Part shown: piece by piece, positions 1 through 64,000 of the stretch
How positions within the stretch are numbered: the first letter of the stretch is position 1
How the letters are laid out: the number at the start of each line of letters is the position of its first letter
Origin: Haloterrigena gelatinilytica
GTDB lineage: Archaea; Halobacteriota; Halobacteria; Halobacteriales; Natrialbaceae
Assembly (NCBI RefSeq): GCF_013342145.1
Contig: NZ_JABUQZ010000001.1
Span: forward strand, 2,170,001-2,234,000
Length of the DNA: 64,000 nucleotides
Direction of reading: 5' to 3'
Notes under the pieces: generated by a model
Told to the model about the DNA's origin: nothing
Database searches by the model: none
The model's input: only the letters and a program-made list of their open reading frames with translations
Made by a program: the position numbers and the translations under genes

Positions 1-303
1 CGACAGCGTCTCGGCGATCGCCTCCCTGAGCGCCGGCAGTCCCGCGTTCGAAGTGTACCGGGTCGCTCCGTCGCGGGCGGCCTCGAACGCCGCGTCGACG
101 ACGTGGTCCGGCGTGTCGAAGTCGGGTTCGCCGAACTCGAGGTGGACGAGGTCGACCTCGTCCCCGCGCTCGCGCTCGTACTCGGCGGCGAGTTCGAACA
201 TCACGCGGATCCCCTGGGGCTCGATGTCGCGGACGCGGCCGGAGAGGCGATCGCTCTCGGTCCCGCGTTCGGTGTCGGGTTCGGAGGCGGACGATCGATT
301 CAT
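1..303 (-). CDS. PLP-dependent aminotransferase class I/II, N-terminal part
   Basis: The gene runs off the left edge, so only the first 101 codons (starting at 303) are visible. After an acidic leader the protein reads RVRDIEPQGIRVMFELAAEY, then a GEPDFDTPDHVV segment and a TRYTSNAGLPALREAIAE segment. These are the typical opening of fold-type I aminotransferases (aspartate aminotransferase-like): substrate-loop GEPDF and the TxYT region. The PLP lysine is outside the window. It lies downstream of the hydroxyacyl-CoA dehydrogenase gene on the same strand, with about 150 nt between them. Substrate cannot be told from this part; a second, complete enzyme of the family is at 61648-62793. Confidence 0.8.
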   Translation of the reverse strand, partial: MNRSSASEPDTERGTESDRLSGRVRDIEPQGIRVMFELAAEYERERGDEVDLVHLEFGEPDFDTPDHVVDAAFEAARDGATRYTSNAGLPALREAIAETLS

Positions 304-455
304 TGCGCGAACCGACGTCCGTAGACGGCAAGAAGATTCGGTGTCGGAACCGACGGAACCGGGTCGGTCAGTGGGACTCCGGTAACTCGCGTCCCTCGAC
401 TCGAGGTGACGACTGCCGACTCGAGGGCGGCCTCGTACGGCTACCGCCCGAGACG

Positions 456-1310
456 TCACTCGTACTCGTAGAACCCCTCGCCCGTCTTCTTGCCGAGGTC
501 GCCGGCCTCGACCTTCCGCTTGAGGAGGTAGGCGGGCGTATAGCGGTCGCCGAGTTCCTCGTGGAGGGTCTCGGAGGCGTGCAGGCAGACGTCCAGCCCG
601 ATGTGATCCGCCAGCGTCAGCGGGCCCATGGGGACGTTCGTGCCGAGTTCCATCCCCGCGTCGATGTCCTCCTTCGTCGCGACGCCCTCGTCGAAGGCGC
701 GGATCCCCTCGTTGATCCACGGCATCAGGATGCGGTTGGTGACGAAGCCGGGTTTATCGTCGGCCTCCCAGGTCGTCTTCTCTAACTCCTCGGCGAGGTC
801 GTGTGCGAGCTCGGTCGCCGCCTCGGTCGTCTTCTCGCCGACGACCACCTCGACGCCCTCCATGATCGGGACGGGGTTCATGAAGTGCAGGCCGATCACC
901 CGCTCGGGGTGCTCCAAGTCGCTCGCGATCGAGGTGATCGAGAGCGTGCTCGTGTTCGTCGCGAGCAGCACGTCCTCGTCGCAGACCCGCTCGAGATCGG
1001 CGAAGACGTCCTGCTTGACCTCGAGGTCCTCGAGGGCGGCCTCGACGACGAGGTCGCAGTCCGACAGTTCCTCGATGGTCGTCGTCCCCTCGATCCGATC
1101 GCGGATCGTCTCGGGATCGTCCTCGAGGGCGTCCCGACTCTCGAGTCGGTTGAGGCTGTCCGCGATGGTCTCGAAGCCGCTCTCGACGAACTCCTGCTCG
1201 ATGTCGCGCATCACGACGTCGTACCCGTTAGTCGCAGCGACCTGCGCGATGCCGCTGCCCATCGTTCCCGCGCCGACGACGCCGATCCGCTCGATTCGGT
1301 CGCGAACCAT
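456..1310 (-). CDS. hbd: 3-hydroxyacyl-CoA dehydrogenase
   Basis: 284 residues, the usual length of single-domain short 3-hydroxyacyl-CoA dehydrogenases. It begins with a Rossmann motif (GVVGAGTMGSGIAQ, about residues 10-23) for NAD, followed by the family stretches LATNTSTLSIT, HFMNPVPIMEGVEVV (catalytic His region) and GFVTNRILMPWINEG. The C-terminal helical domain ends in the usual KTGEGFYEYE. Role by family: NAD-dependent oxidation of L-3-hydroxyacyl-CoA to 3-oxoacyl-CoA in beta-oxidation or polyhydroxyalkanoate-related metabolism, in the cytoplasm. Divergent from the SGNH hydrolase gene. An acyl-CoA dehydrogenase at 22326 could act in the same pathway, though it is not linked. Confidence 0.93.
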   Translation of the reverse strand: MVRDRIERIGVVGAGTMGSGIAQVAATNGYDVVMRDIEQEFVESGFETIADSLNRLESRDALEDDPETIRDRIEGTTTIEELSDCDLVVEAALEDLEVKQDVFADLERVCDEDVLLATNTSTLSITSIASDLEHPERVIGLHFMNPVPIMEGVEVVVGEKTTEAATELAHDLAEELEKTTWEADDKPGFVTNRILMPWINEGIRAFDEGVATKEDIDAGMELGTNVPMGPLTLADHIGLDVCLHASETLHEELGDRYTPAYLLKRKVEAGDLGKKTGEGFYEYE

Positions 1311-1358
1311 GCCTCGAGTTCCACGCTCCGATTGGTAAACGTGGGGGCGTGAAACTAG

Positions 1359-1367
1359 AAATATAAG
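1359..1367 (+). promoter_or_regulatory. TATA-like box for the SGNH hydrolase gene
   Basis: AAATATAAG lies 24-32 nt upstream of the ATG at 1391, the position expected of an archaeal TATA box for a leaderless transcript. The preceding GAAACT may be the BRE. This is positional inference. Confidence 0.5.
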
Positions 1368-1390
1368 TCGCTGGGAAAGTCGGTTGAACC

Positions 1391-2419
1391 ATGCAACGGG
1401 ATGGCATCCAGTTCCACAACGTCGGCGATCGGCGACCGATCGAGGGTCGGGACGGACAGTTGCTCCAGCGCGTTCCGGAATCGGTACGGACGGAACTCAA
1501 CGACGGCGCGCAGTCCCGAATGCGCCATCCCGCGGGCGTCGAACTCCGGTTCGTTCCCGACGGTTCCGCGACGGTGACGCTCTCGACGGTCTCCGGCGGG
1601 AGCGCCGAGGAGGGAACCGTCCGCGTCTTCTGGGGGCCGATCCAGGGCTCGACGGAGGTCGTCGTCGGCTCCGAGCCGACGGATATCGAGGTCTCGCTGC
1701 CGGAGAAACTCGCCGACCTCGAGCCGTCGGCCGTCGAGGACCTCGCCTTCGACCCCCGCGTCTGTCGGATCCGGTTGCCGGGCGAGCACCGCGGCGGGCC
1801 GATGGTCTACCACGGCGTCGAGGGCGACGTCCGGCCGCCGCGAAACGAGGAACTCCCCGACCGGCGCTACCTCGCCTACGGCACCTCGATCACCGAGGGC
1901 GAGGCGCCCCTGGCCGAGCACCTGACCTACGTCGATCAGACGGCGCGCCGGCTGGACGCCGACCTCGTGAATCTCGGCTCCTGTGGCACCGCCTACTGCG
2001 ACGCCGCGATGGCCGACCACATCGCCGAGCGCGACGACTGGGACGTCGCGACGCTCTCGGTCTCGGTGAACATGGTCGGCACGTTCGAGCCCGCGGAGTT
2101 CCGCGAGCGGGCCGAACGGCTGATCGACCGCGTGGCGAGCGCCCATCCCGACAAACCGGTCGTCGCGATCACCATCTTCCGCAACGCCATGGACGTCTGT
2201 CGGAGCAACGGCGAGACCGAACTCTGCGAGCGGTTCCGCGAGGAACTGCGCGAAATCGTCGCCGAAACGTCCCACGACAACGTCCACCTCCTCGAGGGGC
2301 CCGAACTGCTCCCGACGATCGGGGGGCTGACGACCGATCTGGTCCACCCCGGCGACAACGCGATGATCGCGATGGGCGAGACCCTCGCCGCCGAACTCGA
2401 GCCCCTGCTCGAGGACTGA
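1391..2419 (+). CDS. SGNH/GDSL-type hydrolase (putative esterase)
   Basis: 342 residues. The N-terminal third (to about 155) looks like a beta-sandwich accessory domain. The SGNH hydrolase domain follows: block I RYLAYGTSITEGE (nucleophile Ser), block II with VNLGSCGTAYCD, block III SVSVNMVGTF in place of the usual GxN, and block V DLVHPGDNAM supplying the Asp-His pair. The arrangement matches SGNH hydrolases with an N-terminal domain such as acetylxylan-esterase-like enzymes; the substrate is not evident. No signal peptide is seen, so it is probably cytoplasmic. The start at 1391 has a TATA-like box at the right distance. Confidence 0.8.
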   Translation: MQRDGIQFHNVGDRRPIEGRDGQLLQRVPESVRTELNDGAQSRMRHPAGVELRFVPDGSATVTLSTVSGGSAEEGTVRVFWGPIQGSTEVVVGSEPTDIEVSLPEKLADLEPSAVEDLAFDPRVCRIRLPGEHRGGPMVYHGVEGDVRPPRNEELPDRRYLAYGTSITEGEAPLAEHLTYVDQTARRLDADLVNLGSCGTAYCDAAMADHIAERDDWDVATLSVSVNMVGTFEPAEFRERAERLIDRVASAHPDKPVVAITIFRNAMDVCRSNGETELCERFREELREIVAETSHDNVHLLEGPELLPTIGGLTTDLVHPGDNAMIAMGETLAAELEPLLED

Positions 2420-2439
2420 GTCCGGACCGTCGACGAGGA

Positions 2440-2460
2440 TCGACCGAACCGTTCGGTCGA
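2440..2460. terminator. 21-bp perfect palindrome behind the SGNH hydrolase gene
   Basis: TCGACCGAAC and GTTCGGTCGA flank a single central base, 20 nt after the stop codon. It can fold as a tight hairpin but has no U-tract, so the terminator role is only an inference from position. Confidence 0.35.
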
Positions 2461-2519
2461 CGATACATTCTGCTCGAGGGTAACCTTCAAGGATCGAGGG
2501 TGTGAGCTATCGGTAACTG

Positions 2520-3317
2520 GTGAACCGTGTGAGTAAGAACGACGCCGTCACCGAACGGGGAGGGAAGGGGGGCAGCGAATCCAACGGCGCAGCCGATGCC
2601 GACGTCGACGCCGGGACCGAAACGGTCGATCTCGGGATCGGTATCTCGGTCGATCTCGACGTCGACGCCGTCGACGAGGACGCCGATCACGTCGAACTCG
2701 CGTTCGACGAGGACGACTATCTCGAGTCGGCCGACGACTCAGCGCAGGGCCGGGCGGACGACGGGAAACGACGCGACCGCGACGACCGCGGGCGCGGCCG
2801 CGAACTCGAGTCCGGCGAGCGCGAGCGCCTCGAGCGCGCCGGCGTCGATCCCGACGCGGTCCGCGAGAAGGAGTACTCCTACCGGCTGTTGCTCGACGCG
2901 GGCCTCGACGAAGCGACCGCGGACGCGCTGCGACGGCGGTTCTCGCTGCCGTGGTCGTTCGAGGGCGACAGCGACCTCGAGCGGCGCTCGAGCGAGGTGC
3001 GCGGCCTCGGGGCCGCCGAGCGCGAGTGGATCGCGGTCAGCGGGGACGAGGACTGGCAGTCCTTCGAGTACGAGCACTCGCCGATCGCCGCCGTCGAGCG
3101 CGACAGGCCCTCCGAGCGGCCGTATCCGAAACCGACGCCCGTGACGGCGGTCACCGGCGTCGGTCCCGACGACGCCGACGACCTGGCCGAGGCCGGCGTC
3201 CGATCGGCGGAGCGGCTGGCGACGGTGAGCGCCTTCGCGGTCGCCACCGCCCTCGACCTCGACGTCTTGCACGTCCGGAGCTGGCGGCACAACGCGCGGG
3301 AACTGCTCGATACCTAA
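2520..3317 (+). CDS. Haloarchaeal helix-hairpin-helix domain protein
   Basis: 265 residues from a GTG at 2520 (another GTG three codons in is possible). The first 95 residues are low-complexity and acidic. Two small helical modules follow: ERLERAGVDPDAV with the LLLDAGLDEATADALRRRF segment (about 100-145), and a C-terminal helix-hairpin-helix-like stretch, VTAVTGVGPDDADDLAEAG (about 205-225), of the kind seen in DNA-repair and topoisomerase proteins. No catalytic motif is visible. Proteins of this build are common in haloarchaea and uncharacterised; a nucleic-acid-binding role is inference from the HhH. Confidence 0.65.
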   Translation: MNRVSKNDAVTERGGKGGSESNGAADADVDAGTETVDLGIGISVDLDVDAVDEDADHVELAFDEDDYLESADDSAQGRADDGKRRDRDDRGRGRELESGERERLERAGVDPDAVREKEYSYRLLLDAGLDEATADALRRRFSLPWSFEGDSDLERRSSEVRGLGAAEREWIAVSGDEDWQSFEYEHSPIAAVERDRPSERPYPKPTPVTAVTGVGPDDADDLAEAGVRSAERLATVSAFAVATALDLDVLHVRSWRHNARELLDT

Positions 3318-3400
3318 ACGTGATCGCTCGAGTCGACTCGAGCGGCGCTGTCGGGCTAATAACTACGAATGTACGTAATTTCGATAATCCGGACCATCAG

Positions 3401-3410
3401 AGATATATAG
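3401..3410 (+). promoter_or_regulatory. TATA-like box for the aldolase-FBPase operon
   Basis: AGATATATAG sits 24-33 nt before the ATG at 3434, in an AT-rich island between two GC-rich genes. The spacing fits a leaderless or very short-leader transcript. Confidence 0.6.
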
Positions 3411-3433
3411 CGGCCTAGTGCACCGTCTAACAG

Positions 3434-4228
3434 ATGATTCCGATCGACGACTCCCCGATCGTTCGCGACGGCAAGTCACTGATTCTCGCGATGGACCACG
3501 GGCTCGAGCACGGGCCCGTCGACTTCGAAGACGTGCCGGAGAAGCTCGATCCGTCGACGGTCTTCGAGACGGCGACCCACGACGCCGTTACCGCGATGGC
3601 CGTCCAGAAGGGGATCGCCGAGGGCTACTACCCCAGCTACGAGGACGACGTCAACCTCCTGTTGAAGTTAAACGGAACGTCGAACCTCTGGATGGGCGAG
3701 CCGGACTCGGCGGTCAACTGTTCGGTCGACTACGCCGCCGAAATCGGCGCCGACGCCCTCGGCTTTACCGTCTACGGCGGCTCGAACCACGAGATCGAGA
3801 TGGTCGAGGAGTTCCGCGACGCCCAGGAGAAGGGCCGCGAGTACGACCTTCCGATGGTCATGTGGTCGTACCCGCGCGGGCAGGGGCTGAAAAACGACAC
3901 CAAACCCTCGACGATCTCCTACGCGACCCGACTGGCCCTCGAACTGGGCGCCGACATCGCGAAGGTCAAGTATCCCGGCAGCAAGGACGCGATGGCTCAC
4001 GCGGTGCAGTGTGCCGGCGACATGAACGTCGTCATGTCCGGCGGCTCGAAGACCTCCGACTACGAGTTCCTGTCGACCGTCGAGGCCGTGATCGACGCCG
4101 GCGCGACGGGGCTTGCCGTCGGCCGCAACGTCTGGCAGCGCGAGGACCCGACCCGGCTGCTCGACGCCCTCGAGAAGGTCATCTACGAGGAGGAAACCGC
4201 CGACGCCGCACTCGAGCAGACTGAATAG
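3434..4228 (+). CDS. Fructose-bisphosphate aldolase, archaeal class I (DhnA type)
   Basis: 264 residues, the size of archaeal-type class I aldolases. It opens with SLILAMDHGLEHGPVDFE, typical of the DhnA family, and carries the Schiff-base lysine segment ADIAKVKYPGS (about 175-185). The phosphate-binding loops VMSGGSKTSDYEF and GLAVGRNVWQRED follow. The family includes fructose-1,6-bisphosphate aldolase and the 2-amino-3,7-dideoxyheptulosonate synthase of aromatic biosynthesis. Co-transcription with FBPase, one base downstream, argues for the aldolase. Predicted reaction: DHAP plus glyceraldehyde-3-phosphate to fructose-1,6-bisphosphate, chiefly for gluconeogenesis. Confidence 0.88.
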   Translation: MIPIDDSPIVRDGKSLILAMDHGLEHGPVDFEDVPEKLDPSTVFETATHDAVTAMAVQKGIAEGYYPSYEDDVNLLLKLNGTSNLWMGEPDSAVNCSVDYAAEIGADALGFTVYGGSNHEIEMVEEFRDAQEKGREYDLPMVMWSYPRGQGLKNDTKPSTISYATRLALELGADIAKVKYPGSKDAMAHAVQCAGDMNVVMSGGSKTSDYEFLSTVEAVIDAGATGLAVGRNVWQREDPTRLLDALEKVIYEEETADAALEQTE

Positions 4229-4229
4229 G

Positions 4230-5099
4230 ATGACGGTGTCCGATCCAGTCGTCGAGGACGTCGTCGCCACCATCAGCCGGTCGGCGACCGAGATCACGCA
4301 GGGGCTCATCGGCCGCCGCGGCGCCGTCGACGAGGAGAACCCCAGCGGCGAGACCCAGATGGAGGCCGACGTCTGGGCCGACGAGATGCTCGGCGAGCGA
4401 CTCGCCGCGATCGACGGCGTCGGACAGTACGCCAGCGAGGAGCGCCCCGAGGTCGAGGACTGCGGTGAAGACCCCGGCTCGAGCGACGCCTACGCGGTCG
4501 CCGTCGACCCGCTGGACGGCTCCTCGAATCTCAGGTCCAACAACTCGATGGGGACGATCTTCGGCGTCTACGACGCCGCCCTGCCGGCGCCGGGCGAGGA
4601 CCTGATCGCGGCCGGCTACGTCCTCTACGGGCCGATCACGACGATGGTGATCGCCACCGAGGAGACCGTCGCCGAGTACGAGATGACCGGCGGCGAACGC
4701 CAACTCATCGAGCGGGACATCACCCTGCCCGACGAACCGGTCGTCTACGGCTTCGGCGGCCGCGTCCCCGACTGGCCCGCGGACTTCGAGCGCTACGCCC
4801 GCGAGGTCGAGGACGAACTCAAACTCCGCTACGGCGGCGCGATGATCGCCGACGTCAACCAGGTGCTCACCTACGGCGGGGTCTTCGCGTACCCCGCCCT
4901 CGAGTCCAGTCCGGAAGGCAAACTGCGACTGCAGTTCGAGGGCAACCCCATCGGCTACGTCATCGAACGCGCCGGGGGACGGTCCTCGAACGGCGTCAAG
5001 TCGCTGCTGTCCGTCGAACCCGACGCGTTACACGACCGGACGCCGGTCCACGTCGGCAACGCCGACCTGATCGATCGGCTCGAGGAGGCCCTCGAATAA
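4230..5099 (+). CDS. fbp: Fructose-1,6-bisphosphatase, class I
   Basis: 289 residues starting at the ATG one base after the aldolase stop, so the pair is almost certainly co-transcribed. The metal-binding signature VDPLDGSSN (about 90-98), the SNNSMGTIFGVY block, and the substrate-pocket segments LTYGGVFAYPA and LQFEGNPIGYVIE identify the FBPase/inositol-monophosphatase superfamily, class I FBPase branch. It hydrolyses fructose-1,6-bisphosphate to fructose-6-phosphate. With the aldolase it forms the two committed upper steps of gluconeogenesis, feeding fructose-6-phosphate to GlmS (30468-32276) and the surface polysaccharide genes. An upstream in-frame extension into the aldolase gene is an artefact. 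Confidence 0.92.
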   Translation: MTVSDPVVEDVVATISRSATEITQGLIGRRGAVDEENPSGETQMEADVWADEMLGERLAAIDGVGQYASEERPEVEDCGEDPGSSDAYAVAVDPLDGSSNLRSNNSMGTIFGVYDAALPAPGEDLIAAGYVLYGPITTMVIATEETVAEYEMTGGERQLIERDITLPDEPVVYGFGGRVPDWPADFERYAREVEDELKLRYGGAMIADVNQVLTYGGVFAYPALESSPEGKLRLQFEGNPIGYVIERAGGRSSNGVKSLLSVEPDALHDRTPVHVGNADLIDRLEEALE

Positions 5100-5102
5100 T
5101 CG

Positions 5103-5121
5103 CCGCCGTCGGGCGGTTTTT
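5103..5121 (+). terminator. Intrinsic-type terminator of the aldolase-FBPase operon
   Basis: CCGCC-GTCG-GGCGG hairpin followed at once by TTTTT, beginning 4 nt after the FBPase stop. It abuts the long palindromic element at 5123. Confidence 0.65.
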
Positions 5122-5122
5122 C

Positions 5123-5202
5123 TAGTAGCCACTGAAAGTCAATGCACACCTGCTCGCGTGACGGCAGTGCGATCAGTGTGTAATTCGTTTCAGTGGCTAC
5201 TA
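5123..5202. repeat. 80-nt palindromic element with 15-bp perfect terminal inverted repeats
   Basis: The ends are TAGTAGCCACTGAAA and its exact reverse complement TTTCAGTGGCTACTA. The interior continues as an imperfect stem (AATGCACAC on the left against GTGTGTAATT on the right, TCGC against GCGA), so the whole can fold into one long hairpin. It lies between convergent genes (FBPase and a small membrane protein). It has no coding capacity. It resembles a dispersed palindromic repeat or non-autonomous (MITE-like) element; only one copy is in this window. Confidence 0.7.
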
Positions 5203-5206
5203 CAGT

Positions 5207-5446
5207 TCAGTCGCGACGCCACGCCGCCGTAACCGTGACGTAGACGCCGATTCCGGCGATGAGCAGCGCGTAAAATGCCCACCGTGGCCACGCGACCTCG
5301 AGGAAGAACAGCGCCAGGAAGACGACCCAGGCCGTGGCGACGAGCAGGTCGACGAGGAGGCGAAGGGCGGTACTCACGAGGCCGCGGACGGTTCGGCGGT
5401 CGCGATTCGATTCGTGGTTCGATCCGGAAGCGGTGTCAGTTGCCAT
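5207..5446 (-). CDS. Small two-helix membrane protein
   Basis: 79 residues with a charged, Asn/Arg-rich N-terminus and two hydrophobic segments (about 25-48 and 53-72) ending in AAWRRD. The gene is convergent with FBPase, the palindromic element lying between. No motif allows a function to be named. The composition, with Arg flanking the membrane segments, is that of a real inner-membrane protein. Confidence 0.6.
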   Translation of the reverse strand: MATDTASGSNHESNRDRRTVRGLVSTALRLLVDLLVATAWVVFLALFFLEVAWPRWAFYALLIAGIGVYVTVTAAWRRD

Positions 5447-5521
5447 GGGTTCGGTGCGTGCGGGCGGTGACGGCGAACGCGGACGTCGTGCGGTCGTGAG
5501 CGATCATCGGTACAGCGCGGG

Positions 5522-6694
5522 TCAGAAGTAGTAGCCGTGTTTCTCGGTTATTTTGTAGGCGCCGACGCCCCAGACGTAGCTCTGGCCCGGCCACCAGGTC
5601 CGGGCGTTGTTGAACCCGGCGATGAGCACCTCGTCGTCCTCGCCCTCGGGATCGGAATGGAAGCTCACCGACCCGCTGTCGCCGTCGGTCAGGTCCATCT
5701 CGCCGCCCCAGCGGATCTGACCGTAGCGACAGAAGTCGTCGGTGAAGCAGGTGACCGCGTCGATCCCCTGGATCTTTCCGACCGTGTGGCCGGTCACCGC
5801 GCCGACCTTCTCGAGTTCCGCGTCGCGGGCGACGAGGTCGGCGAGTCCGAGTCGCGTGAACTGGCCGCGAACGCGGGCCGTCGACGGCGTGTCGACCCTG
5901 TCCGACGGTTCGACGGTTCCGTACGGCTCGACGGCGACGACGTCCTCGGCCGGATGGGCGCGGTCGACGGTGCCGAGTTCGATCGAATCGTCGTTCTCGA
6001 GCGGTAACAAGAGCTCGTCGCTGTGCGCCTCTGCGCCGCCCTGAAAGGCGTGTTCGGCGGTCACGAACAGCTCTCGTTCGGCGTCGGGATCGTACAGCGT
6101 GGGGCCGAGCGTCGCGAGGCTATCGGTCGTTTCGCAGGCGACGCCGGTCGGCACCGCGTCGTTCGTGATGGAGTGGGCCAGCCGCGGATCGAGGTTCTCG
6201 GGTCCCTGTTCGATGTCGTCGATGTCGATGATCGTCTCGATATCGATCGAGACGCCGTCGGCGAGGCCGTCGAGCGCCTCGCGAATCGAACCCGCGTCGC
6301 TCGAGATGCCGACGGAAACGGACGCGGTGGCGCTGTCGTAGGAGCCGGGGACGACGGCGCTGCCGAGGTAGCCGGTAAACGCCGTCCGCGCCAGTAACTC
6401 GTTTAGCTCGAACGCTTTCTGGACGGTGGCGTACCACTCCGCGGGAACGTACTTCGTTCGCTTCTCGAGGGACCACGGATCGTCGGGGTCGGGTCTGACG
6501 AACGCGGTGACGATCGGGACCTCGCCGTCGTCGGCCGCGAGAAAGTCGTCGACGCCGAGCAGCCCCGCGACGCCGATCCCGTAGCCGCCGGTAACCAGGG
6601 TCCGGAGAAACTCGCGACGGTCCATACCTGCCTCGATCCGGTTTCGAATCGTCGCGAGACGGTGACTGAGATGCTCGATATATGTACGTTCCAT
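5522..6694 (-). CDS. Tat-type exported trypsin-fold (S1-like) protein
   Basis: 390 residues from 6694; a second start at 6625 would give 367 residues and put the twin-arginine stretch MDRREFLRTLVTGG at the very N-terminus, which is the more usual Tat arrangement. The long form adds a helical YIEHLSHRLATIRNRIEAG segment. A chymotrypsin-like triad can be proposed: His in FVTAEHAFQ (like TAAHC), Asp in HPAEDVVAVEP, and Ser in the clear LTDGDSGSVSF. Paired Cys flank VTCFTDDFCRYG. The protein is probably exported folded and acts outside the membrane as an endopeptidase; the substrate is unknown. Activity rests on the triad assignment, where only GDSGS is certain. Confidence 0.65.
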   Translation of the reverse strand: MERTYIEHLSHRLATIRNRIEAGMDRREFLRTLVTGGYGIGVAGLLGVDDFLAADDGEVPIVTAFVRPDPDDPWSLEKRTKYVPAEWYATVQKAFELNELLARTAFTGYLGSAVVPGSYDSATASVSVGISSDAGSIREALDGLADGVSIDIETIIDIDDIEQGPENLDPRLAHSITNDAVPTGVACETTDSLATLGPTLYDPDAERELFVTAEHAFQGGAEAHSDELLLPLENDDSIELGTVDRAHPAEDVVAVEPYGTVEPSDRVDTPSTARVRGQFTRLGLADLVARDAELEKVGAVTGHTVGKIQGIDAVTCFTDDFCRYGQIRWGGEMDLTDGDSGSVSFHSDPEGEDDEVLIAGFNNARTWWPGQSYVWGVGAYKITEKHGYYF

Positions 6695-7618
6695 GCCGCT
6701 ACTCGATAGTTCGACTCGAATGCACCCCGCGTAGTGGCAAAGCTAATGTTCACCTACACGGGAGAGTTGATCCGGATCGGATACAAGGGCAAAATCGTCG
6801 AAAGCGATTCTGCCTGCAGCTGCCGTTCCCGTTTCGGATCGCGCTGATCGAGCCCCGATATAATAGCTGGACGACTGAACGCGAGCGTTGGTGGCAGTCG
6901 CCCGTCCAGCGTACGATGTCTCCGTGCTGGTGACCACGGAGGCAGTACGGCCGGGCAGCGCGGATCGAAGCGGGTCGCACGTTTCCGCGACCGACTTCGA
7001 CTCCGTCCGCCCGCCCGTACGACTCACTCCCGATCGGTTCGCGTCCCACGACACGCGATCCTCCTCATCCCCTCGTGGCGAACTCCGAAGATCGGTGCGG
7101 TCGGTCGACGCGAACCGCTCTCCTCTCTTTCCCTCTGTGCCGTCGCCGACGCAGTCCGGCAGCCGCTTCCGTCCTCCCGACGACGAACGGCGTGTCGATC
7201 GCGCTTCGTATCGCTCGAGTTTCGCATTATCGAACACCAGTATCGATGGATTACCCGACCGAAGCGGACTACTACCGGCGGAACCGGCTCGGTGCTACCG
7301 GGATCGTCCCTCGGAATGAGATTCCGTTCGAAACGGGCGCACTGGACTCGTCCCAGTAGGACCGCTACTCGATCCGTGCCGACTCCCGACGGTCGTCTCA
7401 AGTCGCTCGACCGACGACGGACTGTCTCGTCGGTCCGAAAGTCGGATCGTTCTCGAGACCGTCGCGATGACGTTCGGTACCGGTTACCGGGGCGTTACGC
7501 GGACGGAGCGGTGTCTACGGCTCCCATAACAATACCACGAGCCGTGGAACCCTTGCGTGACCGTGACACGCACCCGACGCTCGATCGCGACGACCGGTTC
7601 GACTCCGGCGGTGAGCCC
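6695..7618. other. Gene-free stretch
   Basis: About 920 nt without a convincing gene. Open frames on both strands are Arg/Ser-rich, lack the acidic composition of the neighbours, and have no recognisable motif. Likely contents are the upstream region of the exported protease-like gene (minus) and the promoter of the small membrane protein gene at 7619. I see no repeat or RNA structure in it. Confidence 0.5.
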
Positions 7619-7969
7619 ATGAGCTCCGACGGCGCCTACCGGCGGTTCGAACTCCCGCTCGAGGTCTCGCCGGCCGCCCTCGAGCGCGCGCTGTGGGTTC
7701 TCGTCGCCCTCTCGCTGCTCGGGGACGTTCTGACGACGTTCGCCGGACTGCGGCTCGGGTTGGTCGAATCGAACCCGGTCGCTCGCAGCGTGATCGACGG
7801 CTACGGCTTCGTCGGCATGTTCGGTCTCAAGGGGCTGGCGATCGTCATCGGGCTGGTCTGTCGTCCCCTCCTGCCCCCCGCCTATCGGGCCGTCGTCCCC
7901 GCCGGGCTCGCCGTTCCCTGGACGCTCGCCGTCTGTATCAACCTCTACGTGATCTCGACGGTAGCGTAA
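7619..7969 (+). CDS. DUF5658-like small membrane protein
   Basis: 116 residues, three to four hydrophobic segments. The first carries LGDVLTTFAGL, followed by GLVESNPVARSVIDGYG and FGLKGLAIVI. This D-x-x-TT ... ExNP ... K pattern is characteristic of the DUF5658 family, whose function is unknown. The start at 7619 is preferred because GGCGGTGAG lies just upstream and because the longer open frame (from 7292) adds a basic, non-haloarchaeal-looking N-terminus. The protein should sit in the cytoplasmic membrane. Confidence 0.7.
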   Translation: MSSDGAYRRFELPLEVSPAALERALWVLVALSLLGDVLTTFAGLRLGLVESNPVARSVIDGYGFVGMFGLKGLAIVIGLVCRPLLPPAYRAVVPAGLAVPWTLAVCINLYVISTVA

Positions 7970-8173
7970 CGGCCCGCGAGGAGACCGAGGCGCTCCGTCC
8001 GTCGGGACTCGAGGACGGGGAGACGCCCCCGGAGACGTACCCGTGGGGCTGTGACCGGGTTCGGCGGCTCCGATTTCACCGATCCGGAGCGAACAGATGT
8101 CGGGAAATCCACTTGTGCTCGGGTCGGAATCCCGTGCAGAGAACTTATTGGACTCGATAAATTCTCCTTTCGC

Positions 8174-10873
8174 ATGGAGAAAGCGACGGGGGAGACCGAC
8201 GTGAACTGTTGGGAAGAGGCGGACGCACCCGAGGCCCTCCAGCGCTACCGGACGCTCGTGAATTCGGTCGACGACGGGATCTACCAGCTGGACCGCGAGG
8301 GCCGATTCGTCGCCGTCAACGACACCATCGTCGAGATGACCGGCTACGCCCGGGAGGAACTCCTCGGTGAACTCGCCTCCCTGCTTCTCGACGAGGACGA
8401 CGTCGAGCGGATCGGTCGGGAGATACGGCGACGGCTCTCGAGCGACGAACCGGACGCGAAGGCGATCGAGTTCGCGGCGCATACCGCCGACGGCGACGAA
8501 ATCGACTGCGAGTTACAGCTGAGTCTCCTCGTCGACGGCGAGGCGTCTCCGACGCCTCGAGAGGGCGGTGAGACCGCCGACGGCGATTTTCAGGGAACGG
8601 TGGGCGTCGTCCGCGACGTCACCGACCGGAACCGGGCCGAACAGCGCCTCAAGGAACGCGAACAGCAGCTCCGGCGCGAGCGCGACCTGACTGACCGACT
8701 CCTCGAAACCAGTCCCGTCGGTATCCAGGTGGTAGACGACGAGGGCGAGGTCACGAGGATGAACGGGCGGATCAAGGAGCTCCTCGACGCCTACGACGAC
8801 TCCTACTCGCCCTCGGATCGGGAGGTCTACGACGAAAACGGCGACCGGGTCACCGTCGAAGAGCACCCGTTCGCCCGGACCCTGGAAACCGGCGAGCCGG
8901 TCTACGACGAGATTCTGCAGGTCGAACTCCCGGACGGCGACCGACGCTGGCTGTCGGTCAACGCGGCGCCGATCGTCGACGAGAACGGGGAGATAGACCG
9001 CGTGGTCACGACGGGCGAAGACGTCACCGACCTCAAGGAGCGCGAACGGGAGCTCCGAGCGCATCGAGACACGCTCGAGGCCGAACTGGAAGAGGTCTAC
9101 GGACGCGTCACCGACGCGTTCTACGCACTGGACGACCAGTGGCGGTTCACGTACGTCAACGAGCGGGCGGCGGAACTCCTCGGCGTGACCGAGGAGGAGT
9201 TGCTCGGAGCGGACCTCTGGGATACGTTCCCGGAGGCGACCGCCACCGACGAGGCCCGGGAGAGCCTCCGAGCGGCGATGGAAGAGCAAGAAGCGACGAC
9301 CTTCGAAGCCTTCTCGGAGTTGCTCGGGTTCTGGATCGAGGCGAGGATCTATCCGTCGGAGACCGGACTCTCGGTCTACTTCAACGACATCACCGAGCGC
9401 AAGGAGCGCGAACGGGAGCTGGAACTGTTTCGGACGCTGCTCGATCACTCCACCGACAGCGTGTTCGTGATCGACCCCGACACGGGAGCGTTTCTCGACA
9501 GCAACGACACCGCCTGTCGTTCCCTGGGCTACTCGCGAGAAGAACTGCTCCGGCTGTCCGTCCCCGATATCGATACCGAACTCCCGACGCGGGAAGCGTG
9601 GCAGTCCTTCGTCGCGGACCTGCGAGCCGAGGGGGAGACCACTTTCGAGGGGACGCATCGACGGAAGGACGGGACCGCGTTCCCGGTGGAAATCGACGTC
9701 TCCCACGTCGAACTGGATCGCGAGTACGTCCTCTCGATAGCGCGCGACGTCACCGAACGCAGGGAGCGCAAGCGAGCGCTGGAAGAGCGAAAGCGGGAGC
9801 TCCGAACGCTGATCGAGTTGCTCCCGGTCGCCGTGTTCGTCGCCGACGACGACGGGCGGATCCTCGAGTGGAACGAGGCGGCCGAAGAGGTCTGGGGCGG
9901 GGAGGTCGCCGAATCCGAGTCGATCGCCGAGTACGATCGATACGACGGCTGGTGGGCGGACACGGGTGAGCCGGTCGATCCCGACGAATGGGCGCTCGCC
10001 AGAGCGGTCCGGGGCGAAGCGGTACCCGATCCGGACGAGATCGAAATCGAGGGCTTCGACGGCGAGCGCCGCACGGTCCTGAATCACGGCATGCCAATCC
10101 GGGACGAGGACGGCGAGGTGAGTCGCGCGGTCGTTACCCTCGTCGACATCACCGAGCGCAAGGAGTACCAGCGGCAACTCGAGAAGACCAACGAGCGCCT
10201 CGAGCGGTTCGCCTACGCGGCCAGCCACGACTTACAGGAACCCCTGCGGATGGTCTCGAGCTACCTGCAGCTGATCGAGCACCGCTACAGCGACGACCTC
10301 GACGAAGAGGGTCGGGAATTCCTCGAGTTCGCCGTCGACGGCGCCGAGCGGATGCGCGAGATGATCGACGGCCTCCTCGAGTACTCCCGCGTCCAGACGC
10401 AGGCGAACCCGTTCGAGCCGGTCGAGTTAGGCGACGTCCTCGCGGACGTCCGCGAAGACTTGCGGGTGAAAATCGAGGAACACGACGCCGCGATCGTCGC
10501 CGAGGACCTCCCCCGTATCGAGGGCGATCCCAGCCAGATCCGGCAGGTCCTCCAGAACCTGCTCGACAACGCCATCGAGTACAGCGGCGAGGGGCCGCCG
10601 CGGATTCGCATCGCCGCCGAACGCGACGGAGCCGAGTGCGTGGTCGCAGTTCGGGATAACGGGATCGGCATCGACCCCGACGAGGCCGACCGTATTTTCG
10701 ACGTGTTCGAGCGACTACACAGCCGCGACGAACACTCGGGAACCGGGATCGGGCTGGCGCTGTGCGAGCGCGTCGTCGAGCGCCACGGCGGCGAGATCTG
10801 GGTCGAGTCCGAGCCCGGCGACGGAACGACGTTCTCGTTTACGCTTCCCGTCGCGACCGACCGCGATACGTGA
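8174..10873 (+). CDS. Multi-PAS sensor histidine kinase
   Basis: 899 residues from the ATG at 8174 (the open frame extends 41 codons further, without a good start). There are five successive PAS units (about 20-150, 178-300, 305-415, 417-535, 545-665), most ending in the V/ITER- or VTDR-type linker. A HisKA dimerisation domain with AASHDLQEPLRM follows (phospho-acceptor His685), then a HATPase domain with N box NLLDNAIEYSG, G1 VRDNGIGIDPDEADRIF and G2 SGTGIGLALCERV. No membrane segment is seen, so it is a soluble kinase sensing a cytoplasmic signal such as redox, light or a small molecule. No response regulator is adjacent, as is common in haloarchaea. Confidence 0.92.
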   Translation: MEKATGETDVNCWEEADAPEALQRYRTLVNSVDDGIYQLDREGRFVAVNDTIVEMTGYAREELLGELASLLLDEDDVERIGREIRRRLSSDEPDAKAIEFAAHTADGDEIDCELQLSLLVDGEASPTPREGGETADGDFQGTVGVVRDVTDRNRAEQRLKEREQQLRRERDLTDRLLETSPVGIQVVDDEGEVTRMNGRIKELLDAYDDSYSPSDREVYDENGDRVTVEEHPFARTLETGEPVYDEILQVELPDGDRRWLSVNAAPIVDENGEIDRVVTTGEDVTDLKERERELRAHRDTLEAELEEVYGRVTDAFYALDDQWRFTYVNERAAELLGVTEEELLGADLWDTFPEATATDEARESLRAAMEEQEATTFEAFSELLGFWIEARIYPSETGLSVYFNDITERKERERELELFRTLLDHSTDSVFVIDPDTGAFLDSNDTACRSLGYSREELLRLSVPDIDTELPTREAWQSFVADLRAEGETTFEGTHRRKDGTAFPVEIDVSHVELDREYVLSIARDVTERRERKRALEERKRELRTLIELLPVAVFVADDDGRILEWNEAAEEVWGGEVAESESIAEYDRYDGWWADTGEPVDPDEWALARAVRGEAVPDPDEIEIEGFDGERRTVLNHGMPIRDEDGEVSRAVVTLVDITERKEYQRQLEKTNERLERFAYAASHDLQEPLRMVSSYLQLIEHRYSDDLDEEGREFLEFAVDGAERMREMIDGLLEYSRVQTQANPFEPVELGDVLADVREDLRVKIEEHDAAIVAEDLPRIEGDPSQIRQVLQNLLDNAIEYSGEGPPRIRIAAERDGAECVVAVRDNGIGIDPDEADRIFDVFERLHSRDEHSGTGIGLALCERVVERHGGEIWVESEPGDGTTFSFTLPVATDRDT

Positions 10874-11081
10874 TTTCGACGTGACCGCCCGCTACTCGAC
10901 CGCAGCGACGCCGCGCCGTCGTTCCCTTCTCGAGCGCCGCGGCGCGGGCGAATCCGCGGTAGCGGCGTTTCCTCGCGCCGACGCCTTCGCTCCGACTCGA
11001 CCGACGTCGTCCCGGCCTCGCCGCCCCAGATACCTTGATAACGGTTGGCGTGGTAGGTCGAATCAACCCAGTATTTGAGGG

Positions 11082-11399
11082 GTGACGGCAGTCGAACCGA
11101 CGGCGGCCGAGCGGCGACGGCTCGAGTCGACGGCGAACGGAGACGCGGACGCAGCGAGAACCGGACTGCGACCGAACCGCGACGAGATCAGCACGAGATC
11201 GATGCCACTGCCACCGGAGCCGATGTTGCTGTACGTGATCGTCACGTCGGTCGTCTACGGGTTGCTGTGGCGATGGTGGTGGACGACGGTCGAGAACGGC
11301 GGCGTCGAACTCAGCTACTCCGAGGACCGACTTTTAGACGCCGAGAACGCGAACGGGCGCCGGGATGACGACGCCGAGGTCCGGTTTCGCGACGAATAG
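11082..11399 (+). CDS. Small membrane-anchored protein
   Basis: 105 residues from a GTG at 11082 behind a purine-rich GAGGGGTGA; a shorter version from the ATG at 11202 (65 residues) is equally possible. One hydrophobic helix (MLLYVIVTSVVYGLLWRWWW) is followed by an acidic tail. No family recognised. It ends 2 nt before the convergent aldehyde dehydrogenase gene. Confidence 0.5.
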   Translation: MTAVEPTAAERRRLESTANGDADAARTGLRPNRDEISTRSMPLPPEPMLLYVIVTSVVYGLLWRWWWTTVENGGVELSYSEDRLLDAENANGRRDDDAEVRFRDE

Positions 11400-11401
11400 C
11401 G

Positions 11402-12802
11402 TTACTCGACCATCTCCGTTTCCTCTCCCGCGTCGCCTTGCACCCAGATCGTCTTCCGGTTGACGAACTCCCGGATGCCGTCGCGGGAGAGTTCGCGGCC
11501 GTAGCCGGAGTCCTTCACGCCGCCGAAGGGCAGGCGCGGGTCGGACTTGACGAGTTCGTTGACGAACGCCAGCCCGGACTCGAACTGCCGGGCGACTCGC
11601 TCCCCGCGCTCTAAGTCTTCCGTCCAGACGCTGGCGCCGAGGCCGAAGCGGGTGTCGTTGGCCTTCTCGATCGCGGCCGCCTCGTCGGGGACGCGGAACA
11701 CCGTCGCGACGGGTCCGAACAGTTCCTCCTGATCCGCGGGCGCGTTTTCCGGGACGTCGGTGAGGACGGTCGGCGGGTAGAACGCGCCGTCGCGGTCCAT
11801 CGGCTCGCCGCCGAGCCGACACTCGCCGCCGGCCTCGAGCGTCTCCTCGACTTGCCCGTGGAGTTCCTCCATGAGGTCCTCGCGGGCCTGCGGGCCGATA
11901 TCGGTCTCCTCGTCCGTCGGATCGCCGACCGTCTGGGCGTCCATCTCCTCGACGAAGCGCTCGAGGAACTCGTCGTAGACCTCGTCGACGACCACGAACC
12001 GCTTGGCCGCGATACAGGACTGGCCGTTGTTGATGAGGCGGGCCTGCACCGCCGTCTCGACGGTTTTGTCCATGGGCGCGTCCTCGAGGACGACGAAGGG
12101 GTCGCTCCCCCCGAGCTCTAAGACGTTCTTCTTGAGTTGGCTGCCGGCCGTTTCGGCGACCGATCGGCCCGCGCCGTCGCTGCCGGTGATCGTGACGCCC
12201 GCGATCCGGTCGTCTTCGATCACCTCGTCGATCTCGCTCGAGCTAATCAGCAGCGTCGTGAACGCGCCCTCGGGGAACCCCGCCTCCCGGAACACGTCCT
12301 CGATCGCCCGCGCGCAGCCGGGGACGTTCGAGGCGTGTTTCAGCAGGCCGACGTTGCCCGCCGCGAGGTTGGGCGCGGCGAAGCGAAACACCTGCCAGAA
12401 CGGGAAGTTCCAAGGCATGATCGCCAGGATCGGCCCGAGGGGCTCGTAGGAGAGGAGCGTCCGGGCCTCGGGCTCGCTCGCGATGACTTCGTCGTCGAGG
12501 TGCTCGGCGGCGTGTTCGGCGTAGTAGTCACAGACCCAGGCGCACTTCTCGACCTCGTCGCGGGCCTGCCCGATGGGCTTGCCCATCTCCTCGGTCATCA
12601 GTTCGGCGTACTCCTCGCTGTTCTCGCGGAGGACGTCGGCCGCCGCGGACAGCAGTTGCTGGCGGTGCTCGATCGAGGTCTCGCTCCACTCGTCGAAGGT
12701 CTCGACCGCGCGCTCGAGGTGGGCCTCCCGATCGCCGCTCGAGGTCTCGTCGAAGGTGCCGACGACCTCGCCCGTCGCCGGATTGGTGCTTTCGATGGAC
12801 AC
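11402..12802 (-). CDS. NAD(P)-dependent aldehyde dehydrogenase, succinate-semialdehyde type
   Basis: 466 residues from a GTG at 12802, chosen because the sequence there becomes the canonical VSIESTNPATGEVVGTF; the 72-codon upstream extension is basic and unlike the family. The hallmarks are MPWNFPFWQVFRFAAP (cofactor site), the general base in LELGGSDPFVVL, the catalytic Cys in NNGQSCIAAKR, and EELFGPVATVF. The closest pattern is the succinate-semialdehyde dehydrogenase branch, which oxidises succinate semialdehyde or similar aldehydes. It is divergent from the first glutamate dehydrogenase gene, which would suit glutamate/GABA-linked carbon flow; that link is inference. Confidence 0.88.
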   Translation of the reverse strand: MSIESTNPATGEVVGTFDETSSGDREAHLERAVETFDEWSETSIEHRQQLLSAAADVLRENSEEYAELMTEEMGKPIGQARDEVEKCAWVCDYYAEHAAEHLDDEVIASEPEARTLLSYEPLGPILAIMPWNFPFWQVFRFAAPNLAAGNVGLLKHASNVPGCARAIEDVFREAGFPEGAFTTLLISSSEIDEVIEDDRIAGVTITGSDGAGRSVAETAGSQLKKNVLELGGSDPFVVLEDAPMDKTVETAVQARLINNGQSCIAAKRFVVVDEVYDEFLERFVEEMDAQTVGDPTDEETDIGPQAREDLMEELHGQVEETLEAGGECRLGGEPMDRDGAFYPPTVLTDVPENAPADQEELFGPVATVFRVPDEAAAIEKANDTRFGLGASVWTEDLERGERVARQFESGLAFVNELVKSDPRLPFGGVKDSGYGRELSRDGIREFVNRKTIWVQGDAGEETEMVE

Positions 12803-13029
12803 GCGGATCCAGACCACGACGAGGCGCTTCAAACGTGGGGTAGCGATGGAAGGGAGGGCGAGACAACTGCGCCGGTCCGCCGGGAACGGCTCGCCGAACG
12901 CGCTCGATCCGGGGGTCGACGATCGAAGACGCGCGGCGATCGGAGCCGGAGCGACCGTCGACGAGTGCAGTCCCAAGGGTTTTAGCCGAAGTTGAGCAAG
13001 ACCCAGACCACGGTCCACCCGATTCTACA

Positions 13030-14304
13030 ATGACAGCCGCAGATCCACAGTCGGAATCCGAGCCGGAGAGCGCCGTCGAAACAGCCCGTCACCAACTCGA
13101 GCGCGCGGCGGCCCACCTCGACGTCGACGAGGGAATCGTCGAACGACTTCGCCACCCGACGAGCGTCCACCGGGTGACGGTCCCCCTCGAGCGCGACGAC
13201 GGCTCCCGCGAGATGTTCACGGGGTATCGGGCACACCACGACAGCGTTCGCGGCCCGTACAAGGGCGGCCTGCGTTACCATCCGGAGGTATCCGAGGAGG
13301 AGTGCGTCGGCCTCTCGATGTGGATGACCTGGAAGTGCGCGGTGATGGACCTCCCCTTCGGCGGCGGGAAGGGCGGCATCATCGTCAATCCGAAGGAGCT
13401 CAGCAGCGACGAGAAAGAGCGGCTCACCCGCCGCTTCGCGGAGGAGCTGCGGCCGGTGATCGGCCCGATGACGGACATCCCCGCGCCGGACATGGGGACG
13501 GATCCGCAGACGATGGCCTGGTTCATGGACGCCTACTCGATGCAACAGGGCGAGACCACGCCCGGCGTCGTCACCGGCAAGCCGCCGATCGTCGGGGGCA
13601 GCTACGGCCGCGAGGAGGCGCCGGGCCGCAGCGTCGGGATCATCACGCGCGAGGCCATGGAGTACTACGACTGGGACGTCGAGGAGACGACCGTCGCCGT
13701 GCAAGGGTTCGGGAGCGTCGGCGCCAACGCGGCCCGGTATCTCGACGAGCTCGGCGCCTCCGTCGTCGCCGTTTCGGACGTCGACGGCGCCATCTACGAC
13801 CCCGACGGACTCGACACGACCGACGTCGAGGACCACGACGAGAGTCCGGGCATGGTTTCGGGCTACGACGCGCCCGAGACGCTCACGAACGAGGAACTGC
13901 TCGAGTTGGACGTGGACGTGCTCGTCCCCGCCGCGATCGGGAACGTCCTGACCGGCGAGAACGCCCGCGACGTCGAGGCCGACATGATCGTCGAAGGGGC
14001 CAACGGACCGACGACCACCACGGCCGAGCGCATCTTCGAGGAACGCGGGATTCCCGTGATTCCGGACATCATCGCCAACGCCGGCGGCGTCACCGTCTCG
14101 TACTTCGAGTGGCTCCAGGACATCAACCGCCGGGCGTGGACGCTCGAGCGGGTCAACGACGAACTCGAGAGCGAGATGCGTACGGCCTGGGAGGACGTCC
14201 GGACGGAGTACGACGACCGGGACGTGACCTGGCGGGACGCGACCTACATCGTCGCCCTCGAGCGGATCGCGAGCGCCCACGAGACCCGCGGGCTCTGGCC
14301 GTAG
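13030..14304 (+). CDS. gdhB: Glutamate dehydrogenase (first paralogue)
   Basis: 424 residues, standard for hexameric Glu/Leu/Phe/Val dehydrogenases. The substrate-binding blocks are [25 protein letters not shown] (catalytic Lys), and [16 protein letters not shown] (catalytic Asp). The dinucleotide motif is [17 protein letters not shown], and the C-terminal [15 protein letters not shown] closes the fold. Reaction: reversible oxidative deamination of glutamate to 2-oxoglutarate and ammonia. Cofactor preference cannot be read with certainty. A second, clearly different paralogue lies 5 kb away at 19529, and the two bracket the origin. The symbol is provisional. Confidence 0.9.
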
Positions 14305-14448
14305 TCGGGCCACGGGCTCTGGTCTGGCCGTAGTCGGGTACTGCCTCGAGCGGTCGCGCCCCATCCGTGCGACGCGGGACGTTCGACGGGTGCCGACGGC
14401 GGACGAACCGTCGCCCCACGGCGCGGGCACGTATCGAGACGCGTACCA

Positions 14449-14457
14449 GAATTATTG
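14449..14457 (+). promoter_or_regulatory. TATA-like box for the redoxin lipoprotein gene
   Basis: AATTATTGT-type AT-rich core about 29-37 nt upstream of the ATG at 14486; otherwise GC-rich surroundings. Confidence 0.4.
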
Positions 14458-14485
14458 TTAGTCTGCCGCACTAGAGTACGGTAGA

Positions 14486-15217
14486 ATGACGACTGGACGC
14501 GATACGATCCCTCGACGGAACGTGCTTCGGGTAGTCGGTGCGGGGTCGATCGCCGCCCTCGCGGGATGTTCGGGGACCGACGACGGCGAATCAACCGAGG
14601 AGCCCGCACCGGAGCCGGAAGCGGTCGACGTCAGCGAGGACGCGACCTGGCGGACCGCGTCGCTGACCGACGTGACGAGCGACGAAGAGTTCCGCGTCGA
14701 GGACGCCGAGCGGCCGGTCATCGTCCACACGTTCTCGACGGGCTGTGCCGTCTGTCGGTCCCAAGACCGCGAATTCGGTGCTCTCTATCCGAACGCTGAC
14801 GTCGAGATCGTCGACCTCACGATCTATTCGAACGACGACCCGGAGACACTCCGGAGCTACGCGAACGAAGAGGGCTACGAGTGGCGGTTCGGAACCGCGA
14901 CCGACGAGGTCACGAGCGATCTCATCTCGGACTTCGGACGGGAGGTGACCAGCAGCGCGAACTCGCCGGTCATCGTCGTCTGTCCGAACGACGGCGTATA
15001 CAGGCTCGAGAAGAAGGTCGACGCCGAGCATCTCGAGTCGATCCTCGCGGACGTCTGCGGACCGGTCGACTCGAGCGGTTCGGACGAGACGACCGGCTCA
15101 GGGGACTCGGGCAACTCGAGCGATGCCGGTAACTCGAGCGACTCGGACGACTCTGGCGACGCAACTGACTCGGACGACTCTGGCGACGCAACTGACTCGG
15201 ACGACTCGAGCGCATAA
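14486..15217 (+). CDS. Exported thioredoxin-like lipoprotein
   Basis: 243 residues. The leader has twin arginines (IPRRNVLRVVGAG) and a lipobox (AALAGC), so it should be Tat-exported and lipid-anchored outside the membrane. The thioredoxin-fold body (about 50-195) holds a redox motif STGCAVCRSQ (CxxC) and a partner segment ANSPVIVVCPNDGVY with the cis-Pro loop. The C-terminal tail of some 50 residues is Ser/Asp/Gly/Asn-rich and contains an exact 27-nt tandem repeat (from 15140). It is followed by ccdA, the membrane electron donor for such proteins. Predicted role: reducing disulfides or haem-apoprotein thiols outside the cell. Confidence 0.82.
   Translation: MTTGRDTIPRRNVLRVVGAGSIAALAGCSGTDDGESTEEPAPEPEAVDVSEDATWRTASLTDVTSDEEFRVEDAERPVIVHTFSTGCAVCRSQDREFGALYPNADVEIVDLTIYSNDDPETLRSYANEEGYEWRFGTATDEVTSDLISDFGREVTSSANSPVIVVCPNDGVYRLEKKVDAEHLESILADVCGPVDSSGSDETTGSGDSGNSSDAGNSSDSDDSGDATDSDDSGDATDSDDSSA
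15140..15208 (+). repeat. 27-nt tandem repeat in the redoxin tail
   Basis: Two exact copies (15140-15166 and 15167-15193) encoding DSDDSGDAT, plus a partial third. It makes an acidic, serine-rich tail and may vary in copy number. Confidence 0.75.
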
Positions 15218-15355
15218 CTGGACGATGAAGCCCCTCACTCGAGCGGTCGATCTCGGTCGGTCGCCCCGGCACGACGAATCCCGTAGCGAGTCGCGACGCC
15301 CGGCAACCGCTCTTTCGAGCCCGACACCGAAGCCGACCGCGAGGGCGCGACCGAG

Positions 15356-16084
15356 ATGACGTCGACGACCGCCGCGCTGCTCGAGTTCTTCCTGCTCGGT
15401 CTCGCGACGCCGCTGACCGCGGCGTGCGCCGTGCCGCTGTATCCGGCCTTCATCGCCTACCTGGCCTCGGCCGGCGAGGGGAGCCGCGAGACGCCCGTCG
15501 CGGTGCTCGGGGGGCTCGTCGTCGCGGGCGTCCTCGCGTTCGTGACGCTCGTCGGCCTGCTGTGGACCGTCGTCTTCGAAGCCGGCGTTTCGGACGCCGT
15601 CGGTCTCGTTTCGCCCGTCGCCTTCGCCGTCCTCGCCGTCGTCGGCGCGGTGTTGATCGTCTCGCCGAGCGGGTTCGCCCGGCTGCCGACGATCGAACCG
15701 CCGCACACGCGGTACCCGACGCTGTCGGCGTTCGGCTACGGCTTCTTCTTCGGGGCGACCGTCCTCCCCTGTAACCCGGGGCTGATCGCGCTGTTTTTCG
15801 GGCGGTCGACGGTCGCCTTCCCCGCGTTCGACTCGCAACTCGAGGTCATGCTCGGCTTTCTCGCGTTCGGGCTGGGGATCGGCGCGCCGCTGCTAGCGTT
15901 CGCCCTCGTCTCCCAGCCGTTCGGCCGGCGCGTCACGCGGACGCTGGCCCGCTACAGCGGCCCGATCAATCGGGTCGTCGGCGCCGTGTTGCTCGTCGTC
16001 TCGCTGTACTACCTGCTGTTCGTCTTCACCGTCATCCCCGGAACCGGGGGGCTGGAACCGCCGTTCGATCTCTATCTGGGGTGA
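15356..16084 (+). CDS. ccdA: Cytochrome c biogenesis protein CcdA
   Basis: 242 residues with six to seven hydrophobic segments. The two redox cysteines are in the expected places: TAACAVPLYPAFIAYL in the first membrane helix and GATVLPCNPGLIALFF in the fourth. CcdA/DsbD-type proteins carry electrons from cytoplasmic thioredoxin across the membrane to extracytoplasmic redoxins. The upstream gene encodes just such a lipoprotein with CxxC, so the two form a functional pair. It is convergent with orc1, separated by the C-rich/G-rich hairpin and an ORB-like repeat. Confidence 0.9.
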   Translation: MTSTTAALLEFFLLGLATPLTAACAVPLYPAFIAYLASAGEGSRETPVAVLGGLVVAGVLAFVTLVGLLWTVVFEAGVSDAVGLVSPVAFAVLAVVGAVLIVSPSGFARLPTIEPPHTRYPTLSAFGYGFFFGATVLPCNPGLIALFFGRSTVAFPAFDSQLEVMLGFLAFGLGIGAPLLAFALVSQPFGRRVTRTLARYSGPINRVVGAVLLVVSLYYLLFVFTVIPGTGGLEPPFDLYLG

Positions 16085-16132
16085 CCGGAACATTCGCGAT
16101 CGCTCGCCGTCGATAGACGACGAGCGGCGGGA

Positions 16133-16197
16133 CGCCCACCCCCACCCCTCGTTCAGAGTGAAAGGCGTCCGAAGCGGGGGTGGGGGGTGGGGGAGGG
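16133..16197. terminator. C-rich/G-rich hairpin with G-quadruplex-like tract
   Basis: CGCCCACCCCCACCCC before the ORB-like repeat can pair with GGGGGTGGGGGGTGGGGG behind it (16176-16193), leaving the ORB in the loop. The G-strand has four runs of three or more G (16176-16197). It lies between the convergent ccdA and orc1 genes, where a bidirectional terminator would be expected. Confidence 0.5.
16145..16163 (+). other. ORB-like repeat 1 (behind orc1)
   Basis: CCCCTCGTTCAGAGTGAAA, identical over 19 nt to repeats at 17748 and 18267. It lies at the 3' side of orc1, outside the main origin stretch, and is flanked by C-rich and G-rich tracts. Confidence 0.7.
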
Positions 16198-16293
16198 TTG
16201 GATGAGGGTGACTCGAGTCTCACGTCTCGAGTGCTGTCCATCCTACGCCGGGATGACCGATCGAAAGCGAAGGGGGCCGTGTCGCAACCGCCG

Positions 16294-17577
16294 TCAGTCG
16301 AAGGAGGAGAGGTCGGTATCGCGACCGCCGGTCGCCGGTCCGGTCTCGGCGAGTCGGTCGTAGGTCGGGAGCTCCTCGAGCGAGGCGTCGCGGCGGACGG
16401 CCTTGACGATGTGTTTCGGATCGGTGACCAGCCGGTGGAGGAGGTAACTTCCCTGCGAGCGGCCGCCACCGGTCTTCTCGGACTCGATCACGCCGAGGAA
16501 CGCCTGTTCCTTCAGTTGGCGGTAGAGCCCGTTCTCGGTGATCGGGTCGGTCGCGACGAGATCGCAGATGCCGACGTACCGCTCGTAGATCTCGCGGGTC
16601 TTGTACGTCTCCCGCTCCCCGGTGATGATGTGGCTCGCCAGCGCGTAGAGGGCGAGTTTCGCGTGGACTGTCGCCCCGCTGGTGAGTTCCTCGATCCGGT
16701 TGATCTCGGCGACCTCCTGGGCCTGCTTGATGTGGTCCTCCGAGACGATCTCGCTCCCGGTACGGCGAGCGAGTTCGCCGGCCTCCTTCAGGATCTCGAT
16801 CGCCTTTCGCGCGTCGCCGTGTTTCTTCGCCGCCAGGGCGGCACAGAGTTCGATCGTTCCGTCCGCGAGGACGTCGGGCTGGAAGGCGTCCTCGCGGTTG
16901 CGCATGATCTCTCGGAGCTGGGAGGCGTCGTAGGGATGGAAGAACAGTTCGCGGTGACCGAAGCTGCTGTCGATGCGCTCGTCGAGCGTCTCCCGGTACT
17001 TGACCTTGTTACTGATGCCGATGACGCCGATGTAGGCGTCGGTCTTCCGGGCCTCGCGGGCCCGCGAGAGCTGCATCAGAATGTTGCTGTTGTCCAGTTT
17101 GTCGATCTCGTCCAAGATGACGACGACCGCGTCGAAGCAGTCCTCGAGGATCGCCCAGATGTGCTGGTAGTACTCCATCGTCCCGACGCCCCGAACCGGG
17201 ATGTTCTCCCGGTAGTCGGTGCCGTCCTTGAGACTGAGCGCCAACTGGCGCGTCGTCCGCGTCTCCGTGTTCGCCTCCGAGCAGTCGACGTAGAGCACGC
17301 CGCAGTCGATACCGTTGCCTCGAGCGGCGTTCCGGGCGCGCGTCGCGACGTGTCGGGAGATGAGACTCTTGCCGGTTCCGGTCTTGCCGTAGATCATCAC
17401 GTTGTTCGGCGGATCGCCGCGCGTGATCGCGCCGATCTCGGCGGCGACGGATTCGATCTCGTCGTCCCGTCCGACGATCCGATCCTCGTCGGGGACGTGC
17501 CCGACGTGGAGGAGTTCCTTCCGATCGAAGATCGGATCCTGTGATTGAAAAAGCGGGTCCCCTGCCTGATCAGCCAT
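16294..17577 (-). CDS. orc1: Orc1/Cdc6-type origin-binding initiator
   Basis: 427 residues. AAA+ ATPase core: Walker A GKTGTGKS (64-71), Walker B VVVILDEIDKLDN, sensor-1 region IGVIGISNKV. The C-terminal winged-helix domain follows, with ALYALASHIITGERETYKT and the AFLGVIESEKTGGGRS wing. In archaea this protein recognises ORB repeats in an origin next to its own gene and loads the MCM helicase. Five ORB-like repeats lie in the 1 kb upstream. A TTTATTAG TATA-like box (about 17600) sits at leaderless distance from the start. A degenerate ORB-like GTTCAGACTGATAAA at 17621 could allow autoregulation (inference). Confidence 0.93.
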   Translation of the reverse strand: MADQAGDPLFQSQDPIFDRKELLHVGHVPDEDRIVGRDDEIESVAAEIGAITRGDPPNNVMIYGKTGTGKSLISRHVATRARNAARGNGIDCGVLYVDCSEANTETRTTRQLALSLKDGTDYRENIPVRGVGTMEYYQHIWAILEDCFDAVVVILDEIDKLDNSNILMQLSRAREARKTDAYIGVIGISNKVKYRETLDERIDSSFGHRELFFHPYDASQLREIMRNREDAFQPDVLADGTIELCAALAAKKHGDARKAIEILKEAGELARRTGSEIVSEDHIKQAQEVAEINRIEELTSGATVHAKLALYALASHIITGERETYKTREIYERYVGICDLVATDPITENGLYRQLKEQAFLGVIESEKTGGGRSQGSYLLHRLVTDPKHIVKAVRRDASLEELPTYDRLAETGPATGGRDTDLSSFD

Positions 17578-17747
17578 ATCTCCGTGCTCGAAGAGCGACC
17601 TAATAAATCTGTGGAAGGTAGTTCAGACTGATAAACCGACTTTAGACGTTCTCAAAGACAGCGTATCGACGGGAACCGCTCGAGTGAATCTCGTTCCCGA
17701 ATCAGACTGAAGGTCGACGGACTCCGGTTCCGATCGGGAGACCCGGA

Positions 17748-17766
17748 CCCCTCGTTCAGAGTGAAA
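17748..17766 (+). other. ORB-like repeat 2
   Basis: CCCCTCGTTCAGAGTGAAA, on the orc1 side of the AT-rich core, pointing toward it. Confidence 0.8.
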
Positions 17767-17924
17767 TCGCCATCGCGGACACCCCCGGACGGTCACCTCG
17801 CGATCAGTACTCTCCTCTCGCTGAACACTGCTGGGCGACCGCAGAGATGATTCCGGCAGCGAACGATTCCCCTCGAACCGGCTTCGTTCGTCCTGTTCAC
17901 CGAGTTCTCTCTGACCTCCTTCTG

Positions 17925-18050
17925 CTTTCTTTCTACTAGTCTAGAATAGACCTAGATATAATAGTATTATATCTTGTGATGGAGGAAACATGATCTTCTA
18001 CACTAGTATTTAAATATCTGAATTGAACTTTCGTATCAGAGAACCACATT
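17925..18050. other. AT-rich core, probable duplex-unwinding element
   Basis: The longest A/T-dominated run of this region, including TATAATAGTATTATATC and TAGTATTTAAATATCTG, lying between inverted ORB-like repeats. It also carries promoter-like TATA sequences, so stray transcription is possible. Confidence 0.75.
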
Positions 18051-18109
18051 ACATCTCGAGCACGCTCCCTCCCACCATCGAGTACAGGGTCCCCCAGTCT
18101 CGAACACCG

Positions 18110-18128
18110 TTTCACTCTGAACGAGGGG
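18110..18128 (-). other. ORB-like repeat 3
   Basis: TTTCACTCTGAACGAGGGG, exact reverse complement of repeat 2, on the far side of the AT-rich core. Confidence 0.8.
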
Positions 18129-18266
18129 AGGGACCCTCGAGTCCGACTCCAGCTTGAGTGCATCTCGACGCCGCGTTCTCTCTGTCACTGCCATCTCGTA
18201 TTACCCGTTTTCAGACCCGTTTCAGCCCGAAAACCGTCGCTGCTATCGAGGCCGAACCGGCGGACA

Positions 18267-18285
18267 CCCCTCGTTCAGAGTGAAA
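18267..18285 (+). other. ORB-like repeat 4
   Basis: CCCCTCGTTCAGAGTGAAA, exact copy of repeats 1 and 2. Confidence 0.8.
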
Positions 18286-18328
18286 GTCCTCCCGCTCTGT
18301 CAGAATCGGCCCGACGCTCTCAGCGCCG

Positions 18329-18347
18329 TTTCACTCTGAACGACGGG
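18329..18347 (-). other. ORB-like repeat 5 (variant)
   Basis: TTTCACTCTGAACGACGGG: one mismatch (A-C-G for A-G-G) in the G-string end. Confidence 0.75.
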
Positions 18348-18397
18348 TCCGTCCGTTACTGGGACGCTCCACCGCCCGTTTCTCGCCCCGGTGCCCC

Positions 18398-18416
18398 TTT
18401 CACTCTGAACCGGGGG
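18398..18416 (-). other. ORB-like repeat 6 (variant)
   Basis: TTTCACTCTGAACCGGGGG: core intact, variation limited to the bases before the G-string. Confidence 0.75.
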
Positions 18417-18553
18417 TGTCCGTGCTACCGTTCGGCGCTTCGATCGGTCGCCCCGTGATCTCGAAGCGCGCTCGGTTCGGCAGCGACGACCGTCACCACG
18501 AGACGTGACACAGACACACGTATTCCTATGGGCCTGGCTCGAGGACACAGCGT

Positions 18554-19420
18554 ATGGTCCGCAGAAGCGTTCTGTTCACGCCCGGCGACCGCCCCGAGAT
18601 GCTTCGCAAGGCGCCCGCCGCCGGAGCGGACGTGATCGTGTTCGATCTCGAGGACGCCGTCGCCCCCCGACGAAAGGACGAGGCCCGCGAGTCGGTCCGC
18701 GAGGTGCTCACCGATCCCGCGTTCGATCCCGACTGCGAGGTTTGCGTTCGCGTCAACGCCGGCGACTCGGCGCTGGCGGCCGACCTCCAGACCGTTCTCG
18801 ATCCGGCGGAAACGGACGTCGATCGTCGACTCGATAGCGTCATGGCCCCGAAAGTCGCCTCGGCGGCGGACGTCCGCCACCTCGCGGACGAAATCGCGAA
18901 GTACGACCGCACGCTGCCCGTCTTCGCGCTGATCGAGAGCGCGGCCGGAGTCCTCGCCGCACCGGAGATCGCCGCCGCGCGGGCGACCGACGCGCTCGTC
19001 TTCGGCGCCGAGGACCTCTCGGCGGATATCGGCGCGACCCGCAGCGCCGAGGGGACGGAAGTGCTCTACGCTCGCGAGCGCGTCGTGATCGCCGCCGCCG
19101 CCCACGACTGTACGGCGATCGATACGCTCGTGACCGACTTCGAGGACGAGCGGCGGCTCCGCGAGGACGCCGACCGTTCCGTCCGGCTCGGCTACGACGG
19201 CAAACTGGCGATCCACCCGGCCCAGGTCGACCCGATCAACGAGGCCTTCACTCCCAGCGAAGCGGATCGGGAGTGGGCCGAACGCGTCCTCGAGGCCAAA
19301 CGCGAGGCCGACGCCGAAGGCCACGGGGTCTTCGAAGTCGACGGCGAGATGATCGACGCGCCGCTGATCGCCCAGGCTGAACGAATTCAGGAGCGAGCGG
19401 CGGCCGGCGACGAGAACTGA
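18554..19420 (+). CDS. HpcH/HpaI aldolase / CitE-like CoA-ester lyase
   Basis: 288 residues. Family motifs are RRSVLFTPGDRPEML, the metal/phosphate segment DVIVFDLEDAVAPRRKDEAR, VCVRVNAGD, MAPKVASAADV, FALIESAAGVL (metal Glu), VFGAEDLSADIG (metal Asp) and GKLAIHPAQVDPIN. These are hallmarks of the CitE/malyl-CoA-lyase-like branch. In haloarchaea such proteins include beta-methylmalyl-CoA lyase and malyl-CoA thioesterase of the methylaspartate cycle, a pathway that runs through glutamate. The glutamate dehydrogenase gene 109 nt downstream fits that, but the exact substrate is undecided. The gene borders the origin. Confidence 0.85.
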   Translation: MVRRSVLFTPGDRPEMLRKAPAAGADVIVFDLEDAVAPRRKDEARESVREVLTDPAFDPDCEVCVRVNAGDSALAADLQTVLDPAETDVDRRLDSVMAPKVASAADVRHLADEIAKYDRTLPVFALIESAAGVLAAPEIAAARATDALVFGAEDLSADIGATRSAEGTEVLYARERVVIAAAAHDCTAIDTLVTDFEDERRLREDADRSVRLGYDGKLAIHPAQVDPINEAFTPSEADREWAERVLEAKREADAEGHGVFEVDGEMIDAPLIAQAERIQERAAAGDEN

Positions 19421-19528
19421 CTGAGCGTTCAAAATACAAGGGGAGACAAATCACCTTGGTGGATAGTTGATCATGAGGTATGGTAGATATTCGCTACGCT
19501 TATCCCCCCGTCGTGAAAATCACTGGGT

Positions 19529-20785
19529 ATGACCCAGGGTACCAACCCGTTCGAAAGTCTGCAGTCCCAGATCGACGACGCCGCCGCGTACCTCGACGTC
19601 GAGGACGACGTGATCGAGCGGCTCAAACACCCCGAACGCGTGCTCGAGACGAACCTCTCCGTGGAGATGGACGACGGGAGCCTCGAGCGGTTCAAAGCAT
19701 TCCGCTCGCAGTTCAACGGCGACCGCGGCCCCTACAAAGGCGGCATCCGCTACCACCCGCAGGTCTCCCGCGACGAGGTCAAGGCCCTCTCGGGCTGGAT
19801 GACCTACAAGACGGCGACCGTCGACATCCCGCTGGGCGGCGGGAAGGGCGGCATCATCATCGATCCCGCCGAGTACTCCGAGAGCGAACTCGAGCGGATC
19901 ACCCGCGCGTTCGCGAAGGAACTCCGTCCGCTGATCGGCGAAGACCGCGACGTCCCCGCGCCCGACGTCAACACGGGCCAACGGGAGATGAACTGGATCA
20001 AAGACACCTACGAGACCCTGGAAAACACCACCGAGCCGGGCGTGATCACGGGCAAGAACCTCGCTAGCGGTGGCAGCGAGGGCCGCGTCGAGGCGACGGG
20101 CCGCTCGACCGTCATCGCCGCGCGCGAGGCCTTCGACTACCTCGACAAGGACCTCGAGGGCGCGACCGTCGCCGTTCAGGGCTACGGGAACGCCGGCTGG
20201 ATCGCCGCCAAACTGATCGACGAGATGGGCGCGACCGTCGTCGCCGCCAGCGACTCCTCGGGCGGGATCTACAACCCCGACGGCTTCGATCCCGTCGCCG
20301 CGAAAGATCACAAGAACGAGACCGGCAGCGTCGTCGGCTACGAGGAAAGCGAGGAGGAGATCACCAACGAGGACGTCCTGACGATGGACGTCGACCTGCT
20401 GATCCCCGCGGCCCTCGAGAACGCCATCGACGCCGACCTCGCGGAGGACGTGCAAGCGGACGTCATCTCCGAGGCCGCCAACGGGCCGTTGACGCCCGAC
20501 GCTGACGCCGTCCTCGAGGACGAGGACGTGTTCGTGATCCCGGACATCCTCGCGAACGCCGGCGGAGTCACCGTCTCGTACTTCGAGTGGGTCCAGAACC
20601 GACAGCGCTTCTACTGGAGCGAGGAGCGCGTCAACGAGGAGCTCGAAGACCACATCGTCGACGCCTTCGACTCGCTGGTCGAGACCATCGAGGAACACGA
20701 CATCGCCAACCCCCGCACCGCGACGTACGTGGTCGCGATCCAGCGGGTCGCCGACTCCTTCGAGGAAGCCGGCTCGTTCCCGTAA
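19529..20785 (+). CDS. gdhA: Glutamate dehydrogenase (second paralogue)
   Basis: 418 residues. It shares the whole set of family blocks with the enzyme at 13030 ([71 protein letters not shown]) but differs widely elsewhere, so the duplication is old rather than recent. Paralogues of this kind in haloarchaea may split catabolic (NAD) and anabolic (NADP) roles; the sequence alone does not settle which is which. A possible TATA (CGCTTATCC, about 19497) lies 25-30 nt upstream of the ATG. The symbol is provisional. Confidence 0.9.
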
Positions 20786-20875
20786 GCCGTCGATTCTCCG
20801 CGAAGCCGAGCCGGCGAACGGACGGTCGCTCTCGGTATCTTTTTGGTCGCCGCTGGTAACCCACGCACAGAGCGA

Positions 20876-21373
20876 ATGGTCCGGGAACGGCTCGCCAGGT
20901 ATCGTGATCGCATCCGCCGGAAACTCGTCGCAGCGTTTCGCGAGGAGCACACTCCCCATCAGATCGCCGCGAGCTTCGCGATCGGGATCTTCGTGACGGC
21001 GCTTCCGACCGGCGGGCTGGGCGTCGGGCTGTTTTTCGTCCTCGTCTCGCTACAGGCCTGGATCAGCAAACCCGCGATTTTCGCCTCCGTCGCCGTTCTC
21101 AACCCGGTCGTGAAACCAGCGGTGTACCTCTCGAGTTTTCAGGTCGGCGCCGTCCTGCTGGGATCGGACTCGGTGGCCTCTCGAGACGCGCTGTCCGGCG
21201 AGTTGGCGCGGGTTGCGATCCGTCAACTCGTACTCGGGAACGTCGTGATCGCCGTCGGGTTGGCCGTCGTCGGATACGTACTGCTCCGGTATGTAACACA
21301 ACTTCACCGCCGTCGGTCGGACCGATTCGAGGCGCCAGCCGAATCGGGGATATTCGGCAACCTTCGTCGCTGA
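20876..21373 (+). CDS. DUF2062-family membrane protein
   Basis: 165 residues from the ATG at 20876. The segment EEHTPHQIAASFAIGIFVTALPTGGLGVGLF, then AWISKPAIFASVAVLNPVVKPAVY, is the DUF2062 signature (a P-x-x-IA-x-x-x-AxG core and the N-P motif). Three hydrophobic helices suggest an integral membrane protein. The function of the family is not established. Its neighbours do not clarify the role. Confidence 0.75.
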   Translation: MVRERLARYRDRIRRKLVAAFREEHTPHQIAASFAIGIFVTALPTGGLGVGLFFVLVSLQAWISKPAIFASVAVLNPVVKPAVYLSSFQVGAVLLGSDSVASRDALSGELARVAIRQLVLGNVVIAVGLAVVGYVLLRYVTQLHRRRSDRFEAPAESGIFGNLRR

Positions 21374-21482
21374 AAACCGCGGCTTCGAAATTCGGCCTCG
21401 AGAGTGCGAAACATCTTGTCGTTTCGACAGAATCTCAGAAGTCCGATAAATTCATAGGAACGGAACTCCCATTGTTTCGAAG

Positions 21483-22271
21483 ATGAATCGAAGAGCGCTG
21501 CTCGGTGGACTCGGTGCCGTCGGACTGGCGAGCCTGTCGGGCTGTCTGGGGCTGGTCGGAATGGACAGCCACGAGTCGTCGCCGGCCGGCGTCGATCCGG
21601 CCGTCCGCGAGGAAACCGGCTACGAACAGACCGCGATCGACGAGGTCGTCGTCGAAAAGGAGGTCGAGGTCAGCGCCTACTCCGAGACGATTACCGTTAC
21701 GAACTACAAGACCACCCACGAGAAGTCCGTGGAACTTCCGCCGCTCGGGAGCCGGCGCGCCGCCGTCTTCACCGTGCTCACCTCCCCCCAGATCGGGATC
21801 GCGGGTCGGAACTTCAACCCCGTCGAAGACATGTCGACGAACGAACTCGTCGATCTGATCGCGGAGAACTACGACGATATCGGCGACATCTCCCACGAGG
21901 AGGACGGCGAGATCACGATCCTCGACGAGACGACGAAGCGGTCGCGGTTCAGCGCCGACGCGACGTTCAACGGGCACGACCTCGAGGTCGACGTCCACGT
22001 CACCGAGGCCGTCGAAGCCGACGACGACCTGCTCGTGACCATCGGCGTCTACCCGCAGTACGTCCGGGATCAGGAGATGGACAACGTGTTCTCGCTCATG
22101 GAGGCCGTCGACACGGACGCCGAGGAAGAGGAGGATAACGTCGACGGAAACGAGAGCGACGGAAACGGCGACGCCGACGAATCCGACGGTGGAAACGGCA
22201 CCGAATCCGAAGACAGCGACGGCGGCGAGAACAACGAGAGCGGTGACGATCTGCTCGAGACCGTCGAGTAA
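21483..22271 (+). CDS. DUF6517-like Tat lipoprotein
   Basis: 262 residues. The leader MNRRALLGGLGAVGLASLSG ends in a lipobox cysteine (SGC at 20-22), implying Tat export and lipid anchoring. The body (about 35-200) is beta-rich, with the TITVTNYKTTHEKSVEL and VFTVLTSPQIGIAGRNFNPV stretches that recall the haloarchaeal DUF6517 family. The last 55 residues are an Asp/Glu/Asn/Gly/Ser spacer. A CGATAAATT TATA-like stretch lies about 32-40 nt before the start. Function unknown; probably a cell-surface protein. Confidence 0.7.
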   Translation: MNRRALLGGLGAVGLASLSGCLGLVGMDSHESSPAGVDPAVREETGYEQTAIDEVVVEKEVEVSAYSETITVTNYKTTHEKSVELPPLGSRRAAVFTVLTSPQIGIAGRNFNPVEDMSTNELVDLIAENYDDIGDISHEEDGEITILDETTKRSRFSADATFNGHDLEVDVHVTEAVEADDDLLVTIGVYPQYVRDQEMDNVFSLMEAVDTDAEEEEDNVDGNESDGNGDADESDGGNGTESEDSDGGENNESGDDLLETVE

Positions 22272-22325
22272 CCCGCTCTCGTTCCTCGCACCGTCGCACC
22301 GTTCCGGACTCCGGCTCGAGGTCGT

Positions 22326-23519
22326 TCAGAGGCCCAGTTCGCGTCCGATGACGAGGTGCTGGATCTCGCTGGTTCCCTCGCCGATCTCCATCAGTTTCGC
22401 GTCGCGGTAGAACCGCTGGGGCGCGAAGTCGGTGGTGTAGCCGTAGCCGCCAAGCACCTGGACGGCGTCCTCGGCGACCTCGCGGGCGGCTTCGCTGGCG
22501 TCGAGTTTCGCGAGCGCGGACTCGCGGGTCACGGGCTCGCCCTCGTCGTAGGTGCGGGCCGCGCGGTGCGTGAGCAGGCGCGCGCGCTCGGTCTTGCGGT
22601 GCATGTCGACGATCTTGTCGCGGACGGCGTCGAACTCGCAGATCGGCTGGCCGAACTGCTCGCGCTCTTTGCTGTACTCCTTGGCGTGTTCGTAAGCGCC
22701 CTGAGCCAGTCCCGTCGAGAGCGCGGCGATCGAGATGCGGCCGCCGTCGAGCGTTTTCTTGGTCTGGGTCCACCCCTCGCCCTCCTCGCCCAGTAGTCGA
22801 TCCTCGGGAAGCCGCACGTTCTCGAGGCGAATTTCGCAGGTCGGCGAGGCGTTCAACCCCATCTTGTCCCAGACGGTCGTCACCTCGAAGCCGTCGTCCT
22901 CGCGGGGGTCGACGATGAACGTCGAAATCCCGTCGTAGCCGGCGTCGGGGTCGGTGACGGCCTTGACGAGGATCGAGCCCGCCTCGCTGGCGTTCGTGAT
23001 GAACTGCTTGGTCCCGTTCAGGACCCATTCGTCGCCGTCCTCGGAAGCCGTGACTTCCGAGGGAGCAGCCGAGCTACGCTCGGCGGAGTCTCGCTCCGCG
23101 GTCGTCTCCATGTCCGAGGCGTCGGAGCCGCTGTCGGGTTCGGTCAGCGCCCAGCCGCCGAGGTACTCGCCCTCCGCTAGGGGCCGCAGCCAGCGTTCCT
23201 TCTGCGCACGCGTGCCGAACTGCTCGATTGGCTTCGAGGCCAGCGACGTGTGGGCGACGTAGGAGAGCCCGATCGAGCCCGAGACCCGACCGAGTTCCTC
23301 GGCGACCAGCGCGTACATGAGCGTGTCGCCGCCGAGGCCGCCGTACTCCTCGTCGATGGGAACGCCCATCATATCGAGGTCCGCGAGCTGATCGAAGATC
23401 TCCGCGGGGAACCGGTGCTCGTCCTCGATCTCCTGGGCGATCGGCTCGATTTCGGTCTCGCAGAAGTCCCTGACGGTCTCCCGGACCATCCGGTGTTCGT
23501 CGGGCAGCTCCGTGTCCAT
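22326..23519 (-). CDS. acd: Acyl-CoA dehydrogenase
   Basis: 397 residues from the ATG at 23519; the frame is open further upstream, but MDTELPDEHRMVRETVRDF is the usual family start. FAD/substrate motifs are GGWALTEPDSGSDASDM, FITNASEAG and the C-terminal YGYTTDFAPQRFYRDAKLMEIGEGTSEIQ, where GEGTSE is next to the active-site base. Role: first oxidation of acyl-CoA in beta-oxidation or branched-chain amino-acid breakdown, passing electrons to ETF. Odd: between METTAE and DGDEWVLNGT there are about 17 extra residues (near SAERSSAAPSEVTAS) that the family lacks. They are encoded by three consecutive DNA hairpins (23041-23102). Confidence 0.9.
   Translation of the reverse strand: MDTELPDEHRMVRETVRDFCETEIEPIAQEIEDEHRFPAEIFDQLADLDMMGVPIDEEYGGLGGDTLMYALVAEELGRVSGSIGLSYVAHTSLASKPIEQFGTRAQKERWLRPLAEGEYLGGWALTEPDSGSDASDMETTAERDSAERSSAAPSEVTASEDGDEWVLNGTKQFITNASEAGSILVKAVTDPDAGYDGISTFIVDPREDDGFEVTTVWDKMGLNASPTCEIRLENVRLPEDRLLGEEGEGWTQTKKTLDGGRISIAALSTGLAQGAYEHAKEYSKEREQFGQPICEFDAVRDKIVDMHRKTERARLLTHRAARTYDEGEPVTRESALAKLDASEAAREVAEDAVQVLGGYGYTTDFAPQRFYRDAKLMEIGEGTSEIQHLVIGRELGL
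23041..23100. repeat. Three tandem hairpins inserted in-frame in the acyl-CoA dehydrogenase gene
   Basis: Perfect inverted repeats TCGGAAG/CTTCCGA (23041-23060), GCCGAGC/GCTCGGC (loop TAC, about 23068-23084) and GCGGAG/CTCCGC (loop TCTCG, about 23083-23099), one behind the other. They coincide with the extra residues that the protein family lacks, so this looks like an inserted or expanded palindromic sequence tolerated in a surface loop. Confidence 0.65.
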
Positions 23520-23653
23520 ACGCAACACTTGCCGGGGCGAAGAATAAACGCACCGCCGGAGTACGGAGAGTGTGACGAGCGGCCCGTGGCTCGAGGCGAT
23601 CGGGTAACTCGAGCCGACCGAACGACCGTCGATGTGCGGGCTCGAGCGCGGCG

Positions 23654-25012
23654 CTACCAGGTTCGATCGTCCTCGTCGCCGGTATCGTCCGATCCGTTCG
23701 TCTCGTTCTCCGAGTCGGTCTCGTCGGACTCGGTCGGCTCGGCCCACGGATCGGTACTACTCGAGTCGTCCGTCACGTCCCACGGATCGCTCTCGCAGTC
23801 GGAGTCCGACGCCTCGCTCCACGGGTCGCGATCGGGATCGGGATCGGAATCAGCACCGTCGGAATCGTCCCAGGAGTCGGCGCCGTCGGCGTCGGCCCAG
23901 GGATCCGTTTCTGCCCACGGATCGCCGTTGTCCATCGCCCGCCCGTCCCTCGAGGACCGATCGGCGCGCCGCGACGGGCCGTCAGCGGTTCCGGTCCAGT
24001 GGTCGTCTCGACCGCCCGCGGCGGCACCGGTTCCTCGAACCGCGGCCCGCTGTTCGGGGACGAGATCGAGGGCGTCGTCCGTATCGCCGAGCAACAGGAG
24101 GGCGTAGTACCGGAAGAACGTCGCGATCGGCGTCCAGATCAACCCCATAAACAGCAGGACGGCCGCGAGCGAGAGCGGACCGACGACGACGAACAGCAGG
24201 AGTCCGATCGGGCCGAGGAGGACCAGTACGAACGTCACGATCGCGATGGGGATCAGGAGCAGGAAGAGCCCGACGCCGACGACGATCCAGGCGCCGATCA
24301 GGACCGCGATGTAGAGGAACCAGAACAACACCAGGTAGAGCGCGTATTCGGTCCAGTCGGCCGTCAGCGTCGCCCGAAATCGCCTCCAGGCACCGATGAC
24401 GCCCCGATCCTCGAGGAGCATGATCGGCGCGACGAACGCGTCGGTAAAGCGGCGCACGGCCGAATAGCCGAGGTACAGCGCGAAGCCGTAGATCGAGTAC
24501 AGCCCGAACAGCCCCGGCGAGAGGTCGGCGGGGCTGCCGCCGCCGGCGGCGACGAAGGAGGCGGGTGCCGCGCCGAGCCCGCTGGCGACGAGCAAGAGCC
24601 CGAGACGAAAGCAGAACAGGCGGATCCCCTTCCCGACGTTCGCGGCGAAATACCGCCGCACGCGGACCTCGTCCGAGCGCAACGACTCGAGAAACACGAA
24701 CTCCATGATGCCGGCGACGAACGCGTAACACAGCCACGCGAACGACGCGAGTCCGACGAGGGCGAGCCCGATCGCGGCGACTTCGTCGGTCGGCACCGCG
24801 CCGTCGAGGTTTTCGACCTGCCACCCTCCGCCCGACGGATCACCGGGGACCGACAGCGCGTCGCTTCCCGGCACCGACGTGCTGAGCCCGAACCCGAGCG
24901 AGCTCACGAAGACGACGACGACCGCGAGCTTGACCCACGTCCATAGGCGTATCGGCGTCAGGAAGTTCCGACTGGCCTCGATCGCGTCGCCGAGGTCGTC
25001 GATCGCGTCCAT
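23654..25012 (-). CDS. Polytopic membrane protein with DPW-repeat acidic tail
   Basis: 452 residues from the ATG at 25012. It opens with MDAIDDLGDAIEASRNFLTP and then has about six to seven membrane segments to residue 320, including a very hydrophobic stretch around WIVVGVGLFLLLIPIAIV. The last 115 residues are a disordered, highly acidic cytoplasmic or external tail in which DPW recurs about five times (DPWAETDPWADAD, DPWSEASD, DPWDVTD, DPWAEPTE). No enzyme motif is seen. Such haloarchaeal proteins lack a described function. The DPW motifs look like short linear binding sites, which is inference. Confidence 0.7.
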   Translation of the reverse strand: MDAIDDLGDAIEASRNFLTPIRLWTWVKLAVVVVFVSSLGFGLSTSVPGSDALSVPGDPSGGGWQVENLDGAVPTDEVAAIGLALVGLASFAWLCYAFVAGIMEFVFLESLRSDEVRVRRYFAANVGKGIRLFCFRLGLLLVASGLGAAPASFVAAGGGSPADLSPGLFGLYSIYGFALYLGYSAVRRFTDAFVAPIMLLEDRGVIGAWRRFRATLTADWTEYALYLVLFWFLYIAVLIGAWIVVGVGLFLLLIPIAIVTFVLVLLGPIGLLLFVVVGPLSLAAVLLFMGLIWTPIATFFRYYALLLLGDTDDALDLVPEQRAAVRGTGAAAGGRDDHWTGTADGPSRRADRSSRDGRAMDNGDPWAETDPWADADGADSWDDSDGADSDPDPDRDPWSEASDSDCESDPWDVTDDSSSTDPWAEPTESDETDSENETNGSDDTGDEDDRTW

Positions 25013-25178
25013 ACGTACCCTGTCGTTCAGTTGCGCTGTTGATAACAATACTGTTCTCCGGTCCGAGCGGATCGCATCGACGGCTGTTCGCCCCGCCAGC
25101 CGCCGACTCGAGTGTCGTTCACCGCCGATACGTCGCTCCGAAAACAGTTCGGGACGCATTTAACCTCGAAGCTCCCAC

Positions 25179-25994
25179 ATGCGAGGTATGGACATCCGCC
25201 GGCTCGCCCGAGGGACCGTCGAGTGGGATCGCCTCGAGCGCGTGGTCCGGACGCTGGCGGATCGCTACGACCGCGAGGCGGTCCGCGTGGAGTTTCTGGA
25301 GGCCGACAACTGGCTGTCGACCCCTTGTGTCATCGACGACGAGTGGTTCGTCAAGATCGTCTCCCGGCAGAACGCGCTGGTCCACGCGCTGTTGACGGCC
25401 GGGCGCAACGTCGGCGCGGTGTCGGCGGGGACCGACGGCTTCTTCGGCCGATTCGATACGCCCCGCGCGATGGTCGAACACGAGTACGAGGCGACCGAGC
25501 GCATGCGCGAGATCGGCATCAACGCGCCCCGGCCGATCGACGCCTTCGAGGTCAACGGACTCGGCGTGCTCGTCCTCGAGTACCTCCCCGAGTTTCGCTC
25601 GCTCGACGACGCGCCCGACTGGCTGGTCGCCGAGCGCGCGCCGGAACTGTTCGAGATCCTGGCCACGCTGCGCGATCACGGGATGGCCCACGGCGACCTG
25701 CGCGCGGAGAACATCCTGCTGTGTGACGGCGAGTTCTACTTCATCGACGCCACCAACGTCCACGACGACCGCGTCGCCGAGACCACCGCCTACGATCTGG
25801 CCTGCGCGCTGGCGGTCCTCGAGCCCCGGATCGGCGCCCCCGACGCCGTCGGTGCGGCCGCGTCGGTCTACGAGCCCGAGGAGTTGCTCGCGGCGCGACG
25901 GTTTCTCGACTTCGTTCGGCTGCGCCCCGATCACGAGTTCGACGCCAACCGCGTGCGACTCGAGCTCGAGCAGGCGGCGGAACTGCGCCGGTAG
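25179..25994 (+). CDS. RIO-type serine/threonine kinase-like protein
   Basis: 271 residues from 25179 (an ATG at 25188 is the alternative). A small N-terminal helical domain precedes a compact kinase: ATP-anchoring Lys in DEWFVKIVSRQNALV, catalytic loop MAHGDLRAENILL (HxDxxxxN), metal-binding Asp in FYFIDATNVHDD, where RIO1 kinases have IDVSQ. Lacking activation and substrate-binding loops, it belongs with atypical RIO kinases. These act in ribosome maturation or as ATPases. The divergent membrane protein gene upstream gives no added hint. Confidence 0.8.
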   Translation: MRGMDIRRLARGTVEWDRLERVVRTLADRYDREAVRVEFLEADNWLSTPCVIDDEWFVKIVSRQNALVHALLTAGRNVGAVSAGTDGFFGRFDTPRAMVEHEYEATERMREIGINAPRPIDAFEVNGLGVLVLEYLPEFRSLDDAPDWLVAERAPELFEILATLRDHGMAHGDLRAENILLCDGEFYFIDATNVHDDRVAETTAYDLACALAVLEPRIGAPDAVGAAASVYEPEELLAARRFLDFVRLRPDHEFDANRVRLELEQAAELRR

Positions 25995-26662
25995 TGATCC
26001 GCCTCGACCGTTCTATCCGGAGACGCGCAACCACAGTTGGTGCGGACGAAACGGCCGATTTCAGCCGTGCGAACGGATTATCGGCCGCATTGGAAAACCC
26101 CGTGACCACCTGTTTTCGATCGAGATGACGACGGGGTCCGCGAGACGCTGCGCGATCACGACGCTCCGCCCGGAGCGGAGTCGGCGATCCGCGGACGCGG
26201 CTCCGGGTGACGCGGTTCGTAGTTCGCGTCCGGTTCGTTCGGTACGGTTTCGACGCGCGTTCCTCGTCAGCGCTCGTCGAGGGATCGATAGCGCGACCGG
26301 ACGGCTATCGACGGACTCGAGCGCGCTCAGATACGGATGAGGGTGGTGGATTTATCGACGTAGTTATAGCTGGCACAACAGTTTAGCGGAGAGATAGGTG
26401 TCCTTAACAGAGCCATAGTGAACCGTTGGTGGCCTAAACGGGCACGTAATGCACCCCGCTGGTCCCGTCACCGGGCTCCGGCCGCCGCGGTCGGACTCGG
26501 ACCAGACGCCGGAGTGGTATTCGCCGGAGCGAGCCGCAGAGACAGCGCTGGCGACCGATCGGCCGCGACCGCTCGGTTCGCCGATCGGCGACCGGTCGCC
26601 GTCGCCGTCGCCGGCGCCGGGAACAGAGACGACGAGGAACGCCTAACGCCACCGCGTCAACT
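25995..26662. other. Gene-free stretch upstream of the surface protein gene
   Basis: About 670 nt. A TATA-like GTAGTTATAGC is at about 26359-26369. If used, it would give a leader of some 270 nt before the ATG at 26663. The only open frame in that leader (GTG 26418 to 26666, 82 codons, overlapping the next ATG by 4 nt) is basic and Ala/Arg-rich, and I do not accept it as a gene. Nothing else recognised. Confidence 0.45.
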
Positions 26663-27700
26663 ATGAGAGGAAACACCCCAAATCGGCGAACGGAGGACCA
26701 AACGACGCAGAAAACCGTCCAGATCCTGCTCACCGTCTGTGGTATCGTGTTACTGGCCCTCGGGCTGGTACTCGCCGCGAGCGGAACGTCCATCAACAGC
26801 GCGATCGGCTCGGTCTCCGACGAGTTGGGCGGTTCCGGCGGCTCCGACGACACGGGTTCCACTGCGAGCGACGATTCCAACGCGTCCGCCGGCGGGAACG
26901 AAACGGTAGCCGGCGACTCGAACAACACCGATGAACCCGGCGGTTCCGACAGCGGCGACTCCACCGGGAACGACGGCGGCGACGGCGACAACGCCGACAA
27001 CGCCGACGACGCCGACGACGCCGACGACGGAGCGACCGATAGCGACGACGGGTCCGACGCGAACGATGACGGTAGCGGGAGCGAGACGGGCGGCGGCGAC
27101 GAGACCCACACGCTGACGACGACCGTCGTGGATGCCGACGGCGCACCGGTCGACGGCGCGACCGTTACCGTCGCTCCCGAAAGCGATTCGAGCGAAACGC
27201 AAACCGTCGACGCCACCGGCGAGGCCGAGTTCGACCTCGAGGACGGCGAGTACGAGGTGACCGCCAACGCGGACGGCTACGAGGCGGCCACCGGCTCGGT
27301 CACGATCGACGGCAACGACAAGACGGCCACGTTGACCCTCGAGTCGACGGATGACGGTTCGAACGATAGCAACGGAGGCGGCCAGAACAACGACAACAAC
27401 AACGACAGCGACGGGGGCAACGCGGGCGATTCCAACGGCATGCAGACCTTGACGGTCGTCGCCCAGGACGACGAGGGCGACGCTGTCAACGACGCAACCG
27501 TCACCGTCGAAGAAGACGGGTTTTTCTCCAGCGAGACGGTAGGTGAACAAGACGTCAACGACGACGGCGAGGCCGAGTTCGACCTCGAGGACGGCGAGTA
27601 CGAGGTGACCGCCAACGCGAACGGCTACGAGGCGGCCACTGACTCGGTCACGATCAACGGCAACGACAAGACGATCACGCTGACTCTCGAGGAGGACTGA
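26663..27700 (+). CDS. Membrane-anchored surface protein with two carboxypeptidase-regulatory-like domains
   Basis: 345 residues. A single hydrophobic helix (about 20-40) follows a short basic N-terminus, then a 100-residue spacer of Asp, Gly, Ser, Asn with repeated ADDADD. Two copies of an 80-residue beta-sandwich domain follow (about 150-230 and 265-345), each with VTVVDADGAPVDGATVTV-like and DLEDGEYEVTANADGYEAAT-like segments. These are peptidase-regulatory/SpaA-like folds used as surface stalks. The DNA of the two domains is nearly identical over about 70 nt, so the duplication is recent or homogenised. Probably an extracellular structural or adhesive protein. Confidence 0.75.
   Translation: MRGNTPNRRTEDQTTQKTVQILLTVCGIVLLALGLVLAASGTSINSAIGSVSDELGGSGGSDDTGSTASDDSNASAGGNETVAGDSNNTDEPGGSDSGDSTGNDGGDGDNADNADDADDADDGATDSDDGSDANDDGSGSETGGGDETHTLTTTVVDADGAPVDGATVTVAPESDSSETQTVDATGEAEFDLEDGEYEVTANADGYEAATGSVTIDGNDKTATLTLESTDDGSNDSNGGGQNNDNNNDSDGGNAGDSNGMQTLTVVAQDDEGDAVNDATVTVEEDGFFSSETVGEQDVNDDGEAEFDLEDGEYEVTANANGYEAATDSVTINGNDKTITLTLEED
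27217..27335 (+). repeat. Internal domain duplication, copy 1
   Basis: Near-identical at DNA level to 27564-27682 across the GEAEFDLEDGEYEVTAN segment and the following GYEAAT-SVTI-GNDKT. Confidence 0.7.
27564..27682 (+). repeat. Internal domain duplication, copy 2
   Basis: Second copy of the repeat at 27217-27335; the differences are a few substitutions, such as NAD to NAN. Confidence 0.7.
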
Positions 27701-27953
27701 CGTCGACCTCGCGTCCCTCGAGTAGTCGTCCGAGAGTCGCCGAAACGACTCGAACGGCGATCTCACTACGAAATACGGTTCTCGCGTCTCTCACTGCAGT
27801 GGAGAAGGGGGCGTCTCGAACGGATCGAGCGAGGTCGAAATCCTCTCTGCCGGCCGGTATCGCCAAAAGACAACGCCGTGCCATCGAATTAATTTCTGCA
27901 CGCATATCTAATAATTGTGCTTTCAGTGCCTGATATCGACAAACATCGACACC

Positions 27954-27966
27954 TATATGTAATATA
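27954..27966 (+). promoter_or_regulatory. TATA-like box for the 27986-30346 operon
   Basis: TATATGTAATATA ends about 20 nt before the GTG start at 27986, a leaderless-type spacing. Confidence 0.5.
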
Positions 27967-27985
27967 GACTTACTCTCAGCCTATC

Positions 27986-28453
27986 GTGATCACACGAACG
28001 CTGGAGCGATCGCCCGAAGAAACTCGCATCCTGGTCAAGGGTGCGCTCGAACTCGTCGACGACGTCGAGACCTATTACGACACCGGCCGCGGCGTGATCA
28101 CCGCGAAGACCGGGTTCCGGTTCGGCTTCATCGCCTCGAGTTACGGCGAATCGCTCACGATCGACCTCCGGTCTGTCCGCGAGAGCGTGACGGAGATCAC
28201 CGTTACCGGCGAGAAGAACGTCGCTGTCAACGTCGGCGCGAATCCGGAGAAGTACGTACTGGAGTTCGTTCGCACGCTCGATACGCTCGTCGACTATCCG
28301 ATGGAAGACGTGATCTCTCTGTTGGACGAGCGAACGAGCGACCACAGCAAGGAGGTCGCGTCGCCGACTGATCACCGCGACGGCTCGGCCGTTCTCGCGA
28401 TGGTCGTGCTGGCGATTTTCCTGCTGTTCGTTCTCTCAATCGTCGCCATCTAA
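27986..28453 (+). CDS. Uncharacterised tail-anchored protein
   Basis: 155 residues from a GTG. An alpha/beta soluble domain (about 1-115, with TRILVKGALELVDDVETYYD and ITVTGEKNVAVNVGANPEKY) is followed by one C-terminal membrane helix (about 133-153). No family is recognised. It starts a three-gene unit: 22 nt to the next gene, which then overlaps the third by 4 nt. Confidence 0.6.
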   Translation: MITRTLERSPEETRILVKGALELVDDVETYYDTGRGVITAKTGFRFGFIASSYGESLTIDLRSVRESVTEITVTGEKNVAVNVGANPEKYVLEFVRTLDTLVDYPMEDVISLLDERTSDHSKEVASPTDHRDGSAVLAMVVLAIFLLFVLSIVAI

Positions 28454-28475
28454 CGGCGCTTCCGAACCCACTACC

Positions 28476-29177
28476 ATGGCACTCAAGTTCATCGGCGGAT
28501 GCGGTATCGTACTGGGACTCCTGTTATTGCTGGCCGCGTTCGCGCAGCCGGCGACCGTTACGGAGACGAGCACGACGTGCGTCGACACGACGTACTACGG
28601 ACAGGACTGCTCGACGGTCGAATACGAACGCCCCAATCAAACGCGGTCGCAGCTGTTCGGCGGCGGCGCGTTCTTCCTGGTCTCGGGACTGACCACGTAC
28701 GGCATCGGTGCCGCCCGGAGCGGGAACTCGCTGCAATCGACGGAGCCGTCGCTGTCGAGATCGTCGAACGTGGGCACCGACGCAACGGACGACCGAAGGG
28801 CCGACGCGATGACTCTGCGCGAGCAACTGGACGCGAAGACGAACCCGGAACGGACGGCGGATACCGATCCGTCGGTCCGAACCGACTCGTTCGACGCCGT
28901 CGGCGAGACGACCCTACCGACAGCGGAACCGGGTGCCGAGTCGACCCGCTCGGCGAGCGGCCGAGGTCTCTCGGCGTTCCTGAAACCGGTCGCGAGCGGA
29001 CTCGCGGCCGCCTTCGTGCTGACCTGGTTCCTCAGCGGCGCGTTCGTCGTCGAGAGCCCCGTCGGACGAACGGTCGTCTTCGCGATCTGTTCGCTTCCCG
29101 GAATCGGACTCTATTCCCGGTACTCGTCCGACGAGTCCGCGGTCGCGACTCCCGCGACGGGGGGATCGGACCGATGA
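28476..29177 (+). CDS. Uncharacterised membrane protein
   Basis: 233 residues. Two N-terminal hydrophobic helices (about 5-24 and 60-80) bracket an external loop with CVDTTYYGQDC, whose two cysteines could form a disulfide. A polar stretch of 100 residues follows, then two more helices near 170-212. No known family. It is the middle gene of the operon that ends in the beta-propeller protein, and its stop codon overlaps the next start (ATGA). Confidence 0.6.
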   Translation: MALKFIGGCGIVLGLLLLLAAFAQPATVTETSTTCVDTTYYGQDCSTVEYERPNQTRSQLFGGGAFFLVSGLTTYGIGAARSGNSLQSTEPSLSRSSNVGTDATDDRRADAMTLREQLDAKTNPERTADTDPSVRTDSFDAVGETTLPTAEPGAESTRSASGRGLSAFLKPVASGLAAAFVLTWFLSGAFVVESPVGRTVVFAICSLPGIGLYSRYSSDESAVATPATGGSDR

Positions 29178-30346
29178 ACCGCCGCACGTTCCTCGCGCGG
29201 GCGGCCGCCGGCGTCGGTGTGAGCGCCGCCGTCGGACTGACGCCGCTCAACCCGCTCGCTCCCGACTCGAGGCGCGAAGCGTCCGCGGAAACGACGACGC
29301 CGGCGTCGTCGGAGGAATCGACCGAAACGGAGCAACCGGCACACTATCTGTGGACCGACGACCGCTTCGGCGGCGTCTCCGGACTCGTCACCGATACGAC
29401 CGGCGACGAACTCTACGTCTCGCGCGGTACCACGGTGGAGCGGATCGACGCCGGGTCGGGCGAGGTCGAGTGGGACGTCGAGTCCGAGCAGTCGATCGAG
29501 GAACCGGTCGCCGTGGGCGGCGAGACCGTCTTCGCGGTCGGCCGACACGGGCGATTGGTCGCGGCCGGTCGAGACGGCGGCGACCGTCTCTGGTTCGAGG
29601 ACACGAACGCGTTCTCGCCGGCGCGCCCGATAGTGGACGACGAGACCGTGGTCGTCGCCGGACGGTACGTGTCCGCCTACGGGATCGACTCCGGTGAGCG
29701 GCAGTGGTCGTCGTCCGATCGATTCACGTCACCGCGGACCCTCCGATCCGGCCGACACCTCTACGTCGGAGACCACCGGAACACGGCGAAACTGGACCTC
29801 CGCGACGGCTCGACGGTCTGGCAGTTCGACAACGGCGACCGCGTCGGCGGGCCGTCGTTCAACTTCGTCCTCGATTCCCAACGGGACCTCCTGTTCGGAA
29901 CGAACAGTGGTACGCTCTACGCCGTCGACGCGACCGCCGGGAGCCTGGAGTGGACCGCCGAGGACCCCGGAACGTTCCGGTCGCTGGCCGCGACCGACGC
30001 CGGTCTGGTTTACTGTCTCGAAACGGACGCCGGGAACTCGCAGTTCGGTGTGATCGATCTCGACGATCGGGAAATCCTGTGGGAGAAGATCGCCTCGCTC
30101 GACTTCGAGGAGTGGGAGTACGGCCGCGTCACCACCGATCTCACCGTCTACGGCGGAGCGATCCTCGTCGGAACCTCGTCCGGACACCTCGCGACGATCG
30201 ATCCGGGCGCCGGTCGCTTCCGCGCTGCAACGACCGCCCACGACGACGGAATCGACCGGCTGTCCGTCGACGGTGACCGCGCGTATCTGACCGGCAGCCG
30301 CGTCCTCCGCGGGGTCGATCTCGCCGAAACTGCGCTCGTCCGGTGA
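29174..30346 (+). CDS. Tat-exported PQQ-type beta-propeller protein
   Basis: 390 residues. The leader MNRRTFLARAAAGVGVSAAV is a Tat signal, and a spacer of Ser/Thr/Glu follows. From about 55 onward the protein has repeating blades of the PQQ/quinoprotein type: RIDAGSGEVEWDVES, AYGIDSGERQWSSSD, KLDLRDGSTVWQFDN, AVDATAGSLEWTAED, VIDLDDREILWEKIA. This is the recurring pattern of a short Asp/Gly-rich turn followed by Trp. Without dehydrogenase residues it is likely a scaffold or BamB-like protein acting outside the membrane, with the two membrane proteins encoded upstream as possible partners. Confidence 0.78.
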   Translation: MNRRTFLARAAAGVGVSAAVGLTPLNPLAPDSRREASAETTTPASSEESTETEQPAHYLWTDDRFGGVSGLVTDTTGDELYVSRGTTVERIDAGSGEVEWDVESEQSIEEPVAVGGETVFAVGRHGRLVAAGRDGGDRLWFEDTNAFSPARPIVDDETVVVAGRYVSAYGIDSGERQWSSSDRFTSPRTLRSGRHLYVGDHRNTAKLDLRDGSTVWQFDNGDRVGGPSFNFVLDSQRDLLFGTNSGTLYAVDATAGSLEWTAEDPGTFRSLAATDAGLVYCLETDAGNSQFGVIDLDDREILWEKIASLDFEEWEYGRVTTDLTVYGGAILVGTSSGHLATIDPGAGRFRAATTAHDDGIDRLSVDGDRAYLTGSRVLRGVDLAETALVR

Positions 30347-30467
30347 ATACGGGCCCGTCTCCTCGTCCGTTACAGATGTTACAGATACCGAAGCGGAAGC
30401 CAGCGGCTTTCGTAAGCGGGTGGCGGGACGTCGATCGAGAAAAGGCGTTAGTCAGCGGTGGATGCGT

Positions 30468-32276
30468 TCATTCGACCGTTACGCTCTTCGCGAGGTTTCG
30501 CGGCTTGTCGATCGGTCGATCGAGCAGGGCGGCGGCGTGGTAGGAGACCAGTTGCAACTGGACGTTCGCGAGCAGCCCGGCCCAGACGGGGTGCGTATCT
30601 GGAATCGACAGCTGCCAGTCGGCGGCGTCGGCGAGCGGATGGTCGTCCGGCGCCACCGCGATGATCGGCGCGCCGCGCGTCCTGGCCTCGATCGCGTTCG
30701 TCTTCGTCTTCTCGTCGTCGCCGCCGGTCGCGACCGCGAATAGGGGCGTCTCCGGCGTCACGAGCGCCAGCGGCCCGTGTTTGAGCTCGCCCGAGGCGAA
30801 CCCCTCGGCGTGCTCGTAGGTGATCTCCTTGAACTTCAGCGCGCCTTCGAGAGCCACCGAGTGGCCCAGTCCGTTGCCGATGAAGAAGTACGAGTCGCTG
30901 TCGAAGTATTCCCGAGCGAGGGACTCGGCGTTCGTCGTCTCGAGGACGGTTTCGACGTGCTCGGGGAGATCCTCGAGCGCCTCGAGCATCGCCTCGCGGT
31001 CGTCGACCGGCGTCGCGGTCGGTACGTCGGCGGCGATGCGCTGGGTGAGCAACGCGAGCGTCACCGCCTGCGAGGAGAACGTCTTCGTCGCGGCGACGCC
31101 GACCTCCGGCCCGGCTCGGATGTAGATCGCGTCGTCGGCCTCGCGGGCGGCCGTCGAGCCGACGACGTTGGTGACGGCCAGCGAGCGAGCGCCGCGGTCG
31201 GTCGCCTTGCGGACCGCGTCGAGCGTGTCCGCGGTCTCGCCGCTCTGGGTGACCGCGACGACGAGCGTGTTCTCGTCGACCGGACCGGCCGTCTGGTCGT
31301 ACTCGCTCGCGCGGAGCACGTCGGCCCGGACGCCGGCCGAGCGCAGCAGCTGGTTCCCGTACATCGCCGCGTGATAGGAGGTGCCGCAGGCGACGAACTG
31401 GACGGTCTCGACGTCCGCGAACGTCCCCGTCGGCAGGTCCTCGAACGCGACGTTGCCGTCTTCGACGCGGCCCTCGATCGTGTTCGAGAGGGCCGTCGGC
31501 TGCGTGTCGATCTCCTTGGCCATGTAGTGATCGTACTCGCCTTTCCCCGCGTCCTCCGGGTCCCAGTCGACGGTGTCGACCGACCGCTCGACCGGCGACC
31601 CCGCGACGTCGGTGATCCGGTAGTCGTCGGGCTCGAGGACGACCAGGTCGCCGTCCTCGAGGTAGATCACCTCGTCGGTGTGCTCGAGGAACGCCGGAAC
31701 GTCGCTGGCGAGGTACCACTCCTCGTCGTCGAGACCGAGGACGAGCGGCGACCCCTCCCGCGCCGCGTAGACGCGCTCCTCGCCGTCGACGATCGCGGCG
31801 ATCGCGTAGCTCCCCTCGAGCGTTTCGACTGCCTCGCGAACCGCCCGCTCGGTGTCGCCGAACTGCTCGCGGTAGTCGTCGATCAGGTGAGGGATGACCT
31901 CCGTGTCGGTGTCGCTGTCGAACTCGTGGCCCCGCGCCTGGAGCTCCGCTCGGAGTTCGTCGTAGTTATCGATGACGCCGTTGTGGACGACGGCGACGTC
32001 GCCGGCCGTGTCGGTGTGCGGATGGGCGTTCTCGTCGGTCGGCGGGCCGTGGGTACTCCAGCGCGTGTGTCCGATCCCCATGTTCCCGTGGAGGCTCTGC
32101 TCGAGCGACGACTTGAGCTCGTCGACCTCCCCCGAACACTTGCGAACCTTGACACCGGAGCCGTTCTGGACGGCGATCCCCGCCGAGTCGTAGCCCCGGT
32201 ACTCGAGGTTCTCGAGCCCCGATAGCAGGGTCTCGGTCGCGTCGCCGTGGCCGATGCGGGCGATGATCCCGCACAT
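30468..32276 (-). CDS. glmS: Glutamine-fructose-6-phosphate aminotransferase (isomerising)
   Basis: 602 residues from the ATG at 32276, which gives the processed N-terminus CGIIARIGHG with the Ntn nucleophile Cys. A strong GGAGGTGA lies just upstream. Glutaminase domain: LENLEYRGYDSAGIA, GIGHTRWSTHGPPTDENAHP, VVHNGVIDNYDEL. Two SIS isomerase domains: FVACGTSYHAAMYG, VAVTQSGETADTLDAVR and the C-terminal LDRPIDKPRNLAKSVTVE. It makes glucosamine-6-phosphate from fructose-6-phosphate and glutamine, the entry to UDP-GlcNAc and thus to the surface glycans built by the island that follows. Its upstream region contains the dyad seen before island genes. Confidence 0.95.
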   Translation of the reverse strand: MCGIIARIGHGDATETLLSGLENLEYRGYDSAGIAVQNGSGVKVRKCSGEVDELKSSLEQSLHGNMGIGHTRWSTHGPPTDENAHPHTDTAGDVAVVHNGVIDNYDELRAELQARGHEFDSDTDTEVIPHLIDDYREQFGDTERAVREAVETLEGSYAIAAIVDGEERVYAAREGSPLVLGLDDEEWYLASDVPAFLEHTDEVIYLEDGDLVVLEPDDYRITDVAGSPVERSVDTVDWDPEDAGKGEYDHYMAKEIDTQPTALSNTIEGRVEDGNVAFEDLPTGTFADVETVQFVACGTSYHAAMYGNQLLRSAGVRADVLRASEYDQTAGPVDENTLVVAVTQSGETADTLDAVRKATDRGARSLAVTNVVGSTAAREADDAIYIRAGPEVGVAATKTFSSQAVTLALLTQRIAADVPTATPVDDREAMLEALEDLPEHVETVLETTNAESLAREYFDSDSYFFIGNGLGHSVALEGALKFKEITYEHAEGFASGELKHGPLALVTPETPLFAVATGGDDEKTKTNAIEARTRGAPIIAVAPDDHPLADAADWQLSIPDTHPVWAGLLANVQLQLVSYHAAALLDRPIDKPRNLAKSVTVE

Positions 32277-32498
32277 CAGCCGTTCACCTCCGCTCGAGCG
32301 GGCGTCTGACGCCGCGTCCTTCGGCCGGCCGGCCGTCGAAGCGCGAACCGGGCCGTCGGTCGGGCGGTCGTCGTGACGCGATTCGAGCCAGCAGTCTGGA
32401 GGGTCGGAGTGCGTGTCATTGTTTCCTAACACCCGGGTCCGTCCGTACCGCCGGCGGACCGGGGTCACTACTCCCTCCAACGGCCGTACGGCCCATTA

Positions 32499-32513
32499 CT
32501 ATACCACGAATAA
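32499..32513. promoter_or_regulatory. Island-type dyad upstream of glmS
   Basis: CTATAC-CAC-GAATAA, 223 nt upstream of the glmS start; matches the 6-3-6 pattern found before island genes. Confidence 0.4.
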
Positions 32514-32537
32514 GATACCGCTTATCGGTTGTATATG

Positions 32538-32555
32538 GCTGAAATCCGTTTCAGC
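32538..32555. promoter_or_regulatory. GCTGAAA inverted repeat upstream of glmS
   Basis: GCTGAAA-TCCG-TTTCAGC, followed 13 nt later by a third GCTGAAA. Could be an operator; no known regulator is implied. Confidence 0.35.
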
Positions 32556-32871
32556 TGTTGAAATCATAGCTGAAATGAGGTGAAATGGCGGATAAATTCC
32601 TGCATTCGTTCGGTTCCACGCGTTCGGAAATCGATTCAGGTTCGAAACTGCGACCAGATCGGGGCGATCGATCCGACGAATACGAGCAGATCAACCCGAT
32701 GTCGCGAGCAACACTGATCCCCGTCTCGACCGCGGTCGCACCGCTTATCAGGGAGATAATCGCCGGCGCAGTCGCTCGAGGTCGGAGAACGCGTAGAACA
32801 ACAGTCAGTGGGTCAGTCGATCCTCCCGGGTTTCCGTACGGGTTCGAGAACGGCGAGCGTCGTCGGAACGA

Positions 32872-33522
32872 CTATACGACGGGGTTCTCCACGTCGTCTG
32901 TCTCGGTCGAGTCGTCGGTCGACGGATCGGAGAGGGTGATGACGTTCTCCCGACCGACCGACACTTTCTCGATGATCCCGTCGGCGTCCAGCTGAGAGCA
33001 GAGCCGACTGACTTTCGACTTCGACCAATCGGTTTCGTCGGCGATCCGGTGCTGACGGAGCCGACCGTCGTTGGCGACGAGCAGGCGGACGACCTCCCCC
33101 TCGTCGCTCAGCAGTACTGATGGTGTGTCAGGTGCGATATACCGATCGAACGACTGGTGATCGTCGGTGGGTGAGCGGTCCGTTCCTCGCCGTTGATCCG
33201 GTTCTGACGACCCGTTCGCGATCGCTGATCGCGACTGGAGCGCGGCCAGACTGATGTCTCGGTCGGACAACCCCTCGGCGACGCGGATCGCGACGAGGCT
33301 ACTGACCAGCAAGAACAGCACCGTGATCAGGGCTACTTCCAGGGCCGACGTCCGCCCCAAGAGTGACGTCCCGGACGAGAGCACATCGTTATCGCCGACG
33401 AGAGCCGAGACGATTGCACGCGTGTCGAGTCGGTGATCCGGCGTGCGGATCGCACCGAGCCGAACTGGCGCGTGCATCGACGCGAGCGGGACGGAAACTC
33501 CGAACTGGGGCAGTGAGACCAT
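32872..33522 (-). CDS. Membrane-anchored winged-helix transcriptional regulator
   Basis: 216 residues from the ATG at 33522. An N-terminal extracytoplasmic-looking segment precedes a membrane helix (LEVALITVLFLLVSSLVAIR, about 60-80). A polar linker leads to a C-terminal wHTH domain (about 140-200): VLLSDEGEVVRLLVANDGRLRQ, ADETDWSKSKVSRLCSQL as recognition helix, DGIIEKVSVGRENVITL as wing. This resembles haloarchaeal membrane-linked wHTH proteins (DUF7343-like). Position at the edge of the polysaccharide island, divergent from its first gene, suggests local control. Target unknown. Confidence 0.75.
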   Translation of the reverse strand: MVSLPQFGVSVPLASMHAPVRLGAIRTPDHRLDTRAIVSALVGDNDVLSSGTSLLGRTSALEVALITVLFLLVSSLVAIRVAEGLSDRDISLAALQSRSAIANGSSEPDQRRGTDRSPTDDHQSFDRYIAPDTPSVLLSDEGEVVRLLVANDGRLRQHRIADETDWSKSKVSRLCSQLDADGIIEKVSVGRENVITLSDPSTDDSTETDDVENPVV

Positions 33523-33622
33523 GGGTATTCGGTTCTGTGACGGTCGGCGGTGGCCTATCGACGTTGGAACGTCAGTGGAATCTCGCCGACCGCATTGGTA
33601 CGTGGTCGCTCTTCCCTCTTCA

Positions 33623-33638
33623 TTATAGATCCGTATAA
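33623..33638. promoter_or_regulatory. Island-type dyad upstream of the wHTH regulator
   Basis: TTATAG-ATCC-GTATAA (4-nt spacer instead of 3), 101 nt upstream of the start at 33522. Confidence 0.4.
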
Positions 33639-33752
33639 GCCCGTTTAACACCCTTCTAAGCCGCTGTCGTCGCAGTTTCCGTGAGCGGCCGTTCGTCGAC
33701 GGGAAGAGGCCCAGCAAACGGGTCGCTCGTCGGATGTGACTGCTGCAATCGT

Positions 33753-33767
33753 TTATCTCGGCTATAG
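33753..33767. promoter_or_regulatory. Island-type dyad upstream of the nucleotide-sugar dehydrogenase gene
   Basis: TTATCT-CGG-CTATAG, 107 nt upstream of the ATG at 33874, inside a wider GTTTA...TAAAC inverted repeat. Confidence 0.45.
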
Positions 33768-33873
33768 TAAACCGCCCCAGCCGTCTTGGTTCGCTCGAAG
33801 ACCGAGAGCTGCACAGGTCCTGACAGCCACCGTTTCACGCAGTCGTGCAAACGGTCCAGAACCCGTCTCAATC

Positions 33874-35268
33874 ATGACTACGACACTGAGCGACACGACG
33901 AACCGAGCGGACGAAGCACGCAGCGAGTACTCGTTCTCGGACAGCGAGGGCGCGACCGAGGAACACGCCGACGAACAGTCCAGCCGAGCGGCGACGATCT
34001 GCGTCGTCGGCCTCGGCTACGTCGGCCTTCCGCTCGCGGTCGGTTTCGCGCGGTCGGACTACCGCGTTATCGGCTACGACGTCGACGAGTCGACGGTCGA
34101 GCAGCTGCAGGCCGGCGTCGATACGACCGGCGATCTCTCTGATGAGGCGGTCCAGAACGACGACATCTCCTACACGACCGACGCCGGCCAGATCGGCGAC
34201 GCGGATTACGTCATTATCGCCGTCCCGACGCCCATCGACGAGGACGATCGGCCGGACCTGAACTACGTCGAGAGCGCCGCGACCACCGTCGGCTCGAAGA
34301 TGAAACCCGGGACGACGGTGATCCTCGAGTCGACCGTCTACCCGGGGACGACGCGCGAGGTTCTCGTTCCCGCACTCGAGGACGCCTCCGATCTGACCGC
34401 CGGCGAGGGATTCTTCGTCGGCTACTCGCCGGAGCGCGCGACGCCCGGTGACGAGGAACACGGCCTCGCGGACGTCGTCAAGGTCGTCGGCGCTCAGGAC
34501 GAGAAGGTCCTCGAGGACGTGGCGGCGCTCTACGAGTCGGTCGTCGACGCCGGCGTCCACCGCGCGCCGTCGATCGAGGTCGCCGAGGCCAGCAAGGTCG
34601 TCGAGAACACCCAGCGTGACCTCAACATCGCCTTCGTCAACGAGCTCTCGATGGCCTTAGAGCGGATGGACGTCGACACGCAGGCGGTCCTCGAGGCCGC
34701 GGGGACGAAGTGGAACTTCCACGACTACCGGCCGGGACTGGTCGGCGGCCACTGCATTCCGGTCGATCCGTACTTCCTGGCCCACCGCTCGGCTCGCGAA
34801 GGGTTCGAACCCGAACTCGTGCGCACGAGTCGGACCGTCAACGAGTCGGTCCCCGACCACATCGCGGATCTGACGATCAAGGCGCTGAACAACTGCCACA
34901 AGACGCTTCGGGACAGTCGCGTGCTCGTCCTGGGGCTGTCGTACAAGTCGGGCGTCGGCGACATCCGGAGCTCGAAGGTCGCGGACGTCGTCGAGCGCCT
35001 CGCGGAGTACGATATCGACATCGCCGGCTTCGATCCGTTCGCGGACGAGGACGCGGTCCGCGACGCGTTCGAGCTGGACGTCCAGGAGCGTCTCTCGTTC
35101 GAGGGGTTCGACGCCGTCGTGCTCGCGACGCCGCACGCGGAGTTCGAACAACTCGACCTCGAGGCGGTGGCCTCCGAACTCGCCGAGGACCCGGCGCTGG
35201 TCGACGTGACGGGAACGTTCGACGAGGATGCGGCCTGCGAAGCGGGGTTCGTCTACCGACGGTTATGA
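33874..35268 (+). CDS. Nucleotide-sugar dehydrogenase (UDP-glucose / UDP-ManNAc type)
   Basis: 464 residues from the ATG at 33874; the first 40 are an acidic leader. NAD site TICVVGLGYVGLPLAVGFA, then VIIAVPTPIDEDDRPDL, ILESTVYPGTTREV, substrate helix VENTQRDLNIAFVNELS, catalytic Cys in LVGGHCIPVDPYFLAH and the C-terminal LGLSYKSGVGDIRSSK. The GGHCIPVDPY form and VYPGTT are typical of the UDP-N-acetylmannosamine/GlcNAc dehydrogenase branch, though UDP-glucose dehydrogenase cannot be excluded. It produces a UDP-uronic acid for the surface glycan. Its stop overlaps the start of the next gene (ATGA); four genes to 39317 form one operon. Confidence 0.9.
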   Translation: MTTTLSDTTNRADEARSEYSFSDSEGATEEHADEQSSRAATICVVGLGYVGLPLAVGFARSDYRVIGYDVDESTVEQLQAGVDTTGDLSDEAVQNDDISYTTDAGQIGDADYVIIAVPTPIDEDDRPDLNYVESAATTVGSKMKPGTTVILESTVYPGTTREVLVPALEDASDLTAGEGFFVGYSPERATPGDEEHGLADVVKVVGAQDEKVLEDVAALYESVVDAGVHRAPSIEVAEASKVVENTQRDLNIAFVNELSMALERMDVDTQAVLEAAGTKWNFHDYRPGLVGGHCIPVDPYFLAHRSAREGFEPELVRTSRTVNESVPDHIADLTIKALNNCHKTLRDSRVLVLGLSYKSGVGDIRSSKVADVVERLAEYDIDIAGFDPFADEDAVRDAFELDVQERLSFEGFDAVVLATPHAEFEQLDLEAVASELAEDPALVDVTGTFDEDAACEAGFVYRRL

Positions 35269-36374
35269 CGGCACGCTCCCACCCGACCTCGACGGGGACG
35301 AAGCGGATCATCGTAACGATCCAGCACCCGGGTCACGTCCACTTCTTCCGTCACCCCATCACGGAGCTTCGGGCTCGCGGCCACGAGGTCCACGTCTTCG
35401 CTCGCGAGAGCGACGTTGCGATCGACCTCCTCGAGGCCTACGACATCGACCACGAGGTGCTCGCCGGCGCGTCCGACTCGCTGGTCTCACTGGCCGCGGT
35501 TCAGGCGACCTACGAGGCGAAACTACTGGCCCGGGCCCGTCGGATCGATCCGGACGTGATCACGGCCATCGGCGGCGTCGCGGCCGCCCACGTCGCGTCG
35601 GTGTTGCGGACGACGAGCGTCGTCTTCTACGACACCGAGCACGCGACGCTCGTCACGAAGCTCGCCTACCCGTTCGCGGACGTGATCTGTACGCCGTCGT
35701 GCTATCGGGGGGAGATCGGCTCGAAACAGGTTCGCTACCCGGGCTACCACGAACTCGCCTACCTCCACCCCGACCGGTTCGAGCCGGATCCGACCGTCCT
35801 CGAGTCGGTCGGACTGTCGCCCGACGATCGGTTCGCCGTCGTTCGTCTCAGCAGTTGGGAGGCGTCCCACGACGTCGGCCACGGCGGGTTCGACGACCCC
35901 CGAACGGTCGTCGACCGGCTCGAGGACGCCGGCGTCGAGGTCCTGCTCTCGGCCGAGGGCGAACCGCCCGCGGAGCTCGCGGACTACACGTTCGAGACGG
36001 CCCCCGAGCGGCTACACGACCTGCTCGCGTACGCCGACGTCGTTCTGAGCGAGGGCGCGACGACCGCGGCGGAAGCCGCCGTCCTCGGCACGCCAGCGGT
36101 CTACGTCAATCCGCTCTCGCTGGGATACACGACGGAACTCGAGTCGGAGTTCGGCCTCCTGTTCGAGTACACCGGCGAGCGGCGACACGTCCGCGGGCTC
36201 GAGCAGGCCGTGTCTGTCCTCGAGGAGCCGTCCGAAACCTGGACGCAACGTCACCAGCAGTTGTTGTCGGAACGGATCGACGTGACCGAGTTCGTCGTCG
36301 ACCAGCTAGAAATGCACGCGCAGACGCCCGAGCCGGGCCGCTCGACCTCCACGACGAATCCGACCGAATCATGA
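35265..36374 (+). CDS. DUF354-family glycosyltransferase-like protein
   Basis: 369 residues. It begins IIVTIQHPGHVHFFRHPITEL and contains AIGGVAAAHVASVLRTTSVVFYD, YRGEIGSKQVRYPGYHELAYLHP and ADVVLSEGATTAAEAAVLGTPAVY. These mark DUF354, a GT-B fold family related to UDP-GlcNAc epimerases and MurG-like transferases. The last segment is the nucleotide-sugar contact seen in such folds. Overlaps both neighbours by 4 nt, so it is translated together with the dehydrogenase and the GT4 enzyme. A role in assembling or modifying a sugar is inferred. Confidence 0.82.
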   Translation: MTARSHPTSTGTKRIIVTIQHPGHVHFFRHPITELRARGHEVHVFARESDVAIDLLEAYDIDHEVLAGASDSLVSLAAVQATYEAKLLARARRIDPDVITAIGGVAAAHVASVLRTTSVVFYDTEHATLVTKLAYPFADVICTPSCYRGEIGSKQVRYPGYHELAYLHPDRFEPDPTVLESVGLSPDDRFAVVRLSSWEASHDVGHGGFDDPRTVVDRLEDAGVEVLLSAEGEPPAELADYTFETAPERLHDLLAYADVVLSEGATTAAEAAVLGTPAVYVNPLSLGYTTELESEFGLLFEYTGERRHVRGLEQAVSVLEEPSETWTQRHQQLLSERIDVTEFVVDQLEMHAQTPEPGRSTSTTNPTES

Positions 36375-37330
36375 ACGTACTCCAATTGGTCACCTCGCCG
36401 CGGCCGTTTTTCGACCATCAAGTATCGGTCCTCGAAGCGCGCGGCGTCGACTGCACGGTCTGTACCGTCCCCGGAGTAGACGATCCCGGCGGCCGATCGC
36501 CGTCGGACTACGCCCGGTTCTATCCGGCCGTCCTCTCCGAGATCCGATCGGGCGAGTACGATCTGATCCACGCGAACTACGGACTCACGACGCCGTTCGC
36601 GTTCGCCCAGCCGACTCGGCCCGTCGTGGTGAGTCTCTGGGGCACGGACCTGATGAGCGACCACTCGTGGCTCCGGTGGCTCAGTCGACGCGCGGCCCGC
36701 GGAGCCGACGCGACGATCGTTCCGAGCCAACCCATGTCCGACGCGCTCGAGACCGACCACCACGTGATCCCGTTCGGCGTCGACACCGAGCAGTTCAGGC
36801 CGATTCCACAGACGGAGGCTCGCGACCGCATCGGCTGGGAGACCGATCGACCGATCGCGCTCTTCCCGTACGACACCGAGCGCGGGGTCAAGGACTTCCC
36901 CCGAGCGCGCCGACTCGTCGAACGGGCCGACGCCGACCTCGAGTTACGTCCGGTCTGTGGCGTCGACTACGAGGAGATTCCCTACTACATGAACGCCAGC
37001 GACGTCCTCCTCGTCACGTCGAAACGCGAGAGCGGACCGATGGTCGTCAAAGAGGCAGCCGCGTGTAACCTGCCGATCGTCTCGACCGACGTCGGCTTCG
37101 TCCGCGAGACGATCGACGGCGTGGCCAACTGCGTCGTCAGCGACGACGACGACGATCTGGTCGCCGGCCTCGAGCGGGTCGCCGCCGATCGCGGGCGGTC
37201 CGACGGCCGCGACGTCATCGACGGACTGCGCCTCGAGGCGCTGGGGGACCGTCTCCACGAAGTGTACCGGCGCGTCCTCGATCGCCCCGACCGCTCGGGG
37301 CAGCCCACGGGGGTGGGCCATGGGACGTAA
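36371..37330 (+). CDS. Glycosyltransferase family 4
   Basis: 319 residues. GT-B fold: N-terminal LQLVTSPRPFFDHQVSVLEARG, DLIHANYGLTTPFA, ATIVPSQPMSDAL, VIPFGVDTEQFRP. C-terminal donor domain with SDVLLVTSKRESGPMVVKEA, holding the E-x7-E motif, and IVSTDVGFVRETI. A retaining transferase using a nucleotide-activated sugar, acting at the cytoplasmic face on a lipid-linked or growing glycan. Overlaps the DUF354 gene by 4 nt and the GT-C gene by 11 nt. Confidence 0.88.
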   Translation: MNVLQLVTSPRPFFDHQVSVLEARGVDCTVCTVPGVDDPGGRSPSDYARFYPAVLSEIRSGEYDLIHANYGLTTPFAFAQPTRPVVVSLWGTDLMSDHSWLRWLSRRAARGADATIVPSQPMSDALETDHHVIPFGVDTEQFRPIPQTEARDRIGWETDRPIALFPYDTERGVKDFPRARRLVERADADLELRPVCGVDYEEIPYYMNASDVLLVTSKRESGPMVVKEAAACNLPIVSTDVGFVRETIDGVANCVVSDDDDDLVAGLERVAADRGRSDGRDVIDGLRLEALGDRLHEVYRRVLDRPDRSGQPTGVGHGT

Positions 37331-39317
37331 TCCGGTCGGGCGGCTCTCGGAGCTCCGACCGCTGCGACTCGACACCGTCGCGGCGATCGGCGGGCTCCTG
37401 ATCGCACTGGTGTTGTTCCCGCTGCGATTTTTCGCGTCGCAGGTCTACCTCAACACCGTTCCGGTGGTCCTCGGGACGGCGTGTATCCTGTATCTCGTCC
37501 GCCTGTATTACCAACAGCAGGCGACCGACGACGTCCGCTTGACGCTCCCGTCCCGGGTGACGATGGCACTCCCGACGGCCGTCCTCCTCGGGCTCGCGGC
37601 GCTGGTCGTTCTGACGGTCCACCAGGGCGCCCGAACGATTTCGTTTTTCGCCCTCGCGAGCGTCGTCGGGGCCCTCGTGGTCGGCCAGATCTGCTTCGCG
37701 AGCGACCGGGACTTCAACGCACGACTGCTGTTGCTCCAGATCGTTCTCTTCGCGCTGGTCGTTCGCGGCACCGCGCTGTACGCGACGCCGGGGTTCATCG
37801 GGATCGACGTCTGGACGCACATGGGACTGACCGAGCAGATCGTCTCGGAGGGGCGAGTCGGCGCGATTTCCCACGACAAGCACTACGCCTCGCCGTTCTA
37901 CCATCTGCTGGTCACCGCCTCGTCGATGCTGTTCGACGTCTCGCTGCGGAGCGCGCTGTACCTCTCGCTGGGTCTCGTGATGCCGATCTCGGTGCTGCTC
38001 GTCTACGCCGGGGGGAACCTGCTCGTCTCGCAGCGATGGGCGACGCTGGCGGCGGCGCTGTACGCCCTCGCCAGCCACGTCTCGATGTGGGGGCTGCACC
38101 TCATCCCCACGAGCATGGGACTGGTCTTCTTCCTCGCGATGCTGTACGCGTTGCTCCGGGTGATGCGCATCGAGTACACGACCCGGGACTTCGCGCTGTT
38201 GCTGCTCTCGAGCGTCGCGGTGATTCTCACCCACCAGGTGTCGACGTTCATCATGCTCGTGTTGCTGCTCGCGGCGTTCGTCGCCCAGCTGGTCTTCGAG
38301 ATCGGCCCGCTCGGGTTGACGCGACTCGACGCGAGCGTGTTCCGGACGAAGAAGCCGGTCAACCTCCTCGGCCTCGTCGTCTTCAACGTCGGGCTGACGA
38401 TCTTCGTCTGGTCGCTGACGCCGTACCGTGACGACTCGTTCCTCGAGACCGTGCTGAGGTACTTCAGTGAAACGCTCAAGGAGAGCGCTGGCTTCCTCAA
38501 CATCGCGAGCGGCTCCAGCGGAGACGCGGCCGAGGCCGAGGCCGCGGAAGCGGCGACGACGCTGCTCGACGAGCTCGTCCCCTACATCGATGAGCTCGGC
38601 TTCCTCATCCTGCTCGCGGCGACGTTCGTCGGCTGCCTGTACATCGTCCACCGGCGCCGGGCCGAACAGTCGGTGTTCACGCTGCTGCTGGCGACGGCGT
38701 TCATGCTCGTGTTCGTCATGGGCTTCCCGATGTTCGGGATCCACTCGTTCATCCCGAACCGCTGGTTCGCGTTCCTCTACGCGCCGATGGCGATCCTCGG
38801 CGCGATCGGGCTGCGGACCCTCGACCGCGGACTCGCGCCGGCGCTCGTCGTCGTCGTCCTGTTGCTGTTCACGCTCGTCTATCCGGGCGCGATGCTCTTC
38901 GCGACGGAGAGCAACATCGACAACCCGGTCTTCGAGGAGCACCACGAACAACTCGCCTACACGGAGTCGGAACTGGCTGCGGTCGGCTCGATCGGCGAGA
39001 TGACCGGCGCGCCCGACGGCGACGAGATCCGACCCGACCAGCGGCTGTACACCGACCATCCGTACCAGACGCTGTTCAGCCGTACCGGGGCCTATCCGTC
39101 GACGGACATCGCGACGGTCCCAGAGGGCGGGACCGCCGATCACAACTACGCGGTCTATCGGACGACCGCCGCGAACGAGGCGGTCTACTTCAATAACGCC
39201 GACGGACAGGGTCGGATCGAACAGGCCACCGCGGACCGCCTCTGTCGTCCGGACCAGGCCACGGTGTACACGAACGGTGACGTGACGATGTGTACGCCCT
39301 CGCCGGCCACCGAGTAG
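37320..39317 (+). CDS. GT-C-like polytopic membrane glycosyltransferase
   Basis: 665 residues with about a dozen membrane helices up to residue 525 and a soluble C-terminal domain of 140. In the first external loop GFIGIDVWTHMGLTEQIV and the histidines of ISHDKHYASPFYHLLV are in the place where GT-C enzymes keep their acidic catalytic motif and ligand residues. FGIHSFIPNRWFAFLYAP in a late loop is another typical trait. Such enzymes transfer sugars from dolichyl-phosphate donors outside the membrane. The last gene of the four-gene operon; no close named relative can be assigned. Confidence 0.75.
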   Translation: MGRNPVGRLSELRPLRLDTVAAIGGLLIALVLFPLRFFASQVYLNTVPVVLGTACILYLVRLYYQQQATDDVRLTLPSRVTMALPTAVLLGLAALVVLTVHQGARTISFFALASVVGALVVGQICFASDRDFNARLLLLQIVLFALVVRGTALYATPGFIGIDVWTHMGLTEQIVSEGRVGAISHDKHYASPFYHLLVTASSMLFDVSLRSALYLSLGLVMPISVLLVYAGGNLLVSQRWATLAAALYALASHVSMWGLHLIPTSMGLVFFLAMLYALLRVMRIEYTTRDFALLLLSSVAVILTHQVSTFIMLVLLLAAFVAQLVFEIGPLGLTRLDASVFRTKKPVNLLGLVVFNVGLTIFVWSLTPYRDDSFLETVLRYFSETLKESAGFLNIASGSSGDAAEAEAAEAATTLLDELVPYIDELGFLILLAATFVGCLYIVHRRRAEQSVFTLLLATAFMLVFVMGFPMFGIHSFIPNRWFAFLYAPMAILGAIGLRTLDRGLAPALVVVVLLLFTLVYPGAMLFATESNIDNPVFEEHHEQLAYTESELAAVGSIGEMTGAPDGDEIRPDQRLYTDHPYQTLFSRTGAYPSTDIATVPEGGTADHNYAVYRTTAANEAVYFNNADGQGRIEQATADRLCRPDQATVYTNGDVTMCTPSPATE

Positions 39318-39735
39318 GCGACCGGCGTTACCGAGACTCTCGCCGTCCCTTTTTCGATCGAACCGACATCGACGCCGCAACGGAAGCGAACGTTGGCATC
39401 TCGAGCCAAGAGGACGGACGACACCGGCCGCTCTCATCGCGATGTCGGCGGGATTCGATCGCAACGAGCACCGCAGTGTCGACCTCGAGTCCGTCCGTCT
39501 TCCGAGCCGTCGCTTTACTCGTATCCGTTCGAGGGAGCGAGTGGCGTCTCTCGGACGCGGCTACAGATACGGTTCCGGTGATCCGCTGTCTAACTCGAGT
39601 CGCGATCGATTACGCTGAGTCGCGGACTCTCGAAAGCGGAGTCCCGATCGAACCAATCGCAGCGATCGCAGCGCGGTCAGCGCTCGTCGACGACCGACGG
39701 AGAACGACTGTTTCGGCGCCAGTTCGAGGCGCCTG
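39318..39735. other. Gene-free stretch
   Basis: 418 nt between the GT-C gene and the hydrolase pseudogene. Open frames are short and without haloarchaeal amino-acid composition. Nothing recognised; probably decayed DNA belonging to the same degraded region. Confidence 0.4.
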
Positions 39736-40254
39736 TTACGGCTCGAGATAGTCGTGCAGCCAGCGCCAGATTCAGCGATGGCCAGCAGCCCTTCGGACAG
39801 CCACAGCACGGTGAAGGCGATCACGAGATCGATCTGACGGAAGAGCTGCGACGTCAGTCCGTCCGTGACGAACCGGCGGGCCCTTCGGAGAGATAGATGA
39901 CGACGTGGTCGAAACAGCCGCCGTAATTGGCCGGCGGCGCCGAGGCGAACGCCTGCAGGACGACCCGAACCGCGACCCCCGTTCCGGTCGCGTCGGGATC
40001 GCACACACCTGGTACTAAGTGAACGGCGTGAGCGAGCGCGAACGCACCCGCTCGCCGCCGGCTCTCAGCGCCACGACGGCCGGCGACGACGGCGAGAACG
40101 AACGAAAACAGCGGCGTGACGAACAGTAAGTGGGCGATCCCGTAGTTAGTCTTCGTGACGCCGGCCGTCCGGAACGGTGGCTTGTCGACGAGAACGGACA
40201 GCAGAGCGCCGACGACGGTACCGATCGTCCGGCGCCGACGGCGATCGGTGATCG
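39736..40254 (-). pseudogene. Remnant of a YdjM-like metal-dependent hydrolase membrane protein gene
   Basis: Read on the minus strand, three frames together give one coherent protein. First comes TIGTVVGALLSVLVDKPPFR, followed by KTNYGIAHLLFVTPLFSFVLAV and AHAVHLVPGV (frame open from about 40254 to 39865). After a frameshift near 39880 comes VTDGLTSQLFRQIDLVIAFT, and after another near 39770, WRWLHDYLEP and a stop at 39736. The order and features (GxxH membrane segment, C-terminal LFRQIDLV helix) match haloarchaeal membrane metal-dependent hydrolases. The N-terminal part is missing and the neighbouring gene ends at 40308, so it is a truncated, frameshifted relic. Confidence 0.65.
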
Positions 40255-40307
40255 ATCACGCACGATTCATAGCGCGTACGCGACGGTGAGTACCCCCGAG
40301 GCTGCAC

Positions 40308-41300
40308 CTACTCAACCACGACCGGGAGGTGCATCGTTCGGTAGGCGTCTCCGGCTGCGGGCTCCGACGGCGCCTCCCCCTGGTAGAGCAACACCGTGAT
40401 CCGAAGATCGTCGCCGGACATCGACGGTGTAATCTCGAGCGACTGCTCACGCGTCTCGCCGTCGGCGACCGTCGCGGATGCTCGAGCGAGTTCGTCGCGG
40501 TCCGTAACGTTCACCTCGTCGCCGTCCCCCCGTTCGATTCGCTCGAGCAGGACGACCGTCGTGTAGTCGCGCTCGGCGTTCTCTTGGTTCGTGATCGATA
40601 CCGTCAACGGCTCGGTCTCGCCGGCGGCGTACGTCGACTCGTACATCGTGTCGGTGTCGCCCGTGACGTTCTCGGTTTGGACCGACAGCTCGGTGAAGCC
40701 GTCGCCCTGTGGCGGGTTGGTGGCAGCGAAGCCGGCGCTCGCGAGCAGCACTACCAGTGCGATGACGATCGCGACGTTGTACGGCCGCGGATCGACTCGC
40801 TCGTAGACGTTCGGTCGCTTCCGGGAGAAGAACAGCGATCCGATCGAGAGCGACGGCGCGAACCGTCGCTCCGCCGGACACCGGTAGCGAGACACGATCG
40901 CGAGCAGCGACAGCACGACGGTCAGCGACGCAAGCCCGAGGAGCAGCGTTTCCGCGGTGATACCCCGTGGGGTAACGGACGCGAAAAGGGTGATCGTCGG
41001 AACGAGGGCGATACTAAAGACGACCGACAGGACGAACCGTTCGACCGACTCGAGTCCGCCGGTTACCAGACGCGGCGTCTCGAGTCCGCTTTTCAGCGTA
41101 TCGAACGACTGGTACTCGTCGCTCGGTTCGGACGGAAACAGGATCGAGACGAACGCATACCCCGGAAAACAGAGAACCATCGGGAGTGCTATCGCAGTTC
41201 GTATCACGCCATCGACTCCGGAAATGATGCCGAACGTGAAGGCGCCGGTGAACGCGATCACCGCTGCCAGGTCGAGGAACCACCATTGACTGTCGCTCAT
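40308..41300 (-). CDS. DUF1616-family membrane protein
   Basis: 330 residues from the ATG at 41300; extra upstream codons lack the hydrophobic onset MSDSQWWFLDLAAVIAFTGA. Four membrane helices lie in the first 215 residues, with PMVLCFPGYAFVSILFPSE being the DUF1616 signature, followed by an extracellular beta-sandwich (about 220-330, TEPLTVSITNQENAERDYTTV). DUF1616 proteins are found with archaeal glycosylation and surface-layer genes; their biochemical role is unknown. Island-type dyad TTATCG-TCC-CGATAA lies 32 nt upstream. Confidence 0.82.
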   Translation of the reverse strand: MSDSQWWFLDLAAVIAFTGAFTFGIISGVDGVIRTAIALPMVLCFPGYAFVSILFPSEPSDEYQSFDTLKSGLETPRLVTGGLESVERFVLSVVFSIALVPTITLFASVTPRGITAETLLLGLASLTVVLSLLAIVSRYRCPAERRFAPSLSIGSLFFSRKRPNVYERVDPRPYNVAIVIALVVLLASAGFAATNPPQGDGFTELSVQTENVTGDTDTMYESTYAAGETEPLTVSITNQENAERDYTTVVLLERIERGDGDEVNVTDRDELARASATVADGETREQSLEITPSMSGDDLRITVLLYQGEAPSEPAAGDAYRTMHLPVVVE

Positions 41301-41690
41301 TACCGGCGTTATTCGACCGTCGTGCGGTTTATTATCGTCCCGATAAGCCGCTTTGACCCGGTCGATCGGGTGGTTGCCACCCCCTGACCTACCAGATACA
41401 AGACAATAATTCCTCATAAGTATCTTTCGTCGGTTCTAGAACGTCCCAATCGACACAACGATAAGAAATTTAGCGTAACCCTCCAGCTATATTTACGCAA
41501 TTAAATACGAGCAACAAAATAATCGTCCATTCGTGAATGGCCCGAATTGTGACCTGAATCCTGTGATATCACTGTTTTAAAATAACGTAAAAAGATCTAT
41601 CCCGTCTATGAAAATAGTTAAAACGAATTCGGTTGGGAGATACGGTTTCCACCCTTTATTACACACTTCTGATTAGGGGAGATTGGCGCA
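41301..41690. other. AT-rich divergent regulatory region
   Basis: 390 nt; from about 41395 to 41665 it is far richer in A/T than its surroundings. It carries the perfect dyad at 41332 next to the DUF1616 gene and a TATA-like CTTTATTAC (about 41654) 30-37 nt before the DUF7344-like gene. The low GC may mark a foreign or regulatory insert. Confidence 0.5.
41332..41346. promoter_or_regulatory. Island-type dyad, perfect copy
   Basis: TTATCG-TCC-CGATAA, a perfect inverted repeat 32 nt upstream of the DUF1616 start. The best match to the consensus. Confidence 0.55.
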
Positions 41691-42293
41691 ATGAACGCAG
41701 CACATATCAGCTCCGAAGGAGATACTGAGGAGGAGACGGCCGACGCGGACGAGCGGTCCGCTGATGAGCGGCCCGCTGACGAGGAGGAACTCTCTAAGGA
41801 CGAGATCTTCCACCTCCTGCAAAACGAACGCCGTCGTCTGGTTCTCAGGTACCTTCGCGACACTACCGAGCCCGTGCGTATGCGGGATATCGCCGAGCAG
41901 GTCGCGGCGTGGGAACACGATACGACCGTCGAGGAACTCACGTCGAAACAACGCCAGCGCGTCTACATTCCGCTCTACCAGTCTCACCTCTCGAAGCTCG
42001 ACGAAGCGGGACTCATCGACTACCAGAAGAACCGCGGCATCGTCGAACGGCAACCGCGCGCGGATATGGTTGATCAGTACCTGCAGGACGCCCCCGAGAC
42101 GGACTCGAACGACGGGGACGAGTCCAACGCGGGGCTGGACGATTACTACGTCGGCTCGACGGTCCTCGGCTTCGCGCTGCTGCTCGGCGCGGTGCTCGAA
42201 CTACCGTTCACGACGTTCCTCTCGGGAATCGCGCTGAGCGCCTGTATCCTGCTGCTGTTTACGGTATCGACGATCAAACGACTCCTCGAGTGA
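41691..42293 (+). CDS. Tail-anchored wHTH regulator (DUF7344-like)
   Basis: 200 residues. An acidic N-terminus (to 30) precedes a winged-helix domain (about 33-120): DEIFHLLQNERRRLVLRYL, RMRDIAEQVAAWEHDTTVEE, RVYIPLYQSHLSKLDEAGLI. This is the DUF7344-type sequence common in haloarchaea. Two C-terminal membrane helices (about 148-193) tether it to the membrane. Predicted to be a DNA-binding regulator held at the membrane, perhaps responding to envelope state. Convergent with a second protein of the same build 47 nt away. Confidence 0.78.
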   Translation: MNAAHISSEGDTEEETADADERSADERPADEEELSKDEIFHLLQNERRRLVLRYLRDTTEPVRMRDIAEQVAAWEHDTTVEELTSKQRQRVYIPLYQSHLSKLDEAGLIDYQKNRGIVERQPRADMVDQYLQDAPETDSNDGDESNAGLDDYYVGSTVLGFALLLGAVLELPFTTFLSGIALSACILLLFTVSTIKRLLE

Positions 42294-42340
42294 TATCTGG
42301 AATCGCCCCCTACTACGTACGGCGTGTTTCTCGAGCCGAC

Positions 42341-42844
42341 TCAGACGAGCAGTACGACCGCGAGGAGCGCGACCGCCAGCCCCGACGTAACCAGTGCTGT
42401 GAGTCCCGCGAGTCGAACGAGTCTCCGGAGTCCCAGCCCGCTCGAGCCGTTCCTGTTGGCGGCGTCCGATCGGACCGTTCGGCGGTCGACGAGCCCCTGT
42501 TCCGCGTCAAACTCGACGTGGCCCGTCGCGTCGAGTTCCGGAAGGCGATACTGGTGGAGTTGCTCGTGCACGGCCGCCCACGTTTCCACTGAGGGTCGAG
42601 CCGGGTGGATCAGTTCGTCGGCGACTTCGTCGACGGTGACAGGCGTCTCCATCCCGTCCAGAACGGACAACAACTCGGTATTGGAGTCCGGGACGAACTC
42701 GGTCGCGGAGTCGGCGTTCGAGAGGTCGGTCGATGGGTCCCGGTAGATGGTGACACCCGAAACCGTCTCGGCTTCGGCGTCGCCGGGCCCGTCTTCGGAC
42801 GGCTCCGACGGTGTCGCGCACAACCAAGACGGCGTCAGACGCAT
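42341..42844 (-). CDS. Tail-anchored wHTH regulator (second DUF7344-like protein)
   Basis: 167 residues from the ATG at 42844, which has the promoter-like GTATATAAG about 25 nt upstream on the minus strand reading. It contains LLSVLDGMETPVTVDEVADE, ETWAAVHEQLHQYRLPELDA and TGHVEFDAEQGLVDRRTV, a degenerate winged helix of the DUF7344 kind. One C-terminal membrane segment (LVRLAGLTALVTSGLAVALL) follows. With its convergent neighbour it forms a pair of small membrane-tethered regulators in the middle of the island. Confidence 0.72.
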   Translation of the reverse strand: MRLTPSWLCATPSEPSEDGPGDAEAETVSGVTIYRDPSTDLSNADSATEFVPDSNTELLSVLDGMETPVTVDEVADELIHPARPSVETWAAVHEQLHQYRLPELDATGHVEFDAEQGLVDRRTVRSDAANRNGSSGLGLRRLVRLAGLTALVTSGLAVALLAVVLLV

Positions 42845-42985
42845 ATTCCGCGGTAGTCTTGCGTGGTATATAAGTATTGTTACGGTTGAGCTGGGCAAAC
42901 GATTTGTCGTAGGCCTAAATGAGTGGAAACGACTGTTCGAGTCGTTAAAAGTGAGGATACCAGCGGCCGAAATCTGTGCCAACAG

Positions 42986-44677
42986 TCAAACAGTCGCGAA
43001 TTCCGGCGGGGCGAGCCACGGAAGCGACGCCTCGGACGGCGCGGTCCAGCACTCGAGCCACGTTCGGAGATCGACGAGCCGCAGCTTGTGTCTGACCGGC
43101 AGGTCGTGGACGTGCTCGAGGTCGTCCAGGTACCGCTGGTCGAACTCGTAGCGGTCGAACAGCGTCCGGCGATCGGGCCACGGCGGCTGGAACGACTCGA
43201 GAAGCGGCGTCTTCCGACGGACGAAGCGTTCGACCTCGTTGAGAATCGTTTCGTCGTGTGGCCGGTCCGGCGGTCTGTGTCGCAGGATGTCGTCGTCGAC
43301 CCGCGTACAGGCCTCGAGGAACGTCTCCGTCGTGCGGTGTTCCGGCGGCGCTCGAAGGTGCCAGTCGAGTAGTTCGCGGTCGATGGCGGGAAACGACGCC
43401 ACGAACTGGTCGGCCAAGTGCGTGTGAAACGGCATCGAGGGCTGGTTCGAAATCCCGACGCAGGTCAGCGCGTTCTGGACGGAGTCCGCGCGGGCGTCCT
43501 GCGCGTCGAGTTCGTCGGCGATCGCGTCCCTGACGAACGTCTCCGGATCGACGCCGAACGACGTTCGTTCGGCGAGGTCGCGACTGGCGTCTCGGCTGTA
43601 GCCGAAGGTATCGAGCAGTTCCTCGACCGGATCGGGATCGGGTTCGAGTCGACCGGTCGGAATGCGCTTGTCGAGGACGTCGACGGTCTTCTCGGCGGTG
43701 AAGTGGCCGCGAAGGAACGTATCACAGAGCAGTCCGTGATACATCGTGTCGACGGCCATCTCGTCGGCGTAGCCGGCGTGGTGGATGTGCAGTGATTCCT
43801 TGATTCCCTGCGAGTAGCGGACCTTCGATTCGTCGGGGCGGAGATACCGTTCGTCCGGCGGAAACGCCGTGTGAGCCGCCCCGTACTGGTCGGCGAGCTG
43901 ACCCGCGACCTCGACTTCCCGAGCGTCCGGCGCGCCAACGGTGAAACTCCGCTCGATCTCGGGAATCCCCGTGAGAAGGACCCGCGAGTCGTAGCCCGCA
44001 GACAGGAGGAGACCTTTGGTTCCGGGTAGCATCGAACGCCGCCGAAACGCCCGCTCGAGGCGCTCGGCGAGCTCGCCGACGTAATCGAACGACTCCGAAC
44101 GGTAGACGAACCGCTTGAGGGGTTCGATCGAGTCGGCCTCGAGCGCGCTGTCGATGGGCAGTCGACGCAGTTCCGAGACGGCGGTCTTCTCACCGAGGGC
44201 CACGCCGAGGTGGAGGAATTCGAGAACGCCGTCTCGATTAACCGTCGGCTCGGGGACCGTGCGCCCGACTTCGGCGGCGTCGGTTCCGAAGACGCGAGTT
44301 CCCGGCGCGTCGGTGTAAAAGCACTCGCGAGACCGGACGGGATCCGTCGCGACGAACGCGTCGCCCCTGTCGGCGTCGACGAGGGCCAGATACGACCCGT
44401 TGAGCAAGTCCAAGGCATCGCGGCCCACGTTCTTGTAGCGCTCGAGCAGCCAGCGCGCGGCGTTTGACTCGTCGCCCGGGACGTACGCTTCGCCCCAGAC
44501 GACACACCGTTCGTCGCCGTCCGCGTAGCTGGCGGTCCAACCGGGCGCGCCGAGCGCGTCGTCTCTGATGCCGACGGTGACGGACGGTCCCGTCAGTACC
44601 CGATCGAATTCGTCGCTCGCTCTGTGTCGCTCGAACGTCTCTCTGTCGCCGAATACGCCGAAGAGTTCCCTGTTCAT
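42986..44677 (-). CDS. Asparagine-synthetase-like protein without glutaminase cysteine
   Basis: 563 residues from the ATG at 44677. The N-terminal domain (to about 190) has the shape of the Ntn glutaminase domain but begins MNRELFGVFG, not MCG, so the catalytic Cys is absent. DLLNGSYLALVDADRGDAFV and RVFGTDAAEVG correspond to family blocks. The synthetase domain has the PP-loop GLLLSAGYDSRVLL, where the usual SGGxDS is SAGYDS, and KRIPTG/KESLHIHH regions. Enzymes of this build are found in polysaccharide and natural-product loci and adenylate a carboxylate for amide formation, here perhaps with free ammonia or an amino sugar. Target unknown. Confidence 0.75.
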   Translation of the reverse strand: MNRELFGVFGDRETFERHRASDEFDRVLTGPSVTVGIRDDALGAPGWTASYADGDERCVVWGEAYVPGDESNAARWLLERYKNVGRDALDLLNGSYLALVDADRGDAFVATDPVRSRECFYTDAPGTRVFGTDAAEVGRTVPEPTVNRDGVLEFLHLGVALGEKTAVSELRRLPIDSALEADSIEPLKRFVYRSESFDYVGELAERLERAFRRRSMLPGTKGLLLSAGYDSRVLLTGIPEIERSFTVGAPDAREVEVAGQLADQYGAAHTAFPPDERYLRPDESKVRYSQGIKESLHIHHAGYADEMAVDTMYHGLLCDTFLRGHFTAEKTVDVLDKRIPTGRLEPDPDPVEELLDTFGYSRDASRDLAERTSFGVDPETFVRDAIADELDAQDARADSVQNALTCVGISNQPSMPFHTHLADQFVASFPAIDRELLDWHLRAPPEHRTTETFLEACTRVDDDILRHRPPDRPHDETILNEVERFVRRKTPLLESFQPPWPDRRTLFDRYEFDQRYLDDLEHVHDLPVRHKLRLVDLRTWLECWTAPSEASLPWLAPPEFATV

Positions 44678-44830
44678 CGAAGACCACCGTCGCGACGCGC
44701 GATCGAGAGGACGGACGCCGAGTCGACCAACGACGGTCGACCGGCGGTTCGCTCGTCCACGTCGCCTCGACCGCGCACGCGGCTCTCCTCTCTTCCACCG
44801 AGACGACAATTACTATGCCATTGTTAAGGG

Positions 44831-44847
44831 CTAAAACGCCCGTATAG
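44831..44847. promoter_or_regulatory. Weak island-type dyad
   Basis: CTAAAA-CGCCC-GTATAG (5-nt spacer), 154 nt upstream of the asparagine-synthetase-like gene. Poorer match than the others. Confidence 0.25.
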
Positions 44848-44876
44848 CGGCGATCTAGGCAACCGGAGATTTCGGC

Positions 44877-44891
44877 CTATCGGATCCATAA
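44877..44891. promoter_or_regulatory. Island-type dyad upstream of the deacetylase gene
   Basis: CTATCG-GAT-CCATAA, 34 nt upstream of the ATG at 44926; also about 200 nt from the divergent gene at 44677. Confidence 0.45.
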
Positions 44892-44925
44892 TAATGGGCT
44901 GACTGTCGGTAACTTCGGGTCGACA

Positions 44926-46260
44926 ATGTCACAGCAGCGACCAACCCGCCGACGAGTTCTCGCACTCTCGAGCGCAGCCGCGGCCGCCGGCCTCGCGGGA
45001 TGTACCGATCAACTCAGTTCGGTCCTCGGCGGATCGGACGACGATTCGGAGGAGGAAGAGACGGACGACGAGTCGTCCGGACAGGCGGCGGCGCTGGCCG
45101 ACGGCGTTCCGTCGCTCGAGACGGAGTACAACAGCCGCGAGCAGTACAGCCAGCCCGGCGAGTCGTTCGACGACTTCAGCGACCTCTCCGAGTGGGAGGT
45201 CACCCAGGGGTCGGGAAGCGCCGACCAGGAAATCGTCTTCAACGGCGACCAGAGCCTCAAACTGGAGTCGAACGGCGAGGAAAACATCGTCGCCCAACTG
45301 GACGTGTCGGACAAGGACTTCACCGATACGGACTTCTCGTTTGCGATCCGGACGACGACTCCACAAAGCATCACGATCAACCTGCGGCTGGTCGACCAGT
45401 TCGGCGGCTGGAAAGCGTACTCGCTGCGGGAGATCACCTGCCGGAGCCCGGACGTCGCCTGGTTCCGCTCGAGTCCGGGCGTCTTCTCACAGAGCGACTA
45501 CGAGCCCTCGCTCGACGCCCTGGATCGCCTCGAGATTCAGGTTTTGCACACCATGGACCAGGCCGAGGTCTGGATCGACGACCTGCGGACCCACGACAAG
45601 CCCGAACAGGGGTACGTCATGCTGACCTGGGACGACGGCACCCGCGACTATTACGAGACGGCCGCGCCGATGCACGACGAGTACGGGTTCCCGGCCGTTC
45701 AGGCCCCCGTACCGCGCTGGGTCGAACGAAACGACGGTGACAGCGTAACGGTTGCGGAGCTTCAGGAACGTCAGGACGCTGGCGACCAGATCGTCGTCCA
45801 CGGGACCCACAGCCCGATCCACGAACTCGACGACGAAGAGCGGATCCGGAACCGCTTCAAGCACGACAAGCAGTGGTACATCAACAAGGGGTTCGAGGGC
45901 GCAGACTACATCGTCTACCCGCACAACAGTTACGATAAGACGAGCCTCGAGATCGCGTCCGACTACCACTACTGCGGCGGCTTCAACCAGTCCGGTAATA
46001 TCAACACGACCAGCGTCTACGGCTTCGACCCGCTGGCGCTACCGCGGACGATCGGCCACGACCTGGACATCGCGAAACGGTGCGTCAATCGCGCCGCCAA
46101 GCACCGCCAGTGTACGATTCTGAACTTCCACGCGTTCTCCGAACAGAACACGATGTCCGAAACCAACTACGCGGAACTGCTCGAGCACATAGACAACGCT
46201 AACGTCGAGGTTATCACGTTCGACGATCTCTGGAAGCACCGGACCGAACAGTTCTACTGA
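44926..46260 (+). CDS. Exported polysaccharide-deacetylase-family lipoprotein
   Basis: 444 residues. The leader TRRRVLALSSAAAAAG with lipobox AGC gives Tat export and a lipid anchor. After an acidic spacer comes a carbohydrate-binding-like beta domain (about 80-225: SDLSEWEVTQGSGSADQEIV, ...IDDLRTHD). The NodB domain follows: motif 1 VMLTWDDGTRDYYETAAP with the two Asp, motif 2 IVVHGTHSPIHEL with the metal His residues, and a late ILNFHAFSEQ. It removes N- or O-acyl groups from a polysaccharide outside the cell, a natural step in maturing the polymer made by the island. Confidence 0.85.
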   Translation: MSQQRPTRRRVLALSSAAAAAGLAGCTDQLSSVLGGSDDDSEEEETDDESSGQAAALADGVPSLETEYNSREQYSQPGESFDDFSDLSEWEVTQGSGSADQEIVFNGDQSLKLESNGEENIVAQLDVSDKDFTDTDFSFAIRTTTPQSITINLRLVDQFGGWKAYSLREITCRSPDVAWFRSSPGVFSQSDYEPSLDALDRLEIQVLHTMDQAEVWIDDLRTHDKPEQGYVMLTWDDGTRDYYETAAPMHDEYGFPAVQAPVPRWVERNDGDSVTVAELQERQDAGDQIVVHGTHSPIHELDDEERIRNRFKHDKQWYINKGFEGADYIVYPHNSYDKTSLEIASDYHYCGGFNQSGNINTTSVYGFDPLALPRTIGHDLDIAKRCVNRAAKHRQCTILNFHAFSEQNTMSETNYAELLEHIDNANVEVITFDDLWKHRTEQFY

Positions 46261-46359
46261 GCCCGCGTCGTTTGTTGATTCCATTCTTGCGGTAACGAAC
46301 GGTTCTATCCCAGCCCTCGTCCGGAGAGGAAGCCCGCAGTAGCGCGAGTTCCGGACCGA

Positions 46360-47673
46360 TCAGTTCGTCGAGAGCGTGATCGAGTCGGTGTCGGTCGCAC
46401 CGTCAGCGGTAGTCACGCGCAACACGATCGTGTCGCGGACGTTCGTACCGACCGTCACCGTGATCGTCTCACCGGTCTTGTCGAACTGCGCCGTCTGGCC
46501 GACGTCCCACTCGTAACGGACGATCTCGCCGCCGCGCGCCTTCGATCCCGACGCGTCGAGTTGGACCGTCTGCCCGGACTCGAGCGCCGACCCGACGAAG
46601 TTCCGGGGACAGGCGGTAATGGACGCGACGGGCGCTTCCGCCGCCGTCTCGTCTTCGGCGGACTCGTTCTCGTCGGCCTCCGCTTCGTCAGTCGCGTCCT
46701 CCTCGTTCGTCTCGTCTTCCCCGGCCTCGCCGTCGTCCGTCTCGTTCTCGTCGGCACCGTCGTCCGACTCGTTCTCGTCAGCGCCGTCATCCGACTCGTT
46801 CTCGTCAGCGCCGTCATCCGACTCGTTCTCCTCGGAACCGTCGTCCGTCTCGTTCTCCTCGGAACCGGAGTTCCCGTCGGCCGCCTCGAGTCGGAGATCG
46901 TCCGTCAGCAGCCGCTCGACGATCGCCGAGTGCCACTGCACGCGGGTCTCGAGGGGGACGCCGGTCGAGAGCGTCTCCGCGAGGAACGCGTCGGCACCGA
47001 GGTCGCGAGCGGCCTTGTGGACGAGCAGTCCCCTCGGGTCGTTGTCGGGACTGGAGAACGGCCCGGTCTGAAACGCGAGCGCCTGGTCGTCGACGTAGTT
47101 CCGGGTGACGTACTCGGCCGCATCGGCCGCGGCCGCGGCGGCTTCGCCGTCGGAGTGGAAGATCGCCTGCCCGACGCCGTCAACGGGATCGTTCGCGTAG
47201 ATGCCCGTCGACTCGTGGAGGTCGATCACAACGTCCGGATCGTACTCGACGACGACGCTCCAGAGCGCTCTGGCGAGGTCGGTCCCCGGCTCGCGCCCCT
47301 CCAGGAATTGTCGATTGAGGTCGACGCCGTCGTCGGCGGTCCGCGTCCCGTTCTCGACCGCGGCCGCGTTCGCTTTGGGGATGGTGACGAGAGTTCCGGC
47401 GCCGATCTCCCAGTCGGCGATCGCACCCGTCGCCGTATAGCCCGCGACCTCGTTACCGTGGACGCCGCCGATGACGACGACCGTCGGGCCGTCGACGTCC
47501 GCGCTCGTGACGTAGACCGTCGTCTCCTCGGCCGTTCCCTCGCGAATCGTGAAGGACTCCCGTGATGTTCCGTCCGCCTGTGCCCCATCGACTGCCGTCG
47601 CGCCGGCGCCAGCGATTGCGCAGGCGCCCGCGAACGACAGTACCGATCGTCGTGAAAGCGCATTCCGCTGCAT
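46360..47673 (-). CDS. Tat-exported M14-like (aspartoacylase-type) amidohydrolase with PKD domain
   Basis: 437 residues. Tat leader LSRRSVLSFAGACAIAGAG. The catalytic domain (about 40-260) has VIGGVHGNEVAGY (zinc His and Glu), DGVDLNRQF, PDVVIDLHESTGIY (third zinc ligand) and an active-site Glu in AFLAETLSTG. This is the succinylglutamate-desuccinylase/aspartoacylase branch of M14 peptidases. A spacer of about 85 residues with a nine-residue tandem repeat (DDGADENES) leads to a C-terminal PKD-type domain (VQLDASGSKARGGEIVRYEW). It likely cuts an amide bond in the cell-surface polymer or in peptides. Confidence 0.8.
   Translation of the reverse strand: MQRNALSRRSVLSFAGACAIAGAGATAVDGAQADGTSRESFTIREGTAEETTVYVTSADVDGPTVVVIGGVHGNEVAGYTATGAIADWEIGAGTLVTIPKANAAAVENGTRTADDGVDLNRQFLEGREPGTDLARALWSVVVEYDPDVVIDLHESTGIYANDPVDGVGQAIFHSDGEAAAAAADAAEYVTRNYVDDQALAFQTGPFSSPDNDPRGLLVHKAARDLGADAFLAETLSTGVPLETRVQWHSAIVERLLTDDLRLEAADGNSGSEENETDDGSEENESDDGADENESDDGADENESDDGADENETDDGEAGEDETNEEDATDEAEADENESAEDETAAEAPVASITACPRNFVGSALESGQTVQLDASGSKARGGEIVRYEWDVGQTAQFDKTGETITVTVGTNVRDTIVLRVTTADGATDTDSITLSTN
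46731..46865 (-). repeat. 27-nt tandem repeats coding an acidic linker
   Basis: About five units of nine codons (DDGADENES and variants such as DDGSEENET), with two units nearly identical at DNA level. Part of the M14-like gene; not a CRISPR. Confidence 0.75.
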
Positions 47674-47705
47674 TCCACCGCCCGATTCGGAATAGGACGT
47701 GTTTA

Positions 47706-47720
47706 CTATCGCGAGAATAA
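47706..47720. promoter_or_regulatory. Island-type dyad upstream of the M14-like gene
   Basis: CTATCG-CGA-GAATAA, 33 nt upstream of the start at 47673; shares the flank GTTTA with the site at 33753. Confidence 0.4.
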
Positions 47721-47824
47721 CGTCAGCAGATATTCTTTTTCTTCTTTCGAAACCGTCGTGAAACGGTTGTAAAGAGCGAATCAGTTCGGGAGACTCGAGG
47801 TAGTTGGCGGCCCGTTCGAAGCCG

Positions 47825-48985
47825 TTACCGAACGCCGTGTTGCTCGTAGAACCGCCGGACGCGGTCGTCGGTCAGCAAGGGTCCGTGGACCTGAATGGAT
47901 TTGAGGCCGGGGTAGCTGTTTGCTTCGATGACGGTGAAGCCGCCGTCGTCGTCGGTTACGATAACGTCCCAGCCGACGTACGGAAGGTACGAGCAAGCGT
48001 CGGCCATCTCGAGGATCCGCGATCGAATCCGCTGCCAGCCGGGGATCTGTTTCCCTTCGATCGCCATCCCGGTGTCCGGGTGCTCCGAGTGCCACTCGAC
48101 GCCGTCGCCATCACCGTCGGGGGGTTGCGCGCCCGGGCCGAGCTCGCCCGTCCTGCGGTCGATCGACGCGGAGAGGCCGCCCTGCGTGAAATTGTCCAGC
48201 GGCGCGGAGTCCGTCGTGCCGATCCGCTGGATCGCCGCGGCGATGAACGGTTCGTCGAGGACGTCGTCGTACATCGTGATCAGCCGGATCGTGTTCGGCG
48301 TCGCCGGGTACAGCGCGGCCGGGAACGTTCCCTGGTCGACGAACTCGCAGACGAGGTAGTCCTCGAGATCGGCGACCAGCGATCGGAACTCCGCCTCGGC
48401 GTAGCGGTCGCCGTCGACCCGGTAGCCGTCGTCGACGCGCGAACACAGCATGACGTTGTTTCCGCCGCCGCCGTGGACCCACTTGAGGACCAGCCGCCCC
48501 TCGACCTCGAGTCGGTCGACGACTCGCTGGGCGGCGTTTCTCGTCTCCGTCCGCGGTGACGGCCGGGCCGGCTCGGACGCCGGTTCGCCGACGCCGATCG
48601 GCTCCGGGACCGTCGGCCCCCCGTCAGCTATCTCGCGGCCGCGTCGGCCGTCGACGGGATGGTAGGTCCCGTCGCGGAGCAGTCCGTAGACGGTCATCCG
48701 CTCGGCGTCGAACGGCTGCATGAGCCGGTGAAAGAGGAGCTTGTTCGAGAGGGCCACCGACCACGTCCCGTTGATGCGTTTCGTGCGCACGAACCGCTCG
48801 TAGTCGCTCACGTAGTCGCGGTAGTTCTCCGAGTCGAGGTCGTAGACCGCGTCGGATCTGCTCAGGAAGCCGCGCCGCCAGAGCCAGAGGCGTCGGCGAA
48901 GCGGTCGCGAGACGTCCGACTCGTACTCGGTCCCGACGAGTCCCTGCACCGCCCTGGCCGTGTGGTAGAGCGTTCTGACGTTCAC
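47825..48985 (-). CDS. ATP-grasp protein of the sugar-transfer-associated type
   Basis: 386 residues from a GTG at 48985; the open frame continues upstream only as antisense of the next gene. After a helical N-terminal third (TLYHTARAVQGLVG, SENYRDYVSDYERFVRTKRI, SNKLLFHRLM) comes an ATP-grasp fold with the Lys/Glu pair of VLKWVHGGGGNNVMLCSRVD and YLVCEFVDQG. The metal-binding segment is GWDVIVTDDDGGFTVIEANSYP. Typical members are encoded in exopolysaccharide loci and are thought to ligate an amino acid or other carboxylate to a sugar. Here it adjoins a GT2 gene on the same strand. Confidence 0.82.
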   Translation of the reverse strand: MNVRTLYHTARAVQGLVGTEYESDVSRPLRRRLWLWRRGFLSRSDAVYDLDSENYRDYVSDYERFVRTKRINGTWSVALSNKLLFHRLMQPFDAERMTVYGLLRDGTYHPVDGRRGREIADGGPTVPEPIGVGEPASEPARPSPRTETRNAAQRVVDRLEVEGRLVLKWVHGGGGNNVMLCSRVDDGYRVDGDRYAEAEFRSLVADLEDYLVCEFVDQGTFPAALYPATPNTIRLITMYDDVLDEPFIAAAIQRIGTTDSAPLDNFTQGGLSASIDRRTGELGPGAQPPDGDGDGVEWHSEHPDTGMAIEGKQIPGWQRIRSRILEMADACSYLPYVGWDVIVTDDDGGFTVIEANSYPGLKSIQVHGPLLTDDRVRRFYEQHGVR

Positions 48986-49010
48986 GGATGAGCCCGCAAC
49001 GCGGTTCCTG

Positions 49011-49025
49011 TTAGTTATCGAACTA
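49011..49025. promoter_or_regulatory. Weak island-type dyad upstream of the ATP-grasp gene
   Basis: TTAGTT-ATC-GAACTA, 26 nt upstream of the GTG at 48985. Symmetric, but the inner bases differ from the consensus. Confidence 0.25.
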
Positions 49026-49122
49026 CCAAGACAGTTGCAGTCAGAGCGCGGACGATGTGACCAACAGAAATCGTGCAGATCGGCGGGCTCCCCGCTCGAG
49101 AAGCGGAGATAGGGCGGTGCGG

Positions 49123-50121
49123 CTACTCGGTCAGTACGCGACGGACGATCGCGGTCCGCTCGACTGCCGTCACGGCGAGGACGCCGAGGACGAGCGCGAT
49201 CGTTGCGACGATCGGGAGCGGGCGCCGTCGGACGCCGCTTCCGGCGGCCCAGCAGAGGCCGGGATACTGCCGCGCGGACGCGGCGGCGCCGCGCAGGTAC
49301 CACAGCCCGCGGAGGAGACGCCCCTCGGAGAGGTAGGCCTTCGCGACGACGAGCCGGTGGGCGGCGCGGATCTCGTACCCCTCGGCTTCGAACCGTTCGA
49401 CCTCGTCCTCGTAGATCGAAAGGTACTGCTCGCTGGCCGCTCGGATGACGGCCGCCGGCGGCTGGCCCGTCTCCTCGCGGACGACCAGCGGTTCGTCGAC
49501 GTACGCGAGCTTGCCCGCCTTGAGCACTCGCAGGCAGAATTCGGGATCCTGGAACCGGTCGAGTTCCTCGTCGAAACCGCCGATCTCGCGGGCGACGTCG
49601 GTCCGGACGAGCAGGGTCGAGCCGGCGCCCGGCTGCACCTCGTCGGCCAGGATCGGCCCGATCAGCTCCTCGCCGCCCTCTCGGACGGGTTCGTCGTCCG
49701 ATCGCGCGAGCGCGGACGCGGCGACCCCGCGGAGGCGGTCGTTCGCCCCCGACAGTTCGTAGGTCGAGTCGCAGTAGACGCCGACCCACTCCTCGGATCG
49801 CCCCTCGAGGGCGGCGAGTTGCGCCTCGAGTTTCTCGGGGCGCCACTCGTCGTCGGAGTCGAGGAAGGCCACGTACTCGCCGCGGGCGTGCTCGATTCCG
49901 GTGTTCCGGGCCACGTTGGCCCCCTGGTTGGTCGCGTGGACGACGGGCCGAACCCGGGGATCGTCGTAGTCGGCGAGCACGGACGGCGTCTCGTCGGTCG
50001 AACCGTCGTCGACGACGACGACCTCGAGGTCGTCGATCGTCTGCGCGAGCGCGCTGTCGATCGCGCGCGGAAGCGTCTCGGCTCTGTCGTAAGTCGGGAT
50101 CACGACGCTGACTCGTGGCAT
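49123..50121 (-). CDS. Glycosyltransferase family 2
   Basis: 332 residues from the ATG at 50121, placed just behind a GGAGGTG ribosome-binding site (a GTG three codons earlier is the alternative). GT-A fold: VSVVIPTYDRAETLPRAIDS, VVVVDDGSTDETP, NQGANVARNTGIEHARGEYV, FLDSDDEW (the DxD motif), DVAREIGGFDEELDRFQDPE (catalytic base region). A hydrophobic C-terminal segment (IVATIALVLGVLAV) may tie it to the membrane. An inverting transferase adding a sugar to the lipid-linked glycan. It precedes the ATP-grasp gene on the same strand, about 137 nt apart. Confidence 0.9.
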   Translation of the reverse strand: MPRVSVVIPTYDRAETLPRAIDSALAQTIDDLEVVVVDDGSTDETPSVLADYDDPRVRPVVHATNQGANVARNTGIEHARGEYVAFLDSDDEWRPEKLEAQLAALEGRSEEWVGVYCDSTYELSGANDRLRGVAASALARSDDEPVREGGEELIGPILADEVQPGAGSTLLVRTDVAREIGGFDEELDRFQDPEFCLRVLKAGKLAYVDEPLVVREETGQPPAAVIRAASEQYLSIYEDEVERFEAEGYEIRAAHRLVVAKAYLSEGRLLRGLWYLRGAAASARQYPGLCWAAGSGVRRRPLPIVATIALVLGVLAVTAVERTAIVRRVLTE

Positions 50122-50151
50122 TTCTCCCACCTCCGGACGGTCGAGTCATTA

Positions 50152-50166
50152 TTATCGCGTCGCTAA
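50152..50166. promoter_or_regulatory. Island-type dyad upstream of the GT2 gene
   Basis: TTATCG-CGT-CGCTAA, 31 nt upstream of the ATG at 50121. Confidence 0.5.
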
Positions 50167-50274
50167 ACGCCGGGGACGGCGGCGACACCGGACGACTCGA
50201 CTCGAGTCGATCGCGCCGGACTCGGGACGCGCGAATCGAGGCCCGTCGCGACCCGAACCGGGGCGGCTCGCCGC

Positions 50275-50289
50275 CTAACAGCTGTATAA
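50275..50289. promoter_or_regulatory. Island-type dyad upstream of the second GT2 gene
   Basis: CTAACA-GCT-GTATAA, 156 nt upstream of the ATG at 50445, in the divergent GT2/GT2 intergenic region. Confidence 0.4.
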
Positions 50290-50444
50290 GAAAGGCCGAC
50301 AGGTTCGTCGACCCGGTCAATGACCCACCGGAACAGACGACCGCTCGTGCCACCTGGTGGCACTGTGAGGGCGAACAGATTCGCCGACGATCGCACGGAG
50401 ACGGCGCGGGACGCCGCCCTGACCGCCCCGCCGGAGGGCCGCTG

Positions 50445-51500
50445 ATGTACCGCGGAGCCACGGTCGGCGTCGTGATGCCGGCGTACGACGAGGAGGGGTT
50501 CGTCGGCGACGTGATCCGCGAAATGCCCGACTACGTCGATCGGATCTACGCCATCGACGACCGCTCGACCGACGGGACCTGGAACGAGATCCTCGAGGCG
50601 GCCCGCGACGACGCCGACGCGAACGCGGGACGCGACGCGGCCGACGACGCGGCGCTCGTGACCGACGGCGGCGCGTCCGTGCTGACCGAACGGGCGTCGG
50701 TTCAGGACGCGATCGGACGGGTCGTCCCGATCCGCCACCGCGAGAACCGCGGCGCCGGCGGAGCGATCAAAACCGGCTATCTCGCCGCGCGCGCCGACGG
50801 CGTGGACGCGACCGTGACGGTCGACGCCGACGGACAGATGGACCTCTCGCAGATGCCGCGACTGCTCGATCCGCTCGTCGAGAACGAGGCCGACTACGCG
50901 AAGGGGAACCGTCTCCTCTCGCGAGAGTACCGCGCGGCGATGCCGCGGTTTCGGTTCGTCGGGAACGCGATCCTCTCGTTCCTGACCAAGATCGCCTCCG
51001 GCTACTGGAAGACGATGGACCCCCAGAACGGGTACACGGCCATCTCCGGCGACGCCCTCGAGGCGATCGATCTCGAGCACCTCTACGAGTACTACGGCTA
51101 CTGCAACGACCTGCTGGTGAAACTGAACGTCCACGGAATGCGCGTCGCGGACGTGGCGATGCCGGCCGTCTACGGCGACGAGGAGTCGAGCATCACGTAC
51201 TCGGAGTACATCCCGAAGGTGTCGACCATGCTCCTGCGGAACTTCCTCTGGCGGCTGAAAACGAAGTATCTCGTGCTCGATTTCCACCCGCTGGCGTTCT
51301 TCTATCTCGTCGGCGCCGGACTGGCCGCGACCGGCGTCCTCGCCGCCGCCGTGACGCTGTTCGCGACGCTCGCGACGGTCGGTCCGTCGGTGCAGGGGTC
51401 GACGACCGTGTTCCTGCTCGTCGCCGGCATCGCGTTCCTCCTGTTCGCAATGGTGTTCGACATGGCCGAGAGCGAACACCTCGAGCGGCAGGTCCGCTAG
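50445..51500 (+). CDS. Glycosyltransferase family 2, dolichyl-phosphate-sugar synthase type
   Basis: 351 residues from the ATG at 50445 behind GGAGGG. GT-A domain: VGVVMPAYDEEGFVGDVIRE, IYAIDDRSTDGTW, RENRGAGGAIKTGYLAA, TVDADGQMDL (DxD), ADYAKGNRL, MDPQNGYTAISGDAL. Residues 60-90 form an Ala/Asp-rich insertion unusual for the family. Two C-terminal membrane helices (about 280-310 and 318-340) resemble those of Dol-P-glucose/mannose synthases. It probably charges dolichyl phosphate, the donor needed by the GT-C enzymes at 37320 and 58724. Confidence 0.85.
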   Translation: MYRGATVGVVMPAYDEEGFVGDVIREMPDYVDRIYAIDDRSTDGTWNEILEAARDDADANAGRDAADDAALVTDGGASVLTERASVQDAIGRVVPIRHRENRGAGGAIKTGYLAARADGVDATVTVDADGQMDLSQMPRLLDPLVENEADYAKGNRLLSREYRAAMPRFRFVGNAILSFLTKIASGYWKTMDPQNGYTAISGDALEAIDLEHLYEYYGYCNDLLVKLNVHGMRVADVAMPAVYGDEESSITYSEYIPKVSTMLLRNFLWRLKTKYLVLDFHPLAFFYLVGAGLAATGVLAAAVTLFATLATVGPSVQGSTTVFLLVAGIAFLLFAMVFDMAESEHLERQVR

Positions 51501-51822
51501 CCCCGTTCGTCGTCGCGATCGCTCGTCGCGTCTCCAGTTCCGTTGTCGTGATTCGCCCAGCCGTCCGGTTTCTGCTTCCGTCGCTGTTCGCCGTTCTCGA
51601 GTTCACTTCGCGTCGGGTTCCGGCCCGTCGGTCCGCAGTGTAACTAGTTCTCAATCGGCCGAAGAATCAACTCGATCGGAGATCCGAATACTACACTCGA
51701 CGGTCGCAATCGACCAATCGGCTGCACCCGCTCGAGCGGGTCGTCCGAGGAATAGCAACGGCGTTCCGCGCGAATCGGGATCGAACCCGGTCGGTCGCAT
51801 TCGCTCCGCCGACCGATCAGGA
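51501..51822. other. Gene-free stretch between convergent genes
   Basis: 322 nt between the GT2 and flippase stop codons. No gene, repeat or clear terminator hairpin with a U-tract is seen. Confidence 0.4.
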
Positions 51823-53463
51823 TCAGGGAAGGAGACTCTGGATGCCGGGGCCGAGGATACCCAGCGCGAGTCCGGAAACGAACAGCGACAACCCGGCGAC
51901 GAACAGCAGGCTCTGAAGCCAGCTTCGCGTTTCGCCGTCCTCGTCCCCTTCGCCCTCGAACGACACCTGTATCGCGGCCGCCCGGGAGCCGATGGGATCG
52001 GGAAACGCCGAGAGGATCTCGAACGGTTCGGACGGGTCCAGCGCGCCGACCAGCAGCGCGAAGCCGACGAAGATCCCGAACCCGACCGGCGGGACCACCG
52101 CGAGCGCGAGCCACGGGTTCGTGATCACCGTCGCGAGGGCGACGATGGGACCGGCCGCGAGGACGGTCGTCAACGCCGCTCGAGCGAGTCGCGCGTCGGC
52201 GAGCGGATCGAAACCGACGCGACGGGCGCTCCAGCAGTGGCAGACGAACATCGTCCCGTAGCCGATACTGGTGGCGACGGCCGCACCGTGCATCCCGTAG
52301 CGCGGAATGAGCGCGGCGTTGAGGACGACGTTGAGCAGTGCCGCTACGCCGGTGGCCGCGATCGGATACCGGAGGTTCCCTTTGCCCTGCGAGACCGCGA
52401 GGATCGGTCGGGCGAGCGCGAACCCGAGCGCCCCCGGCAGCAACAACAGGAGGGGTTCGATCGCCGGAACGGCTTCGTCGCCGAAGTAAATGGGCACGGC
52501 GACGTCGGCCAGCGCCGCCAGCCCGACCGCCATGACGGCCGTCAGGAGGAACGTGTATCGCGTCGCCCGCGACGCCAGTTTCGAGATCTTTCGGCGGCGG
52601 TTCTGGGACCACAGCTCCGACGTCGAGTGGACGAAGACGGTCTGGACCGCCAGCGGGACGAACCAGAGGAACTCGGCCAGCGCCAGCGCCGCCTTGTAGT
52701 TCCCCACGTCCGCGCTCGTCCGGAACCGCTGGAGCATCACGATGTCGATGTGGTACAGCGACATCAGCAGGAACACGAGCACGATGCTCATCGTGTTGAA
52801 CGTGAGCATCTGCTTGCGCGGGAACCGTTCGGTCGGCGTACTCGAGAGACACGACAGCGGAACTCGGCGGTTGACGATGGCCAGTCCGGCGACGGCCACG
52901 AGCAGACTCGCGACCAGATGGCCCGCGAGGACCCCCATCACGCCGACCCCGACGTACGCCAGCGGGACGGCGATGACGACGAACGCGACCGTATCGAGGA
53001 TCTTCAGCGGCTCCGAGTAGCGCTCGAGGCCGAAGCCCATCAGCGTCTTTCGGGCGTAGTCGCGAAACTGCGCCGTCACGACGAGGGCGGCGAGCGCGTA
53101 GAAGTAGATCGCGAACCCGTCGCCGAACGCGCGGTCGACAATTCCCAATCGGGCGGCGAGTATCAACAGGAAAGCGCCGACGGCGGCGAGACCGATGGCC
53201 AGCCGAAAGTAGAAGCCGACGACGTGTTCGCTCCAGTTCGCGTCGTTGCGATCCTCCGCGAGGAACTTCCGGACGCCGTCGGTGACGCCGGAGCTCACGA
53301 AGATCATGTAGATGGCGAACACGGACAGCAGGAACGCGTAGTCCCCGTACTCCGACGGGCCGAGAAACCGATAGAGGAGCGGCGTCGAGAGGGCAGTGAG
53401 GAGCTGCACGACGACCTTCACACTGACGACCGAGAAGACGCCGCTCGCGATACTTCGATTCAC
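51823..53463 (-). CDS. Polysaccharide flippase (Wzx/MATE-like)
   Basis: 546 residues with about 14 membrane helices. It begins with the family-typical GVFSVVSVKVVVQLLTALST and FLGPSEYGDYAFLLSVFAIY, and has YHIDIVMLQRFRTSADVGNYK and AVSQGKGNLRYPIAATGVAALLNV, the hallmark of oligosaccharide flippases. An acidic loop (FEGEGDEDGETRSW) precedes the last helix. It moves lipid-linked oligosaccharide across the membrane for extracellular assembly. The upstream region has the island dyad 109 nt away. Confidence 0.9.
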   Translation of the reverse strand: MNRSIASGVFSVVSVKVVVQLLTALSTPLLYRFLGPSEYGDYAFLLSVFAIYMIFVSSGVTDGVRKFLAEDRNDANWSEHVVGFYFRLAIGLAAVGAFLLILAARLGIVDRAFGDGFAIYFYALAALVVTAQFRDYARKTLMGFGLERYSEPLKILDTVAFVVIAVPLAYVGVGVMGVLAGHLVASLLVAVAGLAIVNRRVPLSCLSSTPTERFPRKQMLTFNTMSIVLVFLLMSLYHIDIVMLQRFRTSADVGNYKAALALAEFLWFVPLAVQTVFVHSTSELWSQNRRRKISKLASRATRYTFLLTAVMAVGLAALADVAVPIYFGDEAVPAIEPLLLLLPGALGFALARPILAVSQGKGNLRYPIAATGVAALLNVVLNAALIPRYGMHGAAVATSIGYGTMFVCHCWSARRVGFDPLADARLARAALTTVLAAGPIVALATVITNPWLALAVVPPVGFGIFVGFALLVGALDPSEPFEILSAFPDPIGSRAAAIQVSFEGEGDEDGETRSWLQSLLFVAGLSLFVSGLALGILGPGIQSLLP

Positions 53464-53571
53464 GCTCTCACCGGGGAGCGTCCGTGCTGAGGGTCGGCGG
53501 CTCCCCTCGCCGACGCCCGTTCAGCATCCAGCGTGCTCACAGTAGTGCGACGTAGCGACGGCGAAGACTTA

Positions 53572-53586
53572 TTATACGGGTGTTAA
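53572..53586. promoter_or_regulatory. Island-type dyad upstream of the flippase gene
   Basis: TTATAC-GGG-TGTTAA, 109 nt upstream of the ATG at 53463. Confidence 0.45.
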
Positions 53587-53643
53587 ACCCCGGTGAGTGG
53601 CCGACACAGCCGATCTCCGTCCTCGCAAGGGTGACCGTCTCGA

Positions 53644-55299
53644 CTATTCGATCGTGTTCTCCCAGGTCGTGACGCCGCTCGCGCCGAGGTCGCGGATCCC
53701 GCCCGCGAGGCGATTCTTCTTGAGGGTCGGGTTCTCCGCGGACGCGTAGAGACAGACGGCTTCCTCGCCGCCCGTCGACTCGAGGTCGGAGTCGCGAACG
53801 AGCGCGTCGGTCCCGACGTCGAGGTACGGATACTGGCTGGCGCGCAGTTCGCTCTTGTAGACGGTCAGGTCCGCGCCCGTGTTGACGATGGCGTTCCGGT
53901 CGGTCCCGTCGCGACCCTCCTGGGTGACCGAGATGTGACTGAACCGGCAGTTGTCCCGTTCACAACGGATCCCGTCGCGGAAGCCGCTGGCGTCGCCGGA
54001 TCGGCCCGAGATCGTGAGGTGTTCGGCGAGGATCCGCTCGGATCTGTCGCTGTCGCGGATCCACAGCGGGTAGCCGCCCGCGGTCTCGTGGCTGATCGAC
54101 GTGTCTGCGATCGTCGTCTCGCCGCAGTCGGGCGAGAGGACGATGCCGTGGTTGACGTTCGACCCGCGGATCCGAACCTCGGTGTTCTTGATCCGAGCCT
54201 TTTCGCAGGTGTTCATCACCGAAATCGCGTGGCTCGTCGGCATCGGCGAGGTGATATCGACGAGTGCACCGTAGATTTCGATGTCCCGACCTTTCTCGAT
54301 CCGGATTCCGCGCTGGGATCGATCCTCCGGTCGCGACTCGTCGACCTCGACCGTCGGCCACCGAATCACGCTGTTCGCGCCGCCGACGCGGATGTTCGCT
54401 CCGTTACTGTTCCGGTAGAGACCGCCGCTGACTACGATCTGTCCCTCGCTGCCCGCCGCGTAGAGCCCGTTGTTCGGGAAGCCGCCAAGCCAGCAGTGTT
54501 TGAACTCGAGGGTACCCGCGTTCTGGTTGGCCTCGATCCCGATCGGGCCGCGCCAGCGCTCGCCCGCGTTCGGCGTGTTCTCGACCCACGCGCCGCCGTC
54601 CGGCGCCCGAAACCGCTCAACGAGTCCCGTCCCGTCGGGATCGGTGATATTGAACAGTCCCGGACCCCACGTCCCGCTGTCGTGCTGGCCGCGAACGGTG
54701 ATGTCGCGCACCTCGAGCCGATCGGAGACGTAGGCTTCGATCGCTCGGATCCCGGTATCGGGGGCCGTCTGATCGACCTTGAACCCCTCGAATCGGAGGC
54801 GACTGCCGGGGTTGTAGGTGACGCCGAGACGGAACAGCCGAAACTGCGGGCCGTCGAAGGCGTGGTAATCCGCCGGGACGAGCGTCGCGTCGTCGCCGAC
54901 GAAGCCGATGTTCTCGAAGCCCGTGTATCTGAACTGCTCGTCCATGTAGTAGCGCCCCTCCGGGAAGACGAACAGCGTGTCGTCGGCGCGCAGGTCCTCG
55001 AGGACGGGCGTGATCGATTCCGTTCCGGTGTTGTCCGCGCCGGCCTCGACGACGTCGACGACGTTCTCGTACTCGTCGTGGTATTCCTCGTACGGGGCCG
55101 CCGCGCTCGAAGCGCCGGCGGTCGTCGACAGACCGAGACCGGCTGCACCCGCAGCCGCGAGTCCACTTAGCACCGTGCGTCGTGTTTGTCCTGTTCCTGT
55201 TCGTCCGTCGCCAGTAGATCGATCGGCACCGTTCCCATCCGACTGAAACTGCGGCGAGTTCATCCCATCCGAACACCGCAGATCGCTTCGTTCCACCAT
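53644..55299 (-). CDS. Tat-exported parallel beta-helix protein
   Basis: 551 residues from 55299 (an ATG at 55263 is possible). The long N-region has the Tat motif TRRTVLSGLAAAGAAG at about 40-55. From about 80 on the protein is a right-handed beta-helix of the pectate-lyase superfamily: VVDVVEAGADNTGTESITP (the typical capping start), ALVDITSPMPTSHAISVMNT, TEVRIRGSNVNHGIVLSP, LTISGRSGDASGFRDGIRCE. Such proteins bind or cleave acidic polysaccharides. Catalytic residues cannot be named. With uronic acid made by the dehydrogenase at 33874, a lyase or hydrolase of the island's own polymer is plausible. Confidence 0.8.
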   Translation of the reverse strand: MVERSDLRCSDGMNSPQFQSDGNGADRSTGDGRTGTGQTRRTVLSGLAAAGAAGLGLSTTAGASSAAAPYEEYHDEYENVVDVVEAGADNTGTESITPVLEDLRADDTLFVFPEGRYYMDEQFRYTGFENIGFVGDDATLVPADYHAFDGPQFRLFRLGVTYNPGSRLRFEGFKVDQTAPDTGIRAIEAYVSDRLEVRDITVRGQHDSGTWGPGLFNITDPDGTGLVERFRAPDGGAWVENTPNAGERWRGPIGIEANQNAGTLEFKHCWLGGFPNNGLYAAGSEGQIVVSGGLYRNSNGANIRVGGANSVIRWPTVEVDESRPEDRSQRGIRIEKGRDIEIYGALVDITSPMPTSHAISVMNTCEKARIKNTEVRIRGSNVNHGIVLSPDCGETTIADTSISHETAGGYPLWIRDSDRSERILAEHLTISGRSGDASGFRDGIRCERDNCRFSHISVTQEGRDGTDRNAIVNTGADLTVYKSELRASQYPYLDVGTDALVRDSDLESTGGEEAVCLYASAENPTLKKNRLAGGIRDLGASGVTTWENTIE

Positions 55300-55596
55300 T
55301 GATATTCACTTCTTTCTGAGTGATGACGGGGTCCAGTAACTATGGCTTCGGATAGCAAGCTTTTAAGTCCGAAACCCTATGGGGTAGTGGTAGATTACCC
55401 AACACTTGCAGCATCCACAACTGATTGTCGAGATAATAATCTCCGGTTTGAAGCGCACTCGTGCCGATATTCGACGTCTCTCTGAATTACTACTTCGTTT
55501 AACAATACTGTCAATAAGATATCTAATACCCCGTCTGACGCTCGTCCGACATCGATAGAATACCCCCCCTCGAGTGCCCGCTCGTTTCGCTCCCGG
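55300..55596. other. AT-rich intergenic region
   Basis: About 297 nt, low GC. On the minus strand it contains a CTTAAAAG TATA-like box (about 55359-55366) for the beta-helix gene. Nothing else recognised. Confidence 0.45.
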
Positions 55597-56253
55597 TTAC
55601 TGATTCGGCATCCGATCGTTCTCGATCGTCGCCGCGATCAGTTCCGCGATGGCGCGTCGGAGCCGCTGGGAGACCGCCGAGTCCGAAATGCCGAGCCGTT
55701 CGGCCAGATCGTCCTGCGTGATTCCGCGGGGAATATCGAAGTAGCCGCCGTAGTAGGCCATCATGAGAATCTCGTGTTGCTGGTCGGTCAGGTGGAAGGT
55801 GCCGCTGTCGGAGACCGACGTGTCGTACAGCTGAGTCACGCGAAAGGAGATCCCGTGGTCGCGACACCGCGCTCGAAACGCGATCAGCGCGTCCCGGTTC
55901 GGCAGGTAGATGCGAGCGACCCAGCCGCGTTCGCCGCTCGTGACCGTGAACACGAACAGTCCGTGCTCGCCGCCCCAGTCGGGGAGGACCGCGAGGTCGG
56001 TCTCGAGTGCGACGCGGAAGATCGTCCGATTCTCGAACGTCGCGATGCGGGTCGGGTCCGAGACCGTCGGGTCCGACGCCATCGAATCCTCGACGGCCGT
56101 CTCGTCGTCGCTGAACACGGAGACGAACTGGTATCGACGGTCGTCGGTCGACGCCTCGTACTCGTACCGGAACGTCGTCTCGGGATGGTTTGCGATCGTC
56201 GATGCCAACGCGAGCTCGTCGTGAACGAGATGAACTTCAGCGATAAATCCCAT
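55597..56253 (-). CDS. Bat-type HTH-10 transcriptional regulator
   Basis: 218 residues from the ATG at 56253, chosen because MGFIAEVHLVHDELALASTI is the usual start of this family. An N-terminal sensor-like domain (about 1-150) precedes the HTH-10 region: LTDQQHEILMMAYYGGYFDIPRGITQDDLAERLGISDSAVSQRLRR, which is the hallmark of the bacterio-opsin activator family in haloarchaea. It probably controls nearby genes; the island dyad lies 45 nt upstream of its own start. Signal unknown. Confidence 0.88.
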   Translation of the reverse strand: MGFIAEVHLVHDELALASTIANHPETTFRYEYEASTDDRRYQFVSVFSDDETAVEDSMASDPTVSDPTRIATFENRTIFRVALETDLAVLPDWGGEHGLFVFTVTSGERGWVARIYLPNRDALIAFRARCRDHGISFRVTQLYDTSVSDSGTFHLTDQQHEILMMAYYGGYFDIPRGITQDDLAERLGISDSAVSQRLRRAIAELIAATIENDRMPNQ

Positions 56254-56297
56254 GCAATGCCCGTTTCCTATCGCGTGGTCGGGAACGGCGTCCAAAC

Positions 56298-56312
56298 CTA
56301 TACGGAGGCTAA
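56298..56312. promoter_or_regulatory. Island-type dyad upstream of the HTH-10 gene
   Basis: CTATAC-GGA-GGCTAA, 45 nt upstream of the start at 56253. Confidence 0.4.
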
Positions 56313-56356
56313 GCGACCGTTTCAGTAACCGGGACGACCTCGAGTCGGTCGGCGAC

Positions 56357-58045
56357 TCAGTTCAGATACCCCAGATCGGCCAGTCGGTCGGTCACGTCTT
56401 CGTCGGGCTCCGACCGATCAGAACCGTCGCCGTCGTCCTCGTAGGTCGCGTACGATATCGGATCGACCGGATCGACGACGGGAGCGACGCTTCCGTCCAT
56501 GCGATCGCTGTACGGGACGTTCATCGAAGACAGGACCGTCGGTGCGACGTCGAAAATGTGGACGCGATCGAGCGACGCCTCCTCGTCGATCCCCTCGCCG
56601 GCGGCCACGAAGATCCCGTCGAGCTTGTGGTTCCACGGTTCGGCCGGGCCGAAGTACTCCCCGTCGCGTAGCTGTTCGGAGATCATGTGGTCGAAGCCGT
56701 TGGGGATCGTCACGATGTCGACGGTATCCTCGACGCGGTCGCCGTGGAAGTACCGCTCACGCGGCGCGACCGTCTCGAACAGCGCCTCGCCGTCGGGGGT
56801 CTCGACCGACTGGAGGCGCCGGATCAGCTCCTCGCGGAGCGCCTCGTACTCCTCGGGCGGAACGACCCCGTTCGGATCCCGCCCCTCGAGGTTGATCCGG
56901 ACGCCGAGTTCGGTTCGGGCCCGGACGTAGGCCGCGGAGTTAACGAAATCGACCTGCTCGTTGGCCGTCCGCGAAACGCCACTCGGCGCGTACTCCCTCG
57001 CGAGTTCGGCGAGGCCGACCCGCTCGAGGGCGGCTCTGATGCGGCTGGCGGTGATCCCGAACCGGGCGGCGATCGACGCCGCACGCGCCGTCGTGCCGGG
57101 TTCCCAGGACTCGCACTCCTCGCCCTCGCGGAGCCGCCTGCGCATCGGCGTCCACGACGGCATCCCCTTGCCGCCGGTCGTCGTCTCGAGGTAGCCTTCG
57201 TCCCGCAGAAACTCGTTGATCCGGAACTCGTAGCCGTCGTACGGCCCCATCCCGTGATCGCTCACGAGGAAGACGCGATCCGGATCGCAGTCCTCGAGCA
57301 CCGCCGCGAGCTGGTCGTCGGTCGCCTCGTAGACCCGGTTGACGAGTTCCTCGTCGCCGGCGAACTCGTGGAAGACCGTGTCCGTCTTCTGGAACTGGAG
57401 AAAGCCGAGATCGGGATCGAACTCCTCGGCGAGGTACCGAAACGCCTCGCCGCGCATCCGGATCAGATTTCGGTACTCCGCGATCTTTTCGTCGTCGGAC
57501 AGCGAGTCGTCGCCGCGCGTATAGGCGGGGTAGACGCGGTACTCGCCGATTTCGTCGCGGACCTCCTCGAGAAGTCCCTCGGGGTGGCAGGGCGGATCCT
57601 CCGGCCCCAGAAAGCCGGGGATCACCGCGCCGTCGAACTCGTCGGGCGGGTGCGTCACCGGCGCGTTGACGACGACGCTCGAGCGGTCGTGTCGGTCCAA
57701 TAGCGTCCACAGCGGGTGCGCCTGGACGTCGTCGTTGCTCGTCACGTGCCAGTCGTAGCCGTCGTAGCCGACGAAGCCGACCACGCCGTGTTTGCCGGGG
57801 TTGACGCCCGTGTAGATAGACGGCCAAGCGCTCGGCGTCCACGGCGGAATCTGGGACTCTAACGGCGCGGTTGCGCCCTCGGTACACAGCCGCTCGATGG
57901 TCGGAATCCGGTTCTCCTCGAAGAGTCGCTCGAAGACCGGTCGACACCCCGCGTCGATCCCGATAACGAGCGTATCTAGCCCATCCGATTCGCCCTCGGT
58001 ACGCTCGGTCGGTGTGGTGTCGTCACGGTCAGACGTCCGTGTCAT
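56357..58045 (-). CDS. Alkaline-phosphatase-superfamily phosphodiesterase/phosphatase
   Basis: 562 residues. Metal-binding and catalytic segments: DTLVIGIDAGCRPVFERL (first Asp), PPWTPSAWPSIYTGVNPGKHGVVGF (nucleophile Thr or Ser region), QKTDTVFHEFAG, FLVSDHGMGPYDGYEFRINE (the DH pair) and a late HKLDGIFVAAGEGI with the third His. This is the type I phosphodiesterase/nucleotide-pyrophosphatase branch. No signal peptide is visible, so it would act in the cytoplasm unless exported by another route. Archaeal polysaccharide loci often have such enzymes, perhaps for phospho-sugar modification or nucleotide-sugar turnover. Confidence 0.87.
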   Translation of the reverse strand: MTRTSDRDDTTPTERTEGESDGLDTLVIGIDAGCRPVFERLFEENRIPTIERLCTEGATAPLESQIPPWTPSAWPSIYTGVNPGKHGVVGFVGYDGYDWHVTSNDDVQAHPLWTLLDRHDRSSVVVNAPVTHPPDEFDGAVIPGFLGPEDPPCHPEGLLEEVRDEIGEYRVYPAYTRGDDSLSDDEKIAEYRNLIRMRGEAFRYLAEEFDPDLGFLQFQKTDTVFHEFAGDEELVNRVYEATDDQLAAVLEDCDPDRVFLVSDHGMGPYDGYEFRINEFLRDEGYLETTTGGKGMPSWTPMRRRLREGEECESWEPGTTARAASIAARFGITASRIRAALERVGLAELAREYAPSGVSRTANEQVDFVNSAAYVRARTELGVRINLEGRDPNGVVPPEEYEALREELIRRLQSVETPDGEALFETVAPRERYFHGDRVEDTVDIVTIPNGFDHMISEQLRDGEYFGPAEPWNHKLDGIFVAAGEGIDEEASLDRVHIFDVAPTVLSSMNVPYSDRMDGSVAPVVDPVDPISYATYEDDGDGSDRSEPDEDVTDRLADLGYLN

Positions 58046-58723
58046 CGTTGCAGTAGATTTGGTTGTCGTCGGTCGCTTCGGTCGACCGCTGCCGACTCCC
58101 TCCCGGCAGCGGTTTCAGTCGATACGGCACAGCTATCTACTTACTGAAAGAGTGATCAGCCACTTCATTATCGTTCCGTTAAACGGTCGGAGACGCCCGA
58201 AATTCGGAGAATTTCCGTCATGTCTCTTCCGGGTGGAGTCGGAATCGACGGGAGCACGTCGGCAGTTCCAGCGACCGCAGTCGTACGCCGACGCTCTCAC
58301 GAAACGAGATGTCCGTTGGAAGTCAGACAACCCCTCTCGAGTTCAGTACCTGTCGTCTCGTGGTGTCTGATTCATATCGGACTGAGACTCGAGACGTCGT
58401 ATTGTTTTTCGTGAATTATAAGTCCACTTATATAGTTGCGGGCGGCAGTGAGTTTCTGATGTTTGAATCCCTGCAGTAGCGGTGCTGCCCGCCACTCCGT
58501 CCGCACGAATCTCGAGTCCGAAGGCGAACTGTCCGACGAGACCGGCCTCGACCGCTGCGTCGCGTGGGATCGAGGCGCCCTCGCCGTCGCGAGGGAGATC
58601 ACACGGAGAATCGGAACCGACGGAACCCCATCGGTGACGTACGACCGGACGTCGGCGAACCGACCGACAGAACGAGGTGGCTCTTCGACGTCCGTACTCG
58701 TACGGTCGGTGAGTTCCTCCATC
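58046..58723. other. Divergent regulatory stretch
   Basis: 678 nt between the phosphodiesterase (minus) and the mannosyltransferase-like gene (plus). It holds the island dyad at 58168 and TATA-like sequences (ATTATAAGTCC, CTTATATAG) near 58415-58435. That would give a leader of nearly 300 nt for the gene at 58724. No gene seen. Confidence 0.45.
58168..58182. promoter_or_regulatory. Island-type dyad upstream of the phosphodiesterase gene
   Basis: TTATCG-TTC-CGTTAA, 123 nt upstream of the ATG at 58045. Confidence 0.5.
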
Positions 58724-60076
58724 ATGTCCACTCGATCACTCACCCAGCGGCGGTCCAATTGGATCGCCGTCCTCGGTCCGATCGTCGCCGTCTTGTTCGC
58801 CACCGAATTCGCCGCGTATCTCCTGACCGAGTGGCCGACGATCGCGATCGATCCCGCGTTCTTCCAGCATACGGGCTGGTACGTCCTCGAGGGCGGCGTT
58901 CCGTACGTCGACGTCTGGGACGTGAACCCGCCCGTTCCGTTCGCGATTACGGCCACGCTCGCTGCCATCGCGGGCGGGAACATGTACATCCTCCACCTTC
59001 TCAGCGTGATACTTACCCTGCTCGTCGCCGCCGCGGGCGTCCTGCTGGTCGGATGGGTCGCCTTCCTCGCGACCGGAGAGGACGCCGCGGCGGTCGCCGC
59101 CGGCCTCACGATGCTCGTCGTTCCGGAGCTCTTTGTCCTCCCTCTGGCCGGGGTCTGGGCGCAGTTCTACGCGCTGTTCTTCGGCGTCCTTTCACTCGCG
59201 CTGGCCCTCCGCGACCGGCCGTTTCAGGCCGGGGTCGCCGCGGCACTGAGCGCCGGCTCCTGGCAGTCCGGGGTCGCCTTCGCACCATTGGTCGTCGGGA
59301 TAGCGTACCAGCGAACCGGCGGGAGAGGCGCGCTCCGGGCCACCGCGGGCGGCGGCGCCGTGGCCGGCGTCGTCGTCCTCGTGTTCGCGGCCGCAGGTGC
59401 GCTCGTTCCGATGTTCGTACAGACCGTGATCGCGCCGCTGGTCGCCGGCTCGCCGTACACGCTGGCCGAACGCGTTTTCTCGATACTGCTGGTGTTCGGC
59501 TACGGGTCGGTGCTCCTCCCGGTGGCGCTCTACGGGTGGGCGTACACCGCCGTCCGCGACGTCCGGACGCGATGGTGGGTTCCGGCCGGCGGGGTGCTAC
59601 TCGGCCTCCAGGTGCTGGTCGTCGATCTGGACGGCTCGACGGACACGTTCCTCTGGCTCGCCTTCGTCGCGCTCGGCGTGGCCGTCACCGTCGAACGCGC
59701 GACCGCGTGGCGATCCGTCGCGACGGACCGACCCAGTGACGATGCGACCCGCACGAACCGCTACCGGTGGAAGGTCGTCGTCGCCCTCGTCGCCGGATTG
59801 ATCGTCCTCTCGGGGCTGGCCTGGAACGTCAACTCGCCGCCCCCGAAGTCGACGCTCGAGACGATGGAGCGGGAGGCCGAGCCGGACGAGCACCTCCCGA
59901 TTTCTCCGGACGATGCGAACAGCCCGTCGATGCGGACCGTCTACTGGGAGCAGCTGAAGCCGGAGACGTGTCACTACCGGTTGAGCTGGACCGAAGTGCG
60001 GTGGATCGTGATGACCGACGACCGGCTGAACGCAGAGCGCTGTGACGGATGGCCGAACCGCATCGATCGCGGCTAG
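58724..60076 (+). CDS. GT-C membrane protein, dolichyl-P-mannose mannosyltransferase-like
   Basis: 450 residues from the ATG at 58724. About nine to ten membrane helices, with a first loop WYVLEGGVPYVDVWDVNPPV in which the acidic VDVWDVNPP is the equivalent of the GT39/GT-C catalytic motif. A C-terminal soluble segment (about 390-450) ends in a Cys pair region. Its pattern matches haloarchaeal proteins called Dol-P-mannose mannosyltransferases, which put the last sugar on an S-layer glycan from outside the membrane. Longer open frame upstream discarded for lack of hydrophobic or acidic character. Confidence 0.8.
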   Translation: MSTRSLTQRRSNWIAVLGPIVAVLFATEFAAYLLTEWPTIAIDPAFFQHTGWYVLEGGVPYVDVWDVNPPVPFAITATLAAIAGGNMYILHLLSVILTLLVAAAGVLLVGWVAFLATGEDAAAVAAGLTMLVVPELFVLPLAGVWAQFYALFFGVLSLALALRDRPFQAGVAAALSAGSWQSGVAFAPLVVGIAYQRTGGRGALRATAGGGAVAGVVVLVFAAAGALVPMFVQTVIAPLVAGSPYTLAERVFSILLVFGYGSVLLPVALYGWAYTAVRDVRTRWWVPAGGVLLGLQVLVVDLDGSTDTFLWLAFVALGVAVTVERATAWRSVATDRPSDDATRTNRYRWKVVVALVAGLIVLSGLAWNVNSPPPKSTLETMEREAEPDEHLPISPDDANSPSMRTVYWEQLKPETCHYRLSWTEVRWIVMTDDRLNAERCDGWPNRIDRG

Positions 60077-60181
60077 GGACTCGGTACCTCGAGCGGGTCG
60101 ACTCACAACCGAGGCGGTTCGACGACGGAGTGTTCGCTGATTCCCGGCGCGGACTCGACCCGCTCACCGACGGATAACCGT

Positions 60182-60212
60182 TCACGTGGTGTGAATCCTC
60201 CCTCACACGTGA
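60182..60212. terminator. Hairpin behind the mannosyltransferase-like gene
   Basis: TCACGTGGTGTGA and TCACACGTGA pair over ten bases with a one-base bulge, loop ATCCTCCC, 106 nt after the stop. No clear U-tract. Confidence 0.35.
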
Positions 60213-60319
60213 CCGACGTCGCATTCTACTCCTAATTGCGGACGGGTAACTGATCGCCGTAATAGACGCACAATTGCAGGTCAAACCGTACACTGATTCT
60301 CGAACAGGGTACTGTAGCC

Positions 60320-60658
60320 ATGGCTACCGTCGAAACTATCCTTTCGTCGATTTTCAGTACCGTCCTCGAACTCCACTCCGGACAACTCGGATTGCTATCG
60401 GGTGTTCTCGTCGGCCTCCTCTATTGGCACGGGCTCCGTCGGCCGTCGCTCGCTCTCCTCACCGCGTTCTATCTGCTGGCGCTCGGTATCGTGCCTGCGT
60501 CCGCGAGAGGGCTTTTCGTGGTTCAATCCAAACCGTGGTACTTCTGTTCGCTCTTGCTCATCACCTCGCTCGGTGCGATTAGCGTCCGTATCGTCTGGAC
60601 TCGAGTATCGTACTCGAATCAGTCTCAACTGTCGGAGGTCGGACAACAGGAGTTTTAA
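60320..60658 (+). CDS. Small membrane protein
   Basis: 112 residues. Three hydrophobic segments (about 22-37, 42-58, 68-88) and a short polar C-terminus. No motif recognised. It is followed closely by the repeats behind the tRNA gene. Composition less acidic than neighbours because it is mostly membrane-embedded. Confidence 0.55.
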   Translation: MATVETILSSIFSTVLELHSGQLGLLSGVLVGLLYWHGLRRPSLALLTAFYLLALGIVPASARGLFVVQSKPWYFCSLLLITSLGAISVRIVWTRVSYSNQSQLSEVGQQEF

Positions 60659-60731
60659 TCGGCTTCATCCCCGTCCGTGAGGGTGTGCCGTTCGCTTCGA
60701 AAGGGGCGTCAGAATCCGATCCTCCGAGTTC

Positions 60732-60830
60732 GTAGTCCCGGGTGGATTCGAACCGTGAAGGCTCGAATCCGCTCTTCTGGGCTCGAACCGCCGAGGACAT
60801 TCGCCGCTCGCGGAATTGCTCGCGGCAGAA
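60732..60830 (-). repeat. Tandem partial tRNA-Gln 3'-end repeat, outer unit
   Basis: About 99 nt. Reading the minus strand away from the tRNA, it has a hairpin (TGCCGC/GCGGCG), then GAGCCCAGAAGAGC, then an imperfect 10-bp stem ending in GGTTCGAATCCACCCGGGAC. The last is the T-arm and 3' acceptor half of tRNA-Gln with one change. No anticodon or D-arm, so it is not a tRNA. Confidence 0.75.
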
Positions 60831-60932
60831 GTAGTCCCGGGCGGATTCGAACCGCGAGGACTCGAATCCGCTCGTCTTCTGGGCTCGAATCCACGGGGAT
60901 ACTTGCGCCTCACGAGGTTGTTCGGCGCAAAA
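60831..60932 (-). repeat. Tandem partial tRNA-Gln 3'-end repeat, inner unit
   Basis: About 102 nt, same build as the outer unit. Hairpin TTGCGCC/GGCGCAA next to the tRNA, then GAGCCCAGAAGACGAGC, then a perfect 10-bp stem GCGGATTCGA/TCGAATCCGC (60841-60871) that includes a T-arm copy, ending in the same CCCGGGACTAC as the real tRNA. Confidence 0.8.
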
Positions 60933-60933
60933 G

Positions 60934-61036
60934 TAGTCCCGGGCGGATTCGAACCGCCGTCATGGGCTATCTTCCGTGACGGCCTGAACCGAACACGTCC
61001 AAAGGCCCATATGATTGGCCACTACACCACGGGACT
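60934..61036 (-). tRNA. tRNA-Gln (anticodon UUG) with intron
   Basis: 103 nt on the minus strand. Acceptor stem AGTCCCG/CGGGACT, discriminator A; D-arm GTGTAGTGGCCAATCAT; anticodon stem TGGGC/GCCCA around loop CTTTGGA with anticodon TTG (61002-61000); T-arm GGCGGTTCGAATCCGCC. The anticodon arm is interrupted after position 37 by about 30 nt (60969-60998, ACGTGTTCGG...GGAAGAT), which would be cut out by the archaeal splicing endonuclease at a bulge-helix-bulge. A short intron in this tRNA is known from other haloarchaea. CCA is not encoded. Confidence 0.93.
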
Positions 61037-61190
61037 TCTCACGTCGTTCGAAGTCCCGTGTGGCTCGTAAATCCTCCGGATTCACTCACCACCACGGGAC
61101 TCCTCGTTCCGCATATCCCGGCAGTTCCGACGGAACTGCTCGGTTTCACGCGACGTCACTCGAGTTGTAACGGACCGTCGCACAATAGTG

Positions 61191-61647
61191 TTACTTTTCG
61201 TCCTCGGCGGACACCGCTATCGTCCCCGCTTCGGCCCGCCGATGACAGCTTCGGCAGAGGATGACGACGGTATCCAGCGTGTGGGCGTCCTCGAGTCGGT
61301 CGAACGACCGAACGGGCTGGCAATGGTGTACGTCCGGATTTCGTCCGAGGTCGTCCCTGTCTGCCCCGCAGTGCTGGCACGCGTAGCCGTCACGCTCGAG
61401 GGCTTGCCGTCGAATCCGCCACCACTTTTGGCCGTAGTCGAATGACTCGCCTTCCCACTGATGGTGGTCGGGCCGACGACGTTCGACGAGAGCCACGCGC
61501 CGTAGCACTCGAGCGTACAGAAGGCGCCGTACGATCGGTCGCTCGAGAGGGAACGACCTCGAGGGTCGGTTCGCAGTGCTGGCAGGCAATTCCGTCCTTG
61601 TTCGACGGATAGTACGAAACCGAAATCGAACTCGGTGAACCGACGGC
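61191..61647 (-). pseudogene. Degenerate HNH endonuclease gene
   Basis: On the minus strand, pieces in different frames line up with one HNH protein: SYYPSNKDGIACQHCE (a zinc-ribbon piece, about 61610), YGAFCTLECYGAWLSSNVVG (about 61520), then an open frame DHHQWEGESFDYGQKWWRIR, ERDGYACQHCGADRDDLGRN, PDVHHCQPVRSFD, VILCRSCHRRAE, which is an intact HNH domain with its CxxC pairs. At least two frameshifts precede the HNH part, and the 5' end is lost against the aminotransferase stop at 61648. Such zinc-ribbon HNH proteins are frequent in haloarchaeal mobile regions. Confidence 0.75.
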
Positions 61648-62793
61648 TTAGAAGTAGCCTTCGTCGGCCAGCCGCTCGATGCCTTCCTCGAGTCGCTCCT
61701 CGCTCGCCGCGTACGAGATCCGCGCGTAGCCGGGGGTGCCGAACGCGCTGCCGGGGACGGTCGCGACGTGGGCGTCCTCGAGCGCGCCCTCACACCAGGC
61801 CTGATCGTCGTCGTCGACGGGGACCATCATGTAGAAGGCGCCCTCGGGTTCGGCGACGTCGACGTCGTGCTCTTCGAGCAGGTCGATGACGAGGTCGCGG
61901 CGGTCCTCGAAGGCGTCGACCATCTCGGCGACCGGCTCCTCGGTCTCGAGGGCCTCGAGGCCGGCGTGCTGGACGAAGTTCACAGCCGAAGAAACCGAGT
62001 GGCTGTGGAGTTTGCCGGCCTGGTCGATCAGGTCCTCGGGACCGGCGAAGTAGCCCAGCCGCCAGCCGGTCATCGAGTAGGCCTTCGAGAAGCCGTTGAC
62101 CGTGACGGTGCGGTCGGCCATCCCCTCGAGCGTGCCCAGGCTGGTCGGCTCGACGCCGTAGGTGATCTCCTTGTAGATCTCGTCGGAGATCACGGTGATG
62201 TCGTGTTCGACGGCCAGATCGCGGACGCCCTCGAGGGCGGCGTCGGAGTAGACGGCGCCGGTGGGGTTCGACGGCGAGTTGACGATCAGCAGTTCGGTCT
62301 CGTCGGAGACCGCGGCCTCGAGGTCGTCGAGCGCGGGCTCGAGCTGAAAGTCGGTCTCGGAGAGGTCGACGCGGGTCAGCTCACCGCCGGCCATCTTGAC
62401 CATCGCCTCGTAGGAGACCCACGCGGGGTCGAGCAGCGCGACCTCGTCGCCGTCGGCGATCAGCGCCTGGACGATCTCGTACAGCGCCTGCTTCGCGCCG
62501 GGCGTGACGATGATCTCCTCGGGGCCGTGGTCGAGGCCGTCGTCGGCGAGTTTCTCCGAGATGGCCTCGCGGAGGTCGATGATCCCCGCGGAGGTGGTGT
62601 AGCCGGTGTGGCCGGCGTCCATCGCGTCCTTGCCCGCTTCGACGATGTTCTCGGGGGTCGGGAAGTCGGGCTCGCCGACGGAGAGGTCGACGACGTCGAC
62701 GCCGTCGTTTTCGAGTTCGGTGGCGAGCGCGGAGATGGCAAGCGTTGCGGACGGTTCGACTCGGGTCAGACGGTCGGTGAATTCCATGGTCAT
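61648..62793 (-). CDS. aspC: Aspartate aminotransferase-type PLP enzyme
   Basis: 381 residues from 62793 (an ATG two codons in is also possible). Class I/II aminotransferase blocks: DLSVGEPDFPTPENIVEAG, TGYTTSAGIIDLREAI, TPGAKQALYEIVQAL, VNSPSNPTGAVYS, ISDEIYKEITYG, PLP Lys in VNGFSKAYSMTGWRLGYFAG, ISYAASEERLEEGIERL. The AspAT-I gamma-type pattern suggests transfer between aspartate and 2-oxoglutarate. It follows ribH by 8 nt on the same strand, so the two are co-transcribed. Confidence 0.9.
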   Translation of the reverse strand: MTMEFTDRLTRVEPSATLAISALATELENDGVDVVDLSVGEPDFPTPENIVEAGKDAMDAGHTGYTTSAGIIDLREAISEKLADDGLDHGPEEIIVTPGAKQALYEIVQALIADGDEVALLDPAWVSYEAMVKMAGGELTRVDLSETDFQLEPALDDLEAAVSDETELLIVNSPSNPTGAVYSDAALEGVRDLAVEHDITVISDEIYKEITYGVEPTSLGTLEGMADRTVTVNGFSKAYSMTGWRLGYFAGPEDLIDQAGKLHSHSVSSAVNFVQHAGLEALETEEPVAEMVDAFEDRRDLVIDLLEEHDVDVAEPEGAFYMMVPVDDDDQAWCEGALEDAHVATVPGSAFGTPGYARISYAASEERLEEGIERLADEGYF

Positions 62794-62801
62794 CGCTGGT
62801 A

Positions 62802-63233
62802 TTACGCTGAATCTGTAGTCGGATCGGAACCGGGAAGCTGGTCGACGAGGTCGAGCGCGCCGTCGACGGCTTTGCCCGCGTTCTCGACGCGTTCGCGCGC
62901 TTCGGCGGCGGACATCCCGGGGCCCGTCACGCCGAGCGTTACGGGTGTATCACGCTCGAGACTGACGTCGGAGAGCCGCTGTGCGGTCGCGTCGGTGATC
63001 ACCTGATCGTGGTCGGTGTCGCCGGTGATGACCGTCCCGATGACGGCCACGGCGTCGACCGCGTCGCGGCGGGCGAGCCGATCCGCGGCCAGCGGCGCGT
63101 CGTACGCGCCCGGGACGCGGACCGTCTCGTACACCTCGGCGCCCGCGGCCTGGGCCGCCTCGAGGGCTTCCTGCTCCATCTGCTCGGTGATCGGCCGGTT
63201 GAACTCCGCGACCACCAGTCCGAGCGTGGTCAT
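62802..63233 (-). CDS. ribH: 6,7-dimethyl-8-ribityllumazine synthase
   Basis: 143 residues, typical of archaeal lumazine synthases. It opens LGLVVAEFNRPITEQM, then ETVRVPGAYDAPLAADRLA and VAVIGTVITGDTDHDQVI (catalytic His region), ending in VTLGVTGPGMSAAEARERVENAG. It condenses 5-amino-6-ribitylaminouracil with a four-carbon phosphate in riboflavin synthesis. Eight nt upstream of aspC, in one operon. Confidence 0.93.
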   Translation of the reverse strand: MTTLGLVVAEFNRPITEQMEQEALEAAQAAGAEVYETVRVPGAYDAPLAADRLARRDAVDAVAVIGTVITGDTDHDQVITDATAQRLSDVSLERDTPVTLGVTGPGMSAAEARERVENAGKAVDGALDLVDQLPGSDPTTDSA

Positions 63234-63361
63234 ACGCCAGCGGTGGAGAGGGGGCCTAAAAGAGGTACCGTTCTCGACCGCTCCGCGACCCGGCGTTCGG
63301 TGTCGTCGCCGTCGAACGGCGACCCGATATGAACGGACCGTCGCGTCTCCCGCGGTCGACC

Positions 63362-64000
63362 CTACTGGCCGGCCGACAGTTCGTGGATCCGATCGGTGAG
63401 TTCGATGACGGCCTGCTCCTGTTTCTCGAACTCGACGACGATTTCGTCCGTCGTCTCCGCGACCGTGTCGGCGTGCCGTTGGACCTCCTTGACCGTGGCC
63501 ATCACCTCTTCGACCGTCGCCGCCTGATCGTCGTTCGCGTTGGCGACCTCCTGGATACCGTCGGCGGCGGTCTGGACGCTATCGGAGATGGTGCTGAACG
63601 ATTGGACCACGTCCCGAATCTCCGACTCGGCGGTGCGAACCTGTTCGTGGGAGGTTTCGACCTCGTCGACGGTCTTGCGGGCCTGCTGTTGGACGTGTTC
63701 GATCCGCGTCGCGATCTCCTCCGTGTGCTCTTGGGTCTCCTCCGCGAGGCGTTTCACCTCGTTGGCGACGACGGCGAAGCCGGCCCCGTCGTCGCTGGCC
63801 TTGGCCGCCTCGATGTTGGCGTTGAGTGCCAGCAGATTCGTCTGGTCGGCGACGTCGGCGATGACCTCGGCGACGTCGCCGATCTCGTCGACCGACTCGT
63901 CTAGCGTCTCGACGGTCTCGACCAGTTCCGCGCTGCTCTCGAGGATCTCGTCGGTGACGTCCGTGGCATCCTCGATGGCCGCGACGCCCCGATCGGCCTC
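63362..64000 (-). CDS. Haloarchaeal transducer (methyl-accepting chemotaxis-type), C-terminal part
   Basis: The gene enters from the right edge; about 212 codons are visible and the stop is at 63362. The long coiled coil carries the highly conserved hairpin tip [18 protein letters not shown], then [18 protein letters not shown], the CheA/CheW contact site. The rest ([37 protein letters not shown]) is the returning helix. It signals to CheA to steer the archaellum. Input domain and membrane parts are outside the window. Confidence 0.93.

Follow-up and report, generated by a model that had tools for sequence, protein, structure and literature searches.

Hairpin units that duplicate tRNA tails in haloarchaea, a candidate family of mobile cassettes of the TLR type

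Behind many tRNA genes of Haloterrigena gelatinilytica lie small structured units, each of which ends in a copy of the 3′ end of the tRNA gene that it follows. We think it rather probable that these units are haloarchaeal small mobile cassettes of the kind known from E. coli as tRNA-linked repeats (TLRs), which duplicate tRNA tails and are under selection for a single-stranded fold. The original prediction, made at the tRNA-Gln gene, saw a single locus of this genome-wide system, and its interpretation was partly supported.

The tRNA-Gln locus and the plan of a unit

The window, the 64,000-nucleotide stretch of DNA that was analysed, carries an intron-containing tRNA-Gln(UUG) gene on its minus strand at 60934–61036, which was recognized by the Rfam tRNA model (RF00005, 50.7 bits, E = 6.6e-08) and missed by ARAGORN. 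The sense of the units is likewise the minus strand, which corrects the original prediction, and all features of the locus are given for that strand. The last 21 nt of the gene (tail X, 60934–60954, GTTCGAATCCGCCCGGGACTA) are tRNA positions 53–73; identity falls off outside this interval on both sides, so the copied segment is 21 nt long. Unit 1 (102 nt, 60832–60933) adjoins the tRNA 3′ end directly, and unit 2 (99 nt, 60733–60831) follows it in tandem. Their tail copies, at 60832–60852 and 60733–60753, match the tRNA 3′ end at 21/21 and 20/21 positions, respectively, and the two extra tail copies in units of ~100 nt were thus as originally described.

Within unit 1, hairpin A (60902–60931; stem TTTGCGCC/GGCGCAAG, tandem GA/GA, AC/GT, loop AACCTC) is followed by X′ (60885–60901), a partial inverted copy of the tRNA-Gln tail (TATCCCCGTGGATTCGA against TAGTCCCGGGCGGATTCGA), and then by hairpin B (60856–60879; GAAGAC-GA-..-GA-GTCCTC, with one A·C mismatch in this unit) and the tail copy. 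Unit 2 has the same plan with a different stem sequence, its hairpin A lying at 60800–60830 (GCCGC/GCGGC, tandem GA/GA, GC/GC, loop AATTCC), its X′ at 60783–60799 (TGTCCTCGGCGGTTCGA) and its hairpin B at 60756–60777. Both of the stems that had been singled out beforehand, TGCGCC/GGCGCA and TGCCGC/GCGGCG, are present. The covariance model R1 scored 102.5 bits on unit 1, which was in its training set, and 87.7 bits on unit 2, which was outside it.

The same plan of tRNA tail X, hairpin A, inverted tail X′, hairpin B and direct copy X was found in 235 distinct units, which are ~80–110 nt long and form arrays of 1–4, with the cassette site exactly after the last base of the tRNA gene. Hairpin A begins a few bases past the tRNA end and comprises a stem, GA/GA, RC/GY and the loop AANNYC; 154 of the 235 units contain this strict motif, and the first hairpin differs in the others. 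Hairpin B takes the form GA-stem-C(GNA)G-stem-GA, with all four nucleotides seen at N, in 77 of the 235 bodies, compared to 1.05 in shuffled sequences. The tRNA-Gln units of the window differ in the loop of hairpin B and are without this form.

Although X′ is mostly clear in the T-arm half only, it is sometimes near complete, as at locus L019 (TAGTCCCGGGCGGATTCG), and it is specific for the adjacent tRNA. Its match score averaged 10.6 for its own tRNA and 7.7 for another tRNA, and the own tRNA was the top scorer in 93 of 235 units, with ~4 expected. This specificity extends to unusual T-loops, such as AATTGAA of tRNA-Gly; in one Trp unit (L039), X′ fits a different tRNA. Units in which copy X had drifted in its T-arm part separated the possible templates: X′ was closer to the tRNA in 33, closer to the drifted copy in 10, and tied in 10. 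Because X′ follows the tRNA and not the drifted copy, we read it as most plausibly an inverted target copy and rejected a pure RNA stem formed by X′ and X. The 10-bp stem that includes the T-arm copy, which had been offered as a sign of selection on structure, is therefore no evidence for it.

Distribution of the units and their closest known counterparts

To the 47 tRNA genes of the genome found with Rfam we added a 48th (Trp) from a fetched locus, and took the flanks of all of them. At least 21 of the 48 were followed by units with their own tail (copy ≤160 nt away, 0–4 mismatches of 20). When tails were tried behind other tRNAs, the mean was 8–9 mismatches of 20, and the tail copies are no chance matches. 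One plan is common to the units behind Trp, Val, Leu, Glu, Pro, Arg, Asp, Gly, His and other tRNAs, and all 13 matches of covariance model R1 in its own genome lay in tRNA trailers. A scan of the window and 30 loci with Rfam models at gathering scores returned tRNA only, with no match to RttR or any other family.

For the scan of the class we used a pattern combining the tail with the loop of hairpin A (GTTCRANTC N12-38 CGARCAA N2-4 CGYGAG), which matched 254 of 391 genomes, belonging to 57 of 86 genera; the reversed pattern gave 0 matches in every genome listed. In a draw of genomes across the whole phylum, none of 164 from outside the order contained it. Matches in named genomes fell mostly in Halobacteria, including Natrinema, Natrialba, Natronorubrum, Halorubrum, Haloarcula and Halorhabdus, and family f2 within the class had almost no matches; scattered single matches in unrelated bacteria were taken as chance. 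The unit family thus appears to be class-wide and confined to the class. Searching a phage collection with the units gave no match. A scan of IMG/VR with the pattern gave 5 matches, and because none had a second tail copy we read these as chance as well.

Two observations concern hairpins elsewhere in the genome. The idea of hairpin A as a general terminator found no support, 13 of 29 hairpin A pattern matches in the genome lying in tRNA trailers; among the others, three share one recurrent sequence, taken as rRNA, and the rest are scattered. The mini-hairpin CGAACGNAGTGAG occurs in 24 copies (reversed control, 0; L291–L305), of which ~10 lie beside tRNAs and the others are dispersed, with one (L295) apparently within coding sequence.

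The closest known kind of repeat is the TLR of E. coli (Egan and Landy, 1978; Rudd, 1999; as cited in PMC8144298). TLRs include RttR of tyrT/tyrV and RrA/RrB/RrF, and number 22 units at ten loci, where they lie behind tRNA or 5S genes and end in 18–19 bp of the gene's 3′ end (PMC8144298). In the account given there, function is explained only for the three 5S-linked units, which bind Hfq and CsrA in vitro (PMC8144298). Like TLRs, the haloarchaeal units lie directly behind the tRNA gene and end in a copy of its 3′ end, and both occur at several tRNA loci, with one to five units per locus in E. coli and 1–4 in haloarchaea. They differ in that the TLR copy includes the encoded CCA, whereas the 21-nt haloarchaeal copy does not, and in that TLRs also occur behind 5S and have bodies of 80–160 nt with other sequences, whereas the haloarchaeal units follow a large share of the tRNAs of one genome and have the hairpin A loop RC-AANNYC-GY. 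No annotated protein gene is known within the haloarchaeal units.

When examined for the haloarchaeal features, the E. coli tyrV unit had an X′ (p = 0.007), and the arg and lys units, whose bodies resemble each other, had a weak X′ (p = 0.03–0.93); the GA-stem-C(GNA)G-stem-GA hairpin was found in the lysW, lysT and tyr units. At the E. coli K-12 loci examined (L280, L284, L287 and L288), TLR units thus appear to contain an inverted tRNA-tail copy and, in some, this hairpin. We know of no description of either X′ or the GA-C(GNA)G-GA hairpin in E. coli TLRs. Because X′ in the arg and lys units was mostly non-significant singly, the cross-domain link is a shared plan, not homology: the haloarchaeal units belong to the TLR kind by plan, and we do not claim common descent. 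In the searchable literature, whose coverage stops short of subscription journals, we found no archaeal description of such units, and earlier knowledge of TLR-type repeats was limited to E. coli and its relatives. Since 1978 the origin of TLRs has gone unexplained, and a class-wide archaeal counterpart provides material to find it. The units also matter for annotation, as their tail copies are open to misreading as att sites or tRNA fragments.

Covariation and the strand that folds

Folded in the tRNA sense, units 1 and 2 had z scores of −4.95 and −3.96, with none of 200 dinucleotide shuffles folding as well; for the antisense strand the scores were −3.73 and −3.18. Across 22 units of tRNA-Gln taken from different genomes, pairing was kept in 96.4% of cells and 11 pairs had two-sided changes. 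The covariation score was 0.274, compared to 0.113 for shuffles, of which 0 of 500 reached the observed score, and the signal was lost when the partner was slid by 1–3 columns. RNAalifold, unaided, recovered the same fold. The GA/GA mismatch was present in hairpin A of 22/22 and in hairpin B of 21/22 of these units.

The analysis extended to 143 distinct A hairpins behind many tRNAs, in which stem positions 1–4 were 93–96% Watson–Crick with several pair types each, and in which the inner pair was A-T in 76, G-C in 63 and mixed in 4. As with the tRNA-Gln units, these counts come from related sequences and do not represent independent events. Over stem positions 1–7 there were 66 G·T compared to 24 A·C, an excess which suggests that it is the tRNA-sense strand that folds. 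Repair of quasi-palindromes by template switching can mimic compensatory change, but as a sole cause it is hard to reconcile with the conserved GA/GA mismatches. Together, the covariation of the tRNA-Gln units, the unaided fold and the paired A hairpins with their changing bases support the view that selection acts on hairpins A and B as folded single strands, as had been proposed from the two units of the window.

The folded strand could work as RNA or as DNA. GNA triloops, for example GCGAAGC, form extraordinarily stable DNA mini-hairpins, and one paper reportedly uses a GNA-type DNA mini-hairpin. The C(GNA)G triloops flanked by GA/GA found in the units have this DNA-hairpin signature, which, with the tandem sheared G·A pairs, leads us to lean towards single-stranded DNA as the more likely working form rather than trailer RNA. 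With hundreds of units available, the empty sites, the compensatory changes and the inverted target copy should help to decide between the two forms.

A different explanation, which we regard as doubtful, is that the units are RNA genes: a read-through trailer would be cleaved twice, at the tRNA end and behind the tail copy, to yield structured small RNAs, with selection acting on the RNA fold and the tail copy serving as the processing signal, on the model of E. coli RttR and RrA/RrB/RrF. The conserved tRNA-sense fold, with its excess of G·T over A·C and its support from RNAalifold and the shuffle tests, is what this explanation predicts, and the 5S-linked TLR RNAs of E. coli are transcribed and processed, with the tail repeat proposed as an RNase E signal (PMC8144298). 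However, the gain, loss, swapping and exchange of units between tRNAs described below would be odd for housekeeping RNA genes, the loops prefer C(GNA)G triloops over GNRA tetraloops, which is a preference of DNA hairpins, and many units start with T runs, where transcription may end.

Gain, loss and origin of the units

Comparison of congeners revealed loci that differ by whole units. The tRNA-Pro gene has two units in G000 and none in G024, and the tRNA-Arg gene has two in G000 and one in G024; the borders were exact in both cases, and at tRNA-Arg the flanks were nearly identical. Loss by recombination between tails can explain such presence and absence equally well. The order of units was swapped for Trp and Pro between G000 and another congener, G026. 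Bodies are also common to different tRNAs: 1087 pairs of units whose tails differ at ≥6 of 21 positions had similar bodies at E < 1e-6 (pairs that are not mutually independent), compared to 0 after shuffling. Arrays of at least two units are polar, the tRNA-proximal copy having 0.12 mismatches and the outermost 1.29 (29 to 1, p = 6e-6, at equal thresholds). This polarity fits addition of units beside the tRNA, although homogenisation of inner copies can look similar.

Given the empty sites, the shared bodies and the polarity, the simplest reading is that a cassette, recognised in its folded single-stranded form, inserts and duplicates 21 bp. We infer that a unit would insert at the tRNA 3′ end, beside the tRNA, and that body modules would pass from one tRNA gene to another. 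A putative trans-acting enzyme would recognise the tRNA-sense strand in its folded form, more likely as single-stranded DNA and possibly as pre-tRNA trailer RNA, and X′ would be made from the target at insertion or copied along with it. Because most X copies are local, a simple transposon without an extra copying step would fail to explain X′. Units might later acquire a role as trailer-derived small RNAs. More tentatively, we suggest that haloarchaea have an active system that writes self-adapting hairpin cassettes, with the 21-nt tail duplicated, an inverted tail copy inside and the newest unit proximal to the tRNA. If true, this would add a new kind of mobile repeat, guided by structure and copying its target, with a plan shared with E. 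coli TLRs.

Cassette insertion of this sort resembles several known systems in part. In CRISPR arrays and casposon-like insertion, as generally known, the repeat is duplicated with each insertion and fresh copies are leader-proximal, the tRNA here corresponding to the leader end; in haloarchaea, however, the place of foreign DNA spacers is taken by one shared family of hairpins, and X′ has no counterpart. REP/BIME-REPIN and IS200/IS605 palindrome-associated elements are similarly tiny, non-coding and palindromic, and are probably mobilised in trans through single-stranded DNA hairpins. Unlike the units, these elements insert without duplicating their target and show no link to tRNA tails; the 21-nt tail duplication of the units speaks against their being REP- or IS200/IS605-derived repeats. 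Palindrome-associated elements are known in haloarchaea as PATEs (PMC3119063). Archaeal integrases duplicate a tRNA 3′ segment at their att sites (PMC8371274), and the units differ from these in having a small structured body, in occurring behind many tRNAs at once and in the lack of an integrase.

The last comparison bears on the possibility, also raised in the original prediction, that the units are serial attachment sites. In that case each tail copy would be an attR left by an integrative element for which the tRNA tail served as attB, and the unit bodies would be what remains of element ends. Archaeal integration often uses tRNA 3′ ends as att sites (PMC8371274), and in two relatives large islands do lie between tRNA-Gln and a displaced tail copy: one of ~19 kb in G004 (L043/L047), with type I restriction, prim-pol/D5 and EVE-AAA genes, and one of ~8 kb in G102 (L038), with GmrSD and DNA methyltransferases. 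No integrase was found among 10 ORFs scanned, a subset of the ORFs of the two islands. The tRNA-Gln tail is thus a general hot spot for integration, used by large islands as well, but this does not explain the small units. The latter form a family of their own across the class: their single plan of ~100 nt recurs behind a variety of tRNAs within one genome and in 57 genera, their hairpins covary, their empty sites differ by one exact small unit, and they hold no integrase gene and are too short for one. The serial att part of the prediction thus has some truth in view of the large islands, and for the small units it is largely refuted and, in our judgement, improbable. Its companion claim, that the units are not just decayed attachment sites, stood, since the units are conserved in relatives, and we rejected pure decay in view of the units behind many tRNAs, the covariation and the empty sites.

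It also appears quite unlikely that the units arose by a mutational process only, in which foldback template switching copies the tail to give X-A-X′-B-X and tandem duplication and recombination do the rest, with no mobile element and little selection. Such a process would account for the alternation of X, X′ and X with hairpins between them, for an X′ that tracks the tRNA rather than the copy and can be a nearly full-length inverted copy (as at L019), and for a mirror-like arrangement at tRNA 5′ ends. However, hairpin bodies are alike across tRNAs and genera and so were not made anew each time, template switching would erase the GA/GA that is invariant in hairpin A of the 22 tRNA-Gln units, and Gln units have been retained across genera despite differing downstream flanks.

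The mirror-like arrangement is present in the window itself, in the 5′ leader of tRNA-Gln (61037–61101, minus strand), where a copy of the tRNA 5′ end (61090–61101), a hairpin, an inverted copy (61052–61061) and a second hairpin precede the tRNA. Mirror-like 5′ units occur in the genome at Gln and, upstream of the tRNA, at Glu and Gly (L060, L056 and L076), and in relatives several stand in tandem (L008, L009, L014 and L021). Behind a tRNA-Leu gene (L054, G000:C1:490921-491005) there is a longer repeat, which includes part of the tRNA, from the anticodon arm on, and has a hairpin inserted in the T-arm. Identical tandem genes for tRNA-Gly and tRNA-Asp (L062 and L080) lie 393 and 357 nt apart, respectively, and each second copy has a unit. 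Close relatives differ in whether tRNA-Gln(UUG) has its intron (L023, L028, L041, L042 and L045 versus L001). Directly upstream of tRNA-Gln in the window, a minus-strand ORF (61191–61793) contains CQHCG...HHCQPV...CRSCHRR, which by eye resembles an HNH endonuclease, and similar sequence adjoins tRNA-Gln in many relatives.
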